In this document: positions 1 through 64,000 of the stretch, in pieces
How positions within the stretch are numbered: position 1 is the first letter of the stretch
How the letters are laid out: the number at the start of each line of letters is the position of its first letter
NCBI RefSeq assembly: GCF_000969905.1
Contig: NZ_CP009520.1
Location: 3,286,001-3,350,000 of the forward strand
Source: Methanosarcina vacuolata Z-761
GTDB taxonomy: Archaea; Halobacteriota; Methanosarcinia; Methanosarcinales; Methanosarcinaceae
Direction: 5' to 3'
DNA: 64,000 bases
Notes under the pieces: model-generated
Told to the model about the DNA's origin: nothing
What the model saw: only the letters and a program-made list of their open reading frames with translations
Databases searched by the model: none
Program-made: the position numbers and the translations under genes

Positions 1-1100
1 TTGGCCCACTTCTTCATGTAAACGGTAAGACCTCGTTTACAGAATTCAATACTACTGTTCCTCTTCCGTATTTAGCTTTGTATTATTTGATCCCATTTCT
101 GGACAACTGCCGGACATCTGGTAGATTTTTTGTAATTGCTTCGCTTTCATTCGCAGTTTTGCTGGGTTATGGAGCTTCAGAACTGCTAAAATCCAACAGG
201 ATAAATAAAAAGGCAACTGTAATTGTAATAACTGGTTTGATAATTTTTGAATATTTAGCAGTTCCTGTATCTTTATCGCCTGTCGATGAACCCTCGTTTT
301 ACAAAGAGATTTCACAGGATAAAGGTAATTACGCATTGCTTGAAATCCCTGCAACTAAAGATTATGTAGCAGGTTCAACCATCATTTATTACCAGACAAT
401 ACATGGAAAATCCGTCATAGGTAACTGGGCTGCCAGATATCCATCTACTGCAAGAAATTTTGAATTAAATACACCTGTGGTAAGGGAATTAACTTATTTG
501 CAATCTACTGATGATATTCTGGATCAGGATATAGATCAAGTCGGAACATCAATTTTAAATTATTATAACATCTCGTATATTGTTTTGCATACAAATTATA
601 TGAATGACACAGAAATTGACTTTGCCGAGAAACTAATCCAAATGAATCTCAATGCGGAACGAAAAACCTATGAAAAGGACTCCCTAATTGTGTACCACGT
701 CAAAAAAGAGCCTCTAAAATCATTTATGGTCTTAAAAGACGGATGGAACTCACTGGAAACATTAAATTTAGAACCAGCTCGATGGATATCAAATAATGCT
801 ACAATATTAGTTTATTCGAATAGCTCCAGAAATGCCACACTAAATTTTAATGCACTCAGTTTCCAACGTCCGAGAACTCTGGAGGTTTACAATGGCAAAA
901 CTCTTCAAGATAGACAAACTATCAGTACAGAACTTTCCAGGTTATCTGTTCCAATTAGCTTAAAGGAAGGCGAAAATCTCATTCTTCTGCATGTGCCAGA
1001 AGGAGCTGATATCCCAAGTAATATTCCAGAGTTAAAAAATGAAGATAGCAGAGAATTGAGCATAGAAGTTCAAAATGTTCGATTAACCGACTCTTCGTAA
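1..1100 (+). CDS. C-terminal part of a multi-spanning membrane protein (5' end outside the window)
   Basis: The frame is open from base 3, so the start lies upstream and the TTG at 78 is an internal codon. About 365 residues are visible. Two hydrophobic segments appear early (around GRFFVIASLSFAVLLGYG and VIVITGLIIFEYLAVPVSL), followed by roughly 270 mostly polar residues that probably face outward. The motif VPLPYLALYYLIPFLDNCR followed by GRFF resembles the last membrane helices of large archaeal and bacterial GT39-like or 6-pyruvoyl-tetrahydropterin-synthase-related membrane proteins. That assignment rests on motif memory only. A role in cell-envelope glycan handling is inference. The frame ends in TAA at 1100. 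Confidence 0.7.
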   Translation, partial: GPLLHVNGKTSFTEFNTTVPLPYLALYYLIPFLDNCRTSGRFFVIASLSFAVLLGYGASELLKSNRINKKATVIVITGLIIFEYLAVPVSLSPVDEPSFYKEISQDKGNYALLEIPATKDYVAGSTIIYYQTIHGKSVIGNWAARYPSTARNFELNTPVVRELTYLQSTDDILDQDIDQVGTSILNYYNISYIVLHTNYMNDTEIDFAEKLIQMNLNAERKTYEKDSLIVYHVKKEPLKSFMVLKDGWNSLETLNLEPARWISNNATILVYSNSSRNATLNFNALSFQRPRTLEVYNGKTLQDRQTISTELSRLSVPISLKEGENLILLHVPEGADIPSNIPELKNEDSRELSIEVQNVRLTDSS

Positions 1101-1368
1101 TTTCAGGGGGTAGTTTGAAATTCAACTTTTTTAATTTTTGATAGGCCATAGGTATCCCCTTCAAATTGAGTGGTCTTCAAATTGAATGGAAATCCTCACT
1201 TTTAATTTTCATTCACTGAGCTTTTTTATCTGATGAGTTGAGCCAGATATGGCATCTCAAATGTACTTACCACAGAAAAAATATAATTAGCCATTTTGTC
1301 ATATTTTAAAAATAATTCCCCCAAACCCTTCAGCCTTGACATTTTATTGTCTTTTCAATTTAAAGTCT

Positions 1369-1620
1369 TCATTTTTTGAAAACTGTAACATATCCAGCCA
1401 TAGTTTTAGTGTTACTGCCCTTAACAGACTCTACCGTTAAGCTTACAGTATATATTCTGCTTTAATGTCTGTGTGTGCAAGATTCTTGACTGTCGAATAA
1501 GTACGTCTCCAAAACTCCATTTCCATGAAGTTGGAGAGCCTGTATTTTTGTCAGTAAGTTGCACTTTCAAGAAGATTTTTATAAGGTTGAAGCAGCTGAA
1601 AAAGCAGTAACATGTGCCTT
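1369..1620 (-). pseudogene. Relic of a fifth PKD domain beyond the stop of the CUB/PKD surface protein
   Basis: Read on the minus strand past the stop of the neighbouring gene, this stretch still encodes PKD-like pieces: KVQLTDKNTGSPTSWKWSFG around 1510-1575, then, after a frame change, YTVSLTVESVKGSNTKT and a closing VTVFKK with TGA at 1369-1371. These match the live PKD repeats (KVQFTDKSTGSPTSWKWSFG and YTVSLTVKNAAGTNTKT) almost word for word. The GDG motif and the middle of the domain are scrambled by small indels. The gene therefore once encoded at least one more PKD domain. Confidence 0.8.
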
Positions 1621-1623
1621 TAA

Positions 1624-3975
1624 TTATTTTACGACAATATAGTTCTTTATTGTTTTCGTGTTTGTTCCTGCAGCATTCTTCACTGTTAAGCTGACCGTAT
1701 ATTTCCCTGCCTCATCGTATGTGTATGAAGGATTTTTCTTAATTGAATATGTTCCGTCTCCGAAACTCCATTTCCATGAAGTTGGAGAGCCTGTACTTTT
1801 ATCCGTAAACTGTACCTTCAGTGGAGCTTTTCCTGAGGTTGGAGTTGCAGAAAATGAAGCAACAGGTTTTATTGGAGCTGTTTTTACAGTTATATAGTTC
1901 TTTATTGTTTTCGTGTTTGTTCCAGCTGCATTCTTTACTGTTAAACTGACAGTGTATTTTCCTTCTTTACTATATGTGTGTACAGGAGTTTTAACTGTGG
2001 AGGTTTTTCCGTCTCCGAAACTCCATTTCCATGAAGTTGGAGAGCCTGTACTTTTATCCGTAAACTGTACCTTCAGTGGAGCTTTTCCTGAGGTTGGAGT
2101 TGCAGAAAAAGCAGCAACAGGTTTTATTGGAACTGTTTTTACAGTTATATAGTTCTTTATTGTTTTCGTGTTTGTTCCAGCTGCATTCTTTACTGTTAAA
2201 CTGACAGTGTATTTTCCTTCTTTACTATATGTGTGGACAGGAGTTTTAACTGTGGAGGTTTTTCCATCTCCAAAAGTCCATTTCCATGAAGTGGGTGAGC
2301 CTGTACTCTTGTCAGTAAACTGCACCTTCAGAGGGGCATTTCCTGAGGTAGGAGTTGCAGAAAAAGCAGCAACTGGTTTTATAGGAGCTGTTTTTACAGT
2401 TATATACTTGGACTTTGTTACCGTATTGCTACCGCCAGCGTTGCTTGCTGTAAGTACTACTGTATAAGTTCCTGCTTTAGTGTATGTATGCACAGGATTC
2501 TGCTCGGTTGAAGTTTTTCCATCTCCAAATGTCCATTTCCATGAAGTTGGACTATTGCTGCTTTTATCAGTAAATGTTACCTTCAATGGGGCATTTCCTG
2601 AAGTTGGGGATGCAGAGAAGTCAGCAATTGGTGGGGTCGGTTTTTCTGGTTTGGTTTCTACATTGTCTATTTTGAATCCATAGGCTGTATCTGATCCGTC
2701 AGTCTGAAGCTTCACTTTCATAGTGTCTTCAGTGTACCAGTCAGTCCAGAAATCGTCTCCATTATTGCTTCGATCATAAGTTACGAGTTTATTACCCTCC
2801 TTATCTAGAATAGTTAATTTATCCCTATAATCAGCAATTGATAATTTTGTGAAATGTAACCTCATCTGAGTAGCACCAGATTCACTTATTATAGGCCATG
2901 TATAGTCAAAGTTATTTGCATAAGAATGATATGACTCTGGTAAAGTTGATGGAGGAGCCATATCAGTTCTTGTCTCTACCTGATCTATTTTGAATCCATA
3001 GGCTGTATCTGATCCATCAGTCTGAAGTCTCACCTTCATAGCGTCTTCAGTGTACCAGTCAGTCCAGAAATCGTCTCCGTTATTGCTTCGATCATAAGTT
3101 ACGAGTTTATTACCCTCCTTATCTAGAATAGTTAATTTATCCCTATAATCAGCAATTGATAATTTTGTGAAATGTAACCTCATCTGAGTAGCACCGGGTT
3201 CACTTATTATAGGCCATGTATAGTCAAAGTTATTTGCGTAAGAATGATATGACTCTGGTAAAGTTGATGGAGGAGCCATATCAGTTCTTGTCTCTACCTG
3301 GTCTATTTTGAATCCATAGGCTGTATCTGATCCGTCAGTCTGAAGCTTCACTTTCATAGTGTCTTCAGTGTACCAGTCAGTCCAGAAATCGTCTCCATTA
3401 TTGCTTCGATCATAAGTTACGAGTTTATTACCCTCCGTATCTAGAATAGTTAATTTATCCCTATAATCAGCAATTGATAATTTTGTGAAATGTAACCTCA
3501 TCTGAGTAGCACCAGGTTCACTTATTATAGGCCATGTATAGTCAAAGTTATTTGCATAAGAATGATATGACTCTGGTAAAGTTGATGGAGGAGCCATATC
3601 AGTTCTTGTCTCTACCTGGTCTATTTTGAATCCATAGGCTGTATCTGATCCATCAGTCTGAAGTCTCACCTTCATAGCGTCTTCAGTGTACCAGTCAGTC
3701 CAGAAATCGTCTCCGTTATTGCTTCGATCATAAGTTACGAGTTTATTACCCTCCGTATCTAGAATAGTTAATTTATCCCTATAATCAGCAATTGATAATT
3801 TTGTGAAATGTAACCTCATCTGGGTTGCACCAGATTCTTCTATCGCAGGCCATGTATAGTCAAAATTATTTGCATAAGGGTGATCTGACTCTGGTAAAGA
3901 TTCAGCCGAAGAGGCAACAGTACATGTTATTATACTTATTAAGAAGCAACATATTACAATCTTTGAATAATTCAT
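1624..3975 (-). CDS. Secreted surface protein with four CUB-like repeats and four PKD domains
   Basis: The 783 residues begin with a signal peptide (about 1-25, ending ASSAES). Four nearly identical 106-residue units follow, starting at residues 27, 133, 239 and 345. Each has YANNFDYTWP, TQMRLHFTKL, DKLTILD and YGFKID, a CUB-like beta-sandwich pattern common in Methanosarcina exported proteins. Four PKD domains of about 85 residues follow from about residue 449, each with the W(T/S)FGDG motif. No C-terminal membrane anchor or sorting motif is visible, so it may be released or held by other envelope proteins. A likely role is adhesion or matrix structure (inference). Near identity of the repeats points to recent duplication or conversion. 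The nearest upstream gene on this strand is a tRNA 680 bp away, so it is probably monocistronic. Confidence 0.88.
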   Translation of the reverse strand: MNYSKIVICCFLISIITCTVASSAESLPESDHPYANNFDYTWPAIEESGATQMRLHFTKLSIADYRDKLTILDTEGNKLVTYDRSNNGDDFWTDWYTEDAMKVRLQTDGSDTAYGFKIDQVETRTDMAPPSTLPESYHSYANNFDYTWPIISEPGATQMRLHFTKLSIADYRDKLTILDTEGNKLVTYDRSNNGDDFWTDWYTEDTMKVKLQTDGSDTAYGFKIDQVETRTDMAPPSTLPESYHSYANNFDYTWPIISEPGATQMRLHFTKLSIADYRDKLTILDKEGNKLVTYDRSNNGDDFWTDWYTEDAMKVRLQTDGSDTAYGFKIDQVETRTDMAPPSTLPESYHSYANNFDYTWPIISESGATQMRLHFTKLSIADYRDKLTILDKEGNKLVTYDRSNNGDDFWTDWYTEDTMKVKLQTDGSDTAYGFKIDNVETKPEKPTPPIADFSASPTSGNAPLKVTFTDKSSNSPTSWKWTFGDGKTSTEQNPVHTYTKAGTYTVVLTASNAGGSNTVTKSKYITVKTAPIKPVAAFSATPTSGNAPLKVQFTDKSTGSPTSWKWTFGDGKTSTVKTPVHTYSKEGKYTVSLTVKNAAGTNTKTIKNYITVKTVPIKPVAAFSATPTSGKAPLKVQFTDKSTGSPTSWKWSFGDGKTSTVKTPVHTYSKEGKYTVSLTVKNAAGTNTKTIKNYITVKTAPIKPVASFSATPTSGKAPLKVQFTDKSTGSPTSWKWSFGDGTYSIKKNPSYTYDEAGKYTVSLTVKNAAGTNTKTIKNYIVVK
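1627..2631 (-). repeat. Four tandem PKD-domain repeats of about 255 bp
   Basis: In-frame copies start near residues 449, 534, 619 and 704. The second to fourth are nearly identical at the DNA level; the first is more diverged. The decayed copy at 1369-1620 continues the array. Confidence 0.9.
2632..3897 (-). repeat. Four tandem 318-bp repeats encoding CUB-like domains
   Basis: Four in-frame copies with a period of 318 bp differ by only a few substitutions, for example D/K in LDTEGNK versus LDKEGNK and A/T in TEDAMKV versus TEDTMKV. Copies 1 and 3, and 2 and 4, share the A or T variant respectively, which hints at duplication as a two-unit block. Confidence 0.9.
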
Positions 3976-4654
3976 TTTAGAACTCCTTCCTATTTCAGGT
4001 ACTCAAAAAATAATTTCACAAGGTAATATTTTTGCAATGCTGTACTGATCAAAATTAGAGACTTTAATATGTTTTGATTTTTTGATGGAAGTCACTGAAT
4101 GCGAAAAACAATGGCAAATACAGGCAACTCTACAATACATATTAAAATCTCCAAGTTTACAAAAAAATAACCTTAAGAGACCGTCTCAAAACTCAACTAA
4201 TTTTTAAACTTTTCTATATTACCCCACAATTGAATAAAAATATTCGAAACTATATAAATTAAACAGAAATCTGGCGTGAATACAAAAAATTCATGTAGAA
4301 ACTGCAGCAGTCTTTCCTACGAAAAACTTTAACATTAATACAAAGTTTTCCATGCTTCTGCGTGTGCCAAAGGCTCATGAGGGTTTACACACCAAAAGTG
4401 AAAGAATGCTTTTAGAATTTTCAACTCAGCGTAAACAAATTAAAAAACCAAATTGTAAACTCAGTTACTTAAAACTGGAAGAGAACAATTATCTTAAGTT
4501 TGCTTAAAAAATAGATTCCACTCTTTTGCGAAACATGATCAATTAATTATAACCACTATGCAAAAGTGGTATGGTAGAGAAGAGAATAGAAAAAACATAA
4601 CATAAATTTCAAAAATAAAAGTTCTAAAAAAAAGCATTAGAAAAAATATGTAAA
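3976..4654. other. Intergenic region, AT-rich, no supported gene
   Basis: This holds the promoter side of the CUB/PKD gene. A short palindrome, GAGACCGTCTC, lies at 4177-4187. A 51-codon open frame at 4352-4507 has no visible ribosome-binding site or recognisable motif and is not called. Confidence 0.5.
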
Positions 4655-4729
4655 TGGGATAGCGCGGATTTGAACCGCGGTCCAAGCGTCCCAAACGCTC
4701 GAGGATGGACCAAGCTACCCTACTATCCC
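4655..4729 (-). tRNA. tRNA-Pro (anticodon TGG)
   Basis: On the minus strand the acceptor stem GGGATAG (4729-4723) pairs with CTATCCC (4662-4656), with discriminator A at 4655. The anticodon arm is GAGCG-TTTGGGA-CGCTT, giving anticodon TGG, and the T arm contains GGTTCAAATCC. No CCA is encoded, so it would be added after transcription. All four arms of a canonical cloverleaf can be drawn and no intron is seen. Confidence 0.93.
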
Positions 4730-4892
4730 AAGGGGTACTTCCCTTCAAACGATATTATCCTTTATATAGCTTTCGTTAGAACATGGGCCTGTCATGCTTT
4801 CTCTGGAAAATTTTACTGAGAAAATCAAAACTCTTTCTGCCTGAGCTTCCCAGAATTTTGAATTTCTTTCTGATTCTCTGAGGCTCTTTTCA

Positions 4893-5444
4893 TTATTGCC
4901 AGCGTCTATAAATCTCATTTTCTACCCCGAGCAGGTCAAGAGTTCTTCCCACCATAATATCTACAAGGTCTTCAAGAGTTTGGGGTCTCGAATAAAATCC
5001 CGGGCAAGCTGGAAGGATACTTGCTCCTGCTTTTTTAGCTTTGAGCATATTTTCGATGTGTATGAGGCTAAGCGGGGTTTCCCTGGTCATCAGGATTAGT
5101 TTCCTCTCCTCTTTGAGGCAGACATCTGCGGCTCTTGTAAGAAGGGTATCAGATACCCCATTTGCAACGGCTGCAAGAGTTTTCATGCTGCAAGGGGCGA
5201 TAACCATTCCCCCTGTCCTGTAGGAGCCACTGGCTATTGGTGCTGAGAAATCTTTCTGGGCGTAGCTCCATGTTGCGAGTTTTTCCACTGCCTCTGGAAT
5301 ATAATCAGTTTCAATTTCGATTATCTGTTTTGCGGCATCCGTCAAAACCAAATGGGTTTTTATTCCTTTTTCCTCCAGTACTTCAAGAAGGCGAATTCCA
5401 TACTGGACCCCTGAAGCTCCGCTGATTCCTACCGTTATCTCCAT
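4893..5444 (-). CDS. ubiX: UbiX-family flavin prenyltransferase
   Basis: The 183 residues begin EITVGISGASGVQYGIRLL, the FMN-binding Rossmann-type start of the UbiX/Pad1 family, with MVIAPCSMKTLAAVANG and LMTRETPLSLIHIENM further on, all family signatures. The enzyme transfers a dimethylallyl group to FMN to make prenylated FMN, the cofactor of UbiD-type decarboxylases. In archaea one such decarboxylase acts in the modified mevalonate pathway (family knowledge). An AGGAT ribosome-binding site precedes the ATG. The next gene upstream on the same strand looks like an LpdD-type prenyl-flavin chaperone, which supports the assignment. No UbiD partner is in the window. Confidence 0.92.
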   Translation of the reverse strand: MEITVGISGASGVQYGIRLLEVLEEKGIKTHLVLTDAAKQIIEIETDYIPEAVEKLATWSYAQKDFSAPIASGSYRTGGMVIAPCSMKTLAAVANGVSDTLLTRAADVCLKEERKLILMTRETPLSLIHIENMLKAKKAGASILPACPGFYSRPQTLEDLVDIMVGRTLDLLGVENEIYRRWQ

Positions 5445-5518
5445 TTTATCCTGCCGTTAATGTTCCTGCTGATACTTTAACTCATCTCTGTGCTGTTATT
5501 ATCATTATTCTCTCTATA

Positions 5519-5605
5519 CAGTTATTTTCATGAATCTTCCTAGCTGTTATTTTCATGAATCTCTCTAGCTGTTATTTTCATGAATCTCTCTAGCTGTTAT
5601 TTTCT
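5519..5605. repeat. 25-bp tandem repeat, about 3.5 copies
   Basis: A unit beginning CTGTTATTTTCATGAATC and ending CTCTCTAG repeats between the LpdD-like gene and ubiX. The first copy differs at a few positions. Confidence 0.85.
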
Positions 5606-5613
5606 TACTCATC

Positions 5614-6036
5614 TTATGCTTTACTTCTATTATTCATCTCATGCCGTTGATTCAAATCTATATCTTGCTCTTCCAGTTCGTCGCCTTTTTTGTAAAAAGA
5701 AATGAAGCTTTCCACCATTTCCCCTGAGGCTAAAACTATGTCTTTTATTTCTTCAGGGGTGATATCATCCTGGTGTATTCCGACAACAAACACCGAAGTC
5801 TTCTTTGTGGCTCTGCTCACCTGCCTTGCCCCATCCAGGGCAAGATATTCCTCCCGGTGCCCAGGCATTGTTATCACCGATGAACTTGCTCTCTGGTTTT
5901 TCTCATCAAAAAGCCCGACAGCAACAGCTCCCACATGTTCCTCTCCGCCTGTAAGGGTCAGAAGGTAATCTTCTCCTACCTTTTTTGCACCAAGTACAAT
6001 CTCAATTTTCCCCACTTTCCGTTTAATCTGAAACAA
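5614..6036 (-). CDS. Small conserved protein, probable LpdD-like prenylated-flavin chaperone
   Basis: This 140-residue soluble protein has a beta-rich first half (LLTLTGGEEHVGAVAVGLFD) and a motif AYLAL-like EYLALDGARQVSRA followed by TSVFVVGIHQDD. From memory this resembles the small LpdD/proteasome-assembly-chaperone-like family encoded beside UbiX/UbiD genes, which helps deliver prenylated FMN. The neighbouring ubiX on the same strand, 169 bp downstream, agrees. The start is a TTG at 6036, chosen because GAGGTAGG lies just upstream and no ATG fits. The C-terminal 20 residues are charged and may be disordered. The family call is moderate and the chaperone function is inference. Confidence 0.65.
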   Translation of the reverse strand: MFQIKRKVGKIEIVLGAKKVGEDYLLTLTGGEEHVGAVAVGLFDEKNQRASSSVITMPGHREEYLALDGARQVSRATKKTSVFVVGIHQDDITPEEIKDIVLASGEMVESFISFYKKGDELEEQDIDLNQRHEMNNRSKA

Positions 6037-6091
6037 ATTCCTACCTCGACCCTTAAAATTTCAAGGAAAATCCGTTTTTCCTTTACGTTTT

Positions 6092-6187
6092 TTAGAATTT
6101 TTATTTTTTAGAATTTTTATTTTTTAGAATTTTTATTTTTTAGAATTTTTATTTTTTAGAATTTTTATTTTTTAGAATTTTTATTTT
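6092..6187. repeat. 16-bp tandem repeat, six perfect copies
   Basis: The unit TTAGAATTTTTATTTT is repeated without interruption upstream of the LpdD-like gene, directly before the MITE-like element. Confidence 0.95.
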
Positions 6188-6207
6188 TTTATAAAACGTT
6201 GTTTTTA

Positions 6208-6406
6208 GACTCTGGTCCAAAATCTAGTGATTTTTGTATTTTTCGATTGAAATCATGAACTTGCAGGAAGAATTCGTTCTTCAATCAAACTCAATATTTG
6301 ATATCGAAAGACTTCCATCGAGAGGACGTATTTAATGGATTATAACCAATTATAAAATCTAGTGATTTTCAATTTCACGTTTATCACTGGATTTTGGTAC
6401 TGAGTC
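6208..6406. mobile_element. MITE-like element, 199 bp, 24-bp terminal inverted repeats, 8-bp target duplication
   Basis: The left end GACTCTGGTCCAAAATC continuing to AGTGAT (6208-6231) and the inverted right end (6383-6406) match at 20 of 24 positions. Both sides carry the direct repeat TGTTTTTA (6200-6207 and 6407-6414), a perfect 8-bp target duplication. The element contains a GAAGAA-TTCG-TTCTTC hairpin near 6270 and no open frame. It is too short to encode a transposase, so it would move in trans. An 8-bp duplication is typical of families such as IS1595, IS1 or IS66. The exact family is unknown. Confidence 0.82.
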
Positions 6407-6431
6407 TGTTTTTATTTTATTTTACTCTATT

Positions 6432-7628
6432 TTAAATATCACTTAATTTAAACTGTTTAAGGGGTTTTTTAACGTCAAAATAGTCTCTAGCGGCCTTTCC
6501 CACGGCTTCACAGTACTCTTTCGGGCTATATACTCCCATTCTCCAGTTATCCATTTGGGCTTCCTGTAAGATAGATACAAAATGAGAAGCTTCGTTAAGA
6601 GGAATAATCTTGTGGTCAGTTTTTATCATGGCTTGCATTTCCAGCATTTCGGGTGTCTTAGGAATGTCCACAAGCACATACTCAGGATTAACCCCTGCCA
6701 GTTCTGCAATTTCTTTTTCGACCCTTCTGATTCGGCCACGGTGCCTCAGTACGGCTTTTCCTACTTCTGCCAGGCCTACATATAAAGCCCGTTTATAGAG
6801 TTTACGGGCATCAAGCAGCCGTGAAAGTTCTCCTGCATATCCGGTTGCGTTTCTCATAGATGCAACAAGGTCTATATCGTCCATCTGCCTGAGCTTAAAC
6901 GGGTCAAGTTCATTATTTTCAATCATATACTCCACTGCTCTAGAACACATAACTTCAGAAATCCTGGTTACATGATGATAGTAAACCGATGTGTTCATCC
7001 AGAAACGTGAGACCAGAAGTGATTCGGCAGCTTTTAGACCACCATAATCTACAACGAGCCTATCCTCGTAAAAATTCATCTGCTTTATTAGACGATTATA
7101 ATCCACAACGCCGAAGGCTACACCTGTGTAACGAGCATCCCGAACAAGATAGTCCATTCGGTCCACATCAATCTCACTGCTAAGAATCTGCCCTAGAGAA
7201 GTTTCTCCTTTTATGTGTTTTACAAGGTTTCCGGGAGAAATTCCGTATTTGCTCAGGACTTCTCTGATCTCTACTTTTCCCAGGATTTCCTTTACATCGT
7301 CATGCCTGCGCCGCGTGTATTTATCAATTACGTTCTCGGTAACGTGAGAAAAAGGTCCATGCCCTATATCATGCAGAAGAGCAGCAGCTTTTATTTCGGT
7401 TTTCTTGTCCTCTTCAATCGAGTCTAGACCCCTGGTCAGCGTGGATGCAAGATGCATTGTTCCAAGCGAATGTTCAAAACGCGAATGATTTGCTCCCGGG
7501 TAGACAAGGTTTGAAAACCCAAGCTGTTTGATCCTTCTCAGGCGCTGCATCTGGGGTGTGGAAAGAAGGTCCTGAACTAAATCATCCAGCTCGATGTAAC
7601 CATGTACGGGATCAAGGACAACTTTCAT
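6432..7628 (-). CDS. HD-domain phosphohydrolase, dNTPase/SAMHD1-like
   Basis: The 398 residues begin VLDPVHGYIELDDLVQDLL. The HD metal site is visible: HSRFEHSLGTMHLA (His53), LLHDIGHGPFSH (His86-Asp87, His90, His95) and DVDRMDYLVRD further on. This is the COG1078 pattern of dGTPase-like nucleoside-triphosphate phosphohydrolases that cut dNTPs to nucleoside and triphosphate. Substrate and physiological role in methanogens are not established. Family members elsewhere regulate dNTP pools or resist phage. It is divergent from cofD with 114 bp between the starts and is probably transcribed alone. Confidence 0.9.
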   Translation of the reverse strand: MKVVLDPVHGYIELDDLVQDLLSTPQMQRLRRIKQLGFSNLVYPGANHSRFEHSLGTMHLASTLTRGLDSIEEDKKTEIKAAALLHDIGHGPFSHVTENVIDKYTRRRHDDVKEILGKVEIREVLSKYGISPGNLVKHIKGETSLGQILSSEIDVDRMDYLVRDARYTGVAFGVVDYNRLIKQMNFYEDRLVVDYGGLKAAESLLVSRFWMNTSVYYHHVTRISEVMCSRAVEYMIENNELDPFKLRQMDDIDLVASMRNATGYAGELSRLLDARKLYKRALYVGLAEVGKAVLRHRGRIRRVEKEIAELAGVNPEYVLVDIPKTPEMLEMQAMIKTDHKIIPLNEASHFVSILQEAQMDNWRMGVYSPKEYCEAVGKAARDYFDVKKPLKQFKLSDI

Positions 7629-7742
7629 TATTCTTTAGACAGATCTCATTATATATTGTTGTTACTACTACTCTGATACTGTAGATTTTGCAGAAACCCC
7701 TGATACCCGAAAGTTTAAAAGAAAGCCGGATATGGTATTATC

Positions 7743-8672
7743 ATGATTATATTTTCAGGCGGCACCGGAACTCCAAAGCTCCTTGACGGGCTCAAGGAAA
7801 TCATCCCAGCAGAAGAATTAACTGTTGTTGTAAACACTGCCGAAGACCTCTGGATTTCGGGAAATCTGATTTGTCCTGACTTGGATACAGTACTCTATCT
7901 GTTCTCGGACCAGATCGACCGAAATAGATGGTGGGGCATAAAAGACGACACCTTTCTGACTTATGAACGTATGCAGAAACTGGGCGTTATTGAAAGCATA
8001 AAGCTTGGGGACTGTGATAGAGCAACCCATATAATTCGCTCGAACTTTATCCGTAATGGAATCTCCCTTACAGATGCGACTTTAGAGCTTGCGTCCATTT
8101 TCGGAATTGATGCAAAGATTTTGCCCATGTCTGATGATCCTGTTTCTACCTATATAGAAACTCCTGAGTCAATTATACATTTTCAGGATTTCTGGGTCGG
8201 AAAACATGGAGAACCCGAAGTGCTGGGTGTTGATATAACGGGAATTTCCGAAGCTTCGATTTCTCCAAAGGTACTCGAAGCCCTTGAAAATGACGACAAA
8301 ATCCTAATAGGGCCAAGTAACCCAATCACAAGCATAGGGCCTATCATTTCCCTGCCAGGCATGAAAGATCTGATGAAAAAGAAAAAGGTCGTTGCAGTCA
8401 GCCCAATAATCGGCAATGCCCCTGTAAGCGGACCTGCCGGGAAACTCATGCAGGCTTGTGGGCTTGAGGTATCTTCAATGGGAGTTGCAGAATATTATCA
8501 GGACTTCCTGGACATCTTTGTTTTCGATGAACGGGATCAGGCGGACGAATTCGCATTTGAGAGGCTTGGATGCCGCGCTTCCCGTGCAGATACTCTTATG
8601 ACCTCAACTAAAAAAAGCAAGGAACTGGCAGAGTTAGTGGTAGCATTGTTTGATACTATTGCTTGTCCTTAA
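7743..8672 (+). CDS. cofD: 2-phospho-L-lactate transferase (coenzyme F420 biosynthesis)
   Basis: The 309 residues start MIIFSGGTGTPKLLDGLKE, the family's nucleotide-binding start. Other signatures are VVNTAEDLWISGNLICPDLD, WWGIKDDTF and IGPSNPITSIGPIISLPGM. CofD joins an activated 2-phospholactate or 2-phosphoenolpyruvate unit to Fo, giving F420-0, the hydride carrier of methanogenesis. The length is normal for archaeal CofD. No other F420 gene is nearby. The coding strand is followed by a long T-rich repeat that may end transcription. Confidence 0.95.
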   Translation: MIIFSGGTGTPKLLDGLKEIIPAEELTVVVNTAEDLWISGNLICPDLDTVLYLFSDQIDRNRWWGIKDDTFLTYERMQKLGVIESIKLGDCDRATHIIRSNFIRNGISLTDATLELASIFGIDAKILPMSDDPVSTYIETPESIIHFQDFWVGKHGEPEVLGVDITGISEASISPKVLEALENDDKILIGPSNPITSIGPIISLPGMKDLMKKKKVVAVSPIIGNAPVSGPAGKLMQACGLEVSSMGVAEYYQDFLDIFVFDERDQADEFAFERLGCRASRADTLMTSTKKSKELAELVVALFDTIACP

Positions 8673-8687
8673 TTTCCGATTTTAACC

Positions 8688-8815
8688 ATTTTTTATTTTT
8701 ACTATTTTTTATTTTTACTATTTTTTATTTTTCACTATTTTTTATTTTTCACTACTTTTTATTTTTCACTACTTTTTATTTTTCACTACTTTTTATTTTT
8801 CACTACTTTTTATTT
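8688..8815. repeat. 16-17-bp T-rich tandem repeat, about 7.5 copies
   Basis: Two variants follow one another downstream of cofD: ATTTTTACTATTTTTT early and CACTACTTTTTATTTTT later. The remaining bases to 9123 are AT-rich, with the promoter of the next gene and no other feature. Confidence 0.9.
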
Positions 8816-9123
8816 ATATTAAACACTTTTAATTTTTACTAATAAGTATTTTTACTTTTTTTTGTTTTATTCTCTTCAAATTTTTTTCATTACTTATCTT
8901 ACCCATTTTCTTAACTTTATATTTCTCTTTTTATCTATTTTCTAGTATATTTACAGCGTTAACAAAATTCGAAAGTTTTATTTAATACATTTGGTATTGA
9001 AAATAACACTAAAAAGCATAATCTATAAATTTTGTATTATTAATTAAATAATAATTTCTAGAAAGTGCTATTTTTATAACTAGACTAAGAAGACATTAAT
9101 TTAGTTCATTTGGAGAAAAAAGC

Positions 9124-10239
9124 ATGATAAAAGCAGGTATAACAAATCTAAGGAGAATCAGCACAAAATTCATTTATCTTGTTTTCCTGACTGCCCTTGT
9201 TCTTTCCCTTGGATCTGTTCCAGGAATGGCAGCTGAAAATTGTAACTCGAACTTGATGGGTCAAGTCTTTGCTGCAGCCGAAGCAGATCTCGGAGCTATT
9301 GGACCAGAAAACACACTTATTATTACAGATATAGGCTCTCCTGAAGAGTCCTATGTTTTCCTAGATGATTTCTACTCAGAGTTTTATAACAGAGACCTTC
9401 TGTACACAAAAAATCTCCTTGTTGTCCAGAACTCAAGGAATAGTCCCCTATGGTTTGCATTTTTCAATAAATGCAGCGGGAAGTGCACTTATATCGAGGT
9501 CTCCGATGAAAACGAAAGTAAAATTAGCTACAAGGTAACGGAAAACATAGACTTTGATAAACTTTCGAAAACCAATAAATCGAGAGATGCGTGGAGTGAA
9601 AAAGTAAACAATTCGGTATTTGACGGGCGTGAGTTTGCTATTCTTTCAATTTCGAACGCCTGGGCTACAGGGAAGCTTGATTATGAACTTATGCAGTGCC
9701 TGGAACTGCACAATCATTTCTGTCCAGGAGTTTCAAGCGGTTATGTGCTTGCAGGCTGGATGGAAGAAAACTACCCGCTTAAGGAAGGCGTGAGTTATAC
9801 GGTTTTCTCCTGCCCTAACTGGTGCAAAGACGATGTTTTCGTAAAGCGCTGGGATGTGACTCCAGGAACAGGAGGTATCTGGGTCTCTAAATTAACAGAT
9901 AACGAAACCGAAGCTCTAGGTGGTTCTCCTGCAGGTATTTTCGTAGTCAAGGATAAAAATGCCGGAACTATGAAAGCAGTAGTCCTCGGGTTTGACTTTG
10001 ACGTTGTCGATGCGAACAGTGGTGCAAAAGACGATGATCCAGGATGGGTCTCGAAATATTTAGCTGATCTCTGGCTTATGGATAAAGAAAATTGGGACAC
10101 AAAAGGACTTGTCTCGGTAATTTCAGTGAAGGATATTGATGCCGATACCCTGAGCGAAATGGAGCTAGCAGACAATAATCCTTATGTGGTTCTCGGACTG
10201 CTTAATTCGACAGAGAGTACTCAGCCCTCGGAAAACTGA
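9124..10239 (+). CDS. Secreted FmdE-domain protein
   Basis: The 371 residues begin with a signal peptide (about 1-35, with KFIYLVFLTALVLSLGSVPG). The second half carries the FmdE hallmark CLELHNHFCPGVSSGYVLAG (His and Cys likely bind a metal) and CPNWCKDDVF. FmdE domains were named after a subunit of formylmethanofuran dehydrogenase but also occur as exported Methanosarcina proteins of unknown role. Metal or small-molecule binding outside the membrane is inference. The ATG at 9124 has GGAG eight bases upstream. The gene stands alone and ends at a strong hairpin terminator. Confidence 0.82.
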   Translation: MIKAGITNLRRISTKFIYLVFLTALVLSLGSVPGMAAENCNSNLMGQVFAAAEADLGAIGPENTLIITDIGSPEESYVFLDDFYSEFYNRDLLYTKNLLVVQNSRNSPLWFAFFNKCSGKCTYIEVSDENESKISYKVTENIDFDKLSKTNKSRDAWSEKVNNSVFDGREFAILSISNAWATGKLDYELMQCLELHNHFCPGVSSGYVLAGWMEENYPLKEGVSYTVFSCPNWCKDDVFVKRWDVTPGTGGIWVSKLTDNETEALGGSPAGIFVVKDKNAGTMKAVVLGFDFDVVDANSGAKDDDPGWVSKYLADLWLMDKENWDTKGLVSVISVKDIDADTLSEMELADNNPYVVLGLLNSTESTQPSEN

Positions 10240-10323
10240 GCTAGTAGAACAGACAATTAAACTAATCTCTAAATAATCTCTAAACCCTAATCTCTAAACC
10301 CACAAAAGTTTAATAAGGTGTGT

Positions 10324-10378
10324 ATGAGGATTCCAGTAATCCTCATATCTGCCTCTTTCTCTTCCTTTTTTATTTTTT
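10324..10378 (+). terminator. Hairpin and T-rich terminator after the FmdE-domain gene
   Basis: ATGAGGATT (10324-10332) pairs perfectly with AATCCTCAT (10338-10346) around a 5-base loop, followed by pyrimidine-rich sequence ending in long T runs. Confidence 0.8.
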
Positions 10379-10493
10379 TCAATTGGCTTTTCCTGAGTTC
10401 ATTTGATCTTCTGTTTGAAATGCATCAACCTTATTTAATATACAATAATCTTTAGTAAATTTAGAAAATTTTAATAAAGAGCAAGCAAATGTT

Positions 10494-10640
10494 ATGCGCA
10501 TGGATGATGACTCTGTTGAAAAATGGCAACAAGCCGACGAAGAAATACGAAAAAATCTGTTACCGGGCGTGAAGATTGTGCGCACGTTACGAGAACATAA
10601 GAACATTATAGGTCGCACCGCTTGGTCACAGGCAGTTTTT
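10494..10640 (+). pseudogene. 5' stub of a WD40-repeat protein gene
   Basis: The first 45 or so codons read as a genuine start: EKWQQADEEIRKNLLPGVK, then VRTLREHKNIIGRTAWS. The last part is the opening strand of a WD40 blade (TLRxHxxxIGRxAWSPDG). The pattern breaks directly after AWS and unrelated sequence follows to the next gene. The frame stays open to 10775, but its later residues do not look like a WD40 domain. It is best seen as the remains of a STAND- or TIR-type WD40 gene cut off at or near insertion of the NACHT gene. Confidence 0.6.
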
Positions 10641-10759
10641 TCATTTTGCTCGTTGGCGGATGAGATTTTTCTTGCTGATAAATACTGTCTAAAGTGCTTT
10701 TATCTTCTCCCTAAGCGAGACAAATACACTAGCAATCAAGATGAAATGAGGACAAATCA

Positions 10760-13700
10760 ATGCCAATTGAATTAACATTTAAACAGATTTGTGAGTTCAT
10801 CAAGAAAGATGATCGCGGGTTGATTGACGACGTGGACAATCTGCTCGGTCTCGCCTTTGCATCTTCGCCTTTGTTTATTGGCGCTGGATCTGTCGCTCTT
10901 CTGCCGCTGATTCCAGTGAAAAACGAAATCGTGAAGATTAGTAAGAGAGTATTTGAGGCACTTAAGTCCAAGGATGACGATGACTACCTTGCTAGGCGCC
11001 AGCGAATGGAGATGGCTTATGGTCTGATCTGTTTCACGGCATTCTTCGATGCTCTTGACCGACAAATTCCGGAACCACTCAGTGAAAGAATCGAATTACT
11101 AAAGAGAAGAAAGATTTCTCGCGAAGAATTCTGGGGTAAGAATTTCTGCCCAGCGGAAGTTTCAACGGATGATCCTACAAATACTATCACAGAAAACTCA
11201 CTGGCAACTTTGACAACGCAGTTTCCTCATCCAGTTGAAACGTTGGATCAGCAGATTAAGCGGAATGCGGAACTTTGGGACAAAATGGCGAAGGATTTCC
11301 GTGAGTTTGTTCAGAATTCGGTATTTTGGAAGGAGGCAAATGAGGAGGAACAAGCTCAAATCCTCACTTGGATCGAGGAGGTTCCACAGGTAGCAGCTGA
11401 GTGTTTCGAGGCTCAATACTTCGAGCTTGTCCGACGTTACGAGGATTTTGCCGTGTGGGCGAATCTACAAGAGCACAAAAATGCTCAAGGTCTTCTCTGC
11501 TCGCTTTCAAAATATGTTCAGCAACAGGCTGCTTTAGAGATGGCCAGTAAGACCACAATAGATATTGGCTTCGAAAGAATGCGTGAAGTAGTTCTAAGTA
11601 TTCCAGAGACCTTAGAAATCAAAAAAGCCACTGAGATTGCCGACGGTCTGAAGCATTATTACGATAAAGAAGTAGTTGAACCGATTGCAGAAGGGGTTGA
11701 ACCGCAAGGAGACAAACCATGTCTCCGCTTCCCCCTTATATGCAACGCTTTCATCCCACAATCTTTTCAAGTACTCCTTTGGGAAAGCAAGCTGAAGAGC
11801 CTGGAGGATGAAGCCACCTGGAAAGGCTTGGAAAGACGAGAAGACTTAGCAGCATTCTTGCTCAGTTATCTCAGTTCGCCATTCAGCACTGAAGCACCGC
11901 TGGTTATTCTTGGACATCCAGGAAGCGGCAAATCCCTGTTGACAAAGGTTCTTTCTGCCCGATTGATGTCGAACCAATATACAATAATTCGTGTTCCTTT
12001 ACGCGAGGTTAATGCAGATGCTCGCGTCACGGAACAGATTGAGGAACGAATTCACCAGGTTACAAGTGACAGCATACGTTGGGCGAAGTTCAGCGGTTCG
12101 TTCAAGAACAGTCCTCCACTTGTGATTCTTGATGGCTATGATGAATTGTTACAGGCTAGCGGCAAAGTTTTTTCGGGATATCTGAAGGACGTGAAGACCT
12201 TCCAGGAAAACGAGACTACGATGGGACGACCCGTTCGTGTGATTGTAACAAGCAGAATCACGCTAATTGACAAGGCAACTATTCCTCTAGGCGCGACAGT
12301 TATTCGCCTCCTCGAGTTTGATAAAAGACAGTGTGATAAATGGATTTCAATTTGGAACCAAGAGAATGCGACCTATTTCAAGGAGACAATGACCAATGAG
12401 TTCGCTCTGCCTATAGAAAACAACGATGGATCAGACAAGATCCTATCACTGGCAAAGCAACCACTCCTTTTGTTGATGCTGGCGCTTTATGATTCAGAAG
12501 ACAACCAGCTCAGAAATAACGATTCGCTTGATCGGACAATTCTTTACGACAACTTGCTTCGTCGATTTGTGAAGAGAGAAAGAACTAAAGATCGAAATTT
12601 CGAAGAACTTGAGGAGTCAGATCAGGAAACGGAGCTAGATTTGGAGATGAAGCGTCTTGGTGTGGCGGCTCTTGGCATGTATAATCGTAGGAAGTTATTT
12701 ATTATTTCTTCCGAACTGAACAAGGATATCGAGTTTTTCGATCTAAAGCGTCCAGTTCCAACCGGTCCCGGAAGGTTATTGACACAGGCTGAGCTATTGT
12801 TAGGGAGCTTCTTTTTTGTTCACAAATCCAAGGCACAAATAAAAGCTGGTGCGTCTGAGAATCACCAAGAAGCATCAGCCTTTGAGTTTCTGCACAACAC
12901 CTTCGGAGAGTTCCTCACTGCTGATTTTATTATTCGGCAGGCGATAACTGAAATCGTACACTTAAAGGTGATGAAAGAGAACGATCTTCACCAAGAGTAC
13001 AACAATCATCTTGATGCAGCCGATGGTCTTTCAAGAGTATGGTTTGCTAGCTTGGTTTACACACCACTGTTCACTCGACCAGTAGTTCTTGAAATGATGC
13101 GTGAATGGATAGGTCATGCGTTAAAACGCAGACATTTGTCGAAGCAAGAATTCCTGTCTTACTTGGATATAATAATTGAATCTCAGATCAAACGGCTTCT
13201 TAACAAAAGGGATTTCCCGTCTATCATGTGGAAGGAAGTGGCCCAGGAAGGGTATCGTACACCTTTCGACGACAAACCACTTTTAGGTCATATTGCTATC
13301 TACAGCATCAACCTTATTCTCTTGCGAATAATCGTTGCTAATGAACCGTTTGTATTCGATGAAAGTCGGATTAACATCCATGAAGACGGCACACGTCCTT
13401 GGGAGCGGCTGACTCACATATGGAGATCATGGTTTTCCTTGGATAACCTTAACGGCATAACTGCTGTTATGCTTTCAAACAGGCTGGAATCTCAAATCAT
13501 GGTGAAGGCTAAAGATAAGTTCCAAATCGCTGAAAGCCAAAATCGATTATATGAATTCCTTAACGTGTCAATTTCTTTTGGAGACAATATTTCAAGTAGT
13601 CTTACGAGTCTCTTATTATTTGAGCCATCAAAGGATAATCAATTGAGTATTGAAGATATTGACCAAAGATTAAAATCCGAAAAGATTGACCTACAGTTCC

Positions 13701-15736
13701 AAATCTCAATGAAACGGATGATCCAGAATGAGACTCACGTAAACTCTGAAAATGCTCAAATATTCGCAAAAGAGGTTGAACAAATATTGGAGATAGCTCT
13801 TAAGGATGATAAGTTAGAAGAGCTTGAATATATCATTCTGAGTCTTTGTCATGTAGCGAGACGACTGAGATTAGAAAATATCGACATAAATATTCCATCG
13901 AGAAAGTTAGCTAGGATTGCCAAGCTGAATCCGCAAGTAGCATATTTACTTTGTCAGCTGGCAAAAGAAGTTCACGATAAATCGTGGACTCGTTTTTTAA
14001 TTAGCGAATTTATTGATGAACTCGACTTTGAGAAACTGAGCAGCTGTAAACCTGAACTAGTGTTGGCCTGGGTGCAACTTCTGAAGGAGGTTAGAGGCGG
14101 GAGACATTTGGTGTGGTTTAAACCTAAGCTTCTAGAGCGAGTGTTTTACCCCCTAGACTTTTTGAAACTTAGCAAGCAGAACTCTGAAGTAGCGTTGGCT
14201 TGGGTGCAACTGGTGAAGGAGATTGAACTCGAAAGCCTCCTGCAGCAGATGGATACTGAGTTTTTAGAGCGCGCGTTTAATCCTAGCGATTTTCTGGAAC
14301 TTAGCAAGCAGAATCCTGAAGTAGCGTTGGCTTGGGTGCAATTGGTGAAACAAATGAGAACAGTGAACTTCCTGCAGCAGATGGATACTGAGTTTTTAGA
14401 GCGCGCGTTTAATCCTAGCGATTTTCTGGAACTTAGCAAGCGGAATCCTGAAGTAGCGTTGGCTTGGGTGCAACTTTCGAAGGAGGTTGGAGGAGAAGTC
14501 TTTCTGCGGTGGATAGATCTAAAGTTTTTCGAGCAAGTATTTGACTTATATCGTTTTTTAAGACTTAGTAAGCAGAACCTTAAAGTAGCTTTGGCTTGGG
14601 TGCAACTTGTGAAGGAGGTTAGAGGAGAAGTCTTCCTGCAGCAGATGGATACTGAGTTTTTAAAGAAAGTATTTGTAGAACAAATATTTGACTTCCCACG
14701 TATTCTGAAACTGAATTGGCAGAATATTAGAGTTGTCTTAGCCTGGGTACAACTTATGAAGGAGATTGGAGGAGCGAGCTTCCTGCAGCAGATGGATACT
14801 GAGTTTTTAGAGCGCACGTTTAATTCCCGCTACTTTTTAGAACTGAGCAGGCAGAACCCTGAAGTAGCACTGGCCTTGATACAAATTGTGAAGGAGATCG
14901 GAGGCGTGAGCTTCCTACAGCAAATGGATACTGAGTTTTTCAAGCGAGTGTTTGAATCCAGAGATTTTATAGAACTGAAAATGTGGAACCCTAAAGTAAT
15001 GATGGCCTGGGTACAACTTGCTAAGGAGATTGGAGGAGAAGTCTTCCTGCAGGAGATAGATATTGAGTTTTTAGAGCGAGGGTTTGATCGAAACTTTTTG
15101 GAAATGAGCATTCAGAGCCCCAAAGCTGCACTGACCTGGATGCAATTTATTAAGGAGGTAAGAGGCGAAAACTTCCTGCAGCATATAGATCCTAAGTTTT
15201 TCTCGATGGCGTTTAATCCACTTAACCTGTTGGAAATTAGCAAATGGAAACCTGAAGAGGTGCTGGTCTGGGTGCAATTTATGAAAGATGTTGCAAAAGA
15301 AGTCTCACTGCAAAGGATGGATCTAAATGTTTTCGAGAGAGCATTTAATCCATTCTACCTGTTGGAAGTTGACAAACAGAACCCCGAAGTGGCGCTTATC
15401 TGGATTCAACTTGCAGTGGATATTGGGTGCGAAAGCTTTCTTAAACAGCATGGTGAAGAAATTATTGATCAGTGGTCTAGCATGTTTAGCTCTGTGCAGA
15501 TTTTCCGACAAAAGTCGACTCCCTTTTCAGCCCCGTTAAGATTGGCACGTATCATAGAGTCACCGAATGCAATCGAAAAGGTTCTTAGATGCTTGGTTTC
15601 TTCATTAAATCCGTCCGAAAGAGAGCAAGTATCTCTCGGGACACTACCATTGGTATCCCTCAGCGACCTTAAATGGCTCGCGAAAGAAACTGGAAGTCCT
15701 GAAATTAATTCGGCCTTGAGCCGTATTCTTAAATAA
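10760..15736 (+). CDS. Large NACHT-type STAND NTPase with an array of 44-residue C-terminal repeats
   Basis: The 1658 residues have three parts. Residues 1-300 are helical, with AYGLICFTAFFDALDR near 92, resembling the helical N-terminal domains found before NACHT modules; no nuclease, TIR or protease motif is visible. Residues about 375-740 form the NACHT core: Walker A GHPGSGKS (about 385-392), Walker B LVILDGYDE (about 454-462), VTSR, and FEFLHNTFGEFLTADFI. Residues about 1095-1575 hold about eleven repeats with PEVALAWVQLVKEI and LQQMDTEFLERAF cores, probably helical hairpins acting as a ligand sensor. GAGG upstream of the ATG supports the start. Bacterial and archaeal NACHT proteins of this size often serve in antiviral defence; that role here is inference. 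Dispersed 3' repeats suggest fast sensor evolution. Confidence 0.85.
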   Translation: MPIELTFKQICEFIKKDDRGLIDDVDNLLGLAFASSPLFIGAGSVALLPLIPVKNEIVKISKRVFEALKSKDDDDYLARRQRMEMAYGLICFTAFFDALDRQIPEPLSERIELLKRRKISREEFWGKNFCPAEVSTDDPTNTITENSLATLTTQFPHPVETLDQQIKRNAELWDKMAKDFREFVQNSVFWKEANEEEQAQILTWIEEVPQVAAECFEAQYFELVRRYEDFAVWANLQEHKNAQGLLCSLSKYVQQQAALEMASKTTIDIGFERMREVVLSIPETLEIKKATEIADGLKHYYDKEVVEPIAEGVEPQGDKPCLRFPLICNAFIPQSFQVLLWESKLKSLEDEATWKGLERREDLAAFLLSYLSSPFSTEAPLVILGHPGSGKSLLTKVLSARLMSNQYTIIRVPLREVNADARVTEQIEERIHQVTSDSIRWAKFSGSFKNSPPLVILDGYDELLQASGKVFSGYLKDVKTFQENETTMGRPVRVIVTSRITLIDKATIPLGATVIRLLEFDKRQCDKWISIWNQENATYFKETMTNEFALPIENNDGSDKILSLAKQPLLLLMLALYDSEDNQLRNNDSLDRTILYDNLLRRFVKRERTKDRNFEELEESDQETELDLEMKRLGVAALGMYNRRKLFIISSELNKDIEFFDLKRPVPTGPGRLLTQAELLLGSFFFVHKSKAQIKAGASENHQEASAFEFLHNTFGEFLTADFIIRQAITEIVHLKVMKENDLHQEYNNHLDAADGLSRVWFASLVYTPLFTRPVVLEMMREWIGHALKRRHLSKQEFLSYLDIIIESQIKRLLNKRDFPSIMWKEVAQEGYRTPFDDKPLLGHIAIYSINLILLRIIVANEPFVFDESRINIHEDGTRPWERLTHIWRSWFSLDNLNGITAVMLSNRLESQIMVKAKDKFQIAESQNRLYEFLNVSISFGDNISSSLTSLLLFEPSKDNQLSIEDIDQRLKSEKIDLQFQISMKRMIQNETHVNSENAQIFAKEVEQILEIALKDDKLEELEYIILSLCHVARRLRLENIDINIPSRKLARIAKLNPQVAYLLCQLAKEVHDKSWTRFLISEFIDELDFEKLSSCKPELVLAWVQLLKEVRGGRHLVWFKPKLLERVFYPLDFLKLSKQNSEVALAWVQLVKEIELESLLQQMDTEFLERAFNPSDFLELSKQNPEVALAWVQLVKQMRTVNFLQQMDTEFLERAFNPSDFLELSKRNPEVALAWVQLSKEVGGEVFLRWIDLKFFEQVFDLYRFLRLSKQNLKVALAWVQLVKEVRGEVFLQQMDTEFLKKVFVEQIFDFPRILKLNWQNIRVVLAWVQLMKEIGGASFLQQMDTEFLERTFNSRYFLELSRQNPEVALALIQIVKEIGGVSFLQQMDTEFFKRVFESRDFIELKMWNPKVMMAWVQLAKEIGGEVFLQEIDIEFLERGFDRNFLEMSIQSPKAALTWMQFIKEVRGENFLQHIDPKFFSMAFNPLNLLEISKWKPEEVLVWVQFMKDVAKEVSLQRMDLNVFERAFNPFYLLEVDKQNPEVALIWIQLAVDIGCESFLKQHGEEIIDQWSSMFSSVQIFRQKSTPFSAPLRLARIIESPNAIEKVLRCLVSSLNPSEREQVSLGTLPLVSLSDLKWLAKETGSPEINSALSRILK
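14051..15476 (+). repeat. About eleven tandem 132-bp repeats in the NACHT gene
   Basis: The period is 132 bp (44 codons), with one longer unit near 14660-14700. Two neighbouring units share about 100 identical bases starting at CTGCAGCAG in 14240 and 14372, while others have diverged strongly. This mixture points to recent unit duplication or conversion within an old array. Confidence 0.9.
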
Positions 15737-16240
15737 ATTACATAGCTTCGCCTTGACTAAAGGACCCAAAGTTCACCATCTTAGGGCTCGTAACGAAATA
15801 ACCTAATTAACACATTATTATTTTGGAGCAAAATCGATGGGACTGCTTATGAAAATGGCAAAGTACAGTGTAAAAATGGGCTTAGGTTATTTCGCGGTGG
15901 GTACTTAGCAAGGTTCTAGCGGTCTCACCTTCATGGGCCTGTTCAGATTCTTCATTCCATACTTGCTGCGTGTCTGGGTCAGCCTCCATAAGACACTGAC
16001 TCTTATCCTTGTAGGATAAATCGGCTGCGGGTATATAGAAGCCTTTGGACATGATGTATGATCCCAAAATTATATCAAGTACTTTGAAGTTTCCCTAAAA
16101 TTGGTTTGTCCTGTAGCTCCTTCGCCTTTGCATTTTTTACTCTGCTGCCTGAAAACAATTCACTTAAAGCACGATAGAATAATATTCTCTGGAATACTAC
16201 TTACAGGAAATACCGCAACAGCCAAAAAAGAGATAATACC
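15737..16240. other. Intergenic region with a 13-bp inverted repeat pair
   Basis: CGAAATAACCTAA (15794-15806) and its exact inverse (15882-15894) bound a 101-bp stretch. No target duplication is seen. A 23-codon frame (15837-15908, MGLLMKMAKYSVKMGLGYF, GGAG upstream) runs through the right repeat, and a minus-strand frame ending at 15882 (about 56 codons from an ATG at 16052) stops inside it. Both are too short to call. The hpt promoter should lie near 16180-16230. Confidence 0.5.
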
Positions 16241-16813
16241 ATGCTTGAAAAACTGAAAACCTCACTAATTAATTCTCCTGTGATCAAGCGAGGAGAATAC
16301 AATTACTTTATCCATCCAATCTCTGATGGTGTACCGTCCATAGACCCCCATATGGTTGAAGAGATCGCCGAATATATTCTTCAGATTACCGACATCAAAA
16401 AAGTTGATACTATTCTTACCATAGAGGCTATGGGTATTCCTGTAGCAAATGCCCTTTCTCTGAAAACGGGAATTCCTTTGACCATTGTTCGAAAGCGGCC
16501 TTATTTCCTTGAAGGAGAAGTGGAACTTTCTCAGAGTACAGGGTACTCGAAAGGAGCTCTCTACATAAACGGGCTCAAGAAAGGGGACAGAGTAATTATC
16601 GTGGACGACGTCATCAGTACTGGCGGAACGCTGATAGCACTCGTAAAAGCCCTGAAGACTATGGGTGTAGAGATTCTGGACGTAATTTCCGTTATCGGCA
16701 GAGGGAATGGCTATTTGCAATTAAAGGAGCTCGGGGTTGAGCCTAAAATCCTCGTTACGATCGACGTGAGCGAGAAAGGTGTGGAGATCAAGAATGTCTT
16801 TGGGAACGAGTAA
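16241..16813 (+). CDS. hpt: Archaeal hypoxanthine/guanine phosphoribosyltransferase
   Basis: The 190 residues include the PRPP-binding loop [13 protein letters not shown] and [18 protein letters not shown], the pattern of the archaeal Hpt family, which is closer in sequence to adenine PRTases than to bacterial HPRT. The enzyme salvages hypoxanthine and guanine to IMP and GMP in the cytosol. Its end overlaps the start of dph2 by 20 bp, so the two are likely co-transcribed and translationally coupled. Confidence 0.9.
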
Positions 16814-17801
16814 TGCGTTTGACCTAAGGCCTGACTATATTATCAATGTAATAAATAAACTGGGCGCAAAAATCGTAGGTTTCCAGTTTCCTGAAGGGCT
16901 CAAAAGAAAAGGTCCGGAGCTAGCAAAAAAAGTTGAAGAAGCTACCGGAGCTGAGATTATCATCTCTGGAGACCCATGTTTCGGGGCATGCGACCTGGAT
17001 AAGACTTTGCTTGAGCAGGTTGATATCCTTTTTCACTTCGGGCATGCCGAGCTGGAAGATACGAAATTTTCCGAAAAGATCTATTTCATCGAAACACGTT
17101 CCGCAGTTGACATCCAGACAGTTGTTGAAAAGGCTGTCTCTGAACTTAAGGGGCAGGTTATAGGGCTGATTACTACTGTCCAGCATGTCCATAAGCTCCC
17201 TGAAGCTTGCGCTGTCCTGAAGGCAAATGGAAAGACCTGCGTAATCGGGAAAGGAGACTCCAGGCTAGCATATCCGGGCCAGGTACTTGGCTGCAATTTT
17301 TCGACAGCAAGGAACGAGGTATGTGATGAATATTTATATATTGGAAGTGGAGATTTCCATCCTTTAGGTGTAGCTCTTTCCACAAAAAAGCGGGTCCTTG
17401 CAGCCGATCCCTTTTCCGGAGAAGTTCGCGAGGTGGACCCCTCAAGAATCCTCCGCCAGCGGAGCGCAGTAATTGCAAAATCACTGGATGCAAAGGTTTT
17501 CGGGATAATCGTATCGAGCAAAAACGGGCAGGAAAGAATGGAGCTGGCTTTCTCTTTGAAAGCGCTTGCGAAAAAGCACGGAAAAGAGGCACACCTTATC
17601 CTGATTGATCTTGTCACTCCGGATCAGCTTCTTCAATTCAAAGTAGACGCTTTCGTGAATACTGCCTGCCCAAGGCTTGCAATCGATGAAGTTGGGCGTT
17701 TTCCCTCCCCAATGCTTACGCCTCAGGAATTTGAGATAGTGCTTGGAGAGCGAGAATGGGAAAAACTTGTGCTTGATGAAATTACCGAAGAGCCGGTATA
17801 A
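16794..17801 (+). CDS. dph2: Dph2, diphthamide synthesis 3-amino-3-carboxypropyl transferase
   Basis: The ATG at 16794 is preferred to the in-frame GTG at 16779, because it gives the usual N-terminus and a short overlap with hpt. The protein has the motif GFQFPEGLK and the three scattered cysteines that hold the 4Fe-4S cluster: GDPCFGACD (about Cys62), LGCNFS (about Cys167) and [10 protein letters not shown] (about Cys291). Dph2 is a noncanonical radical-SAM enzyme that adds the 3-amino-3-carboxypropyl group of SAM to a histidine of elongation factor 2. The length of 335 residues is normal. Confidence 0.92.
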
Positions 17802-17949
17802 CTTTTTAAATGCTGGTTATGTCCAGGTAATATGTTAAGATCCAGATAATAAGTTAAGGTCCAGATAATAAGTTAAGGTCGAATTATTAAACTAAAATAT
17901 ACAAATGAAGAATTAAAATTAAAATGAATAGAAAATTTAAGTAGATGAA

Positions 17950-18543
17950 ATGAAACAGAGAAAACTTGAGATACTCCTGGAAGAGTTGGAAGACTTTTCC
18001 AGTCCTGAACTTGAACTGGAGCAGTACCAGACCCCTCCTCTTTTAGCTGCGGAAATTCTTCACTTTGCTTACATGCAGGGAGATCTTGATGATTCGGTGC
18101 AGGATTTGGGCTGCGGTACTGGTATCCTTGCAATTGGGGCAAAGCTTCTGGGAGCCAGAAAAGTTGTAGGTTACGATACGGATTCAAAAGCACTTGAGAC
18201 CGCAAGAAAAAATGCCCGAAAACTTGGAGTAGAAGTCGAGTTCGTATTATCAGACATTTCCGACATTAAAGAACGCGTAAAAACAACGGTTATGAACCCT
18301 CCTTTCGGGGCAAGAGTGAAAGGCAGAGACCGGCCTTTTCTTTCGTCAGCGTTAAGAACAAGTGAAGTGATATATTCAATTCACAACCGCGGAAGCCTTG
18401 CTTTTATCCAAAAGTTCATTAAGCCTGCAGTCATTACACACTCCTACGTTGCGAAATTCCCTATAAAACGAACCTTCGATTTCCATAAAAAAGAACGAGA
18501 GGTTATTGATGTTGAGATCTACAGGATTAAGATCTCCGGATAA
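17950..18543 (+). CDS. METTL5-like RNA N6-adenine methyltransferase
   Basis: The 197 residues have the SAM-binding motif [18 protein letters not shown], an acidic D in [12 protein letters not shown], and the catalytic NPPFG motif of amino-methyltransferases. The N-terminal [17 protein letters not shown] is typical of the METTL5/COG2263 group, whose eukaryotic member methylates a single adenine in 18S rRNA. The archaeal substrate is probably rRNA (family inference). A short repeat of AAGTTAAGGTCCAGATAAT separates it from dph2 (about 17830-17880). Confidence 0.88.
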
Positions 18544-18684
18544 TCCAGACGCAAGTAACATTTAAAGGCATCAAACTTTATAGCTTTAGTGCAGGACTTT
18601 ACCTCAAAAGGGGAGCTATTACACTGCTTATAATAAGTATGCCTGTGTATTACCAAACTATATAGTGCGTCAATAGGGCAAAAG

Positions 18685-18741
18685 TGACAGATAATAGGAA
18701 CATGATAATTTATACCATCTATTGAGGTTGATTATCTGTCA
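18685..18741. promoter_or_regulatory. 11-bp perfect inverted repeat upstream of csl4
   Basis: TGACAGATAAT (18685-18695) and ATTATCTGTCA (18731-18741) enclose 35 bases in the 306-bp gap before csl4. It could be an operator, a leader hairpin or a small relic; nothing distinguishes these. AATTGAATG also occurs twice just downstream. Confidence 0.4.
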
Positions 18742-18849
18742 ATTGAATGTGCCAGTATCCAATTGAATGGCTACCAGCATTCCATATTATTGATAGCTGC
18801 TGTGATTACGATTTATATCGACTACTAATAATAGTCCAAATGAGGGATC

Positions 18850-19809
18850 ATGATTAGAATTAGAAAAAGTAAAACTACGAGAAAAAAATTGACTGGCCCG
18901 AGCGAAGGAAAGCCGGTTGCCGAAAATGTAACTCAAATTACTTCAGAAAGCAGAGACCAATTCAAAGGCCAGTCGAGAGATCAGTTTAAGGCCCAGCCCA
19001 GGGAACAGGTTAAAACTCACCCAAGGGAGCAGTCCAGAGATCAATATAAGAGCCAATCAAGAGATCATTTCAGGGGGCATCCTAGAGAACAATTAAAAGG
19101 TCAGTCCAGGACTCAGTCAAAGGACCAGTTCAGGGGAGACCAGGGCAAGAAAAGAAGGTTCCCTTACCAGAAAAAAGGCTCAAGGGAAAGATCGGATCTG
19201 CCTGAACCCAGAGTTCCTTACGAAACCAAGACTCCGGAAGAAGAGCTTGAAAAAGGAGGTTTTGTGCTTCCTGGAGAGCTTGTGGGAACGACTGAAGAGT
19301 TCAAGCCCGGGGAAGGGACAACTGTGTCTGCCGGAGATATTTACTCTACAGCTACCGGAAATGTACTTATTGACAGGAAAGCCAGAGTAGTTTCGGTCAG
19401 GCCACGCACACTCACTCCGAATATTCTTAAAGTAGGAGATATTGTCTATGGAAAGATAACTGACGTGCGCGAATCCGGAGCAATGGTGGAAGTTGCAGGA
19501 ATTGAAGGCAAAGAAGAAAGGGAAATTGTCAATGTGCGTTCGGGAGACATCCATGTGTCGAATGTGCGAGACTCTTACGTTAAAAGACTTTCAGATGAGT
19601 TCAGACCTTATGATATAGTCAGGGCCAGGGTTCTCGACACTGAAAGAATACGCCTTACAACAGCTGAGGATTCCCTGGGAGTTGTAAAAGCCTACTGTTC
19701 AAACTGCAAAGGAGAACTCGTGCTTGAAGGGAAAAAGCTTAAATGCCCCGTCTGCAATATGACCGAAACTCGCAAAATCTCAACCGAGTACGGAAAAGGA
19801 ATAAAATAA
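18850..19809 (+). CDS. csl4: Exosome subunit Csl4 with a long RQS-rich N-terminal extension
   Basis: The C-terminal 190 residues are Csl4: an N-terminal domain (GFVLPGELVGTTEEF), an S1 RNA-binding domain (VGDIVYGKITDVRESGAMVE) and a zinc ribbon CSNCKGE...CPVC near residues 282-303. Csl4 caps the archaeal exosome and recruits RNA and DnaG. The first 120 residues are unusual: about a dozen SRDQFKGQ/PREQ-like units at residues 36-98, rich in Arg, Gln, Ser and Lys and surely disordered. Common archaeal Csl4 proteins are about 180-200 residues. GAGGGATC just before the ATG fixes the start, so the extension is translated. rpoL follows. Confidence 0.9.
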   Translation: MIRIRKSKTTRKKLTGPSEGKPVAENVTQITSESRDQFKGQSRDQFKAQPREQVKTHPREQSRDQYKSQSRDHFRGHPREQLKGQSRTQSKDQFRGDQGKKRRFPYQKKGSRERSDLPEPRVPYETKTPEEELEKGGFVLPGELVGTTEEFKPGEGTTVSAGDIYSTATGNVLIDRKARVVSVRPRTLTPNILKVGDIVYGKITDVRESGAMVEVAGIEGKEEREIVNVRSGDIHVSNVRDSYVKRLSDEFRPYDIVRARVLDTERIRLTTAEDSLGVVKAYCSNCKGELVLEGKKLKCPVCNMTETRKISTEYGKGIK

Positions 19810-19846
19810 TTTTATTCTCCTGCAGGTATGGGTTTCTGCACAGTAA

Positions 19847-19922
19847 ATAATCAGTAAATTATCAGTAAATTATCGTAAATTATCGTAAATTATCGTAAAT
19901 TATCGTAAATTATCAGTAAATT
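19847..19922. repeat. 10-13-bp tandem repeat between csl4 and rpoL
   Basis: ATCGTAAATT is repeated five times, flanked by the longer variant ATCAGTAAATT. Confidence 0.9.
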
Positions 19923-19951
19923 ATATTACTCACACTTACAGGTGGTCACCA

Positions 19952-20230
19952 ATGGAACTGAACATTCTCTCCAAAACAGACAATGAGCTTGAAGTCGAGC
20001 TCAAAGGCGAGACACATACCCTTCTAAATATACTTAAGGATCTTCTGATTAAAGACCAGAGGGTTGAGATCGCCTTCTATGATATGAAGTACGTAAGTAT
20101 CAGTGACCCGATCCTTTACATCAAAACCGATGGTACAAACCCTATTGAGGTCTTAAAGGACGCTGCTTCGAAAATAATAACTCAGTGCGACGAATTTACT
20201 GATGTCTTTAGCAAAGCAGTAAACGCCTGA
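19952..20230 (+). CDS. rpoL: RNA polymerase subunit L
   Basis: The 92 residues match archaeal RpoL (Rpb11-like): LEVELKGETHTLLNILKDLL, then DPILYIKTDGTNPIEVLKDA. RpoL pairs with RpoD in the platform on which the archaeal RNA polymerase assembles. GGTGG lies upstream of the ATG. It shares the plus strand with csl4 142 bp upstream. Confidence 0.95.
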   Translation: MELNILSKTDNELEVELKGETHTLLNILKDLLIKDQRVEIAFYDMKYVSISDPILYIKTDGTNPIEVLKDAASKIITQCDEFTDVFSKAVNA

Positions 20231-20251
20231 AGTATTTGAAAAATGGTGCAT

Positions 20252-20286
20252 AACGTCTTTTTAAAGGCGTTTTGCTTTCTTTTTCC
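20252..20286 (+). terminator. Terminator of rpoL
   Basis: AACGTCTTT and AAAGGCGTT form a hairpin with one G-U pair, followed by TTTGCTTTCTTTTT. Confidence 0.6.
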
Positions 20287-20518
20287 GGTAAATCCGGGAT
20301 CTTTCCAGCAGGGGGCTCTTGATAGTTATTAAGGAGCCTTTGCTATCTTAAAATCTAAGGAGTTTTGGAATACTTTTTTATGAATCAATGCGTATCCAGA
20401 GTAAACAAGAATCTTAAACGCGAAGTAGGGTAAAAGCATTTAATTGGATGGAGTAATTTCGATTCTTTTTAGTTCAAAATACTGTCCTGAATCTGCAACT
20501 TAAAAATCATAAACTAAC

Positions 20519-20697
20519 CTGTAACTATATTGAGGTTGATCTGTAACTATATTGAGATTAATCCATAACTAATATTGAGATCAATCCGTAACTGATATTG
20601 AGGTCAATCCATAACTAATATTGAGATTAATCCATAACTAATATTGAGATCAATCCGTAACTGATATTGAGGTCAATCCATAACTAATACTGAAGTA
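20519..20697. repeat. 22-23-bp tandem repeat, eight copies, before SepCysS
   Basis: Units such as CCATAACTAATATTGAG followed by ATTAAT or ATCAAT alternate with CCGTAACTGATATTGAG units, giving a partial 69-bp higher-order order. The array ends about 30 bp before the start of the SepCysS gene and must overlap its promoter or leader. Bases 20287-20518 hold nothing recognisable. Confidence 0.9.
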
Positions 20698-20719
20698 TGA
20701 AAGATAAATTGAGGTATAA

Positions 20720-21886
<1,167 letters not shown>

Positions 21887-22081
21887 GGATGTTTAAGCCG
21901 GTCAACGGTCAATATATAATACTTCCGGGAGAACTCAACCAGGGTGCACGATCCGGGTTCTGAATTTTCCCTTCTCTTTTGAAGCAAATAAATTCAAAGA
22001 TCCAAGATCCCGGAGAAAAGTATTCAAAAGGTGCGCAAAAAAAGTACATTTTTGGAATATCTGCCAAATTTATCTGCAGAG

Positions 22082-22175
22082 TCCAGGTACTTTTACTGAG
22101 TCCAATACCTTTTACTGAATCCAATACCTTTTACTGAATCCAATACCTTTTACTGAGTCCAGTACCTTTTACTTT
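22082..22175. repeat. 19-bp tandem repeat downstream of SepCysS, about five copies
   Basis: The unit TCCAATACCTTTTACTGAA is repeated, with end copies differing at two or three bases. The rest of 21887-22302 is unremarkable AT-rich sequence. Confidence 0.9.
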
Positions 22176-22302
22176 TTCTACTCCACATTTTCCATATACC
22201 TTCTTGTGCGAATTTAATACCCAGACAGTTAATCTCTCTGATGATTAAATAGCATGAGCCCTCTAATTATTATGAGAATTTAATCATTATGGGGGAGTAT
22301 GC

Positions 22303-22668
22303 TTGGAAGATGATAGTGGAGATACGTTTAAGTACAAACTTGGTAAGTGGGTTCTAAGCATAGATGAATGTGCTTTTATGGATCTTATGGATATTGGAAA
22401 GAAAAAGTCTATGCCTCAATATCTGATCGAGTCAATTGATAATTGGGTAAACAAAGAAGAACCACTTATAACAGATGAATTTATTTCGGAAATGTGCGAC
22501 TTTATTAAAAACGAAAATGAAGTCCTTTACGACCGTTTGGTGAAGAAATGCGCACTGAAAGGAATAAGTGTAGGCGAAGGCATATTTGAATCACTGAGTC
22601 TTTTGAACTGTGGAATGATAAGTACGCAGGAGTGCAGACAGTATGGAGATGACTTTTCTGATGTGTGA
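22303..22668 (+). CDS. Hypothetical acidic protein, 121 residues
   Basis: It starts with TTG at 22303; a strong GGGGGAG lies five bases upstream and the nearby ATG at 22289 is in another frame. The product is acidic and largely helical, with no signal peptide or membrane segment. It contains four cysteines (DECAFMD, EMCDF, KKCALKG, TQECRQ). No family is recognised. Codon use resembles its neighbours. It stands alone between SepCysS and a minus-strand gene. Confidence 0.65.
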   Translation: MEDDSGDTFKYKLGKWVLSIDECAFMDLMDIGKKKSMPQYLIESIDNWVNKEEPLITDEFISEMCDFIKNENEVLYDRLVKKCALKGISVGEGIFESLSLLNCGMISTQECRQYGDDFSDV

Positions 22669-22899
22669 TATTTCTGTCTTATATTTTCACTCTCTTGAGT
22701 AAGTTTAATTTTGTACTTCAATTTTGTACTTCAAACGTATAAGTCCTGAATACATTTCATGTAAAAGAAAGGTAATTCAGGTGCAGCAGTAAGATTTCGC
22801 AATGAAATTTCTCTGCTATTCACCTGTCTTTAGTTTTTCAGCAAATTTTTTTTGAATCTTTTTTGGAACATTTATTCCAATTTTCGCTGAAGAGTTTTC

Positions 22900-24162
22900 T
22901 TACTTGAAACCCTTCAGGGCTTCGAAATCCAGGGTTGCAAAGTAGTCCTCAATAGTTTCGGCTCTCCTGATCTGCACAACACTTCCGTCCTTCCTGAGAA
23001 GGAGTTCGGCAGAACGGAGCTTTCCGTTGTAATTGAAGCCCATAGCGTGTCCGTGAGCTCCTGTGTCGTGGATTGCGAGGATATCTCCGATTTCAATTTT
23101 AGGAAGCGGCCTATCAATTGCGAATTTGTCATTATTCTCACAGAGGGAGCCGGTTACGTCATACTTATGGACAGGAGCCTCGTTTTCCTTTCCGAGCACT
23201 GTTATATGGTGATAGGCTCCGTAAATGCCCGGCCGCATCAGGTTGGCCATACAGGAGTCCATCCCGACATAGTCCTTATAGGTGTGTTTGAGGTGCCGAA
23301 CCTGGGTAATCAGGTAGCCATATGGACCTGTAATTACACGGCCGCATTCCAGGAAGACTTTGAGAGGATAAAGCCCGTTAGCCGTGATTGTGGCTTCGTA
23401 AGCCTTTTTGACACCTTTTGCCACGGCTTCGAATGAAACAGGTTCTTGTTCAGGCCTGTAGGGGATGCCTATGCCTCCGCCGAGGTTCACAAACTCGAAA
23501 TTTATGTTGAGTTCTTTTGAGATTTCAACTATAAGTTCAAAGAGGATTCTTGCGGTTTCCACAAAGTAATCAGCATTTAGTTCATTCGAAGCCACCATCG
23601 TGTGCATTCCGAACCGCTTTACTCCCCTGTCCCTGAGTATGCGGTAGCCTTCAAAAAGCTGGTCTCTCGTAAAGCCGTACTTTGCTTCTTCAGGCTTTCC
23701 TATAATAGCATTTCCTTCCTTAAGAGGGCCAGGATTATACCTGAAACAGACAATTTCAGGAAGTCCGGCATACTTTTCAAGGTAGTCAATATGGCTTATG
23801 TCATCAAGGTTTATGTATGCTCCAAGCTCTTTTGCCTTCAGAAACTCTTCAGCAGGAGTATCGTTTGAGCTAAACATTATGTTTTCCCCAGCAATTCCTG
23901 CTTTTTCAGCAAGAATTAACTCCGGTAAAGAACTGCAATCCGCACCAAAACCTTCTTTTCTCAAGATTTTAAGAATAAAGGGATTTGGAAGGGCTTTTAC
24001 AGCAAAAAATTCTTTAAAACCCGGAACCTCCCTGAAAGCTGCTTTCATTTTCTCCGCATTTTTCAGAATGGCTTTCTCATCGTATATATGAAACGGGGTG
24101 GGATACTTTTTAATTATTTCCTGAATTTTTTCTTTGGTGAAGGGAAGGTCCTTTGAAACCAT
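22900..24162 (-). CDS. lysA: Diaminopimelate-decarboxylase-like PLP enzyme
   Basis: This is a fold-type III (alanine-racemase fold) decarboxylase of about 420 residues: FFAVKALPNPF carries the PLP lysine (Lys56), HTMVASN, FEFVNLGGGIGIPYRPEQEP binds the phosphate, and GSLCENNDKFA with GDILAIHDTGAHGHAMG closes the site. LysA makes lysine from meso-diaminopimelate. Related enzymes act on other amino acids, so the substrate is likely but not proven. The ATG at 24162 is chosen over the upstream in-frame TTG at 24180, because AAAGG lies between them at ribosome-binding distance. Confidence 0.85.
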   Translation of the reverse strand: MVSKDLPFTKEKIQEIIKKYPTPFHIYDEKAILKNAEKMKAAFREVPGFKEFFAVKALPNPFILKILRKEGFGADCSSLPELILAEKAGIAGENIMFSSNDTPAEEFLKAKELGAYINLDDISHIDYLEKYAGLPEIVCFRYNPGPLKEGNAIIGKPEEAKYGFTRDQLFEGYRILRDRGVKRFGMHTMVASNELNADYFVETARILFELIVEISKELNINFEFVNLGGGIGIPYRPEQEPVSFEAVAKGVKKAYEATITANGLYPLKVFLECGRVITGPYGYLITQVRHLKHTYKDYVGMDSCMANLMRPGIYGAYHHITVLGKENEAPVHKYDVTGSLCENNDKFAIDRPLPKIEIGDILAIHDTGAHGHAMGFNYNGKLRSAELLLRKDGSVVQIRRAETIEDYFATLDFEALKGFK

Positions 24163-24180
24163 ATTATTACCTTTTATCAA

Positions 24181-24573
24181 TTTTTGTTTAATGGGGTTTT
24201 GTATTCATTTGAATTTTTACTCCTTTATTAGTCTTTCTGCCCCGAGTTCAGTCACCCGAGTCCCGTCACCCGAGTTCAGTCACCCGAGTCCCGTCTCGGG
24301 AGGACGGTGCCCTTTTCGCTCACTTCGTTCGCTCAAGAGGGCTGAACTAGGGCAAAAAAGGCTGTTTTCTAAATGCGCTCAGGAAGTATGATTTATTCAA
24401 ATTTTGTTTTGGGTTACGCGGCGGTGTGGTTATGACCTTTTTAATAAAAGGCTTAGCTGCAACCCTTTTGAAAAAAGGCTTGACCGAAAACCCTGACAAC
24501 GTTTGGGTTTGAGAACCTTATACCCGAACTCTATCCGGCGTGATCAACCGGCGCAACGGTTGTGGCACAAACC
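24181..24573. other. GC-richer intergenic region with repeats and hairpins
   Basis: Two 28-bp copies of CCCGAGTTCAGTCACCCGAG plus TCCCGTCA occur at 24241-24296, closing with a CCCGAG/CTCGGG hairpin. Minus-strand translation near 24380-24490 gives coding-like KPFFKRVAAKPFIKKVITTP without a start, perhaps a dispersed repeat or relic. Near the polX end, nested stems GTGATC/GATCAC and CAACCG/CGGTTG (24540-24579) could fold at the 3' end of the polX mRNA. Confidence 0.45.
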
Positions 24574-24575
24574 GA

Positions 24576-26330
24576 TCACTGATTGGGCTTTTTGAAAACT
24601 TGTTTAAGCCTGGAGTGGGGGTAGGTGTTTATAACGTCTTCTTTTTCAAGCCAGCCCCGCCGCGCCTGTCCGAGGCCGTACCGCATGGAGGTTAGATCGG
24701 AAACGGCATGGCTGTCTGTAGATATACAGAATTTTAGTCCAAAGGTCTTTGCACGCAGGATAAGCTCGTCATTAAGGTCAAGCCTTGAAGGCTGGCTGTT
24801 GATCTCCATTACTTTTCCATTTGCAGCGGCAACTTCAAAGACTTTTTCAAAATTAACGGCATAAGCCTCTCTTTTCCCTAGCAGCCTTCCGGAGGGATGT
24901 GCAAGGATATCAAGATATTTGTTCTCCAGAGCCGTGACAATCCTTTCGGTCATTCTCCTTTCAGGGAATGCAAAACCGGAATGTACAGCTCCTACCACAA
25001 TATCGAGTTCTTTGAGAATTTCATCAGGATAGTCAAGGCTTCCATCTTTCAGGATATCTACCTCAGATCCTTTGAGGATTTTTATCCGGAATTGTTTTGA
25101 GAGTTTGTCGATTTCTTTCCATTGGGCTTTTAATTTCTCAATATCCAGGCCGTTTGCAACCTTTTGGGAACGGGAATGATCGGTTACTGCGATATACTCA
25201 TAACCAAGAGCTTCTGCTTTTTCAATCATGGTTTTTAGACTGTCTTTTCCTTCACTGTATTCGGTATGCATATGGAGGTCTCCCTTGAGATCACCTGCTT
25301 CTACCAGCCTGGGTAGGGAATTTCTTGCAGCGGCTTTAATTTCTCCCCGGTTTTCCCGAAGTTCGGGTGGGATATAGGCAAGCCCAAGTCTTTCATAAAT
25401 ATCTTCTTCACTGCTGCCTGCAATCTGTTTACCGGATTCTTTTAAATACAGCCCGTACTCCGAAAGTTTGTAACCGTTTTTTATGGCAACGTTTCTAAGT
25501 TCTATATTGTGCTCCTTTGAGCCCGTAAAATACTGAAGAGCTGCTCCGTAACTCTCAGGCGGGACTACTCTCAGGTCAATAGCTGTCCCTTCTCTCAAAA
25601 TTACGCTGCTTTTTGTGCTGCCTTTTAAGATCACCTGTTCAACGTCCGGAAGCGAGACAAAACAGTCCATTACCTTCAAAGCCTCTTCTTTTTCAGCTTC
25701 TGCCAGGATATCGATATCCCCGATTGTCTCTTTCAACCTGCGGAGTGAACCTGTGTATATTATTTTAGAGAGGTCGACTTTAGAGGTTCTGCTTTCACAC
25801 TGGGCTTTTAAAGCGGATATAACTTCATCTGCTAGTGGAAGTGCTTTTCCGAGGGCTAGCCGGGCATGGCTTTTCTCATATTGCTCAATTGCCCTTGCCA
25901 GGTTCTTTTCACTTTTTTCTCCAAATCCTTCGAGCCTCTTTAGCCTGTGGGCAATGATCGCGTTTTTAAGATCTGAAAGTGTCCTCACACCAAGGGCATC
26001 GGAAAGCTTTTTGATTTTCTTTGCCCCAAGCCCTCGAATTTCCATCAGTTCTGCGGTGCCTGAAGGGGCTTTTTCTTTAAGCTTTTCAAATTTTTCCACT
26101 TCGCCTGTTTCCAGATACTCAGCAATGTGGTTGGCAATTGACTCCCCTATGCCCGGAATTTTAGTCAGCCCGGATTTTCCTTCTCTGGCATAGATTTTTT
26201 CTATGTCTTCTCCAAGGTTTTCGATCATCTGAGCAGCTTTCCGATAAGCCCGTGGTTTCCATTCAACCTGCTGGTACTCAAGAATGTCAGCAGCTTCATA
26301 AAATAACTCGGCAATCTCTCGATTTCTCAA
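24576..26330 (-). CDS. polX: DNA polymerase X with a PHP domain
   Basis: The 584 residues show helix-hairpin-helix regions at about 45-130 (LTKIPGIGESIANHIAEYL, MEIRGLGAKKIKKLSDALG), the palm motif TGSLRRLKETIGDIDIL with its two aspartates near 204-206, and a C-terminal PHP phosphoesterase domain starting GDLHMHTEYSEGKDS (about 350), with VTDHS, VVGAVHSGF and ISTDSH supplying metal ligands. PolX fills short gaps in base-excision repair, and its PHP domain gives a 3'-5' exonuclease. The TTG start at 26330 has GGGGG seven bases upstream. A relic of a DNA ligase gene lies just upstream on the same strand, suggesting a former repair operon. Confidence 0.92.
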   Translation of the reverse strand: MRNREIAELFYEAADILEYQQVEWKPRAYRKAAQMIENLGEDIEKIYAREGKSGLTKIPGIGESIANHIAEYLETGEVEKFEKLKEKAPSGTAELMEIRGLGAKKIKKLSDALGVRTLSDLKNAIIAHRLKRLEGFGEKSEKNLARAIEQYEKSHARLALGKALPLADEVISALKAQCESRTSKVDLSKIIYTGSLRRLKETIGDIDILAEAEKEEALKVMDCFVSLPDVEQVILKGSTKSSVILREGTAIDLRVVPPESYGAALQYFTGSKEHNIELRNVAIKNGYKLSEYGLYLKESGKQIAGSSEEDIYERLGLAYIPPELRENRGEIKAAARNSLPRLVEAGDLKGDLHMHTEYSEGKDSLKTMIEKAEALGYEYIAVTDHSRSQKVANGLDIEKLKAQWKEIDKLSKQFRIKILKGSEVDILKDGSLDYPDEILKELDIVVGAVHSGFAFPERRMTERIVTALENKYLDILAHPSGRLLGKREAYAVNFEKVFEVAAANGKVMEINSQPSRLDLNDELILRAKTFGLKFCISTDSHAVSDLTSMRYGLGQARRGWLEKEDVINTYPHSRLKQVFKKPNQ

Positions 26331-26390
26331 TTGTTACCCCCTGCCCCTTGTATTTTCGCATCCAATTTCTTCTTTTACTACCTTCTCCTT

Positions 26391-26824
26391 TCTTTCCTTT
26401 TTTCAATAAATCTTCAAATGCCTTTCCTTTCTTCAATAAATCTTCAAATACCTTTTCCTGAAGCTTCTTTTATCTCTTTTAGCCTTCCAAACACTTTATT
26501 GATTGCCAGAGACTTTCCTTCTCCCCGGTTTAACTCAAAAGCCACATCCTCAAGGTCCCCTGTCCTTGAATATCTATTTTTAACCTCTTCTTAGGAAACT
26601 CCGTATGCTCCGGCAATAGCTTTTAAAGCGAACTTATCTCCTATTCCCAGTGCCGTATTCTCAAAGGCAGGTCCTATACTCCCGAGAAAAAAGTATGCAC
26701 TGTCCTTTCCTTCCTTTCCTTCCAGTCCCTATAAAAAATTAGCAATTTTCCTGACGATTTCCTTATGGGACGTTATGTTTTCAAGTGTCTCAAAAAGATC
26801 CACAAGCTCTATGAATCGAGCCAT
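26391..26824 (-). pseudogene. Relic of an ATP-dependent DNA ligase (N-terminal domain)
   Basis: From an ATG at 26824 the minus strand reads MARFIELVDLFETLENI, then a TAG, then AYFFLGSIGPAFENTALGIG, FALKAIAGAYGVS, a TAA, and YSRTGDLEDVAFELNRG, before a TGA near 26446. These are the successive helices of the archaeal ligase DNA-binding domain. All segments stay in one frame, interrupted only by stops, and a 30-bp duplication follows (two copies of FEDLLKKGK in another frame). The catalytic KxDG domain is absent. TAG could encode pyrrolysine in Methanosarcina, but the TAA and missing core rule out a working ligase. Confidence 0.8.
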
Positions 26825-27037
26825 TACCCTATCCCCGAAAAAACGCTTTGAAATTTTTCTCTATACTATAATTCAATTCGCAGGTCTTTATCGCTTTGCA
26901 CCCTCAAATTTCAGAAATAGAGTTTTTCCTTTTTTTCCCATGAAACAATTATCCCTGCCGCTCTTTCTTCGTTACCGAAACCTTTAATATCTAAAAGATG
27001 CATGAGGAGAATACACATCACTTCTATACATCTTCAT

Positions 27038-27109
27038 GCGACTGTGGTTTAGTGGCTATGACCTGAGCTTCCCAAGCTTAGAACCCGGGTTCGAATCCCG
27101 GCAGTCGCA
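27038..27109 (+). tRNA. tRNA-Gly (anticodon CCC)
   Basis: Acceptor GCGACTG (27038-27044) pairs perfectly with CAGTCGC (27102-27108), discriminator A. The anticodon arm is TGAGC-TTCCCAA-GCTTA with anticodon CCC, and the T arm holds GGGTTCGAATCCC. CCA is not encoded. Confidence 0.94.
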
Positions 27110-27660
27110 TTGGAAACCATTAAAAATAAGTCTTTTTTCATTGGTCATCGGTTAAGGATTCATTTCCGTCCCCTGTCACTCTTTTTGAACTCAATTCTTT
27201 CATTTTTTATTAAAACCATTCATCTCTAAACCTTTCTTTGTTTACATGAGGACCTGATGCTTTACTTTCATATACGCTCATTATCGTTTCAAAAATTCTT
27301 TGAATTCCACATATATGCAGAATTACTGTCAACAATTTCAATTTTTTTGTCAAATTATCGTCCAGAGTCTTTTGCAAGCTCCCCTATTCCGTGAATAACA
27401 CACTGATGAAGAAACTCAACAAGGACAGGTCCTGGACGATGAATATGGTTGTTAGGAGCTTTTTAGCACATTATTTTTATTTTTAGGCTTGACTCAACTT
27501 CAAGAGTTTTGCTTGTAACTCTCAGGCCTTTTTGATGAGCCCAAGAAAACTTTTCATTTGTTTGGTTCATAAAAAACGCACATGAAATTCTTCTAATTAC
27601 AGGCATAAAGAAATGAAAGTACTTGAAAGAACTTTCATGCCAAAGTAAGATTGGAGAAGG
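27110..27660. other. Intergenic region between tRNA-Gly and hsdM
   Basis: It contains a 21-bp sequence (27137-27157) that recurs exactly at 50843-50863. On the minus strand 27354-27452 reads like the end of a protein (RPGPVLVEFLHQCVIHGIGE) without a start, a possible relic. No other gene is seen. Confidence 0.45.
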
Positions 27661-29142
27661 TTATTCTCCACTTTCCAATTCCTGGTAAATACTGCTGAAC
27701 TGTTCCAGCGCCGATTGAAGATTCTCAACGAGTTCGGCTGCGATCATGTCAGGCTCTGGAAGATTTTCGGAGTCTTCAAGGCTTTCGTCTTTGAGCCAGA
27801 AAATGTCGAGATTGACTTTATCCCGTTGAATGAGTTCGTCGTAAGTGAAACAGCAGAAGCGTTCGGCTTCAGTTCTGGAATTTATATCTTCAGGGTTGTA
27901 ACATTTGATGAAGTCTTCGAGGTCTTCATAGCGGAGTGGATTTGTTTTGAGGGTGAAGTGCATATTGGTTCGAAGATCGTAGATCCAGAGCTTATCGGTC
28001 CAGGGTTCACTTCTGCCGGGCCGGTTGTCAAAAAAGAGCACGTTTGCTTTTACGCCCTGAGCATAGAAAACCCCTGTTGGGAGGCGCAGCAGGGTGTGGA
28101 CATTACAATCCTGAAGCAGCCGTTTTCTCACGAGTTCTCCAGCTCCTCCTTCAAAGAGCACGTTGTCTGGAAGCACGATTGCAGCTTTTCCTGTGACCTT
28201 CAGGAGGGTTCTAACGTGCTGGAGGAAATTGAGCTGCTTGTTTGAGGTCGTTGCAACAAAATCATCCCGCTCATAAGTCAAGGATTCTTTTTCAGCTTTC
28301 CCTCCGCCGTTTACAATTGTGATGCTGCTTTTCTTCCCGAAAGGCGGATTTGTCAGGATGTAGTCAAAACGCTCGCCCGGATCTGAGATCAGGCTGTCTC
28401 CAACGGTTATGGGACTCTCTTTTCCGCCTATGCCGTGAAGGAAAAGATTCATTACACAGAGTCGGGCTGTGTTATCAACGATCTCCCAACCCCGGAAAGT
28501 TTTTTTTCTCAGGAAATTTTTCTGGTCCCGGTCTAGCGGATTTCTCCTGTATTTTTCCGGGCTTCCAATGTAGTCGTGTGCAGCAAGGAAAAAACCACCT
28601 GTTCCACATGCAGGATCGCAGATTGTCTTTTCCGGCTCAGGCTGCAGTACGGCAACCATTGCTTTGATGAGCTGCCTGGGCGTGAAGTACTGGCCTGCTC
28701 CGCTTTTGGTGTCCTCGGCATTTTTCTCAAGCAGTCCTTCGTAGATCTCGCCTTTGACATCCATATCCATCCCTGTCCACCTTTCGCCGTTGATAAGCTC
28801 AATAAGCCGTTTCAGCTTCGCCGGGTCCTGGACTTTATTCTGGGATTTCCTGAAAATGACCCCGAGCATCCCTTCTTCTTTTGCCAGGGTTTCAAGGATA
28901 TGCCTGTAATGGATTTCAAGCTCGTCCCCATCTTTTGTGACCAGGCTTTTCCAGTCATACCCTTCAGGAATGGTGAAAGCTGAAGTTCTCGCAAAAGGTG
29001 AACTTGCCTTTTCCTCAGCCATTTTCAAAAAGAGTAAATAAGTAAGCTGCTCAACGTAATCTCCGTAACTTATCCCGTCGTCCCGCAGCACATTGCAGTA
29101 ATTCCACAGCCTCTGCACGATTGTTGAAGATTCACTTGCCAT
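27661..29142 (-). CDS. hsdM: Type I restriction-modification DNA methyltransferase subunit
   Basis: The 493 residues have the HsdM N-terminal helical domain (SYGDYVEQLTYLLFLKMAEE) and a SAM-dependent N6-adenine methylase core: QYFTPRQLIKAMVAVLQP, DPACGTGGFFLAAHDYI (about 177-193) and NPPFGKKS (about 263-270). Two HsdM with one HsdS methylate the recognition site. The ATG directly follows the hsdS stop (TAAATG), so the pair is co-translated. Confidence 0.96.
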   Translation of the reverse strand: MASESSTIVQRLWNYCNVLRDDGISYGDYVEQLTYLLFLKMAEEKASSPFARTSAFTIPEGYDWKSLVTKDGDELEIHYRHILETLAKEEGMLGVIFRKSQNKVQDPAKLKRLIELINGERWTGMDMDVKGEIYEGLLEKNAEDTKSGAGQYFTPRQLIKAMVAVLQPEPEKTICDPACGTGGFFLAAHDYIGSPEKYRRNPLDRDQKNFLRKKTFRGWEIVDNTARLCVMNLFLHGIGGKESPITVGDSLISDPGERFDYILTNPPFGKKSSITIVNGGGKAEKESLTYERDDFVATTSNKQLNFLQHVRTLLKVTGKAAIVLPDNVLFEGGAGELVRKRLLQDCNVHTLLRLPTGVFYAQGVKANVLFFDNRPGRSEPWTDKLWIYDLRTNMHFTLKTNPLRYEDLEDFIKCYNPEDINSRTEAERFCCFTYDELIQRDKVNLDIFWLKDESLEDSENLPEPDMIAAELVENLQSALEQFSSIYQELESGE

Positions 29143-30711
29143 TTAGAACAACTCCGCCTGTTTTATTTTTCCTGATACTTCCATTTTTGTTTTGGCTTTC
29201 ACTTTTCTTTCCTTGCCTGGCTTTTTCCGACTTTCAGCCCTGCCTTTTTCCTGTTTTATTCTCTCAAGCAGGACAGAGGCAGATTCATCATTCGGGTATT
29301 GAGGTACAAGTTTACCTTCAAAGGCTTTTTTAAGGATAGACTGACGAAGTTTTTCTGCTTGAGCAAGGGACTGGTCTATGATTTTTTCTATCTGGTCGAT
29401 GACAGAAATTTGATACTCAATTGTAGAAATGATTTCTCTTTGTTCTTCTATAGGAGGTAGACTAAGGATTATGTTAACCATTCTTGTCAATCCAAGATCC
29501 TGATTCCCGACGCCGTGTGTAAAACGCTGTGATTGTGCATAACAGAAAGGTGAATTGAGTGTGTGTTGTAAATAGAATGGGTCAACTAAACTAACGAGTT
29601 TAAGGACTGCTACATGAACCCATACACTGAACTCAAAATCATATGTATTTACACGTGCAATTCCCGTCGTTCCACCTTTTGTGTATAGAATATCTCCTAC
29701 TTCGGGTTTGCATCTTTGAGACAATTCTTTGTGCAGCTCTTTTGTTATGTATTTCACATTATCAAAATCTACACCTGAAGGCCTTACATTTCCTCCAGTT
29801 ATAAATGGAATGCCTTCCTCAGCGTATTCAGGACTATAATGTGGCCCATCTTTTACTGACCATGTTAGTTGTCCAAGGTTTACCCAAGTCCAACTGTTCG
29901 GTAATTTAGGTAGATCAATGTCATCAACTGCTTTTGGTTCGCTGTAACTTTCTTTCCATTTGTCACTTTTTGGAATTTTCCCGTTTAATTTCATTTTTTC
30001 TAATTGTTCTTTTTCCCAAGTAATACGGCGTTCAATTAAGATTTTTGCTAACAGATTGTTGGCAGATTCAATCTCAGGATTGAGTTTTCTCCATTCCTCT
30101 GTCAATTTCCCCTCAAAAGCCGCCTTCAAAACCACCCGCCTGTAATTTTCAGTCTGAACCTTCGCCTTTTCAAGCTCCTGAACTCCGGCATCCAGATCGG
30201 TGAAAAGTTCCTCGATTCTCTGGACTATGCGGTGCTGTTCAGCGATAGGTGGGAATGGGATAAAAGAGGTTTCAAATTTGTTTTTAGTAATATGAGCTAA
30301 ACCTGCTGTCCCGTGTGCTTTTCTTACATATTCTGTAACATTCCAATTCATTACATGCATAAGAAATTTTTTGTCCGTATAGGATTCGTTTATATTGACT
30401 TTGAATATATGTTGATTAAGAACAGCGTCTCCTCGATTCCATATATGAGCCCCAAAAGAAGTTCCTGGGGTGCCTGACCAAGCAAATAACAGCTGTCCAT
30501 TATTAAAGTAATATTTATCCTCTACTTGAAAATCACAATAATTGAACTCTGATTCTTCATTATTAAGATTTTGAATTCTCACAATTGGAATACCATGTGA
30601 AGACCATTCAATAGGTTTAAAGGCTTTTCCATTGATCAAATCGCAAATTTCTCCAATTGTTGTCCAGCACCAATTATCAGGGAGCGCCGGTAGATTTTCG
30701 GTATCAGTCAT
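29143..30711 (-). CDS. hsdS: Type I restriction-modification specificity subunit
   Basis: The 522 residues show two target-recognition domains, each starting with a LPDNWCWTTIGEIC or LPNSWTWVNLGQLT block, and each followed by a conserved coiled-coil helix (PIAEQHRIVQRIEELFTDLD near 156-176; PIEEQREIISTIEYQISVID near 420-440). The helices set the spacing between the two half-sites. Residues 480-522 are lysine-rich. GGAG precedes the ATG. A decayed copy of this gene's first codons and leader sits at 31469-31600. Specificity cannot be read from sequence. Confidence 0.95.
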   Translation of the reverse strand: MTDTENLPALPDNWCWTTIGEICDLINGKAFKPIEWSSHGIPIVRIQNLNNEESEFNYCDFQVEDKYYFNNGQLLFAWSGTPGTSFGAHIWNRGDAVLNQHIFKVNINESYTDKKFLMHVMNWNVTEYVRKAHGTAGLAHITKNKFETSFIPFPPIAEQHRIVQRIEELFTDLDAGVQELEKAKVQTENYRRVVLKAAFEGKLTEEWRKLNPEIESANNLLAKILIERRITWEKEQLEKMKLNGKIPKSDKWKESYSEPKAVDDIDLPKLPNSWTWVNLGQLTWSVKDGPHYSPEYAEEGIPFITGGNVRPSGVDFDNVKYITKELHKELSQRCKPEVGDILYTKGGTTGIARVNTYDFEFSVWVHVAVLKLVSLVDPFYLQHTLNSPFCYAQSQRFTHGVGNQDLGLTRMVNIILSLPPIEEQREIISTIEYQISVIDQIEKIIDQSLAQAEKLRQSILKKAFEGKLVPQYPNDESASVLLERIKQEKGRAESRKKPGKERKVKAKTKMEVSGKIKQAELF

Positions 30712-30949
30712 CTGGGTTCTCCGTGCGTTTTTAAAAGAATTTAATTTATATAACAGTTCTCTTTTAGTTTTTGGATAGAAGCAGAAGAAGGTTATTAGCG
30801 TATTTTAAGGAACTTGTATTATAGTAGTGTTGAAACATTGTCACAATATTTATTTATACTTATTTAAGTAATAATAAATGATGCGGTTTTGTCTTTTGAA
30901 TATATTTATTTTTAAGCCGTAACTGTAAATCAAAAGAAGGAGCCTTTTT

Positions 30950-31234
30950 ATGGGAATTTTTAAAGGACTTGTTTATGTAAAACATGGAAGGGTCGGAAGC
31001 AAATCTGAAGGCCCGGACTACTATCTGCAGACCTGTGATGGTGAGTATCTGCTAAAATATGTGGACAGGTGTTTATGGAAACCGGATTACTATCTTGAGT
31101 TTTTCTGCCGTAAGTTTGTTGAAATTAATGGAGAGTTTGATAAGGAAGCAAATACAATATATGTAAAAGATATAAGCGAGATCTGTGTGGGGCTTATCCC
31201 TCAAAATCAAGAGCTGTTGACAAAGAAAATATGA
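30950..31234 (+). CDS. Small hypothetical protein, 94 residues
   Basis: The gene has an excellent AAGGAG ribosome-binding site and opposes hsdS across a shared 238-bp promoter region. The product (starting FKGLVYVKHGRVGSKSEGP, then PDYYLEFFCRKFVEINGEFD) looks like a small beta-barrel, possibly OB-like. I recall similar short proteins in other Methanosarcina, but no function. It may be cargo of the restriction locus or an unrelated insertion, as it lies between two copies of the hsdS 5' end. Confidence 0.7.
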   Translation: MGIFKGLVYVKHGRVGSKSEGPDYYLQTCDGEYLLKYVDRCLWKPDYYLEFFCRKFVEINGEFDKEANTIYVKDISEICVGLIPQNQELLTKKI

Positions 31235-31247
31235 ATATACTAATTTT

Positions 31248-31349
31248 GGCTCTTCGTCATTCCCTATGGATAAGATGATTTTCAATTTAAGACCGCATTG
31301 GTTTTTATGAAAATATTATGAGGATATCCACACAAAACCACGAAGAGCC
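31248..31349. mobile_element. MITE-like element, 102 bp, with an 8-bp target duplication
   Basis: GGCTCTTCGT (31248-31257) and its exact inverse ACGAAGAGCC (31340-31349) end the element; a TGGAT about 19 bp inside also matches in inverted form. The direct repeat CTAATTTT flanks both sides (31240-31247, 31350-31357). It has no coding capacity. The ends differ from those of the 199-bp element at 6208, so two MITE families are present. Confidence 0.8.
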
Positions 31350-31468
31350 CTAATTTTCTTAATTTTTTCATTTCTACTTTAATTTTTTTAACTTAAACCT
31401 AAAAGGCTAAATAGCTATGTCGAATGTTCGAGATACTTTTTGTATTTTTTTGTGTTTCTTAAGAAGCA

Positions 31469-31600
31469 TCAGTAGATTTTCAGTATCAGTTATCTGGGTT
31501 CTCCGTGCATTTTTAAAAGAACTTAATTTGTATAATCGTTCTCTTTTGGTGTAGGATAAAAGTTGGAGATAAATTATTAGTATTTTCAATGGAACATGTC
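31469..31600 (-). pseudogene. Decayed duplicate of the hsdS start and leader
   Basis: About 120 bp match 30690-30820 (roughly 85 percent by eye), in the same orientation. The copy would begin TDTENL like hsdS, but its start codon is ATA and the frame departs from HsdS after a few residues. It is either the stub of a second hsdS lost here or a local duplication. Confidence 0.75.
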
Positions 31601-31689
31601 ACTTTCGTGAAATTTATTTAATACAAAGTGTGTTTTTCCCTTGACGGAATGAAATAGTTATTGGTATTAATATTTTTAAGAAATTAAAC

Positions 31690-32547
31690 GAGCCTATCCC
31701 AAAAGCTCATTTACTCTAATTATTGCTGCTACCATTACAACTCCTAAATATGATGTCTCTTTAATTTCATATCTTGGAAATACTTTCTTGCATGACTCTA
31801 TCCAGCTAAAGAACCTTTCTACTATGCTTTTCTTTTTGTATTCTTCTTGATCTACTTTTATTGGTCTTCCTCTCTTCTTTTTCTTCCTATTTCTTTTATT
31901 TACTGGTATATTGGACTTTATTCCTCTTCTCCTGTTATATTTTCTAATTTTAGCTGTATCATACATTGCATCAGCTGTTACTTTGGAAGGCCTGTTAACA
32001 GGCCTTCCTACAGGTCTCTTTATATTGAAATTTTTAAGTGTAGGTATATAAAGTGTAGAATCATTCTTATTTGCAGGAACAATAATAATCGAGAGAGGTA
32101 AACCTTGCAAATCTACTAAAACGCTTATTTTTATTCCTTTTATTTTTTTGTGGCCATCGTAGCCGATATCCCCCCTTTTTTAGCCGGAACATCCTTTGTA
32201 TCAGTAAAGCAGTGAGAAAGATCTATTTTATTCAAATCGTAACCTTTGTTTAAAAGTTCATTGAAAATCTTCTGATATATGCCATGTTCACACAGATATA
32301 GATGGAATCTATGTACTGTTGACTTAGATCCATATTTCCTGGGAACGTCTTTCCACGTACAACCTGTCATAACAACGTACAAAATACCGTTCATTAACTT
32401 CCTCAGATTTGCACGTGGCCTTCCTGTAGGCGGTTTCTGTGGAGGAAGATAAGGTTCCATGGATTCCCATAGAACATCATCGATTTCACGAAATGACATA
32501 AAGGTAAATTTATAATTTCAACATAATATTGCTTTTGGGATAGGCTC
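31690..32547 (-). mobile_element. IS5-family-like insertion sequence, 858 bp
   Basis: Perfect 17-bp terminal inverted repeats GAGCCTATCCCAAAAGC (31690-31706; inverse at 32531-32547) bound a transposase region. A 3-bp AAC flanks both sides and may be the target duplication. The perfect ends suggest a fairly recent insertion, although the transposase frame is broken or frameshift-regulated. Confidence 0.88.
31694..32499 (-). CDS. IS5-like transposase in two overlapping frames
   Basis: The first frame (32499-32140, 119 residues) has the N-terminal domain (FREIDDVLWESMEPYLPPQ, GRPRANLRKLMNGILYV, TGCTWKDVPRKYG). The second (open upstream of 32110, ending 31694) has VDLQGLPLSIIIVPANKNDS and the YKKKSIVERFFSWIE block with the catalytic Glu. 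The frames join by a -1 shift at an A6G6 run (minus strand of 32170-32181), after which the text reads DIGYDGHKKIKGIKISVLVD. Several IS5 subgroups make their transposase by programmed frameshifting, so this may be functional; a simple indel is the alternative. Confidence 0.82.
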
Positions 32548-33033
32548 AACATTAAAACTTGCCATATATTTTTAAAGCTTAATGCGTTGCTTGAGACTGT
32601 TTTTAACATCACAAAATTCTAAAAGTTTCAACAAATATGTGAAATTAACTTTTACTCATAAAATTTGGAGAGAATACAAAAAATCATTTGAAATAATCAT
32701 CTTTTGTCAAAAATTAAGAAATATTTTTCCCCCCATAGTAATTCTTCTTAGTTTTAATTCTCATAATTACATAAATTACCTATAATAATATTTGTTTATT
32801 TATGCTGAAATCTTTTCAATTTTAAATATTAAAATAAGATGTTAATTGACTGAACTATATAAGAAATTTAGGTAGTATTTAAGATTTATAGAAATCCCAT
32901 GGATAAAGATTTTTACATTTTTTTGAAAACTCTAAGTAATTTTAGGATTCATCTTCAAAGCCAAAACGTAAATCCTTAATTAATTCATAAATTATGAGGC
33001 TTATTGCAAATATATATGTAGGTGATCCTGATT
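32548..33033. other. AT-rich intergenic region, nothing recognised
   Basis: It holds the presumed promoter of the next two genes. No repeat, RNA or coding signal stands out. Confidence 0.5.
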
Positions 33034-33609
33034 ATGATGGATAATATTAAATTTGATGAAATCTCGTACAATATTATATTCGAAAGGTATCAAAGAGAAT
33101 TTCAAAGAACCCTAAATATTGAAAATAAGGCATCTAATGTAGTTGGTTTTGTAGGAGTAATATTTGGACTTGATTCAATTAGTGGGCTATATGTTTTTGA
33201 ACAGATAAAAACTGGAGATCTATCCTTTGGTAGTATTCTATTTTATGTATTAAGTCTAGTTTTTTTAATAATTTCAATACTTCTTGCTGTTAAAGTGTTA
33301 TACGTAAAAGAAAGGTACATTGTACCTGAACTTACCTATTTTATGGAGAATTATGTTAAAACTGGAAAAAGTAAAGAAATGATTTTATATAAATTATCTG
33401 AGCTATTCGTTTATGCTGTTGATGGTGGATGTAAGTTTGAAGGAAATGCAAATACTAACATCAGAGACAAGTTTGAAGGAAATGCAAGTATAAATGATCG
33501 AAATGCTAACCTTTTACGTTACTCTTTTTCATTTTTTCTGAGTGGAGTTGTTACAAGCCTAATCTTCATGTTTTCAGTTTTAATAGGACTATATAATTCA
33601 TTTTACTGA
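33034..33609 (+). CDS. Small membrane protein with three predicted helices, in the restriction locus
   Basis: About 190 residues. The ATG at 33034 is chosen because AGGTGATCC lies six bases upstream; the in-frame GTG at 33022 overlaps that site. Predicted helices lie near 35-55 (VVGFVGVIFGLDSI), 65-88 (ILFYVLSLVFLIISILLAV) and 168-188 (GVVTSLIFMFSVLIGLY), with an 80-residue soluble loop between the second and third. No family is recognised. The hairpin-plus-tail layout recalls small membrane partners in archaeal defence loci, but that is only a resemblance. The next gene begins nine bases downstream, so the two form an operon. Confidence 0.72.
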   Translation: MMDNIKFDEISYNIIFERYQREFQRTLNIENKASNVVGFVGVIFGLDSISGLYVFEQIKTGDLSFGSILFYVLSLVFLIISILLAVKVLYVKERYIVPELTYFMENYVKTGKSKEMILYKLSELFVYAVDGGCKFEGNANTNIRDKFEGNASINDRNANLLRYSFSFFLSGVVTSLIFMFSVLIGLYNSFY

Positions 33610-33617
33610 GGGTGTTT

Positions 33618-34112
33618 ATGGCACAAAGAGGACAAAGATCGGATGAAATAGTTAGAATTGTTGAAAAAGAATTAGCAAATGAATTTTCAAACCAATTATC
33701 AAGGAAATTTGAGGAGTGGATGAATGATTTTTCTATTAATATGGACAACCATTTAGAGGAATTTGGAAATAAAATAAACGAATTATCTGATAAAATAACC
33801 TCACTGGAAAATAAAATATTTGATGAGCGCCTTAAAAGCAATATAGATTTAAGACTAGGAGGACCTAGATTAGAAGGATATGGCATGGACTTCGGATTGG
33901 GACGTTTCAGACTAGAAGGTCATATGGTACGAGAAGCTGATGAGTTTACTGCCACTTGTGTCGAACCTCCTAAAGGATTCATTTACTTGGTTCCGATACA
34001 AGACACTTTTGAAACACTAATAGTTGATAGTGAGAATTTATTGAAAAGAGGAGAGAATCTATTAGATAAAAATCGCTTTATCCAGTCAACACTTCACTCA
34101 ACTCCTCCATAA
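33618..34112 (+). CDS. Coiled-coil protein, partner of the preceding membrane protein
   Basis: About 164 residues. The ATG at 33618 fits the GAGGGTG just upstream better than the GTG at 33612. Residues about 5-80 are strongly helical and charged (NEFSNQLSRKFEEWMNDFS, NKINELSDKITSLENKIFDE), a likely coiled coil. After a Gly/Arg-rich link comes a mixed region (FIYLVPIQDTFETLIVDSE). Its 3' end overlaps that of hsdR by 35 bp, tail to tail. No function is known; the operon layout suggests the two products act together at the membrane. Confidence 0.7.
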   Translation: MAQRGQRSDEIVRIVEKELANEFSNQLSRKFEEWMNDFSINMDNHLEEFGNKINELSDKITSLENKIFDERLKSNIDLRLGGPRLEGYGMDFGLGRFRLEGHMVREADEFTATCVEPPKGFIYLVPIQDTFETLIVDSENLLKRGENLLDKNRFIQSTLHSTPP

Positions 34113-36897
34113 TCCCCACTAGATCCTCCCCAAATAACTCATAAGCTTTAAACGCCCCTCCTTTCCTGTTAAACGGCACATTCTCAAAGTCCTCAACCTC
34201 GATATCCAGCGAGGACGCAATATGGTCCTTGATCATTCTGAGCCACTCTTTCTGTTCTTCTGAAAAGGTTCTGCCCGAAGCTTCCTGAGCTGATAGCCAT
34301 TTTTCAAACCTTGATTCAACTGTATCCGGAAAAGGTTCGAGAATATCGGATTCTCCGAGTTCGAAGCGAAGGATGGAAACTATATTGGTAAGGAGTTTTC
34401 CCGGAGTTGCCTGTTTGACTTTTGACAGGTCGAGGGCTTCGTAGGCTTGCCAGAGTTTTTCCGGGGTCAGGTAGTAGGGAGGCTTTTCTATGGATTCGGC
34501 AAGCTGTTTGATTGCACGGTATGTGAGGTGCCTTTTTCCGTAAGGGGTGTTGTAGATTATCTGAAGGGCTGTAAGTTCGTCTTTGTTTTCTTCAATGAAT
34601 TTGTGGAAGTTTTCTATGGTTTTTTGGGCTTTTTCTTTTGCATCGGCGTCAAAACCTGCGTAAAGAACTCGATCTTCGCTTACCGTGTCTATTACCTGTT
34701 CGTTTTTGCGGTGCAGGTCAATGAGGAGGTTTCGAAGAGTTGGAGAATCAAAAGGAGCACAGGCTTCAGAGGCGAGGATTTCTCTGGCTTTTTCCAGCTG
34801 GACGGACGAAGGAGAATCAGTATTGAAGAGGATTTTTGCTTTTGCTTCCTGAACATCCGGGTCAACAGCGTCAAGGAGAGCATTTGTAAGGACGCTCAGA
34901 GACTTGCCGCCTGACTCATTTTCGATCTTTTCCCGGTCGTAGGAAGTGATTTCTCGGTCGAGGCGGGCCAGGCGGCCAGCAAGGGTTGTTAGGGTATCTT
35001 CATCCCGGCTGCCAAAAGCGACCTGTATCAGAATTTTGTCAAAAGGAACGGTCTTTTTTCTTTCAAGGGGACGGGAATCGGTCTTATCGCTCTCGCAGAT
35101 CCCTACTGCATCCACGATTATAAAATGGGTCTTTCCTTTCGTGCAATCTGGACTTATTTCCTTCATATCATCCAGGTTTATCGTGCGGGTGCCTCTTCCT
35201 TTCATCTGCTCAAAATAAACGCTTGAACGGACGTCCCTCATGAAGAGAACGCATTCAAGGGGTTTTATGTCCGTCCCTGTGGAGATCATATCCACGGTTA
35301 CGACAATACGCGGATAATACTTATTCCTGAAATACTTGATCAGGGTTTTCGGGTCTTCTCCAGTGACCCTGTAAGTGATTTTCTTGCAAAAATCGTTGCC
35401 TTTTCCAAATTCTTCCCTTATAATCTCAACAATATCTTCAGCATGAGAGTCGTCCTTTGCAAAAATCAGGGTTTTTGGAACTTCGGATCTGCCTGGGAAT
35501 ATTTCAGTAAAGAGTTTTTCCTTAAATGTTCTTATTACGGTTCTTATCTGGTCTTTTGAGACAACCGAGTGGTCAAGCTTCTTTTCGTCGTAGGAAAACT
35601 CGTCATCAAGTTGTTCCCACCTGATCTTTCTCGTAAGTTTATCCCGTTTGTCTATATAAAAGCCGGCTTCAACCTTGCTACCTTTTTCCGTAATTTCAGT
35701 TTTTATTCTGTAGACTTCATAACCTACGTTTACACCGTCTGCGACGGCTCTTTCATGTGAATATTCCATGACAAGGTTCTTATTAAAAAAACCTAATGTT
35801 TGATTTGATGGCGTTGCAGTCAACCCAATGATAAAGGCATCGAAATACTCAAGCACCTGCCTCCATAGGTGATAGATTGATCGGTGGCATTCGTCAGTTA
35901 CAATGAAATCAAAATACTCAATAGGGATGTCAGGGTTGTAATCGATTGTTCTTTCCTTTTTTGCCTCTTCTGATTCCTTTCCCGCTTCTTTCCCTGAAAA
36001 GTCTGCCCAGCGATCAAAAGCCGATTCTTCCTCAAGTTCCGGATCCAATTCTTTTTCTCCTTTGAGCATTGAATACAGGCGTTGAATCGTAGTGATGCAT
36101 ACTTTGCAAACAGGGTCTAGGCTGTTTGATTTCAGGTGCTGTACGTTGTATACTTTTGTAAACAACCGCCCATCACCAGGAATTGGATAGCTATCAAACT
36201 CCCGCAACGTTTGCTCTCCAAGGTTATTTCTGTCAACCAGAAAGAGCACTCTTTTTGCTTTTGAAAACTTGATCAGCCTGTTAATAAAACTCACAGCGGT
36301 ATACGTTTTTCCACTGCCTGTCGCCATCTGTATCAAGGATCTTGGACGGTTGTCTGCCAGTGATTTCTCAAGGTTTTGAATTGCTTCATACTGGCAATCC
36401 CACAGTTTTTGCCTATCCAGCGGAACTAGCTGTGAAGTTTTAATAAGTCTACTTCTCAGTGTATCTTTTTCCTCAATCAATCCTTTAAGGGTTTCTGGTC
36501 TATGAAACGAAAAAACTCTGCGAGAACGAGCATCAGGATCTCTCCGGTCTCTGAAGTTTGTCTCATCGCCTGTGCTTTCATAGCAAAAAGGAAGCGGCTC
36601 ATTTACTGCCAGAAGATCTGCCAAACTGCTTTTTGCATACTTTTCAGACTGTTCGGCAACTCCGCTCAGGGTAAATCCTTTTGGTTTTGCTTCAATAATG
36701 CCTACAGGTCGCCTATCAGCAAAGAGAAGATAATCCGAAAATCCGACTTTCAGGTGGGCTTCCGTGACTGCAACCCCTATACTTTCACTGGGTTTCATTT
36801 CGTATAGATCCTGAACTTTCCAACCTGACAGTTCAAGCATCTTATCGAGATCTTCACGAGCAATTTCTTCGGGCTTTTTGCTACTTTGCAAAACCAT
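34078..36897 (-). CDS. hsdR: Type I restriction-modification restriction subunit
   Basis: The 939 residues have an N-terminal nuclease domain (VGFSDYLLFADRRPVGIIEA then KPKG, about 51-74, a D-ExK-type site) and an SF2 translocase: MATGSGKTYTA (about 191-201), FLVDRNNLGEQTL, TDECHRSIY (about 332) and GLTATPSNQT, followed by STGTDIKPLE and GRGTRT. The C-terminal region would bind the methylase core. HsdR cuts unmethylated DNA after translocation. It is transcribed in the same direction as hsdS and hsdM but separated from them by 3.4 kb of inserted genes and mobile elements, so it needs its own promoter. Confidence 0.96.
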   Translation of the reverse strand: MVLQSSKKPEEIAREDLDKMLELSGWKVQDLYEMKPSESIGVAVTEAHLKVGFSDYLLFADRRPVGIIEAKPKGFTLSGVAEQSEKYAKSSLADLLAVNEPLPFCYESTGDETNFRDRRDPDARSRRVFSFHRPETLKGLIEEKDTLRSRLIKTSQLVPLDRQKLWDCQYEAIQNLEKSLADNRPRSLIQMATGSGKTYTAVSFINRLIKFSKAKRVLFLVDRNNLGEQTLREFDSYPIPGDGRLFTKVYNVQHLKSNSLDPVCKVCITTIQRLYSMLKGEKELDPELEEESAFDRWADFSGKEAGKESEEAKKERTIDYNPDIPIEYFDFIVTDECHRSIYHLWRQVLEYFDAFIIGLTATPSNQTLGFFNKNLVMEYSHERAVADGVNVGYEVYRIKTEITEKGSKVEAGFYIDKRDKLTRKIRWEQLDDEFSYDEKKLDHSVVSKDQIRTVIRTFKEKLFTEIFPGRSEVPKTLIFAKDDSHAEDIVEIIREEFGKGNDFCKKITYRVTGEDPKTLIKYFRNKYYPRIVVTVDMISTGTDIKPLECVLFMRDVRSSVYFEQMKGRGTRTINLDDMKEISPDCTKGKTHFIIVDAVGICESDKTDSRPLERKKTVPFDKILIQVAFGSRDEDTLTTLAGRLARLDREITSYDREKIENESGGKSLSVLTNALLDAVDPDVQEAKAKILFNTDSPSSVQLEKAREILASEACAPFDSPTLRNLLIDLHRKNEQVIDTVSEDRVLYAGFDADAKEKAQKTIENFHKFIEENKDELTALQIIYNTPYGKRHLTYRAIKQLAESIEKPPYYLTPEKLWQAYEALDLSKVKQATPGKLLTNIVSILRFELGESDILEPFPDTVESRFEKWLSAQEASGRTFSEEQKEWLRMIKDHIASSLDIEVEDFENVPFNRKGGAFKAYELFGEDLVGIMEELSEVLTG

Positions 36898-37529
36898 AGA
36901 TACTCTTCCGGTTTTTAATCACAGCCGACAATAAATAATAATATTGTAAACTTGGCTAACTTTAAAACCTTTACTAATTTATCTTAATGAGCGCTTATTT
37001 ATTTTTGTAAAAGGTCTGCGCCAAAGATTTTTTCCCGCATAACGCAGGTTTAGAAAAATGTAATTCACTCTTTTCCAACTTAACAGCTAAAAACAGGAAA
37101 TGACTCATAAAATAATTTCAAAAAAATTTTAGATTATACTCTTATATGTTAAAAGTTCCAGCTTACATAACTCCATTATACTGGTAATATAATCATTAAA
37201 CTAATGGAACTAAAGTTTACTATATTCCACTAACAATTATACCAGTAAAGTAACATTATACGTTAAAAATATTATATAAGATAAGCTCATGGTATAAATT
37301 GCGTCCCCATCTATCTAAACAAAACTCCACTAGCAACATCTACTCCACAAAGATCTGCGGCATACAATCAAAGGGATTAAAATTTAGATTGAGTCCTGAA
37401 TTTTATTCCAAACCTCTTTTCAGACTAAGAAGCGAATTTTTTAATGTATTTCAGTAAATCCGGGCTTTCAGATGGGGACGTAATCTTTCTTGAAACAAAT
37501 TTTCTCTCTGTTTTTTCCTTCGCCTGAGT
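36898..37529. other. Intergenic region with a long-range inverted repeat
   Basis: ATTGCGTCCCCATCT (37298-37312) and the inverse AGATGGGGACGTAAT (37470-37484) match at 14 of 15 positions, 157 bp apart; no flanking duplication is seen. The hsdR promoter lies near 36900-36960. No gene is recognised. Confidence 0.5.
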
Positions 37530-38999
37530 TCATTCTATTACTCCTTCCTTTTCTCTTTCCTTTTCTCCTTCCTTCTCTTTGACCATATTCATTATCCCCT
37601 CAGCCGCCAAAATTCCGGTAGCAGCGGCGTTGACTATGTCCCTTGAAAGTCCTGCCCCATCTCCGGCTGCAAAGAGGTTTTTGATGCTGGTTTCCATTTG
37701 CCTGTCGACTTTCAGGTGCATTGCATAGAACTTGACTTCAGGGGCGTACAGCAGGGTTGAATCTGAGGTAACACCTGGAATGATTTCATTTAAGGTTTCA
37801 AGGCCTTCGATTATATCCATGACTATCCTGTGAGGCAGCGCCATTGAAATATCGCCTGGGGTTACGTCTTTGAGTGTATTTACAACAAGGTTTTTTGCAA
37901 GGCGTTCTTTTGTAGAGCGTCGGCCCCTTCTTAGATCACCCATGCGCTGCAGAACTGGCTTTCCTCCCCCAATCGTGGTTGCAAGTTTTGCGATTGAACG
38001 GGCGTATTTTGTGGTATTTTCAATGGGTTCGGTAAGCTCGACTCGGACAAGAAAAGCAAAATTGGTATTTTCGGACTCCTCGTTTGCCAGAGAATGCCCG
38101 TTAGTTGCAATAAAGCCTTCATATTCTTCTTTTACGACATATCCGCGCATATTTGTACAAAACGTCCTGACAAAATCATCGTAACGGCGGGTCTGAATAT
38201 GGAACTTGGGATCGCGGTTGATTTTTGTTACAGGGTCCATAACGATGGCAGGGACTTCTACCCTTACCCCAATGTCAATTCCTCCGTACCGGGCTTCAAT
38301 TCCATGCTTCTCAATCATCTCCGAAACCCAGTTGCAGCCACGCCTCCCGGGAGATAGGAGCACGTAACTGGCCCGGAGTTCTCGCCCATCAGAAAGTATA
38401 ATCCCTTTACAGGTCTCGTCTTCAATCAGCAGATCTTCTACCTCGGTTTCAAGCAGGAAATTCACTCCTTTATTAACAAGATCCTGTTTGAAGCGCCCTA
38501 TAACTGCAGGGGCGTTATCTGAACCTATATGCCGCTGCTTTATCTCAATAAAACGAGCCCCGACCGAAGCAGCCCTGCGTTTAAGCTCTTCAATTTCCGG
38601 GCCTTCGGTCAGCAAAGCTCCCTGAGGTGCCCCAAACTTCAAAAAGACCTTATCCACTTTTTCTACGAGTCGCCAGGCTTCGGTCTGGTCACCTGTAAGG
38701 GCTGCCAGATCTCCTCCAACATCAGGCCGCAGGTTTAAAGTTCCGTCCGAAAAAGTCCCACAGCCCCCAACCCCGCACATAATATCGCATGGTGTGCAGT
38801 GCATGCAGTATGTATGGGTTTTCATAGGACAGAAGCGTTCATCTATATCCCTGCCCATATCCACAATAAGAATTTTCAACGGCTTTACCTCCGCAAGCTC
38901 GTAAGCCGCAAACATTCCGGCAGGCCCTGCCCCTATGATTATTACATCGTAGTCTGAATTTTTCCCCTCTCTCCCAGACAGTTTCTTTTCATTATCCAT
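37530..38999 (-). CDS. FAD-dependent dehydrogenase (COG2509-like)
   Basis: About 489 residues. The N-terminus YDVIIIGAGPAGMFAAYELA is a dinucleotide-binding motif for FAD. A cysteine-rich segment CMHCTPCDIMCGVGGCGTFSD follows, then FAAGDGAGLSRDIVNAAATG at the C-terminus, a second FAD contact. This is the pattern of the uncharacterised FAD-dependent dehydrogenases of COG2509. Substrate and partner are unknown; the cysteines could hold an Fe-S cluster (inference). The ATG at 38999 has GGGTGA six bases upstream. The last residues are a run of Lys/Glu. Confidence 0.82.
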   Translation of the reverse strand: MDNEKKLSGREGKNSDYDVIIIGAGPAGMFAAYELAEVKPLKILIVDMGRDIDERFCPMKTHTYCMHCTPCDIMCGVGGCGTFSDGTLNLRPDVGGDLAALTGDQTEAWRLVEKVDKVFLKFGAPQGALLTEGPEIEELKRRAASVGARFIEIKQRHIGSDNAPAVIGRFKQDLVNKGVNFLLETEVEDLLIEDETCKGIILSDGRELRASYVLLSPGRRGCNWVSEMIEKHGIEARYGGIDIGVRVEVPAIVMDPVTKINRDPKFHIQTRRYDDFVRTFCTNMRGYVVKEEYEGFIATNGHSLANEESENTNFAFLVRVELTEPIENTTKYARSIAKLATTIGGGKPVLQRMGDLRRGRRSTKERLAKNLVVNTLKDVTPGDISMALPHRIVMDIIEGLETLNEIIPGVTSDSTLLYAPEVKFYAMHLKVDRQMETSIKNLFAAGDGAGLSRDIVNAAATGILAAEGIMNMVKEKEGEKEREKEGVIE

Positions 39000-39826
39000 G
39001 TTCATCACCCTTTTAATTTTGTAAGTATTGGAACAATCCTGAGTTTCCGGTTTCAGAAATTTCCAGTTTCAAAATCCCAATCATAAAATCCCAATCATAA
39101 AATTTCAATCTCAAATCCCAATTCAAAATTATAATCTCAAAATTTTAATTTCAATGTTTAGAATTTGTGACAGTTTAGCATTTCAGACGTTTCCAACCTC
39201 AAAAATCCAATCTTGAAGTTTCCAGTTTGGACATTTCCATATGAGAAATTGAAATTCCTGAAAGTTATGACTAAATTTAAACAAAATCTGTTAAGAACCC
39301 CTTCTGTAAATCCCCAAATCTCAAACAAAGTATTTAACTAGCTCTTAAATTGCCTTTTGTGCTTTTTTGCTCATAAAAAAATCAATTTTTATACTTAACC
39401 TGAATTAAAATTATTTCTATATACGTATAAATGTACCGAATCAAAGGAAGCCTGAAAAATACAAACTATTACACATAATTAAGTATTCTACACATGATTA
39501 AGTATTAATCAGCTATGAAACTGTCTGTATAAAAAACTTCCATTTCATTGAAAATATAGCTTAAAGCGTAATTTGAAATATCTGTATATCAGGATCAAGG
39601 TCCAGATTAAAGAATTTAAGGATTAAAATAGAACAGAAATTAAATTTAGAGATTAAAACCTGTTAAAATTACATATAACTCTGCAACATACATTATTTTT
39701 GCTGAGGAAGTAATCAAGGATATATAATAAAGAAAATAAATTCTATTAGTCCTTAAATCATATATCTTTTTTGAGGATTTGTGATCTTATTAGTATGATA
39801 TTTCTGGTTTAAAGGGGGAAGTAAAG
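39000..39826. other. AT-rich intergenic region, 0.8 kb
   Basis: Degenerate repeats of AAAATCCCAATCAT and variants (AAATTTCAATCTC) occupy about 39060-39150. The last 100 bases should hold the promoter of the NosD-like gene. No gene is seen. Confidence 0.5.
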
Positions 39827-42586
39827 GTGTGGGTAAATAAATTCATAATCCTTTTAGTAGTTACTATCTTTTTCATGATTCTAATTCATAGCCCTGCATC
39901 TGCAAGGGAGATTCTGGTAGGTAATAGTAGTTCAGGTGCAGCTTTTCCATCTATTCAGGAAGCGGTAAACGATTCATCTCCAGGGGATATTATTCTTGTT
40001 TATCCGGGTATCTATAATGAGAGTGTAGATATAGGAATAGATAATCTGAACATTCATTCTGCTTCCGAAAAACCTGAAGATACTGTTATTCAGACTTTCA
40101 ATTTGGCGGCTAACAACATAGTTGTCAGTGGATTTAGCATACACGAGAATGTTAGTTTGAGGCCTTTTTATTCATCTGGTCAGGGATTTATCGAGAACTG
40201 TATTGTCAAAAATAACCTTTTTTTAGAAAACAGTTCAGGTATCCTTCTCGATAATTGTTACAATTCCACTTTTGAAAAAAACATAATAATAGGGACTGAA
40301 GCAGGCATCAGGGGTAGTGAATGCTATAATTGTATTTTTTCTAACAATAGATTTTCCAATTCGAGTATTCACTTAAGTTCAGGAGGCAGCGAGATTAACA
40401 TTACGATAATTAACAATACGTTTCTGAATGGTCAGATCGGCATCAACTACTGCAGTAAAAATAAGATTATAAACAATACTATAGATGGATCTGGATCTGG
40501 AATCTGCATCATCGATTCACATGATAATATAATAGACAATAATTCAATCTCCAACTGCCTTAGCGGTATTTCTGCAGCTTTCATCTCCGGTGATAATCAG
40601 ATTACAAATAATACCCTGACCTCAAACACTGAAGGGATCATTATTGCTCATTACTCTTCAGGGAATACAATAAAAAATAACACAATTTCAAACAACGATA
40701 TTGGCATATCTCTGGGGGACATTGCTCTTGTAATTGACAATAGAATTGAGAGAAATAGAAAATGTGGAATCTCTCTGGATTTATCTCCCAATGATCCTAC
40801 TTCTACTGGTACCATTTTGATTTACAACAATTTTTTCAATAACACAGTTAACCTCTTCAATAATACTGAAATCGACTATCTCGAACGTGGCTTAGATGAC
40901 GCTGTCTGGAACACTACAAAAACCCCGGGAAAAAATATTGTAGGAGGCCCGTACCTGGGCGGCAATTACTGGGCAAAGCCTGATGGGACTGGCTTTTCCC
41001 AAAACTGCAATGACTGGAACGGGGACGGGATTGGTGATTTACCTTATAATATCAATGGAACTGAGTATGATTATCTTCCTCTTGTATATAGATCCAAAGA
41101 TAAACAGCCAGTCTTTCCTGTTGCCGACTTCAGTGTCAACGTAACTGGAGGTTATGTACCTCTTTCCGTCCTGTTTACAGATCTCTCGCAAAATGCAACA
41201 TCCAGAGCATGGGATTTTGATAATGACGGAATCGTGGACTCTAAAGATAAAACACCGGTTTATGTGTATCCTATGTCCGGTACGTATGCTGTCAATCTGA
41301 CAGTAAGCAACGCAAACGGTACTTTCTCGAAACTATATCCAATAACCGCATACGATAGGCCTCGATACATTCTCAAAGAGGCTCAGATCACCACAAACAA
41401 ATATAATCAGACGATGCCTGCCATCTACGGAGACAGGATTGTATATTTAGATGACCGCAATGGACCAAGATACCACGACATCTACATGTACAATCTATCC
41501 ACTTCCAGAGAAACTAGAATTACAACAAATAGTTCATATCACTATAATACGGGGCCTGAAATATACGGGGACAGGATAGTCTGGCAGGAGTTTCGCAGTA
41601 CCGGTAGTCCCGATGTACTGGACAAAACCGATATACATATGTATAATCTTTCCACTTCCAAAGAAATTCAGATTACTAACAGCGGAAAAGCATTTTATCC
41701 TGACATTTACGGGGACAGGATAGTCTGGACGGATACTCGCAACGGAAATGGAGATATTTATATGTATGACCTTTCCACATCAAAAGAGACCCGAATAACC
41801 ACAAACGAGTCGCATCAGGATAATCCCGCTATCTATGGGGACAAAATTGTGTGGGAAGATTCTCGCAATGGAAAAGGCTATGATCCTACCGATATCTACA
41901 TGTACGACCTCTCCACTTCCACGGAAACTCAAATTACTGCTGACGATTCAGATCAATACTCTCCTGATATCTATGGAGACAAAATAGTGTGGAAGGATTC
42001 TCGCAATGGATCGAATATTTATATGTACGACCTTTCAACTTCTAAGGAGAGCAGAATCACTAACATCCAAGGCTATCCGGGATATCACGCTATCTATGGT
42101 GACAGGATAATATGGGTAGATGATCGCAATAGAAATGGTGATATCTATATGTATAATCTCTCTACCAATGCGGAAACTCAAATTACTTCAAATAAATCAT
42201 TGCAGTCAAGCCCTGCAATCTATGGTGACAGAATAGTCTGGACAGATTCGCGTAATGATTATACAGTCAATGGTCTTCCCCACACAAATTCGGATATTTA
42301 TATGTGTACGGTTTCGGGAATAGAACCGTCACTGAAAATACCTGTTGCTGACTTCTTTGCGAATGTAACATCAGGAGATGTTCCCTTAAAAGTATTATTT
42401 ACTGATAACAGTACAGATGCACCGATGTTCTGGTATTGGGATTTTGGAGATGGAATTAAGTCAAAACATGCTTTAAACGCAACGCACACATTTACTAAAC
42501 CGGGAAAGTATGATGTGAGCCTTACAGTAACGAATGAAAACGGTAGCAACACCAGGATCATACCTCAGTATATTACAGTAACCTGA
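39827..42586 (+). CDS. Secreted NosD-like beta-helix / PKD / seven-bladed propeller protein
   Basis: The 919 residues start at a GTG with GGGGGAAG upstream. A signal peptide (about 1-27, ending SPASA) precedes a right-handed beta-helix of the NosD type (about 30-420; repeated NNTI, SSGNTIKNNTISNNDIGIS) closing with GGNYWAKPDGTGFS. Then come a PKD domain (about 425-510), seven propeller repeats marked (P/H)xIYGD(R/K)IVW and IYMYDLSTSKETRITT (about 520-835), and a final PKD domain (WYWDFGDG). No membrane anchor is visible. Such proteins are common in the Methanosarcina envelope and may bind polysaccharide or other cells (inference). Confidence 0.88.
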   Translation: MWVNKFIILLVVTIFFMILIHSPASAREILVGNSSSGAAFPSIQEAVNDSSPGDIILVYPGIYNESVDIGIDNLNIHSASEKPEDTVIQTFNLAANNIVVSGFSIHENVSLRPFYSSGQGFIENCIVKNNLFLENSSGILLDNCYNSTFEKNIIIGTEAGIRGSECYNCIFSNNRFSNSSIHLSSGGSEINITIINNTFLNGQIGINYCSKNKIINNTIDGSGSGICIIDSHDNIIDNNSISNCLSGISAAFISGDNQITNNTLTSNTEGIIIAHYSSGNTIKNNTISNNDIGISLGDIALVIDNRIERNRKCGISLDLSPNDPTSTGTILIYNNFFNNTVNLFNNTEIDYLERGLDDAVWNTTKTPGKNIVGGPYLGGNYWAKPDGTGFSQNCNDWNGDGIGDLPYNINGTEYDYLPLVYRSKDKQPVFPVADFSVNVTGGYVPLSVLFTDLSQNATSRAWDFDNDGIVDSKDKTPVYVYPMSGTYAVNLTVSNANGTFSKLYPITAYDRPRYILKEAQITTNKYNQTMPAIYGDRIVYLDDRNGPRYHDIYMYNLSTSRETRITTNSSYHYNTGPEIYGDRIVWQEFRSTGSPDVLDKTDIHMYNLSTSKEIQITNSGKAFYPDIYGDRIVWTDTRNGNGDIYMYDLSTSKETRITTNESHQDNPAIYGDKIVWEDSRNGKGYDPTDIYMYDLSTSTETQITADDSDQYSPDIYGDKIVWKDSRNGSNIYMYDLSTSKESRITNIQGYPGYHAIYGDRIIWVDDRNRNGDIYMYNLSTNAETQITSNKSLQSSPAIYGDRIVWTDSRNDYTVNGLPHTNSDIYMCTVSGIEPSLKIPVADFFANVTSGDVPLKVLFTDNSTDAPMFWYWDFGDGIKSKHALNATHTFTKPGKYDVSLTVTNENGSNTRIIPQYITVT

Positions 42587-42809
42587 AGAATGGATATCTT
42601 AGATTGAAAAATCAATCAGTAAAAGGTCAAGGCTATGGGAAAAAATAGGAAGTAATCGATCAACTCTGAAAAAAGCTCTGAAAAAACTCCCACAATAATT
42701 AAAGAACTGCCTAAAGAACCCCCTAAAGAACTCCCATAGTAATTTTCAATGAAACGGGTCCTTAGCCTTGCTGGCCAGATTTGAAAACTATCACAGAACC
42801 TTTAATTTT

Positions 42810-45548
42810 TTAGTTTACTCTCCTGATAATTAGCCTCTTTACAACCTTCTTCTCATCTTCTCCTCTAACAGCTTCCTTTCCTTCATTCTCTGAAACTTCA
42901 ATCCAGAGCCTGAAGTTATAATCGTTGCCTGCTCCAAGGTCTCGGATGCAGATTTCAAGAGGCTTTTCCCTTGTAGGTTCTTTTTTTCCTCGGAGTTTCT
43001 GGTGGAAAGTTTTTGCGGCAGCTTTTTCGGGGGAAGGGGCAGAGATTACTCCAATCATTCCTCCATTTTCGTCCGTAGCAATGAAAGTCTTTTCTTTTTT
43101 CTCCTGCGCTTCTGGAGTTTCCTGTTTTATGGTTTCCCGCCTGAGCTGACGCCTGACCCTGCTCAGAGCATCTTCTGTACTTCTTATTTCAGGAGCTGGT
43201 CTTGAGGCTCTAACTTCGGATAGGTGTTTTTCTTTTCGTTCAGGCGGAATATAAGGGGCTTTCCCAAGGAGTTCGTGCAGGAGCATGATTGCAGCATGTT
43301 TATCAAGGGGTTCGTTATTGTTTCCACACTTTGGGGACTGAATACAGCTTGGACAACCGCTTTCACAGGGACAGCTCTCGATTGCTTTTAAAGTGCCGTC
43401 AAGTACCTCTTCAATAAGGTCATAACCCTTTTCGGCGTACCCTACACCACCCCGGTGACCGTCGTAAATGAATATCCCGCTTTTGCCTCCAAGGTCAGGA
43501 TGAGAAGGTGTGGAAACTCCGCCTACGTCACTCCTGTCCACAAGCAGGTGAAGAGGATACATTGAAATCATCGCATGCTCTATAGCATGGATCCCGCCTG
43601 CAAAATCCAGTTTATGTTCTCCTACAAGCTCCTGCAGCCTGTCCGGAAGCTTAAGCCAGAGAGCCATTGTCTGGAGGCTGACAGGAGGCATCTCAAGAGA
43701 ATGGGCGCTCATTACATCATTGCTCTGGGTCTGGATTTTCCTGTACCCTATAACCCTGTCCGTTACCTCAACTTCCCCAAGCCCGACTTCGACCTCCGAT
43801 GCGTGTAAAAGCGGTTTTACAGCATAAGTCTCCTGTACAAGCACAGACGAGTCAATCATGGGTTTCGTATAATAGGTGTCATGCGTTTTTATGGCATGGA
43901 TTTCCTTCTTTTCGTGGTCGATTCTGTTTATATAGTAGGATTCTCCCCTGTGCATATAAACAGCCCCAGGATGGCACTCCCTGAAGGCGAGAGTTTCCTC
44001 AATGTCTTTTTCAATAGGGAAGCGCTTTTCTCCCTCAAAAGCAAGGAGAGAGTAAGTATTATTATCAATTCCCCTAAGCGAAACGTGTTTGTAAGGAAAC
44101 GGGTCCGTTGAATACTTCAGGTCGTCACCTGCAAGCAGGCCTTCGGCTTCCAGAAGTTCCACGACTCTTGAATACCCTTTACCGAAGAATTTCTCATCCG
44201 ATGCCCTCAGAGGAAGCTCTTTTGCGGCACAGAGCAGGTGCCCTGCAAGGATATACGGATTTTTGGGGTTAAGCACCGCATTTTCACTGCTTCGTGTAAA
44301 AAAGTCGGCTGGGTTTCTCATATAATACTGGTCAAGGGCGTTTGTGCCTGCCACAAGGATAACAAGGCTTTCATTTCCGCTCCTGCCTGCCCTGCCTGCC
44401 TGTTGCCTGGCACTCATTACTGTTCCCGGATAGCCGTCAAGAATACAGGCGTCAAGCCCTCCTATATCTATCCCCAGTTCAAGTGCATTTGTAGAAATAA
44501 CCCCTCGAATTTCCCCTGAATTCATTTTCTTTTCAATTTCTTCCCTTTCCTGGTCAAAATAGCCACTTCTGTACGAGCAGATTGCAGGAGAGAGATTTCT
44601 GCTCCTCAATAGCTCCCTACAACTCCTGTACATCCTCTCAACTCCCTGCCTGGACCGGGTAAAAGCCAGAGTCTGAAGGCCTGCCTGTACAGCCTTTGAA
44701 AAAAGCGAGGAAGCTTCGGAAAAACTGCTTCTCCTCAGTGTGCAACCCTTATTATTCAGATAAAGTGGCGGGTTCCAGAAAATGAATTGCTGGCTGCCCT
44801 GAAAAGAGCCGTTATTATCAACCACAGCGGCTTTTCTCCCTAGAAGAGTTTCAGTATGGTCTTCCGGATTTCCTATGGTTGCAGAACAACAGATAAACTG
44901 CGGAGATGCTCCATAGTACTCAGCCACACGCAAAAGCCTCCTGAGCAGGTTTGCCATGTTGCTGCCAATAACTCCGCGATAGTAGTGGCTCTCGTCAACA
45001 ACTATGAACCTGAGATTCGAGAAAAAGCGCCTCCAGAGATGATGCCACGCAAGAAAGCTCATGTGAATCATTTCAGGATTTGTTAAGACCACATTGGTTT
45101 GCCCTTCTCTCACCTTCCTTTTCTCGGCCTCTGAAAGGGCGCCTGTATAACGGGCTATGCCTGCGCCTGATTTCAGCGACCTTTCAAACTCCAGAAAAGA
45201 CTTTAACTGGTCATTTACAAGCGCATTTAAAGGGGAGATATAAAGAGCAGTTGCTTCAGGTTCATTGAGAATAGTTTCAAAAATAGGAACCATGTAAGTA
45301 AGGGACTTTCCGCTTGCAGTGGTCGTGCAGAGTACAATATCATTTCCTTCCCGAATTTTTTCTATAGCCTCAGCCTGGTGCACATACAGATCTTCGATTC
45401 CGATGCCTGAAAGGGCTGCTTTTACCTGCGGTTTAAGGGAAAGAGGAGCATACAGAGCTTCCCTTGCAGGAATTTTCTCATTATGGACGATCTGGTTTTC
45501 ATAGCGGCTGGAAGCTTTTATCTGATTTAAAAAGTGAGAAATATCCAT
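42810..45548 (-). CDS. DEAD/DEAH-box helicase with C-terminal zinc-binding domain (MrfA/Hrq1-like)
   Basis: The 912 residues include the Q-like YVHQAEAIEKI, Walker A CTTTASGKSLTY, motif II VVDESHYYRG, SATIGNP, and motif VI QQAGRAGRSG. A C-terminal four-cysteine cluster CPCESGCPSC then CGNN (about 723-741) is the DUF1998-type zinc site of the COG1205 family, whose members include bacterial MrfA and yeast Hrq1. These 3'-5' helicases act in DNA repair, notably of cross-links. The last 150 residues are charged and not conserved in my memory of the family. It seems to be transcribed alone. Confidence 0.9.
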   Translation of the reverse strand: MDISHFLNQIKASSRYENQIVHNEKIPAREALYAPLSLKPQVKAALSGIGIEDLYVHQAEAIEKIREGNDIVLCTTTASGKSLTYMVPIFETILNEPEATALYISPLNALVNDQLKSFLEFERSLKSGAGIARYTGALSEAEKRKVREGQTNVVLTNPEMIHMSFLAWHHLWRRFFSNLRFIVVDESHYYRGVIGSNMANLLRRLLRVAEYYGASPQFICCSATIGNPEDHTETLLGRKAAVVDNNGSFQGSQQFIFWNPPLYLNNKGCTLRRSSFSEASSLFSKAVQAGLQTLAFTRSRQGVERMYRSCRELLRSRNLSPAICSYRSGYFDQEREEIEKKMNSGEIRGVISTNALELGIDIGGLDACILDGYPGTVMSARQQAGRAGRSGNESLVILVAGTNALDQYYMRNPADFFTRSSENAVLNPKNPYILAGHLLCAAKELPLRASDEKFFGKGYSRVVELLEAEGLLAGDDLKYSTDPFPYKHVSLRGIDNNTYSLLAFEGEKRFPIEKDIEETLAFRECHPGAVYMHRGESYYINRIDHEKKEIHAIKTHDTYYTKPMIDSSVLVQETYAVKPLLHASEVEVGLGEVEVTDRVIGYRKIQTQSNDVMSAHSLEMPPVSLQTMALWLKLPDRLQELVGEHKLDFAGGIHAIEHAMISMYPLHLLVDRSDVGGVSTPSHPDLGGKSGIFIYDGHRGGVGYAEKGYDLIEEVLDGTLKAIESCPCESGCPSCIQSPKCGNNNEPLDKHAAIMLLHELLGKAPYIPPERKEKHLSEVRASRPAPEIRSTEDALSRVRRQLRRETIKQETPEAQEKKEKTFIATDENGGMIGVISAPSPEKAAAKTFHQKLRGKKEPTREKPLEICIRDLGAGNDYNFRLWIEVSENEGKEAVRGEDEKKVVKRLIIRRVN

Positions 45549-45819
45549 TTTTTCGGCACCGTTTTATTTTATCCGGGAAATGTTATTTTTATACTATTTT
45601 GCTTTTTTCTTTCCTATTTTCTCGCTCGTTCAATGCTCTGAAGTCCCCAGAAACAGAAAAAGTACAAGAAATTTTCGAGACAGACCTCTCACGCCTTTCA
45701 TATCTTTTTCTTTCACAGTTTTTTCTTTCACAGCTTTTTCTTTCAGAGCTTTTTCTGTGCATTTCCCTATGATCGGACAGTCTACTGTCCTTTTATTTCA
45801 AGTTCTTACCTGGCACCGT

Positions 45820-47691
45820 CTACTCCAGAGAGACGCCATCGATATTGTCTTCTTCGAGATTGTCTTCTCTATTTATATCTCTGGAACATGATGAAGAGAA
45901 GGCATTTCCACAACTGCATTCTGATCTGCTATAATTGGAACTTATGGGATAGAAGCGGCTCTCTCTTAACTGTTTAGACGGGACGATCAGAGACATATTT
46001 TGAAGCATTTCCTTTGCGATTCCGAGAGAGATAGCGTACACCAGATAAGAATCCCAGGTCTCTATTGATTCAGGAGAATGCCCTTTAAGAGCAGAAAGGT
46101 CTGTAAGATATTTTTTGAAATTATCACATCGTTTATAGTAAAGGCTTCCTTCGGGGGTCCAGCGCCCAAATATCTTTATGAACATGCCTGAGCACCTTAT
46201 CATAACGAACCCAAAAATCCCAATTAAACTGGTCAGTACATTTATCTTTGAAGCCAGAGGGAACACCTTTGAAGGGAAAAATCCCGAAATCAAAATATAA
46301 TAAACAATTGAAGCTATTAGAATGGTTCGGGCAAACCAATACATATATATGTTTCCTGTGAATTGAAAATATTTAGCAAATGAAGTGTGTGCTTGAACTT
46401 TTTTGTTCCAGGAAGTTAAGAATTGATAGAAACTATTTCCGCTTTGCAGTTCTGTTTCAAGTTTTTTCCAGGAGACTTTTCTTTCGGAAGCATGAGTTTT
46501 TAACAGATAAAGCACATCTTTTTCAAAATCTTCCAGTTCAGATAAGCTTCCTTCAGCCTTCGAATATATTTCATTGTTAAGAAGTTCAACGATAAAGTCT
46601 CTGGACCCGGATTCTGGCGTATGAGATGAGTCTAATTCTGGTGTATGAGACAAGTTTGATTCTGGAATATGAGATGAGTCTAATTCTGGTGTATGAGACA
46701 AGTTTGATTCTAGTGTATGAGATGAGTCTAATTCTGGTGTATGAGATAAGTTTGATTTTGGTGTATGAGATGAGTCTAATTCTGGAGTGTAGGATGAGTC
46801 TATCTCTTCAGGTTTTAAATTTCGTAAAGAGAGATATCCACGGTTAACGAGATCCATAACCGTAGCAGTAAATCCGTCTATTGTGGGAATACCCATACGC
46901 CCCATTACAATGGCATTTACCACTGCAGGTTTGGAATTATCAGGCACTTCCGTTTCAGAAATTTTTTCATAATCGATTTTTTGTTCTCTTCCATATATAT
47001 AGTATATAAGTAAAGGAAAAGCCAGAACAAACAGTGCAAATAAAAAAGTCTTCCTATAAAGGCTATTTAAGATCATATTTTTCTGTTGATATGCATTTTC
47101 AATCGCTACTATTCTTCCAAGTCCTCTAGCCTCATCTACCTTGACAGAACCGAAACCTGAGGATGTAATTCCTGGGAAGACTGCTCGGACTTCATACCAT
47201 TGAGTAGAAGGGATTTCGCCTGCCCTTAAATTAATGGCACTATTTTCGATGTTTACTTCCTGCGTATAAACAACCGGATGAGTCCAGTATCGAATTTCAC
47301 TTTCTTTTTTCACCGGAAGCATAATATTTCCTTTAAAACTCTTCAGAGGTTTCTCCCACTCTTCTCCCCACAGCTTATAACCCAATTCGGAGCCATTCCG
47401 GATAGATTCAGCAGGTAACGCTTTGAGTTCTCTATGTATGTCAATGTAGTCTCCATCAAATGCGTATGAAATCGATTCCCTAACATCGGTTATCCCGCTG
47501 GCATTAACAATTATATTTGTCTCAGCTCTTTCAAGTGAATATTTTGCACTTGCTGAGGATACCAGGCAGAAAGCAAGCAGCAAAAGAAGAATCGTTTTCA
47601 GTAGAGTTGCTTTCGATAAAATTGTTGTCAATAGTGCAGAATTAAGATTCGCTTCTATGGCAGCTTCAAAAGAAGCATCTGAAAGCTCCAA
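45820..47691 (-). CDS. DUF2207-family membrane protein with an internal 16-residue repeat
   Basis: The 623 residues start at a TTG. A hydrophobic signal or anchor (LLKTILLLLLAFCLVSSASA) leads to an outside domain (SLERAETNIIVNASGITDVR...DGDYIDIHRE) typical of DUF2207, then a helix near 220-240 (TFLFALFVLAFPLLIYYIYG), a cytoplasmic part and two helices near 450-500. Residues about 297-358 contain an insertion of about four 16-residue units, PELDSSHTPESNLSHT, absent from the family pattern. The C-terminus ends in a Ser/Cys-rich, then acidic tail. Function is unknown. The exact N-terminus is uncertain. Confidence 0.78.
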   Translation of the reverse strand: MELSDASFEAAIEANLNSALLTTILSKATLLKTILLLLLAFCLVSSASAKYSLERAETNIIVNASGITDVRESISYAFDGDYIDIHRELKALPAESIRNGSELGYKLWGEEWEKPLKSFKGNIMLPVKKESEIRYWTHPVVYTQEVNIENSAINLRAGEIPSTQWYEVRAVFPGITSSGFGSVKVDEARGLGRIVAIENAYQQKNMILNSLYRKTFLFALFVLAFPLLIYYIYGREQKIDYEKISETEVPDNSKPAVVNAIVMGRMGIPTIDGFTATVMDLVNRGYLSLRNLKPEEIDSSYTPELDSSHTPKSNLSHTPELDSSHTLESNLSHTPELDSSHIPESNLSHTPELDSSHTPESGSRDFIVELLNNEIYSKAEGSLSELEDFEKDVLYLLKTHASERKVSWKKLETELQSGNSFYQFLTSWNKKVQAHTSFAKYFQFTGNIYMYWFARTILIASIVYYILISGFFPSKVFPLASKINVLTSLIGIFGFVMIRCSGMFIKIFGRWTPEGSLYYKRCDNFKKYLTDLSALKGHSPESIETWDSYLVYAISLGIAKEMLQNMSLIVPSKQLRESRFYPISSNYSRSECSCGNAFSSSCSRDINREDNLEEDNIDGVSLE

Positions 47692-48115
47692 TTAAGTCCC
47701 CCCAACCCTGTATTATATTCTGATAATTATATAATCCAGAATATTCTTAATACTTGGGTTTGAACTTGGGTTTGAACTGGCTCGCAGATATGTATATTTC
47801 GAAAAGTATAGCTCAGGACAGAGATAAGTCCGGATAAGATATAAGCCAAAAGATAAGATATAAACCTGGATTAGATATAAGTCAAAAGATAAGCGCTCTA
47901 TTCAAGATATAAATCCAGATAAGCACTCTATTACAAAATATTCGTGCTTTTAACAGGTTGTATCTACTGTAATCTGTTAAATTAATCCAGACAAAAAAAC
48001 AAATAATCAGTTACATTTTCGCCTTCTATTCCTATATAACATGAACTTTCCCTGTTTTTCACCGAGTTTAATACTGAATTTTCATCTGATGTAATTTGAT
48101 CGCGTATGAAGTAAT
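47692..48115. other. Intergenic region with loose repeats
   Basis: GATAAGATATAAGCCAAAAG-like units recur irregularly at about 47815-47935. No gene is recognised. The sequence after 48000 is the 3' side of rio2. Confidence 0.45.
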
Positions 48116-49321
48116 TCATTCTTTATCTGAAGTCTCTTTTTCCGAGGCAGCTTTTTTGAAATCCTGTACTTTTCGATCTTCGGCTTCGATTTTGCCGGCT
48201 TCGATTTCTTCAGCCTCAAATTCTTCAGTCCCAAATTCTTCGACCTCAAATTCTTCAGCTTCGAAATTTTCGGCCTCAAATTTTTCAGCTTCAAAGTCTT
48301 CTTCCTGAAAAATATCCTCTTCAATATCCTCTTCAAAGCCTTCTTCCAGAGCTTCCTCAAGCTCCCCTTCCTCTACAGTACCTCTGCTAGTCCCGCTTTC
48401 TGTGCCTTCTATTATATCCTCTGTGTTTTTACCTGCCTGACGCTTAATTTCGCGGATTGTTTCATCAAGCTCCCTTTTAATTCCGTATTTTCGGAAAAAA
48501 TGAGTCAGGACATTTGAAACATCCCTTTCGAGAATTTCGTCGGCGTGAGGATGTTCAGGAGTGATATACTGAGGCCAGTCAATTAGCTGGACGCCATCTT
48601 CGGAAGCAAATATATTATACTCACTGAGGTCGGCGTGGATGACCCCCAGTGAATAGGTAATTTTTACCTGTTTAAGGATCTCATCGAGATACCATTCGGG
48701 GTCAATAAGTTTTGTTTTTGAAAGAAGACTGCCTTTTGCAAGCTCCATAACTATTGCATGCCTGTTGTGGTCAAAGGGCTTCGGGATTGAGACCTCTGGA
48801 TACAGAGTGGTCATGATGTTGTACTCCCGCTGGGCTGCAAGCCTGGCTGCATAGATCCAGGAAAAGTGTTCCCTTTCCCCAAGGTGCTCACGTACACGCT
48901 TTATTTGCTTGAAACTGGTCCTTCCTTCCCTGTGAAACTTGATTACAACAGGAACAGGTTCCCCAATTGCGAGCTCAGGTGGGAGGATTGCTTCATAGAT
49001 AACCGATTCCTTTCCTACCCCGACTTCGTCCCCTATTGCACTGATACTCTTTCGCTTGACAAATGCATTAAGGGCAAGAACATCGTATCCTTCAAAATAA
49101 ATCTGAAAACCCTCGTAAGGCTGGGTGTTCCTGACTACAAGCTTATTTTTCACAAGTTTTTTTAGCTTGTATTCAAGCTTCTCAAAAGGCAGCCTGGTGT
49201 ATTTATTCAGTTCTTCCATTGGCACCCATTCAAAATGCTTCATTCCGGTCTCAATGCCAGTCAGGATTCTGAAATCCTTTGAGTTAAGATCTTTAAAAAC
49301 CCTCAGCGCTTCGTCGATCAT
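48116..49321 (-). CDS. rio2: Rio2 atypical protein kinase with an acidic repeat tail
   Basis: The 401 residues start with the Rio2 winged-helix domain (KDFRILTGIETGMKHFEWVP, YTRLPFEKLEYKLKKL). The kinase follows: GVGKESVIYEA nucleotide loop, VIKFHREG lysine, GVIHADLSEYNIF catalytic Asp and LIDWPQYI metal site. Rio2 acts in 40S/30S ribosomal subunit maturation. From about residue 318 the chain becomes almost pure Glu with pentapeptides like FEAEE/FEVEE repeated about nine times, ending in a mixed charged stretch. A TTTAAATA TATA-like box lies about 28 bases upstream of the ATG (49347-49354). Confidence 0.92.
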   Translation of the reverse strand: MIDEALRVFKDLNSKDFRILTGIETGMKHFEWVPMEELNKYTRLPFEKLEYKLKKLVKNKLVVRNTQPYEGFQIYFEGYDVLALNAFVKRKSISAIGDEVGVGKESVIYEAILPPELAIGEPVPVVIKFHREGRTSFKQIKRVREHLGEREHFSWIYAARLAAQREYNIMTTLYPEVSIPKPFDHNRHAIVMELAKGSLLSKTKLIDPEWYLDEILKQVKITYSLGVIHADLSEYNIFASEDGVQLIDWPQYITPEHPHADEILERDVSNVLTHFFRKYGIKRELDETIREIKRQAGKNTEDIIEGTESGTSRGTVEEGELEEALEEGFEEDIEEDIFQEEDFEAEKFEAENFEAEEFEVEEFGTEEFEAEEIEAGKIEAEDRKVQDFKKAASEKETSDKE

Positions 49322-49406
49322 CTTGATACTAGATATAGTCCTCGATATTTAAATAATAGGTATCATGAACCCAGTTTCGATGCTAGAGTTGTGCCAGCCG
49401 AGTGTT

Positions 49407-49532
49407 CATCCTCTAACTTATCCTCATCCTCTAACTTATCCTCATCCTCTAACTTATCCTCATCCTCTAACTTATCCTCATCCTCTAACTTATCCTCATC
49501 CTCTAACTTATCCTCATCCTCTAATTTTTCCT
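49407..49532. repeat. 18-bp tandem repeat, seven copies, upstream of rio2
   Basis: The unit CATCCTCTAACTTATCCT is perfect in six copies, with a changed last copy. It starts about 55 bp upstream of the rio2 TATA-like box. An open plus-strand frame through it (HPLTYP repeats) is an artefact of the 18-bp period. Confidence 0.95.
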
Positions 49533-49787
49533 CCAACCTTCATATCTGGAAGATAAGCACACGCTCTTACCGGTCTTTAAAGAGCAGGACGAGAAAAGGG
49601 CTTTCTACCAATTATTTTGCCCATGGATTGAAATAAAACAAAATAGCAATTTTAGAAGAGTATATAAGGGAGTTAATAAGAGATATTAGAGAAATGTGGG
49701 GGACTCAAGAGAGAACCTCGACATTGAAAAACGTTTATCTTTTATCTAGGAGCTTGAAAAACTATAAAAATTATTTTTGAAGGAACC

Positions 49788-50000
49788 ATGGATAAAAAAA
49801 CTGTCTTAGATAAAATAGATGAGTTATCGTTAATTTATGAAAATGGGGTTTTATCGCATCCCTACTGGTATATCCCGCCGAATAAAAGGTATTTAATTGC
49901 GATCCATGACGAACTATTTAAAGGAAAGTCAGAACTTAAACTGACATTAAATGAGGTCGCAGCCTTATTATTGACCCACAACTTAATTGAATTAGATTAA
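49788..50000 (+). CDS. Small hypothetical protein, 70 residues
   Basis: GAAGGA precedes the ATG. The product (KIDELSLIYENGVLSHPYWY, then NEVAALLLTHNLIELD) is soluble, acidic and probably helical, with no recognised family. Real coding is supported by the ribosome-binding site and normal composition only. Confidence 0.5.
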   Translation: MDKKTVLDKIDELSLIYENGVLSHPYWYIPPNKRYLIAIHDELFKGKSELKLTLNEVAALLLTHNLIELD

Positions 50001-50318
50001 GTACAGGAAAATTTAGTTAGTAAGAGCCACTAAAACCAGGAATCGAAGGCGTATACTCCACACATCTGACCAGAAACATATACCTGAACCCATTTACAAT
50101 TGCAAAGACTATTGCTTGGGATAAGGACAGGCTTAGGATATCCGGCATGAAGGTCTTGATTATCAGAGGACCAGATGCACAATAAAAATGAGAAATTGAA
50201 AAGCTAAACAAAGTTACACACAAGCAAGTTGTCAATATTAAATGTTTTTTTACTCCATAATAGTGAATTCCAAAAAAGGATTGTCAACCATTATGGAGCT
50301 AACCCTGTTTGAAATCAT
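50001..50318. other. Intergenic region with a coding-like fragment
   Basis: The plus strand 50024-50185 is open without a start and reads like the end of a protein (GIEGVYSTHLTRNIYLNPF, then ISGMKVLIIRGPDAQ and a stop). I do not recognise its parent. It may be a gene relic. Confidence 0.35.
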
Positions 50319-50717
50319 TCACTTTGAAGAAGCAAGAGGCACTTGTTTGCTCATCACTTTCAGCTTTTTGATTGCTGATATGGTTGCTTGAGATTCTTTG
50401 TAAATCCGGTCTTCGTAAAAACTTATGATCTCTTCAACCGGGACAGCAAGAGAATAGATTTTCATCGGCCGCCCTTTTCCAGGCTTTTTTTCCGAGCGCA
50501 TATTAACCCAGGAATGATTGCACATTAACCTCATTGCAAGACTTACTTCGGGTTGCCTTAATCCGGTGCTGATTTCAATTTCCCGGGATGAAGCTTCGTC
50601 TACATTCATAAGATATGCCATGGTTGTAGCGGCATTTCGTGACATTCCAAGATTATTTAATGCTTTAATAAAAACATAGTCATTTTCGTCCAAAACTTTT
50701 ACTTCAGAGTCTTTCAT
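50319..50717 (-). CDS. Winged-helix transcriptional regulator
   Basis: The 132 residues are a small helix-turn-helix protein: NAATTMAYLMNVDEASSREIE leads to the recognition region TGLRQPEVSLAMRLM, then a basic wing KKPGKGRPMKIYSL, and a C-terminal helix that probably dimerises. The layout is ArsR/MarR-like and is common in Methanosarcina. Ligand and targets are unknown. AGGAGGGT precedes the ATG. It has no close neighbour it would obviously control other than itself. Confidence 0.82.
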   Translation of the reverse strand: MKDSEVKVLDENDYVFIKALNNLGMSRNAATTMAYLMNVDEASSREIEISTGLRQPEVSLAMRLMCNHSWVNMRSEKKPGKGRPMKIYSLAVPVEEIISFYEDRIYKESQATISAIKKLKVMSKQVPLASSK

Positions 50718-51511
50718 GATACCCTCCTGATATTTCGAGTTTATGAATAGTTTGTCAGCTATATCTTTTACAATTACTTTAAAAATTAGATAATAACTTA
50801 TAAACAGTTTTAAAATATATACATTTGCACGAAAATAGTATCTTCATTGGTCATCGGTTAAGGTTTAAAATGTCATTCTTGCCACTGATTTAATAGTACT
50901 TAAATATATTCAATTTATTCAATGATGTTCCAGTCTCCCCTACTCTTGAAAACACGACCGGGAATATTTTCCCTTAAATTCGGCAGGTCGATATTCCACT
51001 TTTGATGATTTTTTAATAGGCGGGTTTTGGAATGATGATCCCTTATTGTGTGCAGTTTTAAGGTTTACATATGATCCAAACATAATCTCTCATACTAGAA
51101 ATTCAATGGAAAAATGATTCAGTGTACATATAGTAGTAGAAAGTAGTAGAAAATAGTGGAAAGTAGTAGAAAATAGTGGAAAGTAATAGAAAAATAGTAG
51201 AAAGTAATAGAGAGTAATAAAAAGTAGTAGAGAAGACATTTTATACGACCTTTTAATATTTCAGCTGGTATCCAAGTGTATATAACTTCTCTCAAATACG
51301 ATTATTTAGAAAGCTTTAAGCTTCGAAAATACATATTTTTAATTGCTGTTTGAGGTACTGTCCCTGGAAAATCAGGATTGAAGTATCCTGGGCTGAGTTC
51401 AGGAAGATATGTCTGCATTTTTATTAATGTCATAATTGTTGCGATCATCAAATCTAAAGCCCAGTGTGACGGAGTGAATTGCCCCACTTATCGTACAAAG
51501 GAGTTACAATC
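50718..51511. other. Intergenic region with repeats
   Basis: The 21-bp sequence at 50843-50863 is shared with 27137-27157. An irregular purine-rich repeat of AGTAGTAGAAAATAGTGGAA runs from about 51128 to 51235. No gene is recognised. Confidence 0.5.
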
Positions 51512-51805
51512 ATGCGTGACAAGAAACTGATCCGAGTACTTGCAGAGTATCTTGCAAAATGCACAGAAATCCACGCAAGGAACGAATCGATACCACCAGA
51601 GATCCTGGAGAAGTTCATGATCGATATCGTAAGCTGCCTGGAAGTAGGGGGAGTTGGCGATGTCGGAAAAGAGCTGGTCCCACTCAAAAAAGCACGTGCA
51701 ACTATCAGGCTTGCAAGGCGCGAGTTTGAGTGGCAGTGCGACAATATAGACAACCCTGAAGACTGGGAAACCTGCCTGCGGAATGCAGTATCAGGAAATG
51801 TATAA
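51512..51805 (+). CDS. Small hypothetical protein, 97 residues
   Basis: The ATG at 51512 is chosen because AAAGGAG lies eight bases upstream; the longer in-frame start at 51479 has no such site. The product is helical and soluble (RDKKLIRVLAEYLAKCTEIH, IVSCLEVGGVGDVGKELVP, LARREFEWQCDNIDNPEDWE) with four cysteines. I do not recognise a family. GC content and codon use are those of a normal gene. Confidence 0.7.
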   Translation: MRDKKLIRVLAEYLAKCTEIHARNESIPPEILEKFMIDIVSCLEVGGVGDVGKELVPLKKARATIRLARREFEWQCDNIDNPEDWETCLRNAVSGNV

Positions 51806-52340
51806 TTTTTAAAGTTCTCCCCGAACTCCGTGGAATTTCGGGAATATTTCAGGCTTTAGCCCCTGCAAAACGAGGATTTAAAGGATCTTCACATCTCTCC
51901 GGGAACTGGCTCAGCTTAAACTCTGTAGGTTGTTTAGCAGGCATTCATGCGTTTAAAATTGTACCTGTTAACAACACGGGTCAAAATACAGGTCAAAAAC
52001 AGAGTCGAAAACAGGGATCAAAGACAATCCTTGAGATCCGCTAATTATGAAAAGCTGGGATAATCTAAATAACAAGAGGTTGAAACCGGATAATTATAAA
52101 AAAGCTACAAAAATAATGTAGTGGAAGTCGTTTCCTGTGATGTAGTAATCAAGAGGAAGGCTCTCAAATCCTATCAAACAAGTAAGCGTTCGCATTTTTC
52201 AGATTTGGCTAAAGACCCCCACTAATTTTTAGCCTTGAACTTTTCATTAGTACTGGTTTCTTACTTTAAGGTACTTATTTGCCTCAGAAACTATCAGACT
52301 TATGCAATTGAACTGGGAAACAGTATTATGAAACTTCAAT
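51806..52340. other. Intergenic region, nothing recognised
   Basis: Short direct repeats such as GGTCAAAATACAGGTCAAAA occur near 51978. There is no RNA or gene signal that I can support. Confidence 0.45.
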
Positions 52341-52628
52341 CAGTTTCAATCATAATCAGTTTCAATCATAATCAGTTTCAATCATAATCAGTTTCAATCA
52401 TAATCAGTTTCAATCATAATCAGTTTCAATCATAATCAGTTTCAATCATAATCAGTTTCAATCATAATTAGTTTCAATCATAATCAGTTTCAATCATAAT
52501 CAGTTTCAATCATAATCAGTTTCAATCATAATCAGTTTCAATCATAATCAGTTTCAATCATAATTAGTTTCAATCATAATTAGTTTCAATCATAATTAGT
52601 TTCAATCATAATCAGTTTCAATCATAAC
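52341..52628. repeat. 16-bp minisatellite, 18 copies
   Basis: The unit CAGTTTCAATCATAAT runs without spacers; four copies begin with T instead of C, and the last ends in AAC. It lies just past the end of the PGxWKG repeat gene. With no spacers it is not a CRISPR array. Confidence 0.97.
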
Positions 52629-52694
52629 CAGTTTAATTATTATGTATATTACAGGCCTGCCAGTATTTTATTATTCTGTTCAGGTGCTAACCCC

Positions 52695-53729
52695 TCAGAT
52701 TCCAGTTCTCTCTTTCCAGGATCCGGGTACATAGCGAGGCTTGTAGCTAAACTTCTCACTTCTCTTAGGAGCTTCTTTTGTTCCTTTCCAGAATCCAGGC
52801 TCATAACGAGGTCTGTAGCTATCCTTTTTTGCATGTCCTTTCCATAACCCGGGAATGTAACGCTGTTTGTATCTCATCTTCCCGATTTTCGGATTCTGTG
52901 TTGTTCCTTTCCAGGAGCCAGGAATATAACGCGGTTTGTGATCAAATTTCTTCATTTCTGGAGTTTCTATGGTTCCTTTCCAGAATCCGGGAATGTAACG
53001 CTGTTTGTATCTCGTCTTCCCTATTTTCGGATTCTTTGTTGTCCCTTTCCAGGAGCCAGGAATATAACGCGGCTTGTGGTCAAATTTCTTCATTTCTGGA
53101 GTTTCTATGGTTCCTTTCCAGAATCCGGGAATGTAACGCTGTTTGTATCTGATCGTACTTATTTTAGGGTTCTCTTTTGTTCCTTTCCAGAATCCAGGTA
53201 CGTATTTTGGCTTGTGAATGAATTTATCTGCTTTTGGGGCATCTGAATTTCCTCTCCAGAACCCGGGAATGTAGCGCTGCCTGTACCTGAGACTCCCTAT
53301 TTTCGGATTCATTTTTGTTCCTTTCCAGAAACCGGGAATATAACGCGGCTTATGATCACCTTTTTTTGTTATTGGAGTCTCTTCAGTCCCTTTCCAGAGA
53401 CCTGGAATGTAACGCTGTTTATACTTAATTTTCTCCATCTTTGGATTCTCTTTTGCCGCTTTCCATAATCCGGGTATGTATTTCGGCTTATACCCGAGCT
53501 TCTTTACCCTTGAAGTCTCTACGGATTCCTTCCATAATCCGGGTACATAACGCTGCCTGTACTTGATCTTACTGATTTGCGGATTTATTTTTGTCCCTTT
53601 CCAGGAGCCTGGGACATAATGGGATCTGGAGCTAGACTTCTCATTCATTCCTTGATTCTTTTTTACTTCGGTTTTCACTTTTTTAATTTTTATTCCAGCT
53701 TCTTTGTTTAGTTCATGTTCCTTATGCAT
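52695..53729 (-). CDS. Basic Trp-rich repeat protein with 13-14 copies of a 23-residue PGxWKG unit
   Basis: The 344 residues begin with a charged leader (about 1-36, many Lys and Glu, no signal peptide). The rest is thirteen units plus a partial one, each (Y)(I/V)PG(F/S/L)WKGT, a variable ENPK-like part, and a basic end. Ends alternate between type A (YKQR/YRQR) and type B (HKPR/YKPR), so the true period is 46 residues. One unit near the C-terminus is five residues short. The protein is strongly basic and has one Trp per unit at the same place. GAGG precedes the ATG. It resembles no family I know. A nucleic-acid- or wall-binding scaffold is possible (inference). Confidence 0.85.
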   Translation of the reverse strand: MHKEHELNKEAGIKIKKVKTEVKKNQGMNEKSSSRSHYVPGSWKGTKINPQISKIKYRQRYVPGLWKESVETSRVKKLGYKPKYIPGLWKAAKENPKMEKIKYKQRYIPGLWKGTEETPITKKGDHKPRYIPGFWKGTKMNPKIGSLRYRQRYIPGFWRGNSDAPKADKFIHKPKYVPGFWKGTKENPKISTIRYKQRYIPGFWKGTIETPEMKKFDHKPRYIPGSWKGTTKNPKIGKTRYKQRYIPGFWKGTIETPEMKKFDHKPRYIPGSWKGTTQNPKIGKMRYKQRYIPGLWKGHAKKDSYRPRYEPGFWKGTKEAPKRSEKFSYKPRYVPGSWKERTGI

Positions 53730-54290
53730 GTCACTAGCCTCTTTATTTAGTTAATATAGTTTAACTGCGAAATTAGCACATTAGCGCATAAAACATTAAA
53801 CTCGTTAGATAATACACCGCTAACATATAAATAAATATTTAACAGTTTACTAGTGGGTGTTTAAATTCCTTTGAATAGTAGGCCGGTGTTTTTACAGGGT
53901 TCCGCTCTGACTCAACCGTAACTCTGAACGTCTCCACTAATTGTTCTATGATAGAGCGCCACACTTTTACAAAAAAATAAAATGTATTGATAAGTGCCGA
54001 CGATTTGTATTCTATATCTAAAAAACAAATATGTTTATTGAAAAAATATAAAAAAGTAGTGTCTCGAGTAGTGTCTCGTAGTCCTAACTTATATATTGAA
54101 ATTCTGAGTTGAAATTCTGAAAGGGATTTCACTCCTTTTTTATAAACAGCTTTGATCTTGTTTTTCAGGTAGATGGTAAGCTACTGATATCACAGGTCAG
54201 GCAATTCTACCTATAAATATGATTGCTTCGTTTTCAGATTTTTGTTTATGATATTTCCTGCCAGTAAGGAAGATCAGGAGAAAACAATTT
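53730..54290. other. Intergenic region, no confident gene
   Basis: A minus-strand frame at 53839-54132 ends with RSIIEQLVETFRVTVESERN, slightly transposase-like, but has no ribosome-binding site and no domain. The promoter of the PGxWKG gene should lie near 53750-53800. Confidence 0.4.
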
Positions 54291-54291
54291 T

Positions 54292-54396
54292 TTCTAAGCT
54301 CATTTTTCCTCTAAGCTCATTTTTGTTCTCTAAGCTCATTTTTCCTCTAAGCTCATTTTTGTTCTCTAAGCTCATTTTTGTTCTCTAAGCTCATTT
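54292..54396. repeat. 17-19-bp tandem repeat that begins inside the next gene
   Basis: About six units of TCTAAGCTCATTTTTCC or TCTAAGCTCATTTTTGTTC. The right-hand unit encodes the last codons (ANELREQK) of the minus-strand gene ending at 54372, and the rest lie beyond its stop. Confidence 0.9.
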
Positions 54397-54782
54397 GCTC
54401 TCTGTTCTGCTTCTTCTTTTGTCTGGAAAATCTCATTAACGCAGTTACATTTTCTAATGTTGTGGTCGCAGTGATAAATAATATACAGAATGTCAGACAG
54501 GCTGTCAGTGGGTACATAACTTAACTCGGATATTCCTCTGCCGACACGGGTATAACTTTGCCCGTCAATCTCGAGTTCTCCTGCATCTTTCATCGGATCA
54601 TATCCAAAAAACACCTCGCTGTCCAGTGCTGCCTGCCATTCTTCTACGAAATATTCAGGCTGGCCCTCAATGTAATCTTTCTCACAGTCCGAAGTGCCGG
54701 AACTTTTTATATATTCAAACATATTTTCATATATGTCTACAGGTTTTACTTTTCCGTAATACAGGATGTTTATGTTTCTCAT
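54372..54782 (-). CDS. Hypothetical protein, 136 residues
   Basis: A soluble acidic protein: KPVDIYENMFEYIKSSGTSD, FFGYDPMKDAGELEIDGQSY, and near the C-terminus HCDHNIRKCNCVNEIF, a His/Cys cluster that could bind a metal. GGGAG lies 12 bases before the ATG. No family is recognised. Its last eight residues come from a tandem-repeat unit that expanded downstream, so the C-terminus may vary between strains. Confidence 0.7.
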   Translation of the reverse strand: MRNINILYYGKVKPVDIYENMFEYIKSSGTSDCEKDYIEGQPEYFVEEWQAALDSEVFFGYDPMKDAGELEIDGQSYTRVGRGISELSYVPTDSLSDILYIIYHCDHNIRKCNCVNEIFQTKEEAEQRANELREQK

Positions 54783-54911
54783 TTTCGTTTCATCTCCCTT
54801 TCGAATTCGTATTAATCTTTACGCACTTTAAAGTATTAAAGGAAAAAGCTAAAGAAAAAAACTGATTCTTCCTTCAGTTTAAAAAGTTTAAATAAAGCAT
54901 GTGTAAAATAA

Positions 54912-55249
54912 TTATATTGAAACGTTACTTCTTTTTTTCTCAATATCATGATTTTGTCTTTTTACCATCCTGTACGCATCTACTACTGCAAATATCCAGG
55001 CGCCGACAAACGTAACAAATCCAATTAAAAGAGCCATCAAACATAAGCTAATTCCCAATGCAGCAAGTACTGCAAATCCTCGAAGAGGATCACCTGCGTA
55101 AACCTGGCCGAGCCCTGAAACTACGCAGGATAATAGCGCTGCGATTGGAGGGCTTTTTTCCTATTTTTTTCTCTGTGCCACAATCAGGACCGATTTTAAC
55201 TTCCTGATGAACCTCTGCATCGCATATTCTGCAACATTTTTTTCTCCAT
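54912..55249 (-). pseudogene. Frameshifted zinc-ribbon plus TM2-like membrane protein
   Basis: GGAG precedes an ATG at 55249. After MEKK, the frame reads CCRICDAEVHQEVKIGPDCG, a zinc ribbon, only after one base in an A7 run is dropped. A second shift near 55160 is needed to reach SPPIAALLSCVVSGLGQVYA, GFAVLAALGISLCLMALLIG and VGAWIFAVVDAYRMVKRQN, two helices like the TM2 family, ending at a TAA at 54912. The intact form would be about 113 residues. Two indels in homopolymers could also be sequencing errors. Confidence 0.78.
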
Positions 55250-55411
55250 TATACTACTCCGTTAAAACCGTATATCTTTAATTAGCATGTTGCTAAAATA
55301 TACTCCCAGCCATTTACATTTTTGGATTCTTTTCAAGCCAGGTGCACAGTTTAAACCATAAAAGTTCGATAATTTGTAGTAATTCACTTCTTCAGTTCTT
55401 TCGTGTATTTC

Positions 55412-55912
55412 TCACTTCTTCCTGTACTCTCTGACAAATTCCACATATTCGGCAGCATTTTCTGCTATGGCTTCAATCTCAGATTTCTCAATTTCCCTTT
55501 TAACCTTTCCCGGAACTCCGATTATCAGGCTGTTCTCAGGAAATTTCTTCCCTTCAGGAATCAGCGCGTTTGCACCTACAATAGAATTTTTTCCTATTTC
55601 AGCCCCGTTCAATACTGTAGAATTCATCCCTATAAGCACATTGCTTTCTACTCTGCATCCGTGAAGCACAGCTCCGTGTCCCACACTTACATCATTTCCT
55701 ATCTGAACTCCATTCTCGGGGTTTGCATGAATAACCACATTATCCTGGATACTCGTCCGGCTCCCGATTTTTATCTTATTTCTGTCCCCGCGAAGCACGG
55801 CATTAAACCATACACTTGAATAATACCCTATTTCAATATCCCCGATAACGTCTGCAGAATCCGCAATAAAAGCCGTCTCTGAAATTTTCGGGCTTTTACC
55901 TTTAAAATTCAT
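55412..55912 (-). CDS. Gamma-carbonic-anhydrase-like hexapeptide-repeat protein
   Basis: The 166 residues form a left-handed beta-helix with hexapeptide repeats (ADVIGDIEIG, VWFNAVLRGDRNKIKIGSRTS, IGMNSTVLNGAEIGKNSIVG) and a C-terminal helix. The three zinc histidines are in place: VVIHANPENG and VGHGAVLHGC. The sequence is closer to the small YrdA/CamH-type relatives than to the longer exported Cam of Methanosarcina, as it lacks a signal peptide. Some such proteins hydrate CO2; others have no proven activity. Confidence 0.88.
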   Translation of the reverse strand: MNFKGKSPKISETAFIADSADVIGDIEIGYYSSVWFNAVLRGDRNKIKIGSRTSIQDNVVIHANPENGVQIGNDVSVGHGAVLHGCRVESNVLIGMNSTVLNGAEIGKNSIVGANALIPEGKKFPENSLIIGVPGKVKREIEKSEIEAIAENAAEYVEFVREYRKK

Positions 55913-56236
55913 TATTATGAATATCCCTCCGCCTTTCCAAATTCAGTTTTTTTTAGTAGAATAAATTATATCCTTTTCCAATTTCAATTCATGTCATACA
56001 GGAAACTTTGCTCTTCATAAACCTCAAAAGTTTCATTCAGGCTTTTTATAACCAAAATTGCCGTAGATAACAATCATATCTTCGCCTTATATTTTATAAA
56101 AATCAGAAAACAGAAAAATTAAGTGGAAATTACTTTGTTTCAGAATAAGACTCTCTTCTTTTTCTCAATAATTACACTTCTTTAAGACATCTTGCTTTTG
56201 GGATTGTCTCAAAAGTGAATTTTACTAAATTCTTAT
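55913..56236. other. Intergenic region with an isolated IS-end relic
   Basis: GCTTTTGGGATTGTCTC at 56194-56210 matches the IS5-like terminal repeat at 32531-32547 at 15 of 17 positions. No second end or transposase is seen nearby. Confidence 0.5.
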
Positions 56237-56584
56237 TTAAATTGCATAACGATAAATAAGGTATGCAATCACCAGGATTGCCAGAACAGAACGGAAATTA
56301 TGCCCGGATTCCGGGTGTATACTGCTTCTATTTTCAGGATTTTTTGGCTGAAGTAAATGATCTATTATCGAAGATATTGAAGGATCTGTCAACTGCTCTT
56401 TTCTCCTGTATCTGACCATGAGTGCGAAATGAATTAATGTTATAATAAAGGCCAGGATAAAAGTTGCAATACCTTCTACTGATATGTATCCTGCAATATT
56501 CAGGGCTCCCACGACCAAAAATGATGCAAAATATACTGCAACTGAGCGCCATAGTTCCTGTTCCACAATTGGGTCTCGGTTCAT
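56237..56584 (-). CDS. Hypothetical small membrane protein
   Basis: The 115 residues have helices near 12-32 (VAVYFASFLVVGALNIAGYI), 36-56 (GIATFILAFIITLIHFALMV) and 97-114 (VLAILVIAYLIYRYAI), with a basic loop YRRKEQ after the second and a polar stretch between. No family is known. The ATG lies at 56584; the sequence GGAAGCCG ten bases upstream could serve as a weak ribosome-binding site. Confidence 0.65.
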   Translation of the reverse strand: MNRDPIVEQELWRSVAVYFASFLVVGALNIAGYISVEGIATFILAFIITLIHFALMVRYRRKEQLTDPSISSIIDHLLQPKNPENRSSIHPESGHNFRSVLAILVIAYLIYRYAI

Positions 56585-57057
56585 ATTTCGGCTTCCTTTC
56601 TATTTTCAGTAACTTTCCTGCTCGATAGATTTACCTGGGATACTTCTATAAATTGTTTTTTTTCTCTGACTGCCTTATTCTAAAACCTTTTCAACTTATT
56701 TTATCATTATACTACAAATTTCTATAAGGTAATTTACTTTTAAACATTATTTGATACTAGTGGCTGAGAGATATATAAAAATGTAAACTGAAAATATAGA
56801 CTGAAAAGACACTGAGAAAGAGAAAACGAAAAATAGAGATTGAGAAAGAGAGTATGAAAAATAGATACTCAGAACAAGAAAATGAAAAGATAAAGTGAAG
56901 TAAAAAATGAGACAAAAATGTAACACAAAAGGAAAAGGAAAAGGAAAAGGAAAAATAAAAAATGAGTCCAATTAAACGAGAGGAAACGATTGTACGTCAA
57001 AACTCAATTCCAATAGTATCTTATCATAAATCAATCTCGGATAGTGCCTGATGATTT
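56585..57057. other. Purine-rich low-complexity intergenic region
   Basis: Loose GAGAAAGAGAAAACGAAAAATAG-like units and a (GGAAAA)n run (56929-56958) fill the region after hypE. No gene is seen. Confidence 0.5.
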
Positions 57058-58101
57058 TTAGCATACTCTGGGAATCGGGTCTCCGGCAGGTACATCTACA
57101 AAACGCATACCACCGAAACGGTTTCTCAGGACTACTTCTTTCTTATCTGGAGTGACTTCTCCTATAACAGCTGCATCCCTGCCGTAGGGGTGCTGCCTAA
57201 GGATTGAAAGCACTTCTTCTTCAAAGCCGGGTTTGACTCCGATAACTGCTTTTCCTTCATTTGCAACCTCAAGGGGATCAAGGCCCAGCATCTCACAGGC
57301 TGCGGAAACGGCTGGTTTGAAAGGAATCCAGTCTTCTTCAATAAGAATGCCTGCTCCGGATTTTGCTGCCATCTCGTTCAGGGCATTTGCAAGCCCTCCG
57401 CGGGTCGGGTCTTTCATTGCCGTGATCACGGGTTCACCCTCCGGGGTTCTGAGTTTCAGGAGGGGTTCTATGAGTTTCCAGAGTGGGGCTGAATCCGAGG
57501 CAAGGTCAGTATCAAAGTCAAAACCTTCCCTGTGAGCCATAAGCGAAATTCCGTGGTCGCCAATAGTGCCTGTGACCAGAATTTTGTCTCCCGGCCGAAG
57601 CCCTGAATCTCTTACAGGGCTATCCGTAATTCCCAGGCCTGCAGTGTTCAGGATAATAGAATCAAGCGCAGTTTTCTCTACGGTTTTAGTGTCGCCTGTT
57701 ATTATGGGTACACCAACCTCTGCGGCTGTTTTATCCATTGTTTTAATTATTTCCTCAAACTCCTTGAGTGGAAAACCTTCAGGGACTATGACTGCACAGG
57801 TAAGAGCAAGGGGCTTTGCTCCCATGACCGTAAGGTCATTGACAGTGCCTGCAACTGCAAGCCTTCCTATATTGGTATTCGGGAAAAAGGCAGGTGTAAT
57901 CACGTGACTATCAGTAGTCAGTACAAGTTCGCATCCGTTGTTGAAGCTATCAAGCCTGACTGTGGACCCATCATCAAGACATTCGAGTCCAATTGAGCCT
58001 GCACTTTTATTGTGAAAGTTTTTAAGAATTATTTCTCCTATAAGTGCCTGCATAACTTCTCCGCCTGCACCGTGCTCAAGAGAAATGGTATTTGATTTCA
58101 T
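57058..58101 (-). CDS. hypE: Hydrogenase maturation factor HypE
   Basis: The 347 residues include EHGAGGEVMQALI at the start, VIVPEGFPL, GTIGDHGISLMA, KDPTRGGLANALNEMAAKSG and the invariant C-terminal PRVC. HypE turns the carbamoyl group that HypF places on that terminal cysteine into a thiocyanate, which supplies the cyanide ligands of the NiFe centre. GGAG precedes the ATG. It is the last gene of the hypCDABE order on the minus strand. Confidence 0.96.
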   Translation of the reverse strand: MKSNTISLEHGAGGEVMQALIGEIILKNFHNKSAGSIGLECLDDGSTVRLDSFNNGCELVLTTDSHVITPAFFPNTNIGRLAVAGTVNDLTVMGAKPLALTCAVIVPEGFPLKEFEEIIKTMDKTAAEVGVPIITGDTKTVEKTALDSIILNTAGLGITDSPVRDSGLRPGDKILVTGTIGDHGISLMAHREGFDFDTDLASDSAPLWKLIEPLLKLRTPEGEPVITAMKDPTRGGLANALNEMAAKSGAGILIEEDWIPFKPAVSAACEMLGLDPLEVANEGKAVIGVKPGFEEEVLSILRQHPYGRDAAVIGEVTPDKKEVVLRNRFGGMRFVDVPAGDPIPRVC

Positions 58102-58233
58102 ATAAGTCTCCTTTTTTCCGCCTTTTAAACCCTTCTGGATCTTCTCAATCTACTTTAAATCTTTTTAGTCCGAGCTTCGAGTTAATCTCTAGAATCTGAT
58201 TTCTCATTTTATCCTCATTAACCCTGGCTCGGA

Positions 58234-58383
58234 TTAATTCTTTTTAACCTGGGTTCTACCTTAATTCTTTTTGACCTGGGTTCTACCTTAATTCTTTTTA
58301 ACCTGGGTTCTACCTTAATTCTTTTTAACCTGGGTTCTACCTTAATTCTTTTTAACCTGGTTTCTACCTTAATTCTTTTTAAC
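58234..58383. repeat. 27-bp tandem repeat between hypB and hypE, about 5.5 copies
   Basis: Units begin TTAATTCTTTTTAACCTGGG and end TTCTACC, starting directly after the hypB stop. The period is a multiple of three, so a minus-strand frame with RIKVEPRLK repeats stays open, but it has no start of its own. Confidence 0.93.
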
Positions 58384-58389
58384 TTTGCC

Positions 58390-59058
58390 TTATCTATTCT
58401 GAGCTTTTTTAACTCCAAGCTCGATAAAGCTAATCCAGGTTTCCAGGCTTTCCCAGTCATGCTTTGAAGTAAGGATAACTGGCACACTCGGATTTAAGGA
58501 AAGAATATCGTTTCGCATTTTTTCGGCATCGACATCAACCGCGTGTGCAATGTCAACTTTATTTATTACTGCAAGATTTGCAGTCTTGAATATCATGGGG
58601 TGCTTGAGGATAATATCGTCTCCCTCGGTCACGCTCACGATTACAACCCTCAGTTGTTCCCCCAGTTTGAAGTCCACAGGACAGATAAGGTTGCCTACGT
58701 TCTCAATTAGAAGGAGATCCGTGTTACTAAGATCGATTTCATCCAGGGCTTTTTCCACCAGTTTTGCATCAAGGTGGCACTCTTTTCCGGTATTTACGGG
58801 AATGGTAGGTACATCGAGTTTTCTGAAACGGGAAGAATCCATTTCTGCGATTACGTCCCCTGCAATCACAGCTATCCTATACTTATCCTTAAGTTGCCTG
58901 ATAGCTTCTTCAATCAGAGTGGTCTTTCCTGATCCGATTGCACCCATAACATTTACCGAGAAAACCTGATACTTGTCAAGTTTCTTTCTGTTTTTTTCAG
59001 CAACTTTATCATTTGCCTTGTAGACATCATGTCCCATATCAATTACATGCATTAACAT
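58390..59058 (-). CDS. hypB: Hydrogenase maturation GTPase HypB
   Basis: About 222 residues. The P-loop MGAIGSGKTTLIEE, AVIAGDVIAEMDSSRF, the metal site GKECHLDA, and VINKVDIA (NKxD) are visible. HypB is the GTPase that, with HypA, loads nickel into hydrogenase precursors. It lacks the His-rich nickel-storage segment of some bacterial HypB proteins. The ATG at 59058 is preferred over the GTG at 59067, but several in-frame ATGs are close together. It follows hypA by 46 bp. Confidence 0.94.
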   Translation of the reverse strand: MLMHVIDMGHDVYKANDKVAEKNRKKLDKYQVFSVNVMGAIGSGKTTLIEEAIRQLKDKYRIAVIAGDVIAEMDSSRFRKLDVPTIPVNTGKECHLDAKLVEKALDEIDLSNTDLLLIENVGNLICPVDFKLGEQLRVVIVSVTEGDDIILKHPMIFKTANLAVINKVDIAHAVDVDAEKMRNDILSLNPSVPVILTSKHDWESLETWISFIELGVKKAQNR

Positions 59059-59104
59059 AAACATCACTTGGGGAGTTATTTTTTATTTTTTACCTTTTTG
59101 AGGT

Positions 59105-59506
59105 TCAATCCTGGTTTTCAGTTTCGATCTCGATACTTTTAATAATCAGCTCTCTTCCACCTATCAGCTGAGCAGGCTTTCCGCAGACTGGACATTCCAT
59201 AACTGCCGCATAAGCCAGAAGTTCACTTTCGAATTCACATTTCGTTCGTATCTTTTTTTCATCTATTGCTCCCGTGTATCCACATTCACATTCAAGGGAA
59301 GGCGGTATCATTTCTACAATAAAATCCGCATCTTTGGCAATACTTTCCTCTGCAAGGACTTTAAAACAGAAGTTAAGTTGTTCCGGATTAGTATGAGATA
59401 ATCTTCCCATCTGAAGAGTTACGTGCTTAACTTCCGTGGCTCCGTGCTCTTTGGCAGTAGCCATTACCTGCTCGAAAATTTCACATGCAATGGATAATTC
59501 ATGCAA
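59105..59506 (-). CDS. hypA: Hydrogenase nickel chaperone HypA
   Basis: The 133 residues begin MHELSIACEIFEQV, where His2 binds nickel. The zinc site is formed by CECGYTG and CPVCGKPAQ. HypA passes nickel to the hydrogenase large subunit with HypB. It overlaps the end of hypD by 8 bp, with AAGGAGG inside hypD, so the genes are translationally coupled. Confidence 0.95.
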   Translation of the reverse strand: MHELSIACEIFEQVMATAKEHGATEVKHVTLQMGRLSHTNPEQLNFCFKVLAEESIAKDADFIVEMIPPSLECECGYTGAIDEKKIRTKCEFESELLAYAAVMECPVCGKPAQLIGGRELIIKSIEIETENQD

Positions 59507-60617
59507 CCCTGTTGCCTCCTTCTCTTGAGTACCTGAACCAGTTATAACACATACCTTCCTGGCTTACCATACATGGGCCTGCAGGACTTTTCGGGGTACA
59601 TTCTTTCCCGAAATTCGGGCATTGAGAAGGCTTTGCTTTTCCTGTAAGGATAGCTGCGCAGATACAGCGTTTTTTGTCTTTTCCTCCTGTTTTCTTTCGG
59701 ACATCTTCAAGAGCAGAAGCATACAGATCTTCATACTTTTTTGCAGCGTCCTTTTCCTCAAACTCCTTTCTGAGCACAAGTCCTGAATTCTCGATTTTCC
59801 CTATGCCTCGCCACTCAGAGTCCGAGGTTTCAAACACTTCATTCATGATTTTAAGGGCAATCTGGTTTCCTTCAGGTTTTACAGCTCTCGGGTAGCCGTT
59901 ATCTATTCTTGAGATTCCTTCTTCTGCCTGCAGTTGTAACAGGTTTATTCCAAGGAGAATATCTCCGGGTTCAAACCCACTTACGACAACAGGAAAGCCT
60001 TTTTCTGCAAGAGACTCAAAAGGTTTTGTGCCTATTATAGTTGCCACATGCCCGGGAGCTATAAAGGCATCAACATCTGCATCACTGGCAAGGAATTCGA
60101 CTGCAGGAGGAGTTTGCTTCTGCGAGGCAAGGAGGCTGAAGTTTTCGGGGGTCTTTCTTAAAAGAGCAGCCGCATTTGCAGGAACCGTAGTTTCAAAGCC
60201 TATTCCAAAAAAGACTACCTCAAGTTCTGGCTTTTTTTCTGCAAGGGCAATTGCATCATCAATACTATAGACCATCTTTACATTTGCCCCTTCAGACTTC
60301 GCGTCCAGCAAACTTTCGGCCGAACCCGGAACACGCATCATGTCTCCAAAAGTGACAACGGTTGCCCCACTTTTTGCAAGGGCTATTGCAATATTAATAT
60401 CTTCTTCAGGAGTCACACAAACAGGGCATCCGGGGCCGCTTATTACCTCAATATTTTTAGGAAGGACACTCCTTAACCCATATTTTGCTATAGTCCGCTC
60501 ATGAGTCCCGCAGACATGCATTATGCGAAGTGGCTTATCCAAGCTTCTGATTCTTTCCAGGAGCTTTCTTTCAAGTTCAGGAGCCGCTGGCTTTGAAGGT
60601 GAATTCCCGTTTTCCAT
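59499..60617 (-). CDS. hypD: Hydrogenase maturation factor HypD
   Basis: The 372 residues show IMHVCGTHERTIAKYGLR, ISGPGCPVCVTPEEDI, FGIGFETTVPANA and a C-terminal Cys-rich end (QCPNFGKECTP, PAGPCMV, EGMCYNWFRYS) that holds a 4Fe-4S cluster. HypD, with HypC, is the scaffold on which the Fe(CN)2CO unit is built. It lies 19 bp downstream of hypC. Confidence 0.96.
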   Translation of the reverse strand: MENGNSPSKPAAPELERKLLERIRSLDKPLRIMHVCGTHERTIAKYGLRSVLPKNIEVISGPGCPVCVTPEEDINIAIALAKSGATVVTFGDMMRVPGSAESLLDAKSEGANVKMVYSIDDAIALAEKKPELEVVFFGIGFETTVPANAAALLRKTPENFSLLASQKQTPPAVEFLASDADVDAFIAPGHVATIIGTKPFESLAEKGFPVVVSGFEPGDILLGINLLQLQAEEGISRIDNGYPRAVKPEGNQIALKIMNEVFETSDSEWRGIGKIENSGLVLRKEFEEKDAAKKYEDLYASALEDVRKKTGGKDKKRCICAAILTGKAKPSQCPNFGKECTPKSPAGPCMVSQEGMCYNWFRYSREGGNRVA

Positions 60618-60636
60618 TTTTCATCAGCGTCCGCTT

Positions 60637-60897
60637 TCAGGTAGATTCGCTTTCGGGTGTTTCTATCTCTTCAAGTCCCGCAATCTGTCTGAGAAGGTGC
60701 ATTGTTTCTTCACTTTCTTCTTCCGAGATTTCGGCTATTGCATATCCAACATGGACAAGAAAGTGTTTCCCTATCTGGGACTCGTTAGCGCCTCCCATAA
60801 GGTCCATATTCACATCTCTGCAGATTCCGCCCATGTCAATCGTTGCAGTATTCTCGTTTACAATGGATTTTACTTTTCCAGGAATAGCTATACACAT
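60637..60897 (-). CDS. hypC: Hydrogenase maturation chaperone HypC
   Basis: The 86 residues begin MCIAIPGKVKSI, with the essential Cys2, and contain FLVHVGYAIAEISEEESEET. HypC binds the iron unit with HypD and carries it to the hydrogenase precursor. GAGGAA precedes the ATG. As the first gene of the minus-strand cluster it should carry the operon promoter. Confidence 0.95.
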   Translation of the reverse strand: MCIAIPGKVKSIVNENTATIDMGGICRDVNMDLMGGANESQIGKHFLVHVGYAIAEISEEESEETMHLLRQIAGLEEIETPESEST

Positions 60898-60993
60898 GTT
60901 TCCTCGAACCCTTTTTTTTTAAAATCCTTTAGTTTATACAAATTATTTATTAATGAGATAAATTCTTGTATTAAGGCTTTTACAAGACTTATT

Positions 60994-61044
60994 TTACAAG
61001 AGATATATATTTGTAATGTATTTACAAGAGATATATATTTGTAA
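60994..61044. promoter_or_regulatory. Two near-palindromic 23-bp repeats upstream of hypC
   Basis: TTACAA-N11-TTGTAA occurs exactly twice (60994-61016 and 61022-61044), 28 bp apart, about 100-150 bp from the hypC start. A further half-site TTTTACAAGA lies at 60979. Tandem dyads like this are the usual form of an operator. The regulator is unknown and no other proof exists. Confidence 0.5.
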
Positions 61045-62157
61045 GGTATATATATTTACAGGTACCAAATGAGCAAAAACCCCTCCAGTTTTACTTCCTT
61101 AACTGGCTAAACAGCTTTTATCCCCTTACTTGTTTTTATTTCTCTACTGCTGCTTTTTAATGATCGCGTTTTCATTCTCCACTTGCCGCAGATAGAAAAA
61201 TGGAGGTATCGTGAACAAGAACCTAATTTTAAGTTTTAAACAAATCCATTGTCAAAAATTATTTTTTGAAACTCTATGGTTCTATATTATATTCTTTTTG
61301 TTTTTTCTTTTCACTTGCATAATTTAAAAATGTTTTTTGCCCTAATCTTTTACTTGCTTCAAAAACGTTTTTGAAAAGGCCCTAAAACCGCTCTATTTAA
61401 CTCGGGATGCTCAAGATATAAAAGCCATAGGTAATTGAGGCTTGAGTAGTATTATATATGTTCTAGCTTCACATAATAAGATCAGCTTCTTTAGCACTTC
61501 TTTTCCGTTTTAAGTTTCTATTGAGTGTACTTTTCAGAACACTGAAGATCAGAGTTAATAGAGATAACTCGGGATTAAAAGCTTTTCAGCTTTATAGTAA
61601 AGCAGGATTCTTTTGGTTACTTGAGAGTTAAACAGGATCAGTTGCTACATCTATTTCCTTCTTATGAAATCTCAGTTCTGGTTGAGAAAGCTCAATATAC
61701 TAAAATATCCCTTAAAAATAAGTGATTCTTTCTTTGCATTTCAAAACTTTTCTGCATTTTATCTTCTTTTTATGTGTTTTGTCATAATACAGGTAAGTTT
61801 TTAAATATGAATTGCGACTTCAGTAGTAACTTTTAACTTTTGAAATTAAATTAATTATTTTGATCCTCTTTTCTCTTTCAAGAGGCTTTAATTCCCCGTA
61901 TATGTACTATAATACACAACAATATACATTGAGTTGTGCTATTTATATTTGAAGCTTATTATATATGATATTGAATCATATCCCTCCAATGCAGCCAATT
62001 AATATATTTATTGGAGCGTGTAAAAAACCTTAAATACTATTCCTACATTGAAAACATTAGTGGTAAATTTATGTATGTATTTATATAATTACTGTGGACA
62101 ATTATTCAAAATTTTCTTTCGGATGTATAATTTGGGTAAAATCAAGATGTGGTAGAG
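61045..62157. other. Long AT-rich gap between divergent hypC and vhtG
   Basis: No gene is recognised. TTTATATA near 62080 and TTAAATACT near 62031 are possible TATA elements for vhtG. The length suggests a long leader or an upstream control region. Confidence 0.45.
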
Positions 62158-63309
62158 ATGAGTACTGGAATAAAAAATCTTGTCCGTACACTGGACAGTG
62201 TGGACTTCTTAAAAATGGATCGACGCACTTTCATGAAAGCATTAGGTGCAATGGGTGCAGCTACATTCCTTGGCACATATAAATCTGAGATTGTAAGTGC
62301 GCTTGAACTCGCAGAGACCAAGCTTCTTTGGATCCACGGTTCCGAATGTACCGGCTGTTCCGAATCGGTCTTAAATGCAGGTAATCCTGACCTTGTACAA
62401 GCACTAGAAAAGCTTAATGTCAATCTTGCTTACCATGAGACTCTTTGTGCACAGCAGGGAATTTGGAATGATGGTAAGCTTGTAAACACCGCTGAGCTTA
62501 ACTCCGAAATTCTCCAGGAAGAAATTTATAAAGAAGGCAACTACATTCTGGTCGTTGAAGGCGGAATTCCAAACGGTCCGGATGGTTCAGGCCGCTACCT
62601 GGTTATTGGAAACAAGCCTTTCAAGCAGACCCTTGGAGAGGCTGCAAAGAATGCTGCAGCTGTCGTTGCAGTTGGAGCCTGTGCCTGTTGGGGAGGAATT
62701 ACCAATGCAGAAAGCGATGTTGCCAAGGACACTGACTATAGAGGAGTAGCATTTTCAAAAACCGAGGCATCAAAAGGTATGCTTAAAGAACTTGGCATTG
62801 ATAAGCCCGTAATCAATATTCCTGGTTGTCCGGCTCACCCTGATTGGGTACTCCTTACCCTGGGCGCAGTTATTCTTGGTAAGATTAAGATCCCAGATGA
62901 CCTTTCTGCCGTTCTGGACGAGTATAACAGGCCAAAAGTCTTCTTCCCTCCAGACCATGTTGTGCATGACAACTGCCCCCGCCGTGGATACTACGACCGC
63001 GGAGAGCTTGATGAAGAGATTGGTGGGCCAGGGTGCCTGTGGAAACTTGGATGCAAAGCTCCTTACGCCCATGCAGACTGTGGAATCCGCAGGTGGAACG
63101 GTTCAGTAAGCATGTGTACTCAGGCAGGCGGCCCCTGTATTGCCTGTGTTGAACCAGGCTTCCCAGACTCCTCAAGACCCCTGTACGTTGAACGTGAAGA
63201 TGTAGGAGTTGCCGGAACAAACATTGATACAGTAGCCAAAGTTGCAGTTGGAGCAGCTGCAGTTGCAGCAGGCGTACATGCTGTTAGGAGAATGGGAAAA
63301 GGAGAGTGA
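62158..63309 (+). CDS. vhtG: Methanophenazine-reducing [NiFe]-hydrogenase small subunit
   Basis: The 383 residues have a Tat signal (DRRTFMKALGAMGAATFLG), then LLWIHGSECTGCSESVLNAG, the first ligands of the proximal 4Fe-4S cluster, then VGACACWGGI, NIPGCPAHPDW, and later cysteines for two more clusters (CGIRRWNGSVSMCTQAGGPC). A C-terminal helix (about VAVGAAAVAAGVHAV) would anchor it. It passes electrons from the large subunit to cytochrome b and methanophenazine on the outer membrane face. The ATG at 62158 is preferred to a GTG at 62149. The paralogue VhoG is so similar that vht and vho cannot be told apart here. Confidence 0.94.
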   Translation: MSTGIKNLVRTLDSVDFLKMDRRTFMKALGAMGAATFLGTYKSEIVSALELAETKLLWIHGSECTGCSESVLNAGNPDLVQALEKLNVNLAYHETLCAQQGIWNDGKLVNTAELNSEILQEEIYKEGNYILVVEGGIPNGPDGSGRYLVIGNKPFKQTLGEAAKNAAAVVAVGACACWGGITNAESDVAKDTDYRGVAFSKTEASKGMLKELGIDKPVINIPGCPAHPDWVLLTLGAVILGKIKIPDDLSAVLDEYNRPKVFFPPDHVVHDNCPRRGYYDRGELDEEIGGPGCLWKLGCKAPYAHADCGIRRWNGSVSMCTQAGGPCIACVEPGFPDSSRPLYVEREDVGVAGTNIDTVAKVAVGAAAVAAGVHAVRRMGKGE

Positions 63310-63316
63310 GTGAAAA

Positions 63317-64000
63317 ATGGTAAACGTTACAGTTGATCCCTTAACTAGAATTGAAGGTCACCAGCGCATATCCACTGAAGTAGGTGCTGACGGTGTTATT
63401 ACCGATGCCCAGTCATCTTCTCTTATATTCAGGGGTTTTGAACGCATTCTGCAGAACCAGGATCCAAGAGATGCAGCTTTTCTTACTCAGAGAATTTGTG
63501 GTGTCTGTCCTCTTGCTCATGGATTAGCATCCACAAATGCTCTTGACGACCTTTATGGCGTAGCTGAGAGCGTTCCAAAAGATGCTCTTATGATGAGAAA
63601 CATTTTCCAGGGCCTGAATATGGTTGCAAGCCATGCAACTCATATATATGTTCTCTTTGGTCCTGATCTTGCAAACCCGGCATACAAAAAGGTCCTTACA
63701 ACACTTGGAGACACCGGAAACGCAGTCTGGAATGAAATGGTTGGAAGGTTTGCCCCAATCAGCTACAAGATGGATGGCGCGGCTGTACCTGTAGGGAGTT
63801 CCTATCTTGCAGCAATTCCTGAGAAGAAACGCCTTCAAGAGGCTATTGCACTCATTGCCGGTAGAATGCCCGGTCCTTCATCCCTTTATCCAGGTGGATA
63901 TACCTACCCGGCTACTGTCGGAGATATAACCAAACTTTCCACTTACTATCTGCAGGTCATGGACTTCGTATCCAAACATACTCTGAAAGTTGATTTCAAT
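63317..64000 (+). CDS. vhtA: Methanophenazine-reducing [NiFe]-hydrogenase large subunit, 3' end outside the window
   Basis: The ATG at 63317 is 8 bp after vhtG, and the frame stays open to the window edge (228 codons). [13 protein letters not shown] starts the chain, and [11 protein letters not shown] (L1 motif RxCGxC) gives the first two cysteine ligands of the NiFe centre. The C-terminal DPCxxC ligands and the cleaved tail lie outside the window. It would be matured by the Hyp proteins encoded on the opposite strand. The cytochrome b subunit vhtC is expected downstream. Confidence 0.95.

Follow-up and report, generated by a model that had tools for sequence, protein, structure and literature searches.

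The window analyzed here, i.e., a 64,000-nt stretch of the Methanosarcina vacuolata Z-761 genome, contains an uninterrupted open reading frame with an ATG start that encodes a large NACHT protein. The start codon is backed by relatives, whose N-terminus reads MSIELTF where the window protein has MPIELTF. A helical N-terminal domain, a NACHT core and a C-terminal repeat array follow one another in a single chain, so that the protein has the layout, and presumably the division of roles, of an effector–NACHT–sensor receptor. A preliminary description of this stretch had proposed a 1658-residue protein with a helical N-terminus, a NACHT core and about eleven repeats, and this architecture was recovered in full. 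The features of the locus are collected in Table 1.

Table 1 Features at the NNH7-NACHT locus (positions are those of the window).
Feature	Position	Strand	Basis
FmdE-like gene, conserved, bordering the variable site on the left	9124–10239	+	Pfam and congener comparison
Truncated WD40-Roc-cyclase gene, 45 codons kept, then unrelated sequence	10494–10775	+	Match to the gene in G022
NNH7-NACHT-repeat gene, 1658 aa	10760–15736	+	ORF with ATG start, domain matches, alignment to relatives
NNH7 (PF22738) N-terminal helical domain, residues 4–238	10769–11473	+	Pfam E = 7.8e-30; all-helical model
Hydrophobic Gly-rich segment in NNH7, about residues 26–52	10835–10915	+	Family composition
STAND core of NACHT type plus the helical part after it, residues about 341–900	11780–13459	+	Alignment to relatives
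Tandem array of 11 units, 44 aa each except for one of 49, one of 43 and a partial last one, residues 1098–1571	14051–15472	+	Repeat HMM, TRF, self-identity
Stretch 103/104 identical to 14370–14473, one unit downstream	14238–14341	+	Base comparison
C-terminal cap after the last repeat unit, residues 1572–1658	15473–15733	+	Sequence and C-terminal structure model
MITE-like dispersed repeat, about 130 bp, with 13-nt inverted repeats (15794–15806 and 15882–15894)	15779–15910	+	Near the 3′ end of the gene
Phosphoribosyltransferase-like gene, conserved, bordering the variable site on the right	16241–16813	+	Congener comparison

Between the FmdE-like and phosphoribosyltransferase-like genes lies an insertion site that varies within Methanosarcina (10240–16240 in the window; also loci L124, L125, and L135). 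The two flanking genes are about 0.35–0.6 kb apart in most of the congeners in which they were located together; the site holds the NNH7-NACHT gene here, a WD40-Roc-cyclase gene in congener G022, a transposase in G029, and in G015 an ORF resembling a transposase, as judged from sequence. The cut-off WD40 gene reported upstream of the NACHT gene is real: its first 45 codons, together with 63 bases upstream, match an intact 1049-aa WD40-Roc-guanylate cyclase gene at the same site in G022, and the truncated ORF (93 aa) shares its last 16 nt with the start of the NACHT gene. Given this match, the NNH7-NACHT gene seems to have taken the place of most of a WD40 gene resident at the site and to stand now behind the start region of that gene, whose promoter it would presumably use. 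Several further features mark the surroundings. The MITE-like element has many diverged copies in several Methanosarcina genomes, with 24 matches each in G013 and G019. In several genomes of the genus, the FmdE-like gene occurs as a tandem duplicate or a fusion, with open frames of about 700 aa (e.g., G028 C2:2263519–2265633). About 12–21 kb downstream, on the minus strand, lie Type I restriction-modification genes (HsdM, 27661–29142; HsdR, 34078–36897).

The NTPase core is recognizable by its motifs rather than by its profile score. Walker A (GHPGSGKS, residues 385–392), Walker B (LVILDGYDE, 454–462), and a third core motif toward the C-terminal side, FEFLHNTFGEFL (the EFLH motif, 709–720), are all kept in an alignment with actinobacterial relatives at about 30% overall identity, and the protein thus combines the Walker A with the D[G/A/S]xDE Walker B used as the STAND criterion. 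The Pfam NACHT profile (PF05729) gave 16.6 bits, a remote match below the gathering score of 26.7, while a Streptomyces relative (L004) reached 25.9 bits. Among PADLOC models, none matched the protein over its full length, the one hit being mad8 on the P-loop (residues 375–416, E 0.0012), and no solved homologue was found by single-sequence search or with the core or repeat profile. Elsewhere in the host genome (G000), six other matches exceed the Pfam NACHT cut-off (e.g., C2:3942855, 3381589, and 3376547), two of them about 5 kb apart.

The N-terminal region belongs to NNH7 (NACHT N-terminal Helical domain 7), with a Pfam score of 105.2 bits against a gathering score of 27; the domain was also found in 7/7 relatives scanned. 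We therefore rejected the idea of an undescribed domain, and with it the earlier proposal of an undescribed type of system. The HMM check suggested in the preliminary description did return a NACHT-associated helical domain, but an already catalogued one. As had been remarked, no enzymatic effector or enzymatic motif could be recognized in the N-terminus. A weak profile match to RNA-free RNase P chains (59 residues, E 6.5e-5) was treated as chance similarity because it falls inside long predicted helices and is without structural support.

The AlphaFold model of the NNH7 region is all-helical (pLDDT 74) and least certain at residues 24–50. Across the family, Gly makes up 15% and charged residues 13% of the hydrophobic Gly-rich segment (elsewhere in the N-terminal region, 5% and 26%), and the segment is kept among close relatives. 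This composition is compatible with membrane insertion, and it is plausible that NNH7 acts at the membrane. Hydropathy by itself was rejected as proof, as a stretch above the 1.6 threshold also occurs somewhere in the NTPase core of 63% of close relatives. The suggestion that the N-terminal helices oligomerize at a membrane is tentative: the conserved segment fits it, but the model is weakest exactly there and no solved fold matches convincingly (Foldseek best E 0.45, VIA best Z 5.0, both too weak to interpret); HeLo/MLKL-type rows were absent from these matches, which does not exclude such folds.

The missing enzymatic motif and the missing fold match would also suit an NNH7 domain that does not kill by itself and serves only for oligomerization or as an adaptor, recruiting a separate, unlinked effector in the style of CARD or death-fold adaptors. 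A caspase-domain gene (Peptidase_C14, 643–1467) lies close upstream of the relative in Sideroxydans (L008) and would be a candidate for such an effector, but it is absent from the other neighbors listed, and no partner gene recurs among the 55 neighbors scanned at the relatives' loci, which favors a single-gene system. With the hydrophobic Gly-rich segment also kept among close relatives, we regard an adaptor role as possible though rather unlikely.

Next to these domain assignments, the distribution of the gene points to a bacterial source. A whole-collection scan returned 520 related stretches in other genomes, and all 79 loci kept were labelled bacterial. Among 393 genomes of the archaeal phylum, the window protein was the only one with NNH7 above the Pfam cut-off, and 59 related genomes, including 30 congeners, yielded no full-length match. 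In the tree, the protein falls in a six-row clade (SH-aLRT 100) whose other five rows are from Pseudomonadota, Nitrospirota, and Chlorobiota (L008, Sideroxydans; L009, Contendobacter; L010, Nitrospirales; L011, Burkholderiales; L012, Chlorobium; with Gallionellaceae and Competibacteraceae among the host groups) and share a 54–60% identical core with it (54–58% over residues 1–920). Transfer from bacteria to a Methanosarcina has strong support, since this is the sole NNH7 gene above the cut-off in 393 genomes, at a site that is empty in most related species and beside the remnant of a WD40 gene; this is in line with the horizontal arrival proposed earlier. Its G+C and codon usage are host-like, with no departure from the neighboring genes, so that either some time has passed since it arrived or the donor resembled the host in composition. 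Carriage by a virus or phage was rejected as neither IMG/VR nor INPHARED contained a relative.

The repeat array was the feature for which rapid change had been claimed. A repeat HMM detected all 11 units, TRF found a 132-nt period over the repeat region (8 copies, 72% match, score 716), and self-identity of the protein was 43% at an offset of 44 residues vs ≤14% at every other offset from 30 to 59. The roughly 100 bases said to be identical between two adjacent repeats amount to 72 identical nt, one mismatch, and 31 identical nt, in register, in units 1142–1185 and 1186–1229. Of the remaining differences between these units, 14/16 fall inside 33 nt, an arrangement equaled in extremity by 0/20,000 random placements. 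This combination suggests a tract of recent duplication or conversion with a boundary, as had been supposed. A diversity-generating retroelement was rejected as the source of repeat variation, the clustered differences not being limited to adenines.

The array is not unique to the window protein, as repeats of this helical family also occur in its five closest bacterial relatives. There, units are mostly 48–50 aa long and 2–6 were detected per protein, these counts being partial for two relatives whose arrays end at a contig end or in Ns. Relative to these units, 9/9 aligned window units are without the same 5–6 residues, in an alignment from which the 49-aa unit is absent and with that unit's extra five residues placed elsewhere in another alignment. 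The window units are also closer to each other (mean identity 49%, about 80% over 44 aa for the best adjacent pair) than to the relatives' units (29–37%). Both observations suggest that the array was probably amplified from a single founder after the lineages separated. In the Nitrospirales relative (L010, 9517–10251), the repeats are 70% identical internally at the amino acid level, with 46–54-nt exact repeats and units up to 86% identical in nucleotides; as each of the two arrays is more alike internally, they were probably re-amplified separately in different lineages.

The structure prediction called for earlier gave an alpha-solenoid in which each unit forms about four short helices (pLDDT 72.5, pTM 0.42). 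Against solved structures (VIA), its best rows were mostly HEAT/ARM proteins, with Z up to 12.4 (305 residues, 6.8 Å), scores that unrelated helical repeats often reach, and the repeat profile had no match among PDB sequences. The array is thus predicted, from the model, to be a HEAT/ARM-like solenoid.

The claim of rapid change holds for the turnover of whole units, which is unusually clear for a protein of this known kind, and comes with no clear diversifying selection: pN/pS between window units was 0.56 overall and reached about 1 or more only within short sliding windows (columns about 14–19 and 22–29), which were picked after the fact from few units and are no test of positive selection. 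Tandem repeats are generally recombinogenic, and this ratio could be read as that of a gene which, once acquired, decays neutrally while its repeats change simply through the instability of tandem DNA. However, all 1658 codons are intact, the NTPase motifs are all kept, and a gene of host-fitting composition without visible decay is hardly what neutrality would leave; we consider such decay very improbable.

Is the protein then part of a defense system? Several points speak against an antiviral reading: the immediate neighborhood consists of housekeeping genes and is no dense defense island, the NACHT Pfam score lies under the cut-off, and PADLOC has no covering model. The first of these would suit a STAND regulator of transcription or metabolism, and STAND proteins include regulators. 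Yet the distribution is patchy, the gene has crossed between domains, its repeats turn over fast, another signaling gene was replaced at the same site, and no DNA-binding domain was found in the protein, so that a purely regulatory function seems improbable. Modest support for a defense role comes from the relatives in L011, L008, and L012, which adjoin PADLOC-listed genes (NERD-UvrD, a pAgo-like match, and PDC-S01). Overall, the initial assignment to STAND/NACHT receptors of the defense type is supported, and we consider it likely that the window gene, obtained by a Methanosarcina from bacteria, encodes an NLR-related (NNH7-NACHT) receptor that acts against viruses as a single-gene system.

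Bacterial NLR-related proteins defend against phages, with a C-terminus that senses, a NACHT module that enables oligomerization, and an N-terminus that acts as the effector (PMC12169576). By analogy with these proteins (PMC12169576), the HEAT/ARM-like solenoid would sense a viral or virus-perturbed protein, ligand binding would release autoinhibition, and the NACHT ATPase would then oligomerize in an ATP-dependent manner, so that clustered NNH7 helical domains could act as the effector, halting the infected cell or killing it. More tentatively, NNH7 might do so by disrupting the membrane via its hydrophobic Gly-rich segment. The antiviral role, the sensing by the array, and the oligomerization are all inferred in this way.

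Comparison with known systems separates what is familiar from what is new. NNH7-NACHT proteins (PF22738), here mostly from Actinomycetota, resemble the window protein in NNH7 and the NTPase core, about 900 residues, with 27–31% identity for those of Streptomyces and Nonomuraea. Most of the actinobacterial group (52 rows) have about 200–350 residues past the core, whereas the window protein has about 770, and its 11 units, mostly of 44 aa, also set it apart from the repeat-bearing bacterial clade L008–L012. bNACHT25 shares the single gene and the tripartite layout of N-terminal effector, NACHT, and C-terminal sensor, but has a PD-(D/E)XK nuclease effector and an NCH1 C-terminus (PMC12169576), neither of which was detected in the window protein. 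In fungi, NLRs with high-internal-conservation (HiC) repeats, e.g., Podospora HET-D/HET-E, carry WD40, ANK, or TPR repeats that exceed 85% identity over at least 100 aa, with positive selection shown (PMC4986451). Sensor repeats are homogenized within one gene in the HET-D/HET-E family, where repeat number varies (PMC4986451), as they are in the window protein, yet the window repeats are HEAT/ARM-like and, at their mean and best-pair identities, fall below the fungal HiC level. The effector–NACHT–sensor layout, the N-terminal family, and NLR repeat turnover in fungi (PMC4986451) were therefore already known, while an archaeal NNH7-NACHT protein that stems from bacteria and carries a re-amplified HEAT/ARM-like array is new as far as the open-licence literature shows. 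A stronger reading would make it a prokaryotic NLR with a HEAT/ARM-like array in concerted evolution, re-amplified from single units after transfer in the manner of fungal HiC-repeat NLRs, and with NNH7 as a self-sufficient, membrane-acting effector, i.e., a bacterial-type gene working in an archaeon; in this complete form we hold it to be unlikely, and offer it as speculation.

Taken together, the locus is a clear instance of the arrival of a bacterial-type NLR in an archaeon; the empty site is seen in relatives, and a remnant of the displaced gene survives. The catalogue entry for NNH7 describes a helical NACHT-associated domain, and as we found neither a reported activity nor an NNH7 protein with demonstrated defense function in the open-licence literature, an assay could assign an activity to it. 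For the concerted evolution of sensor repeats in fungal NLRs, the array itself would provide a counterpart in prokaryotes that is so far partial.
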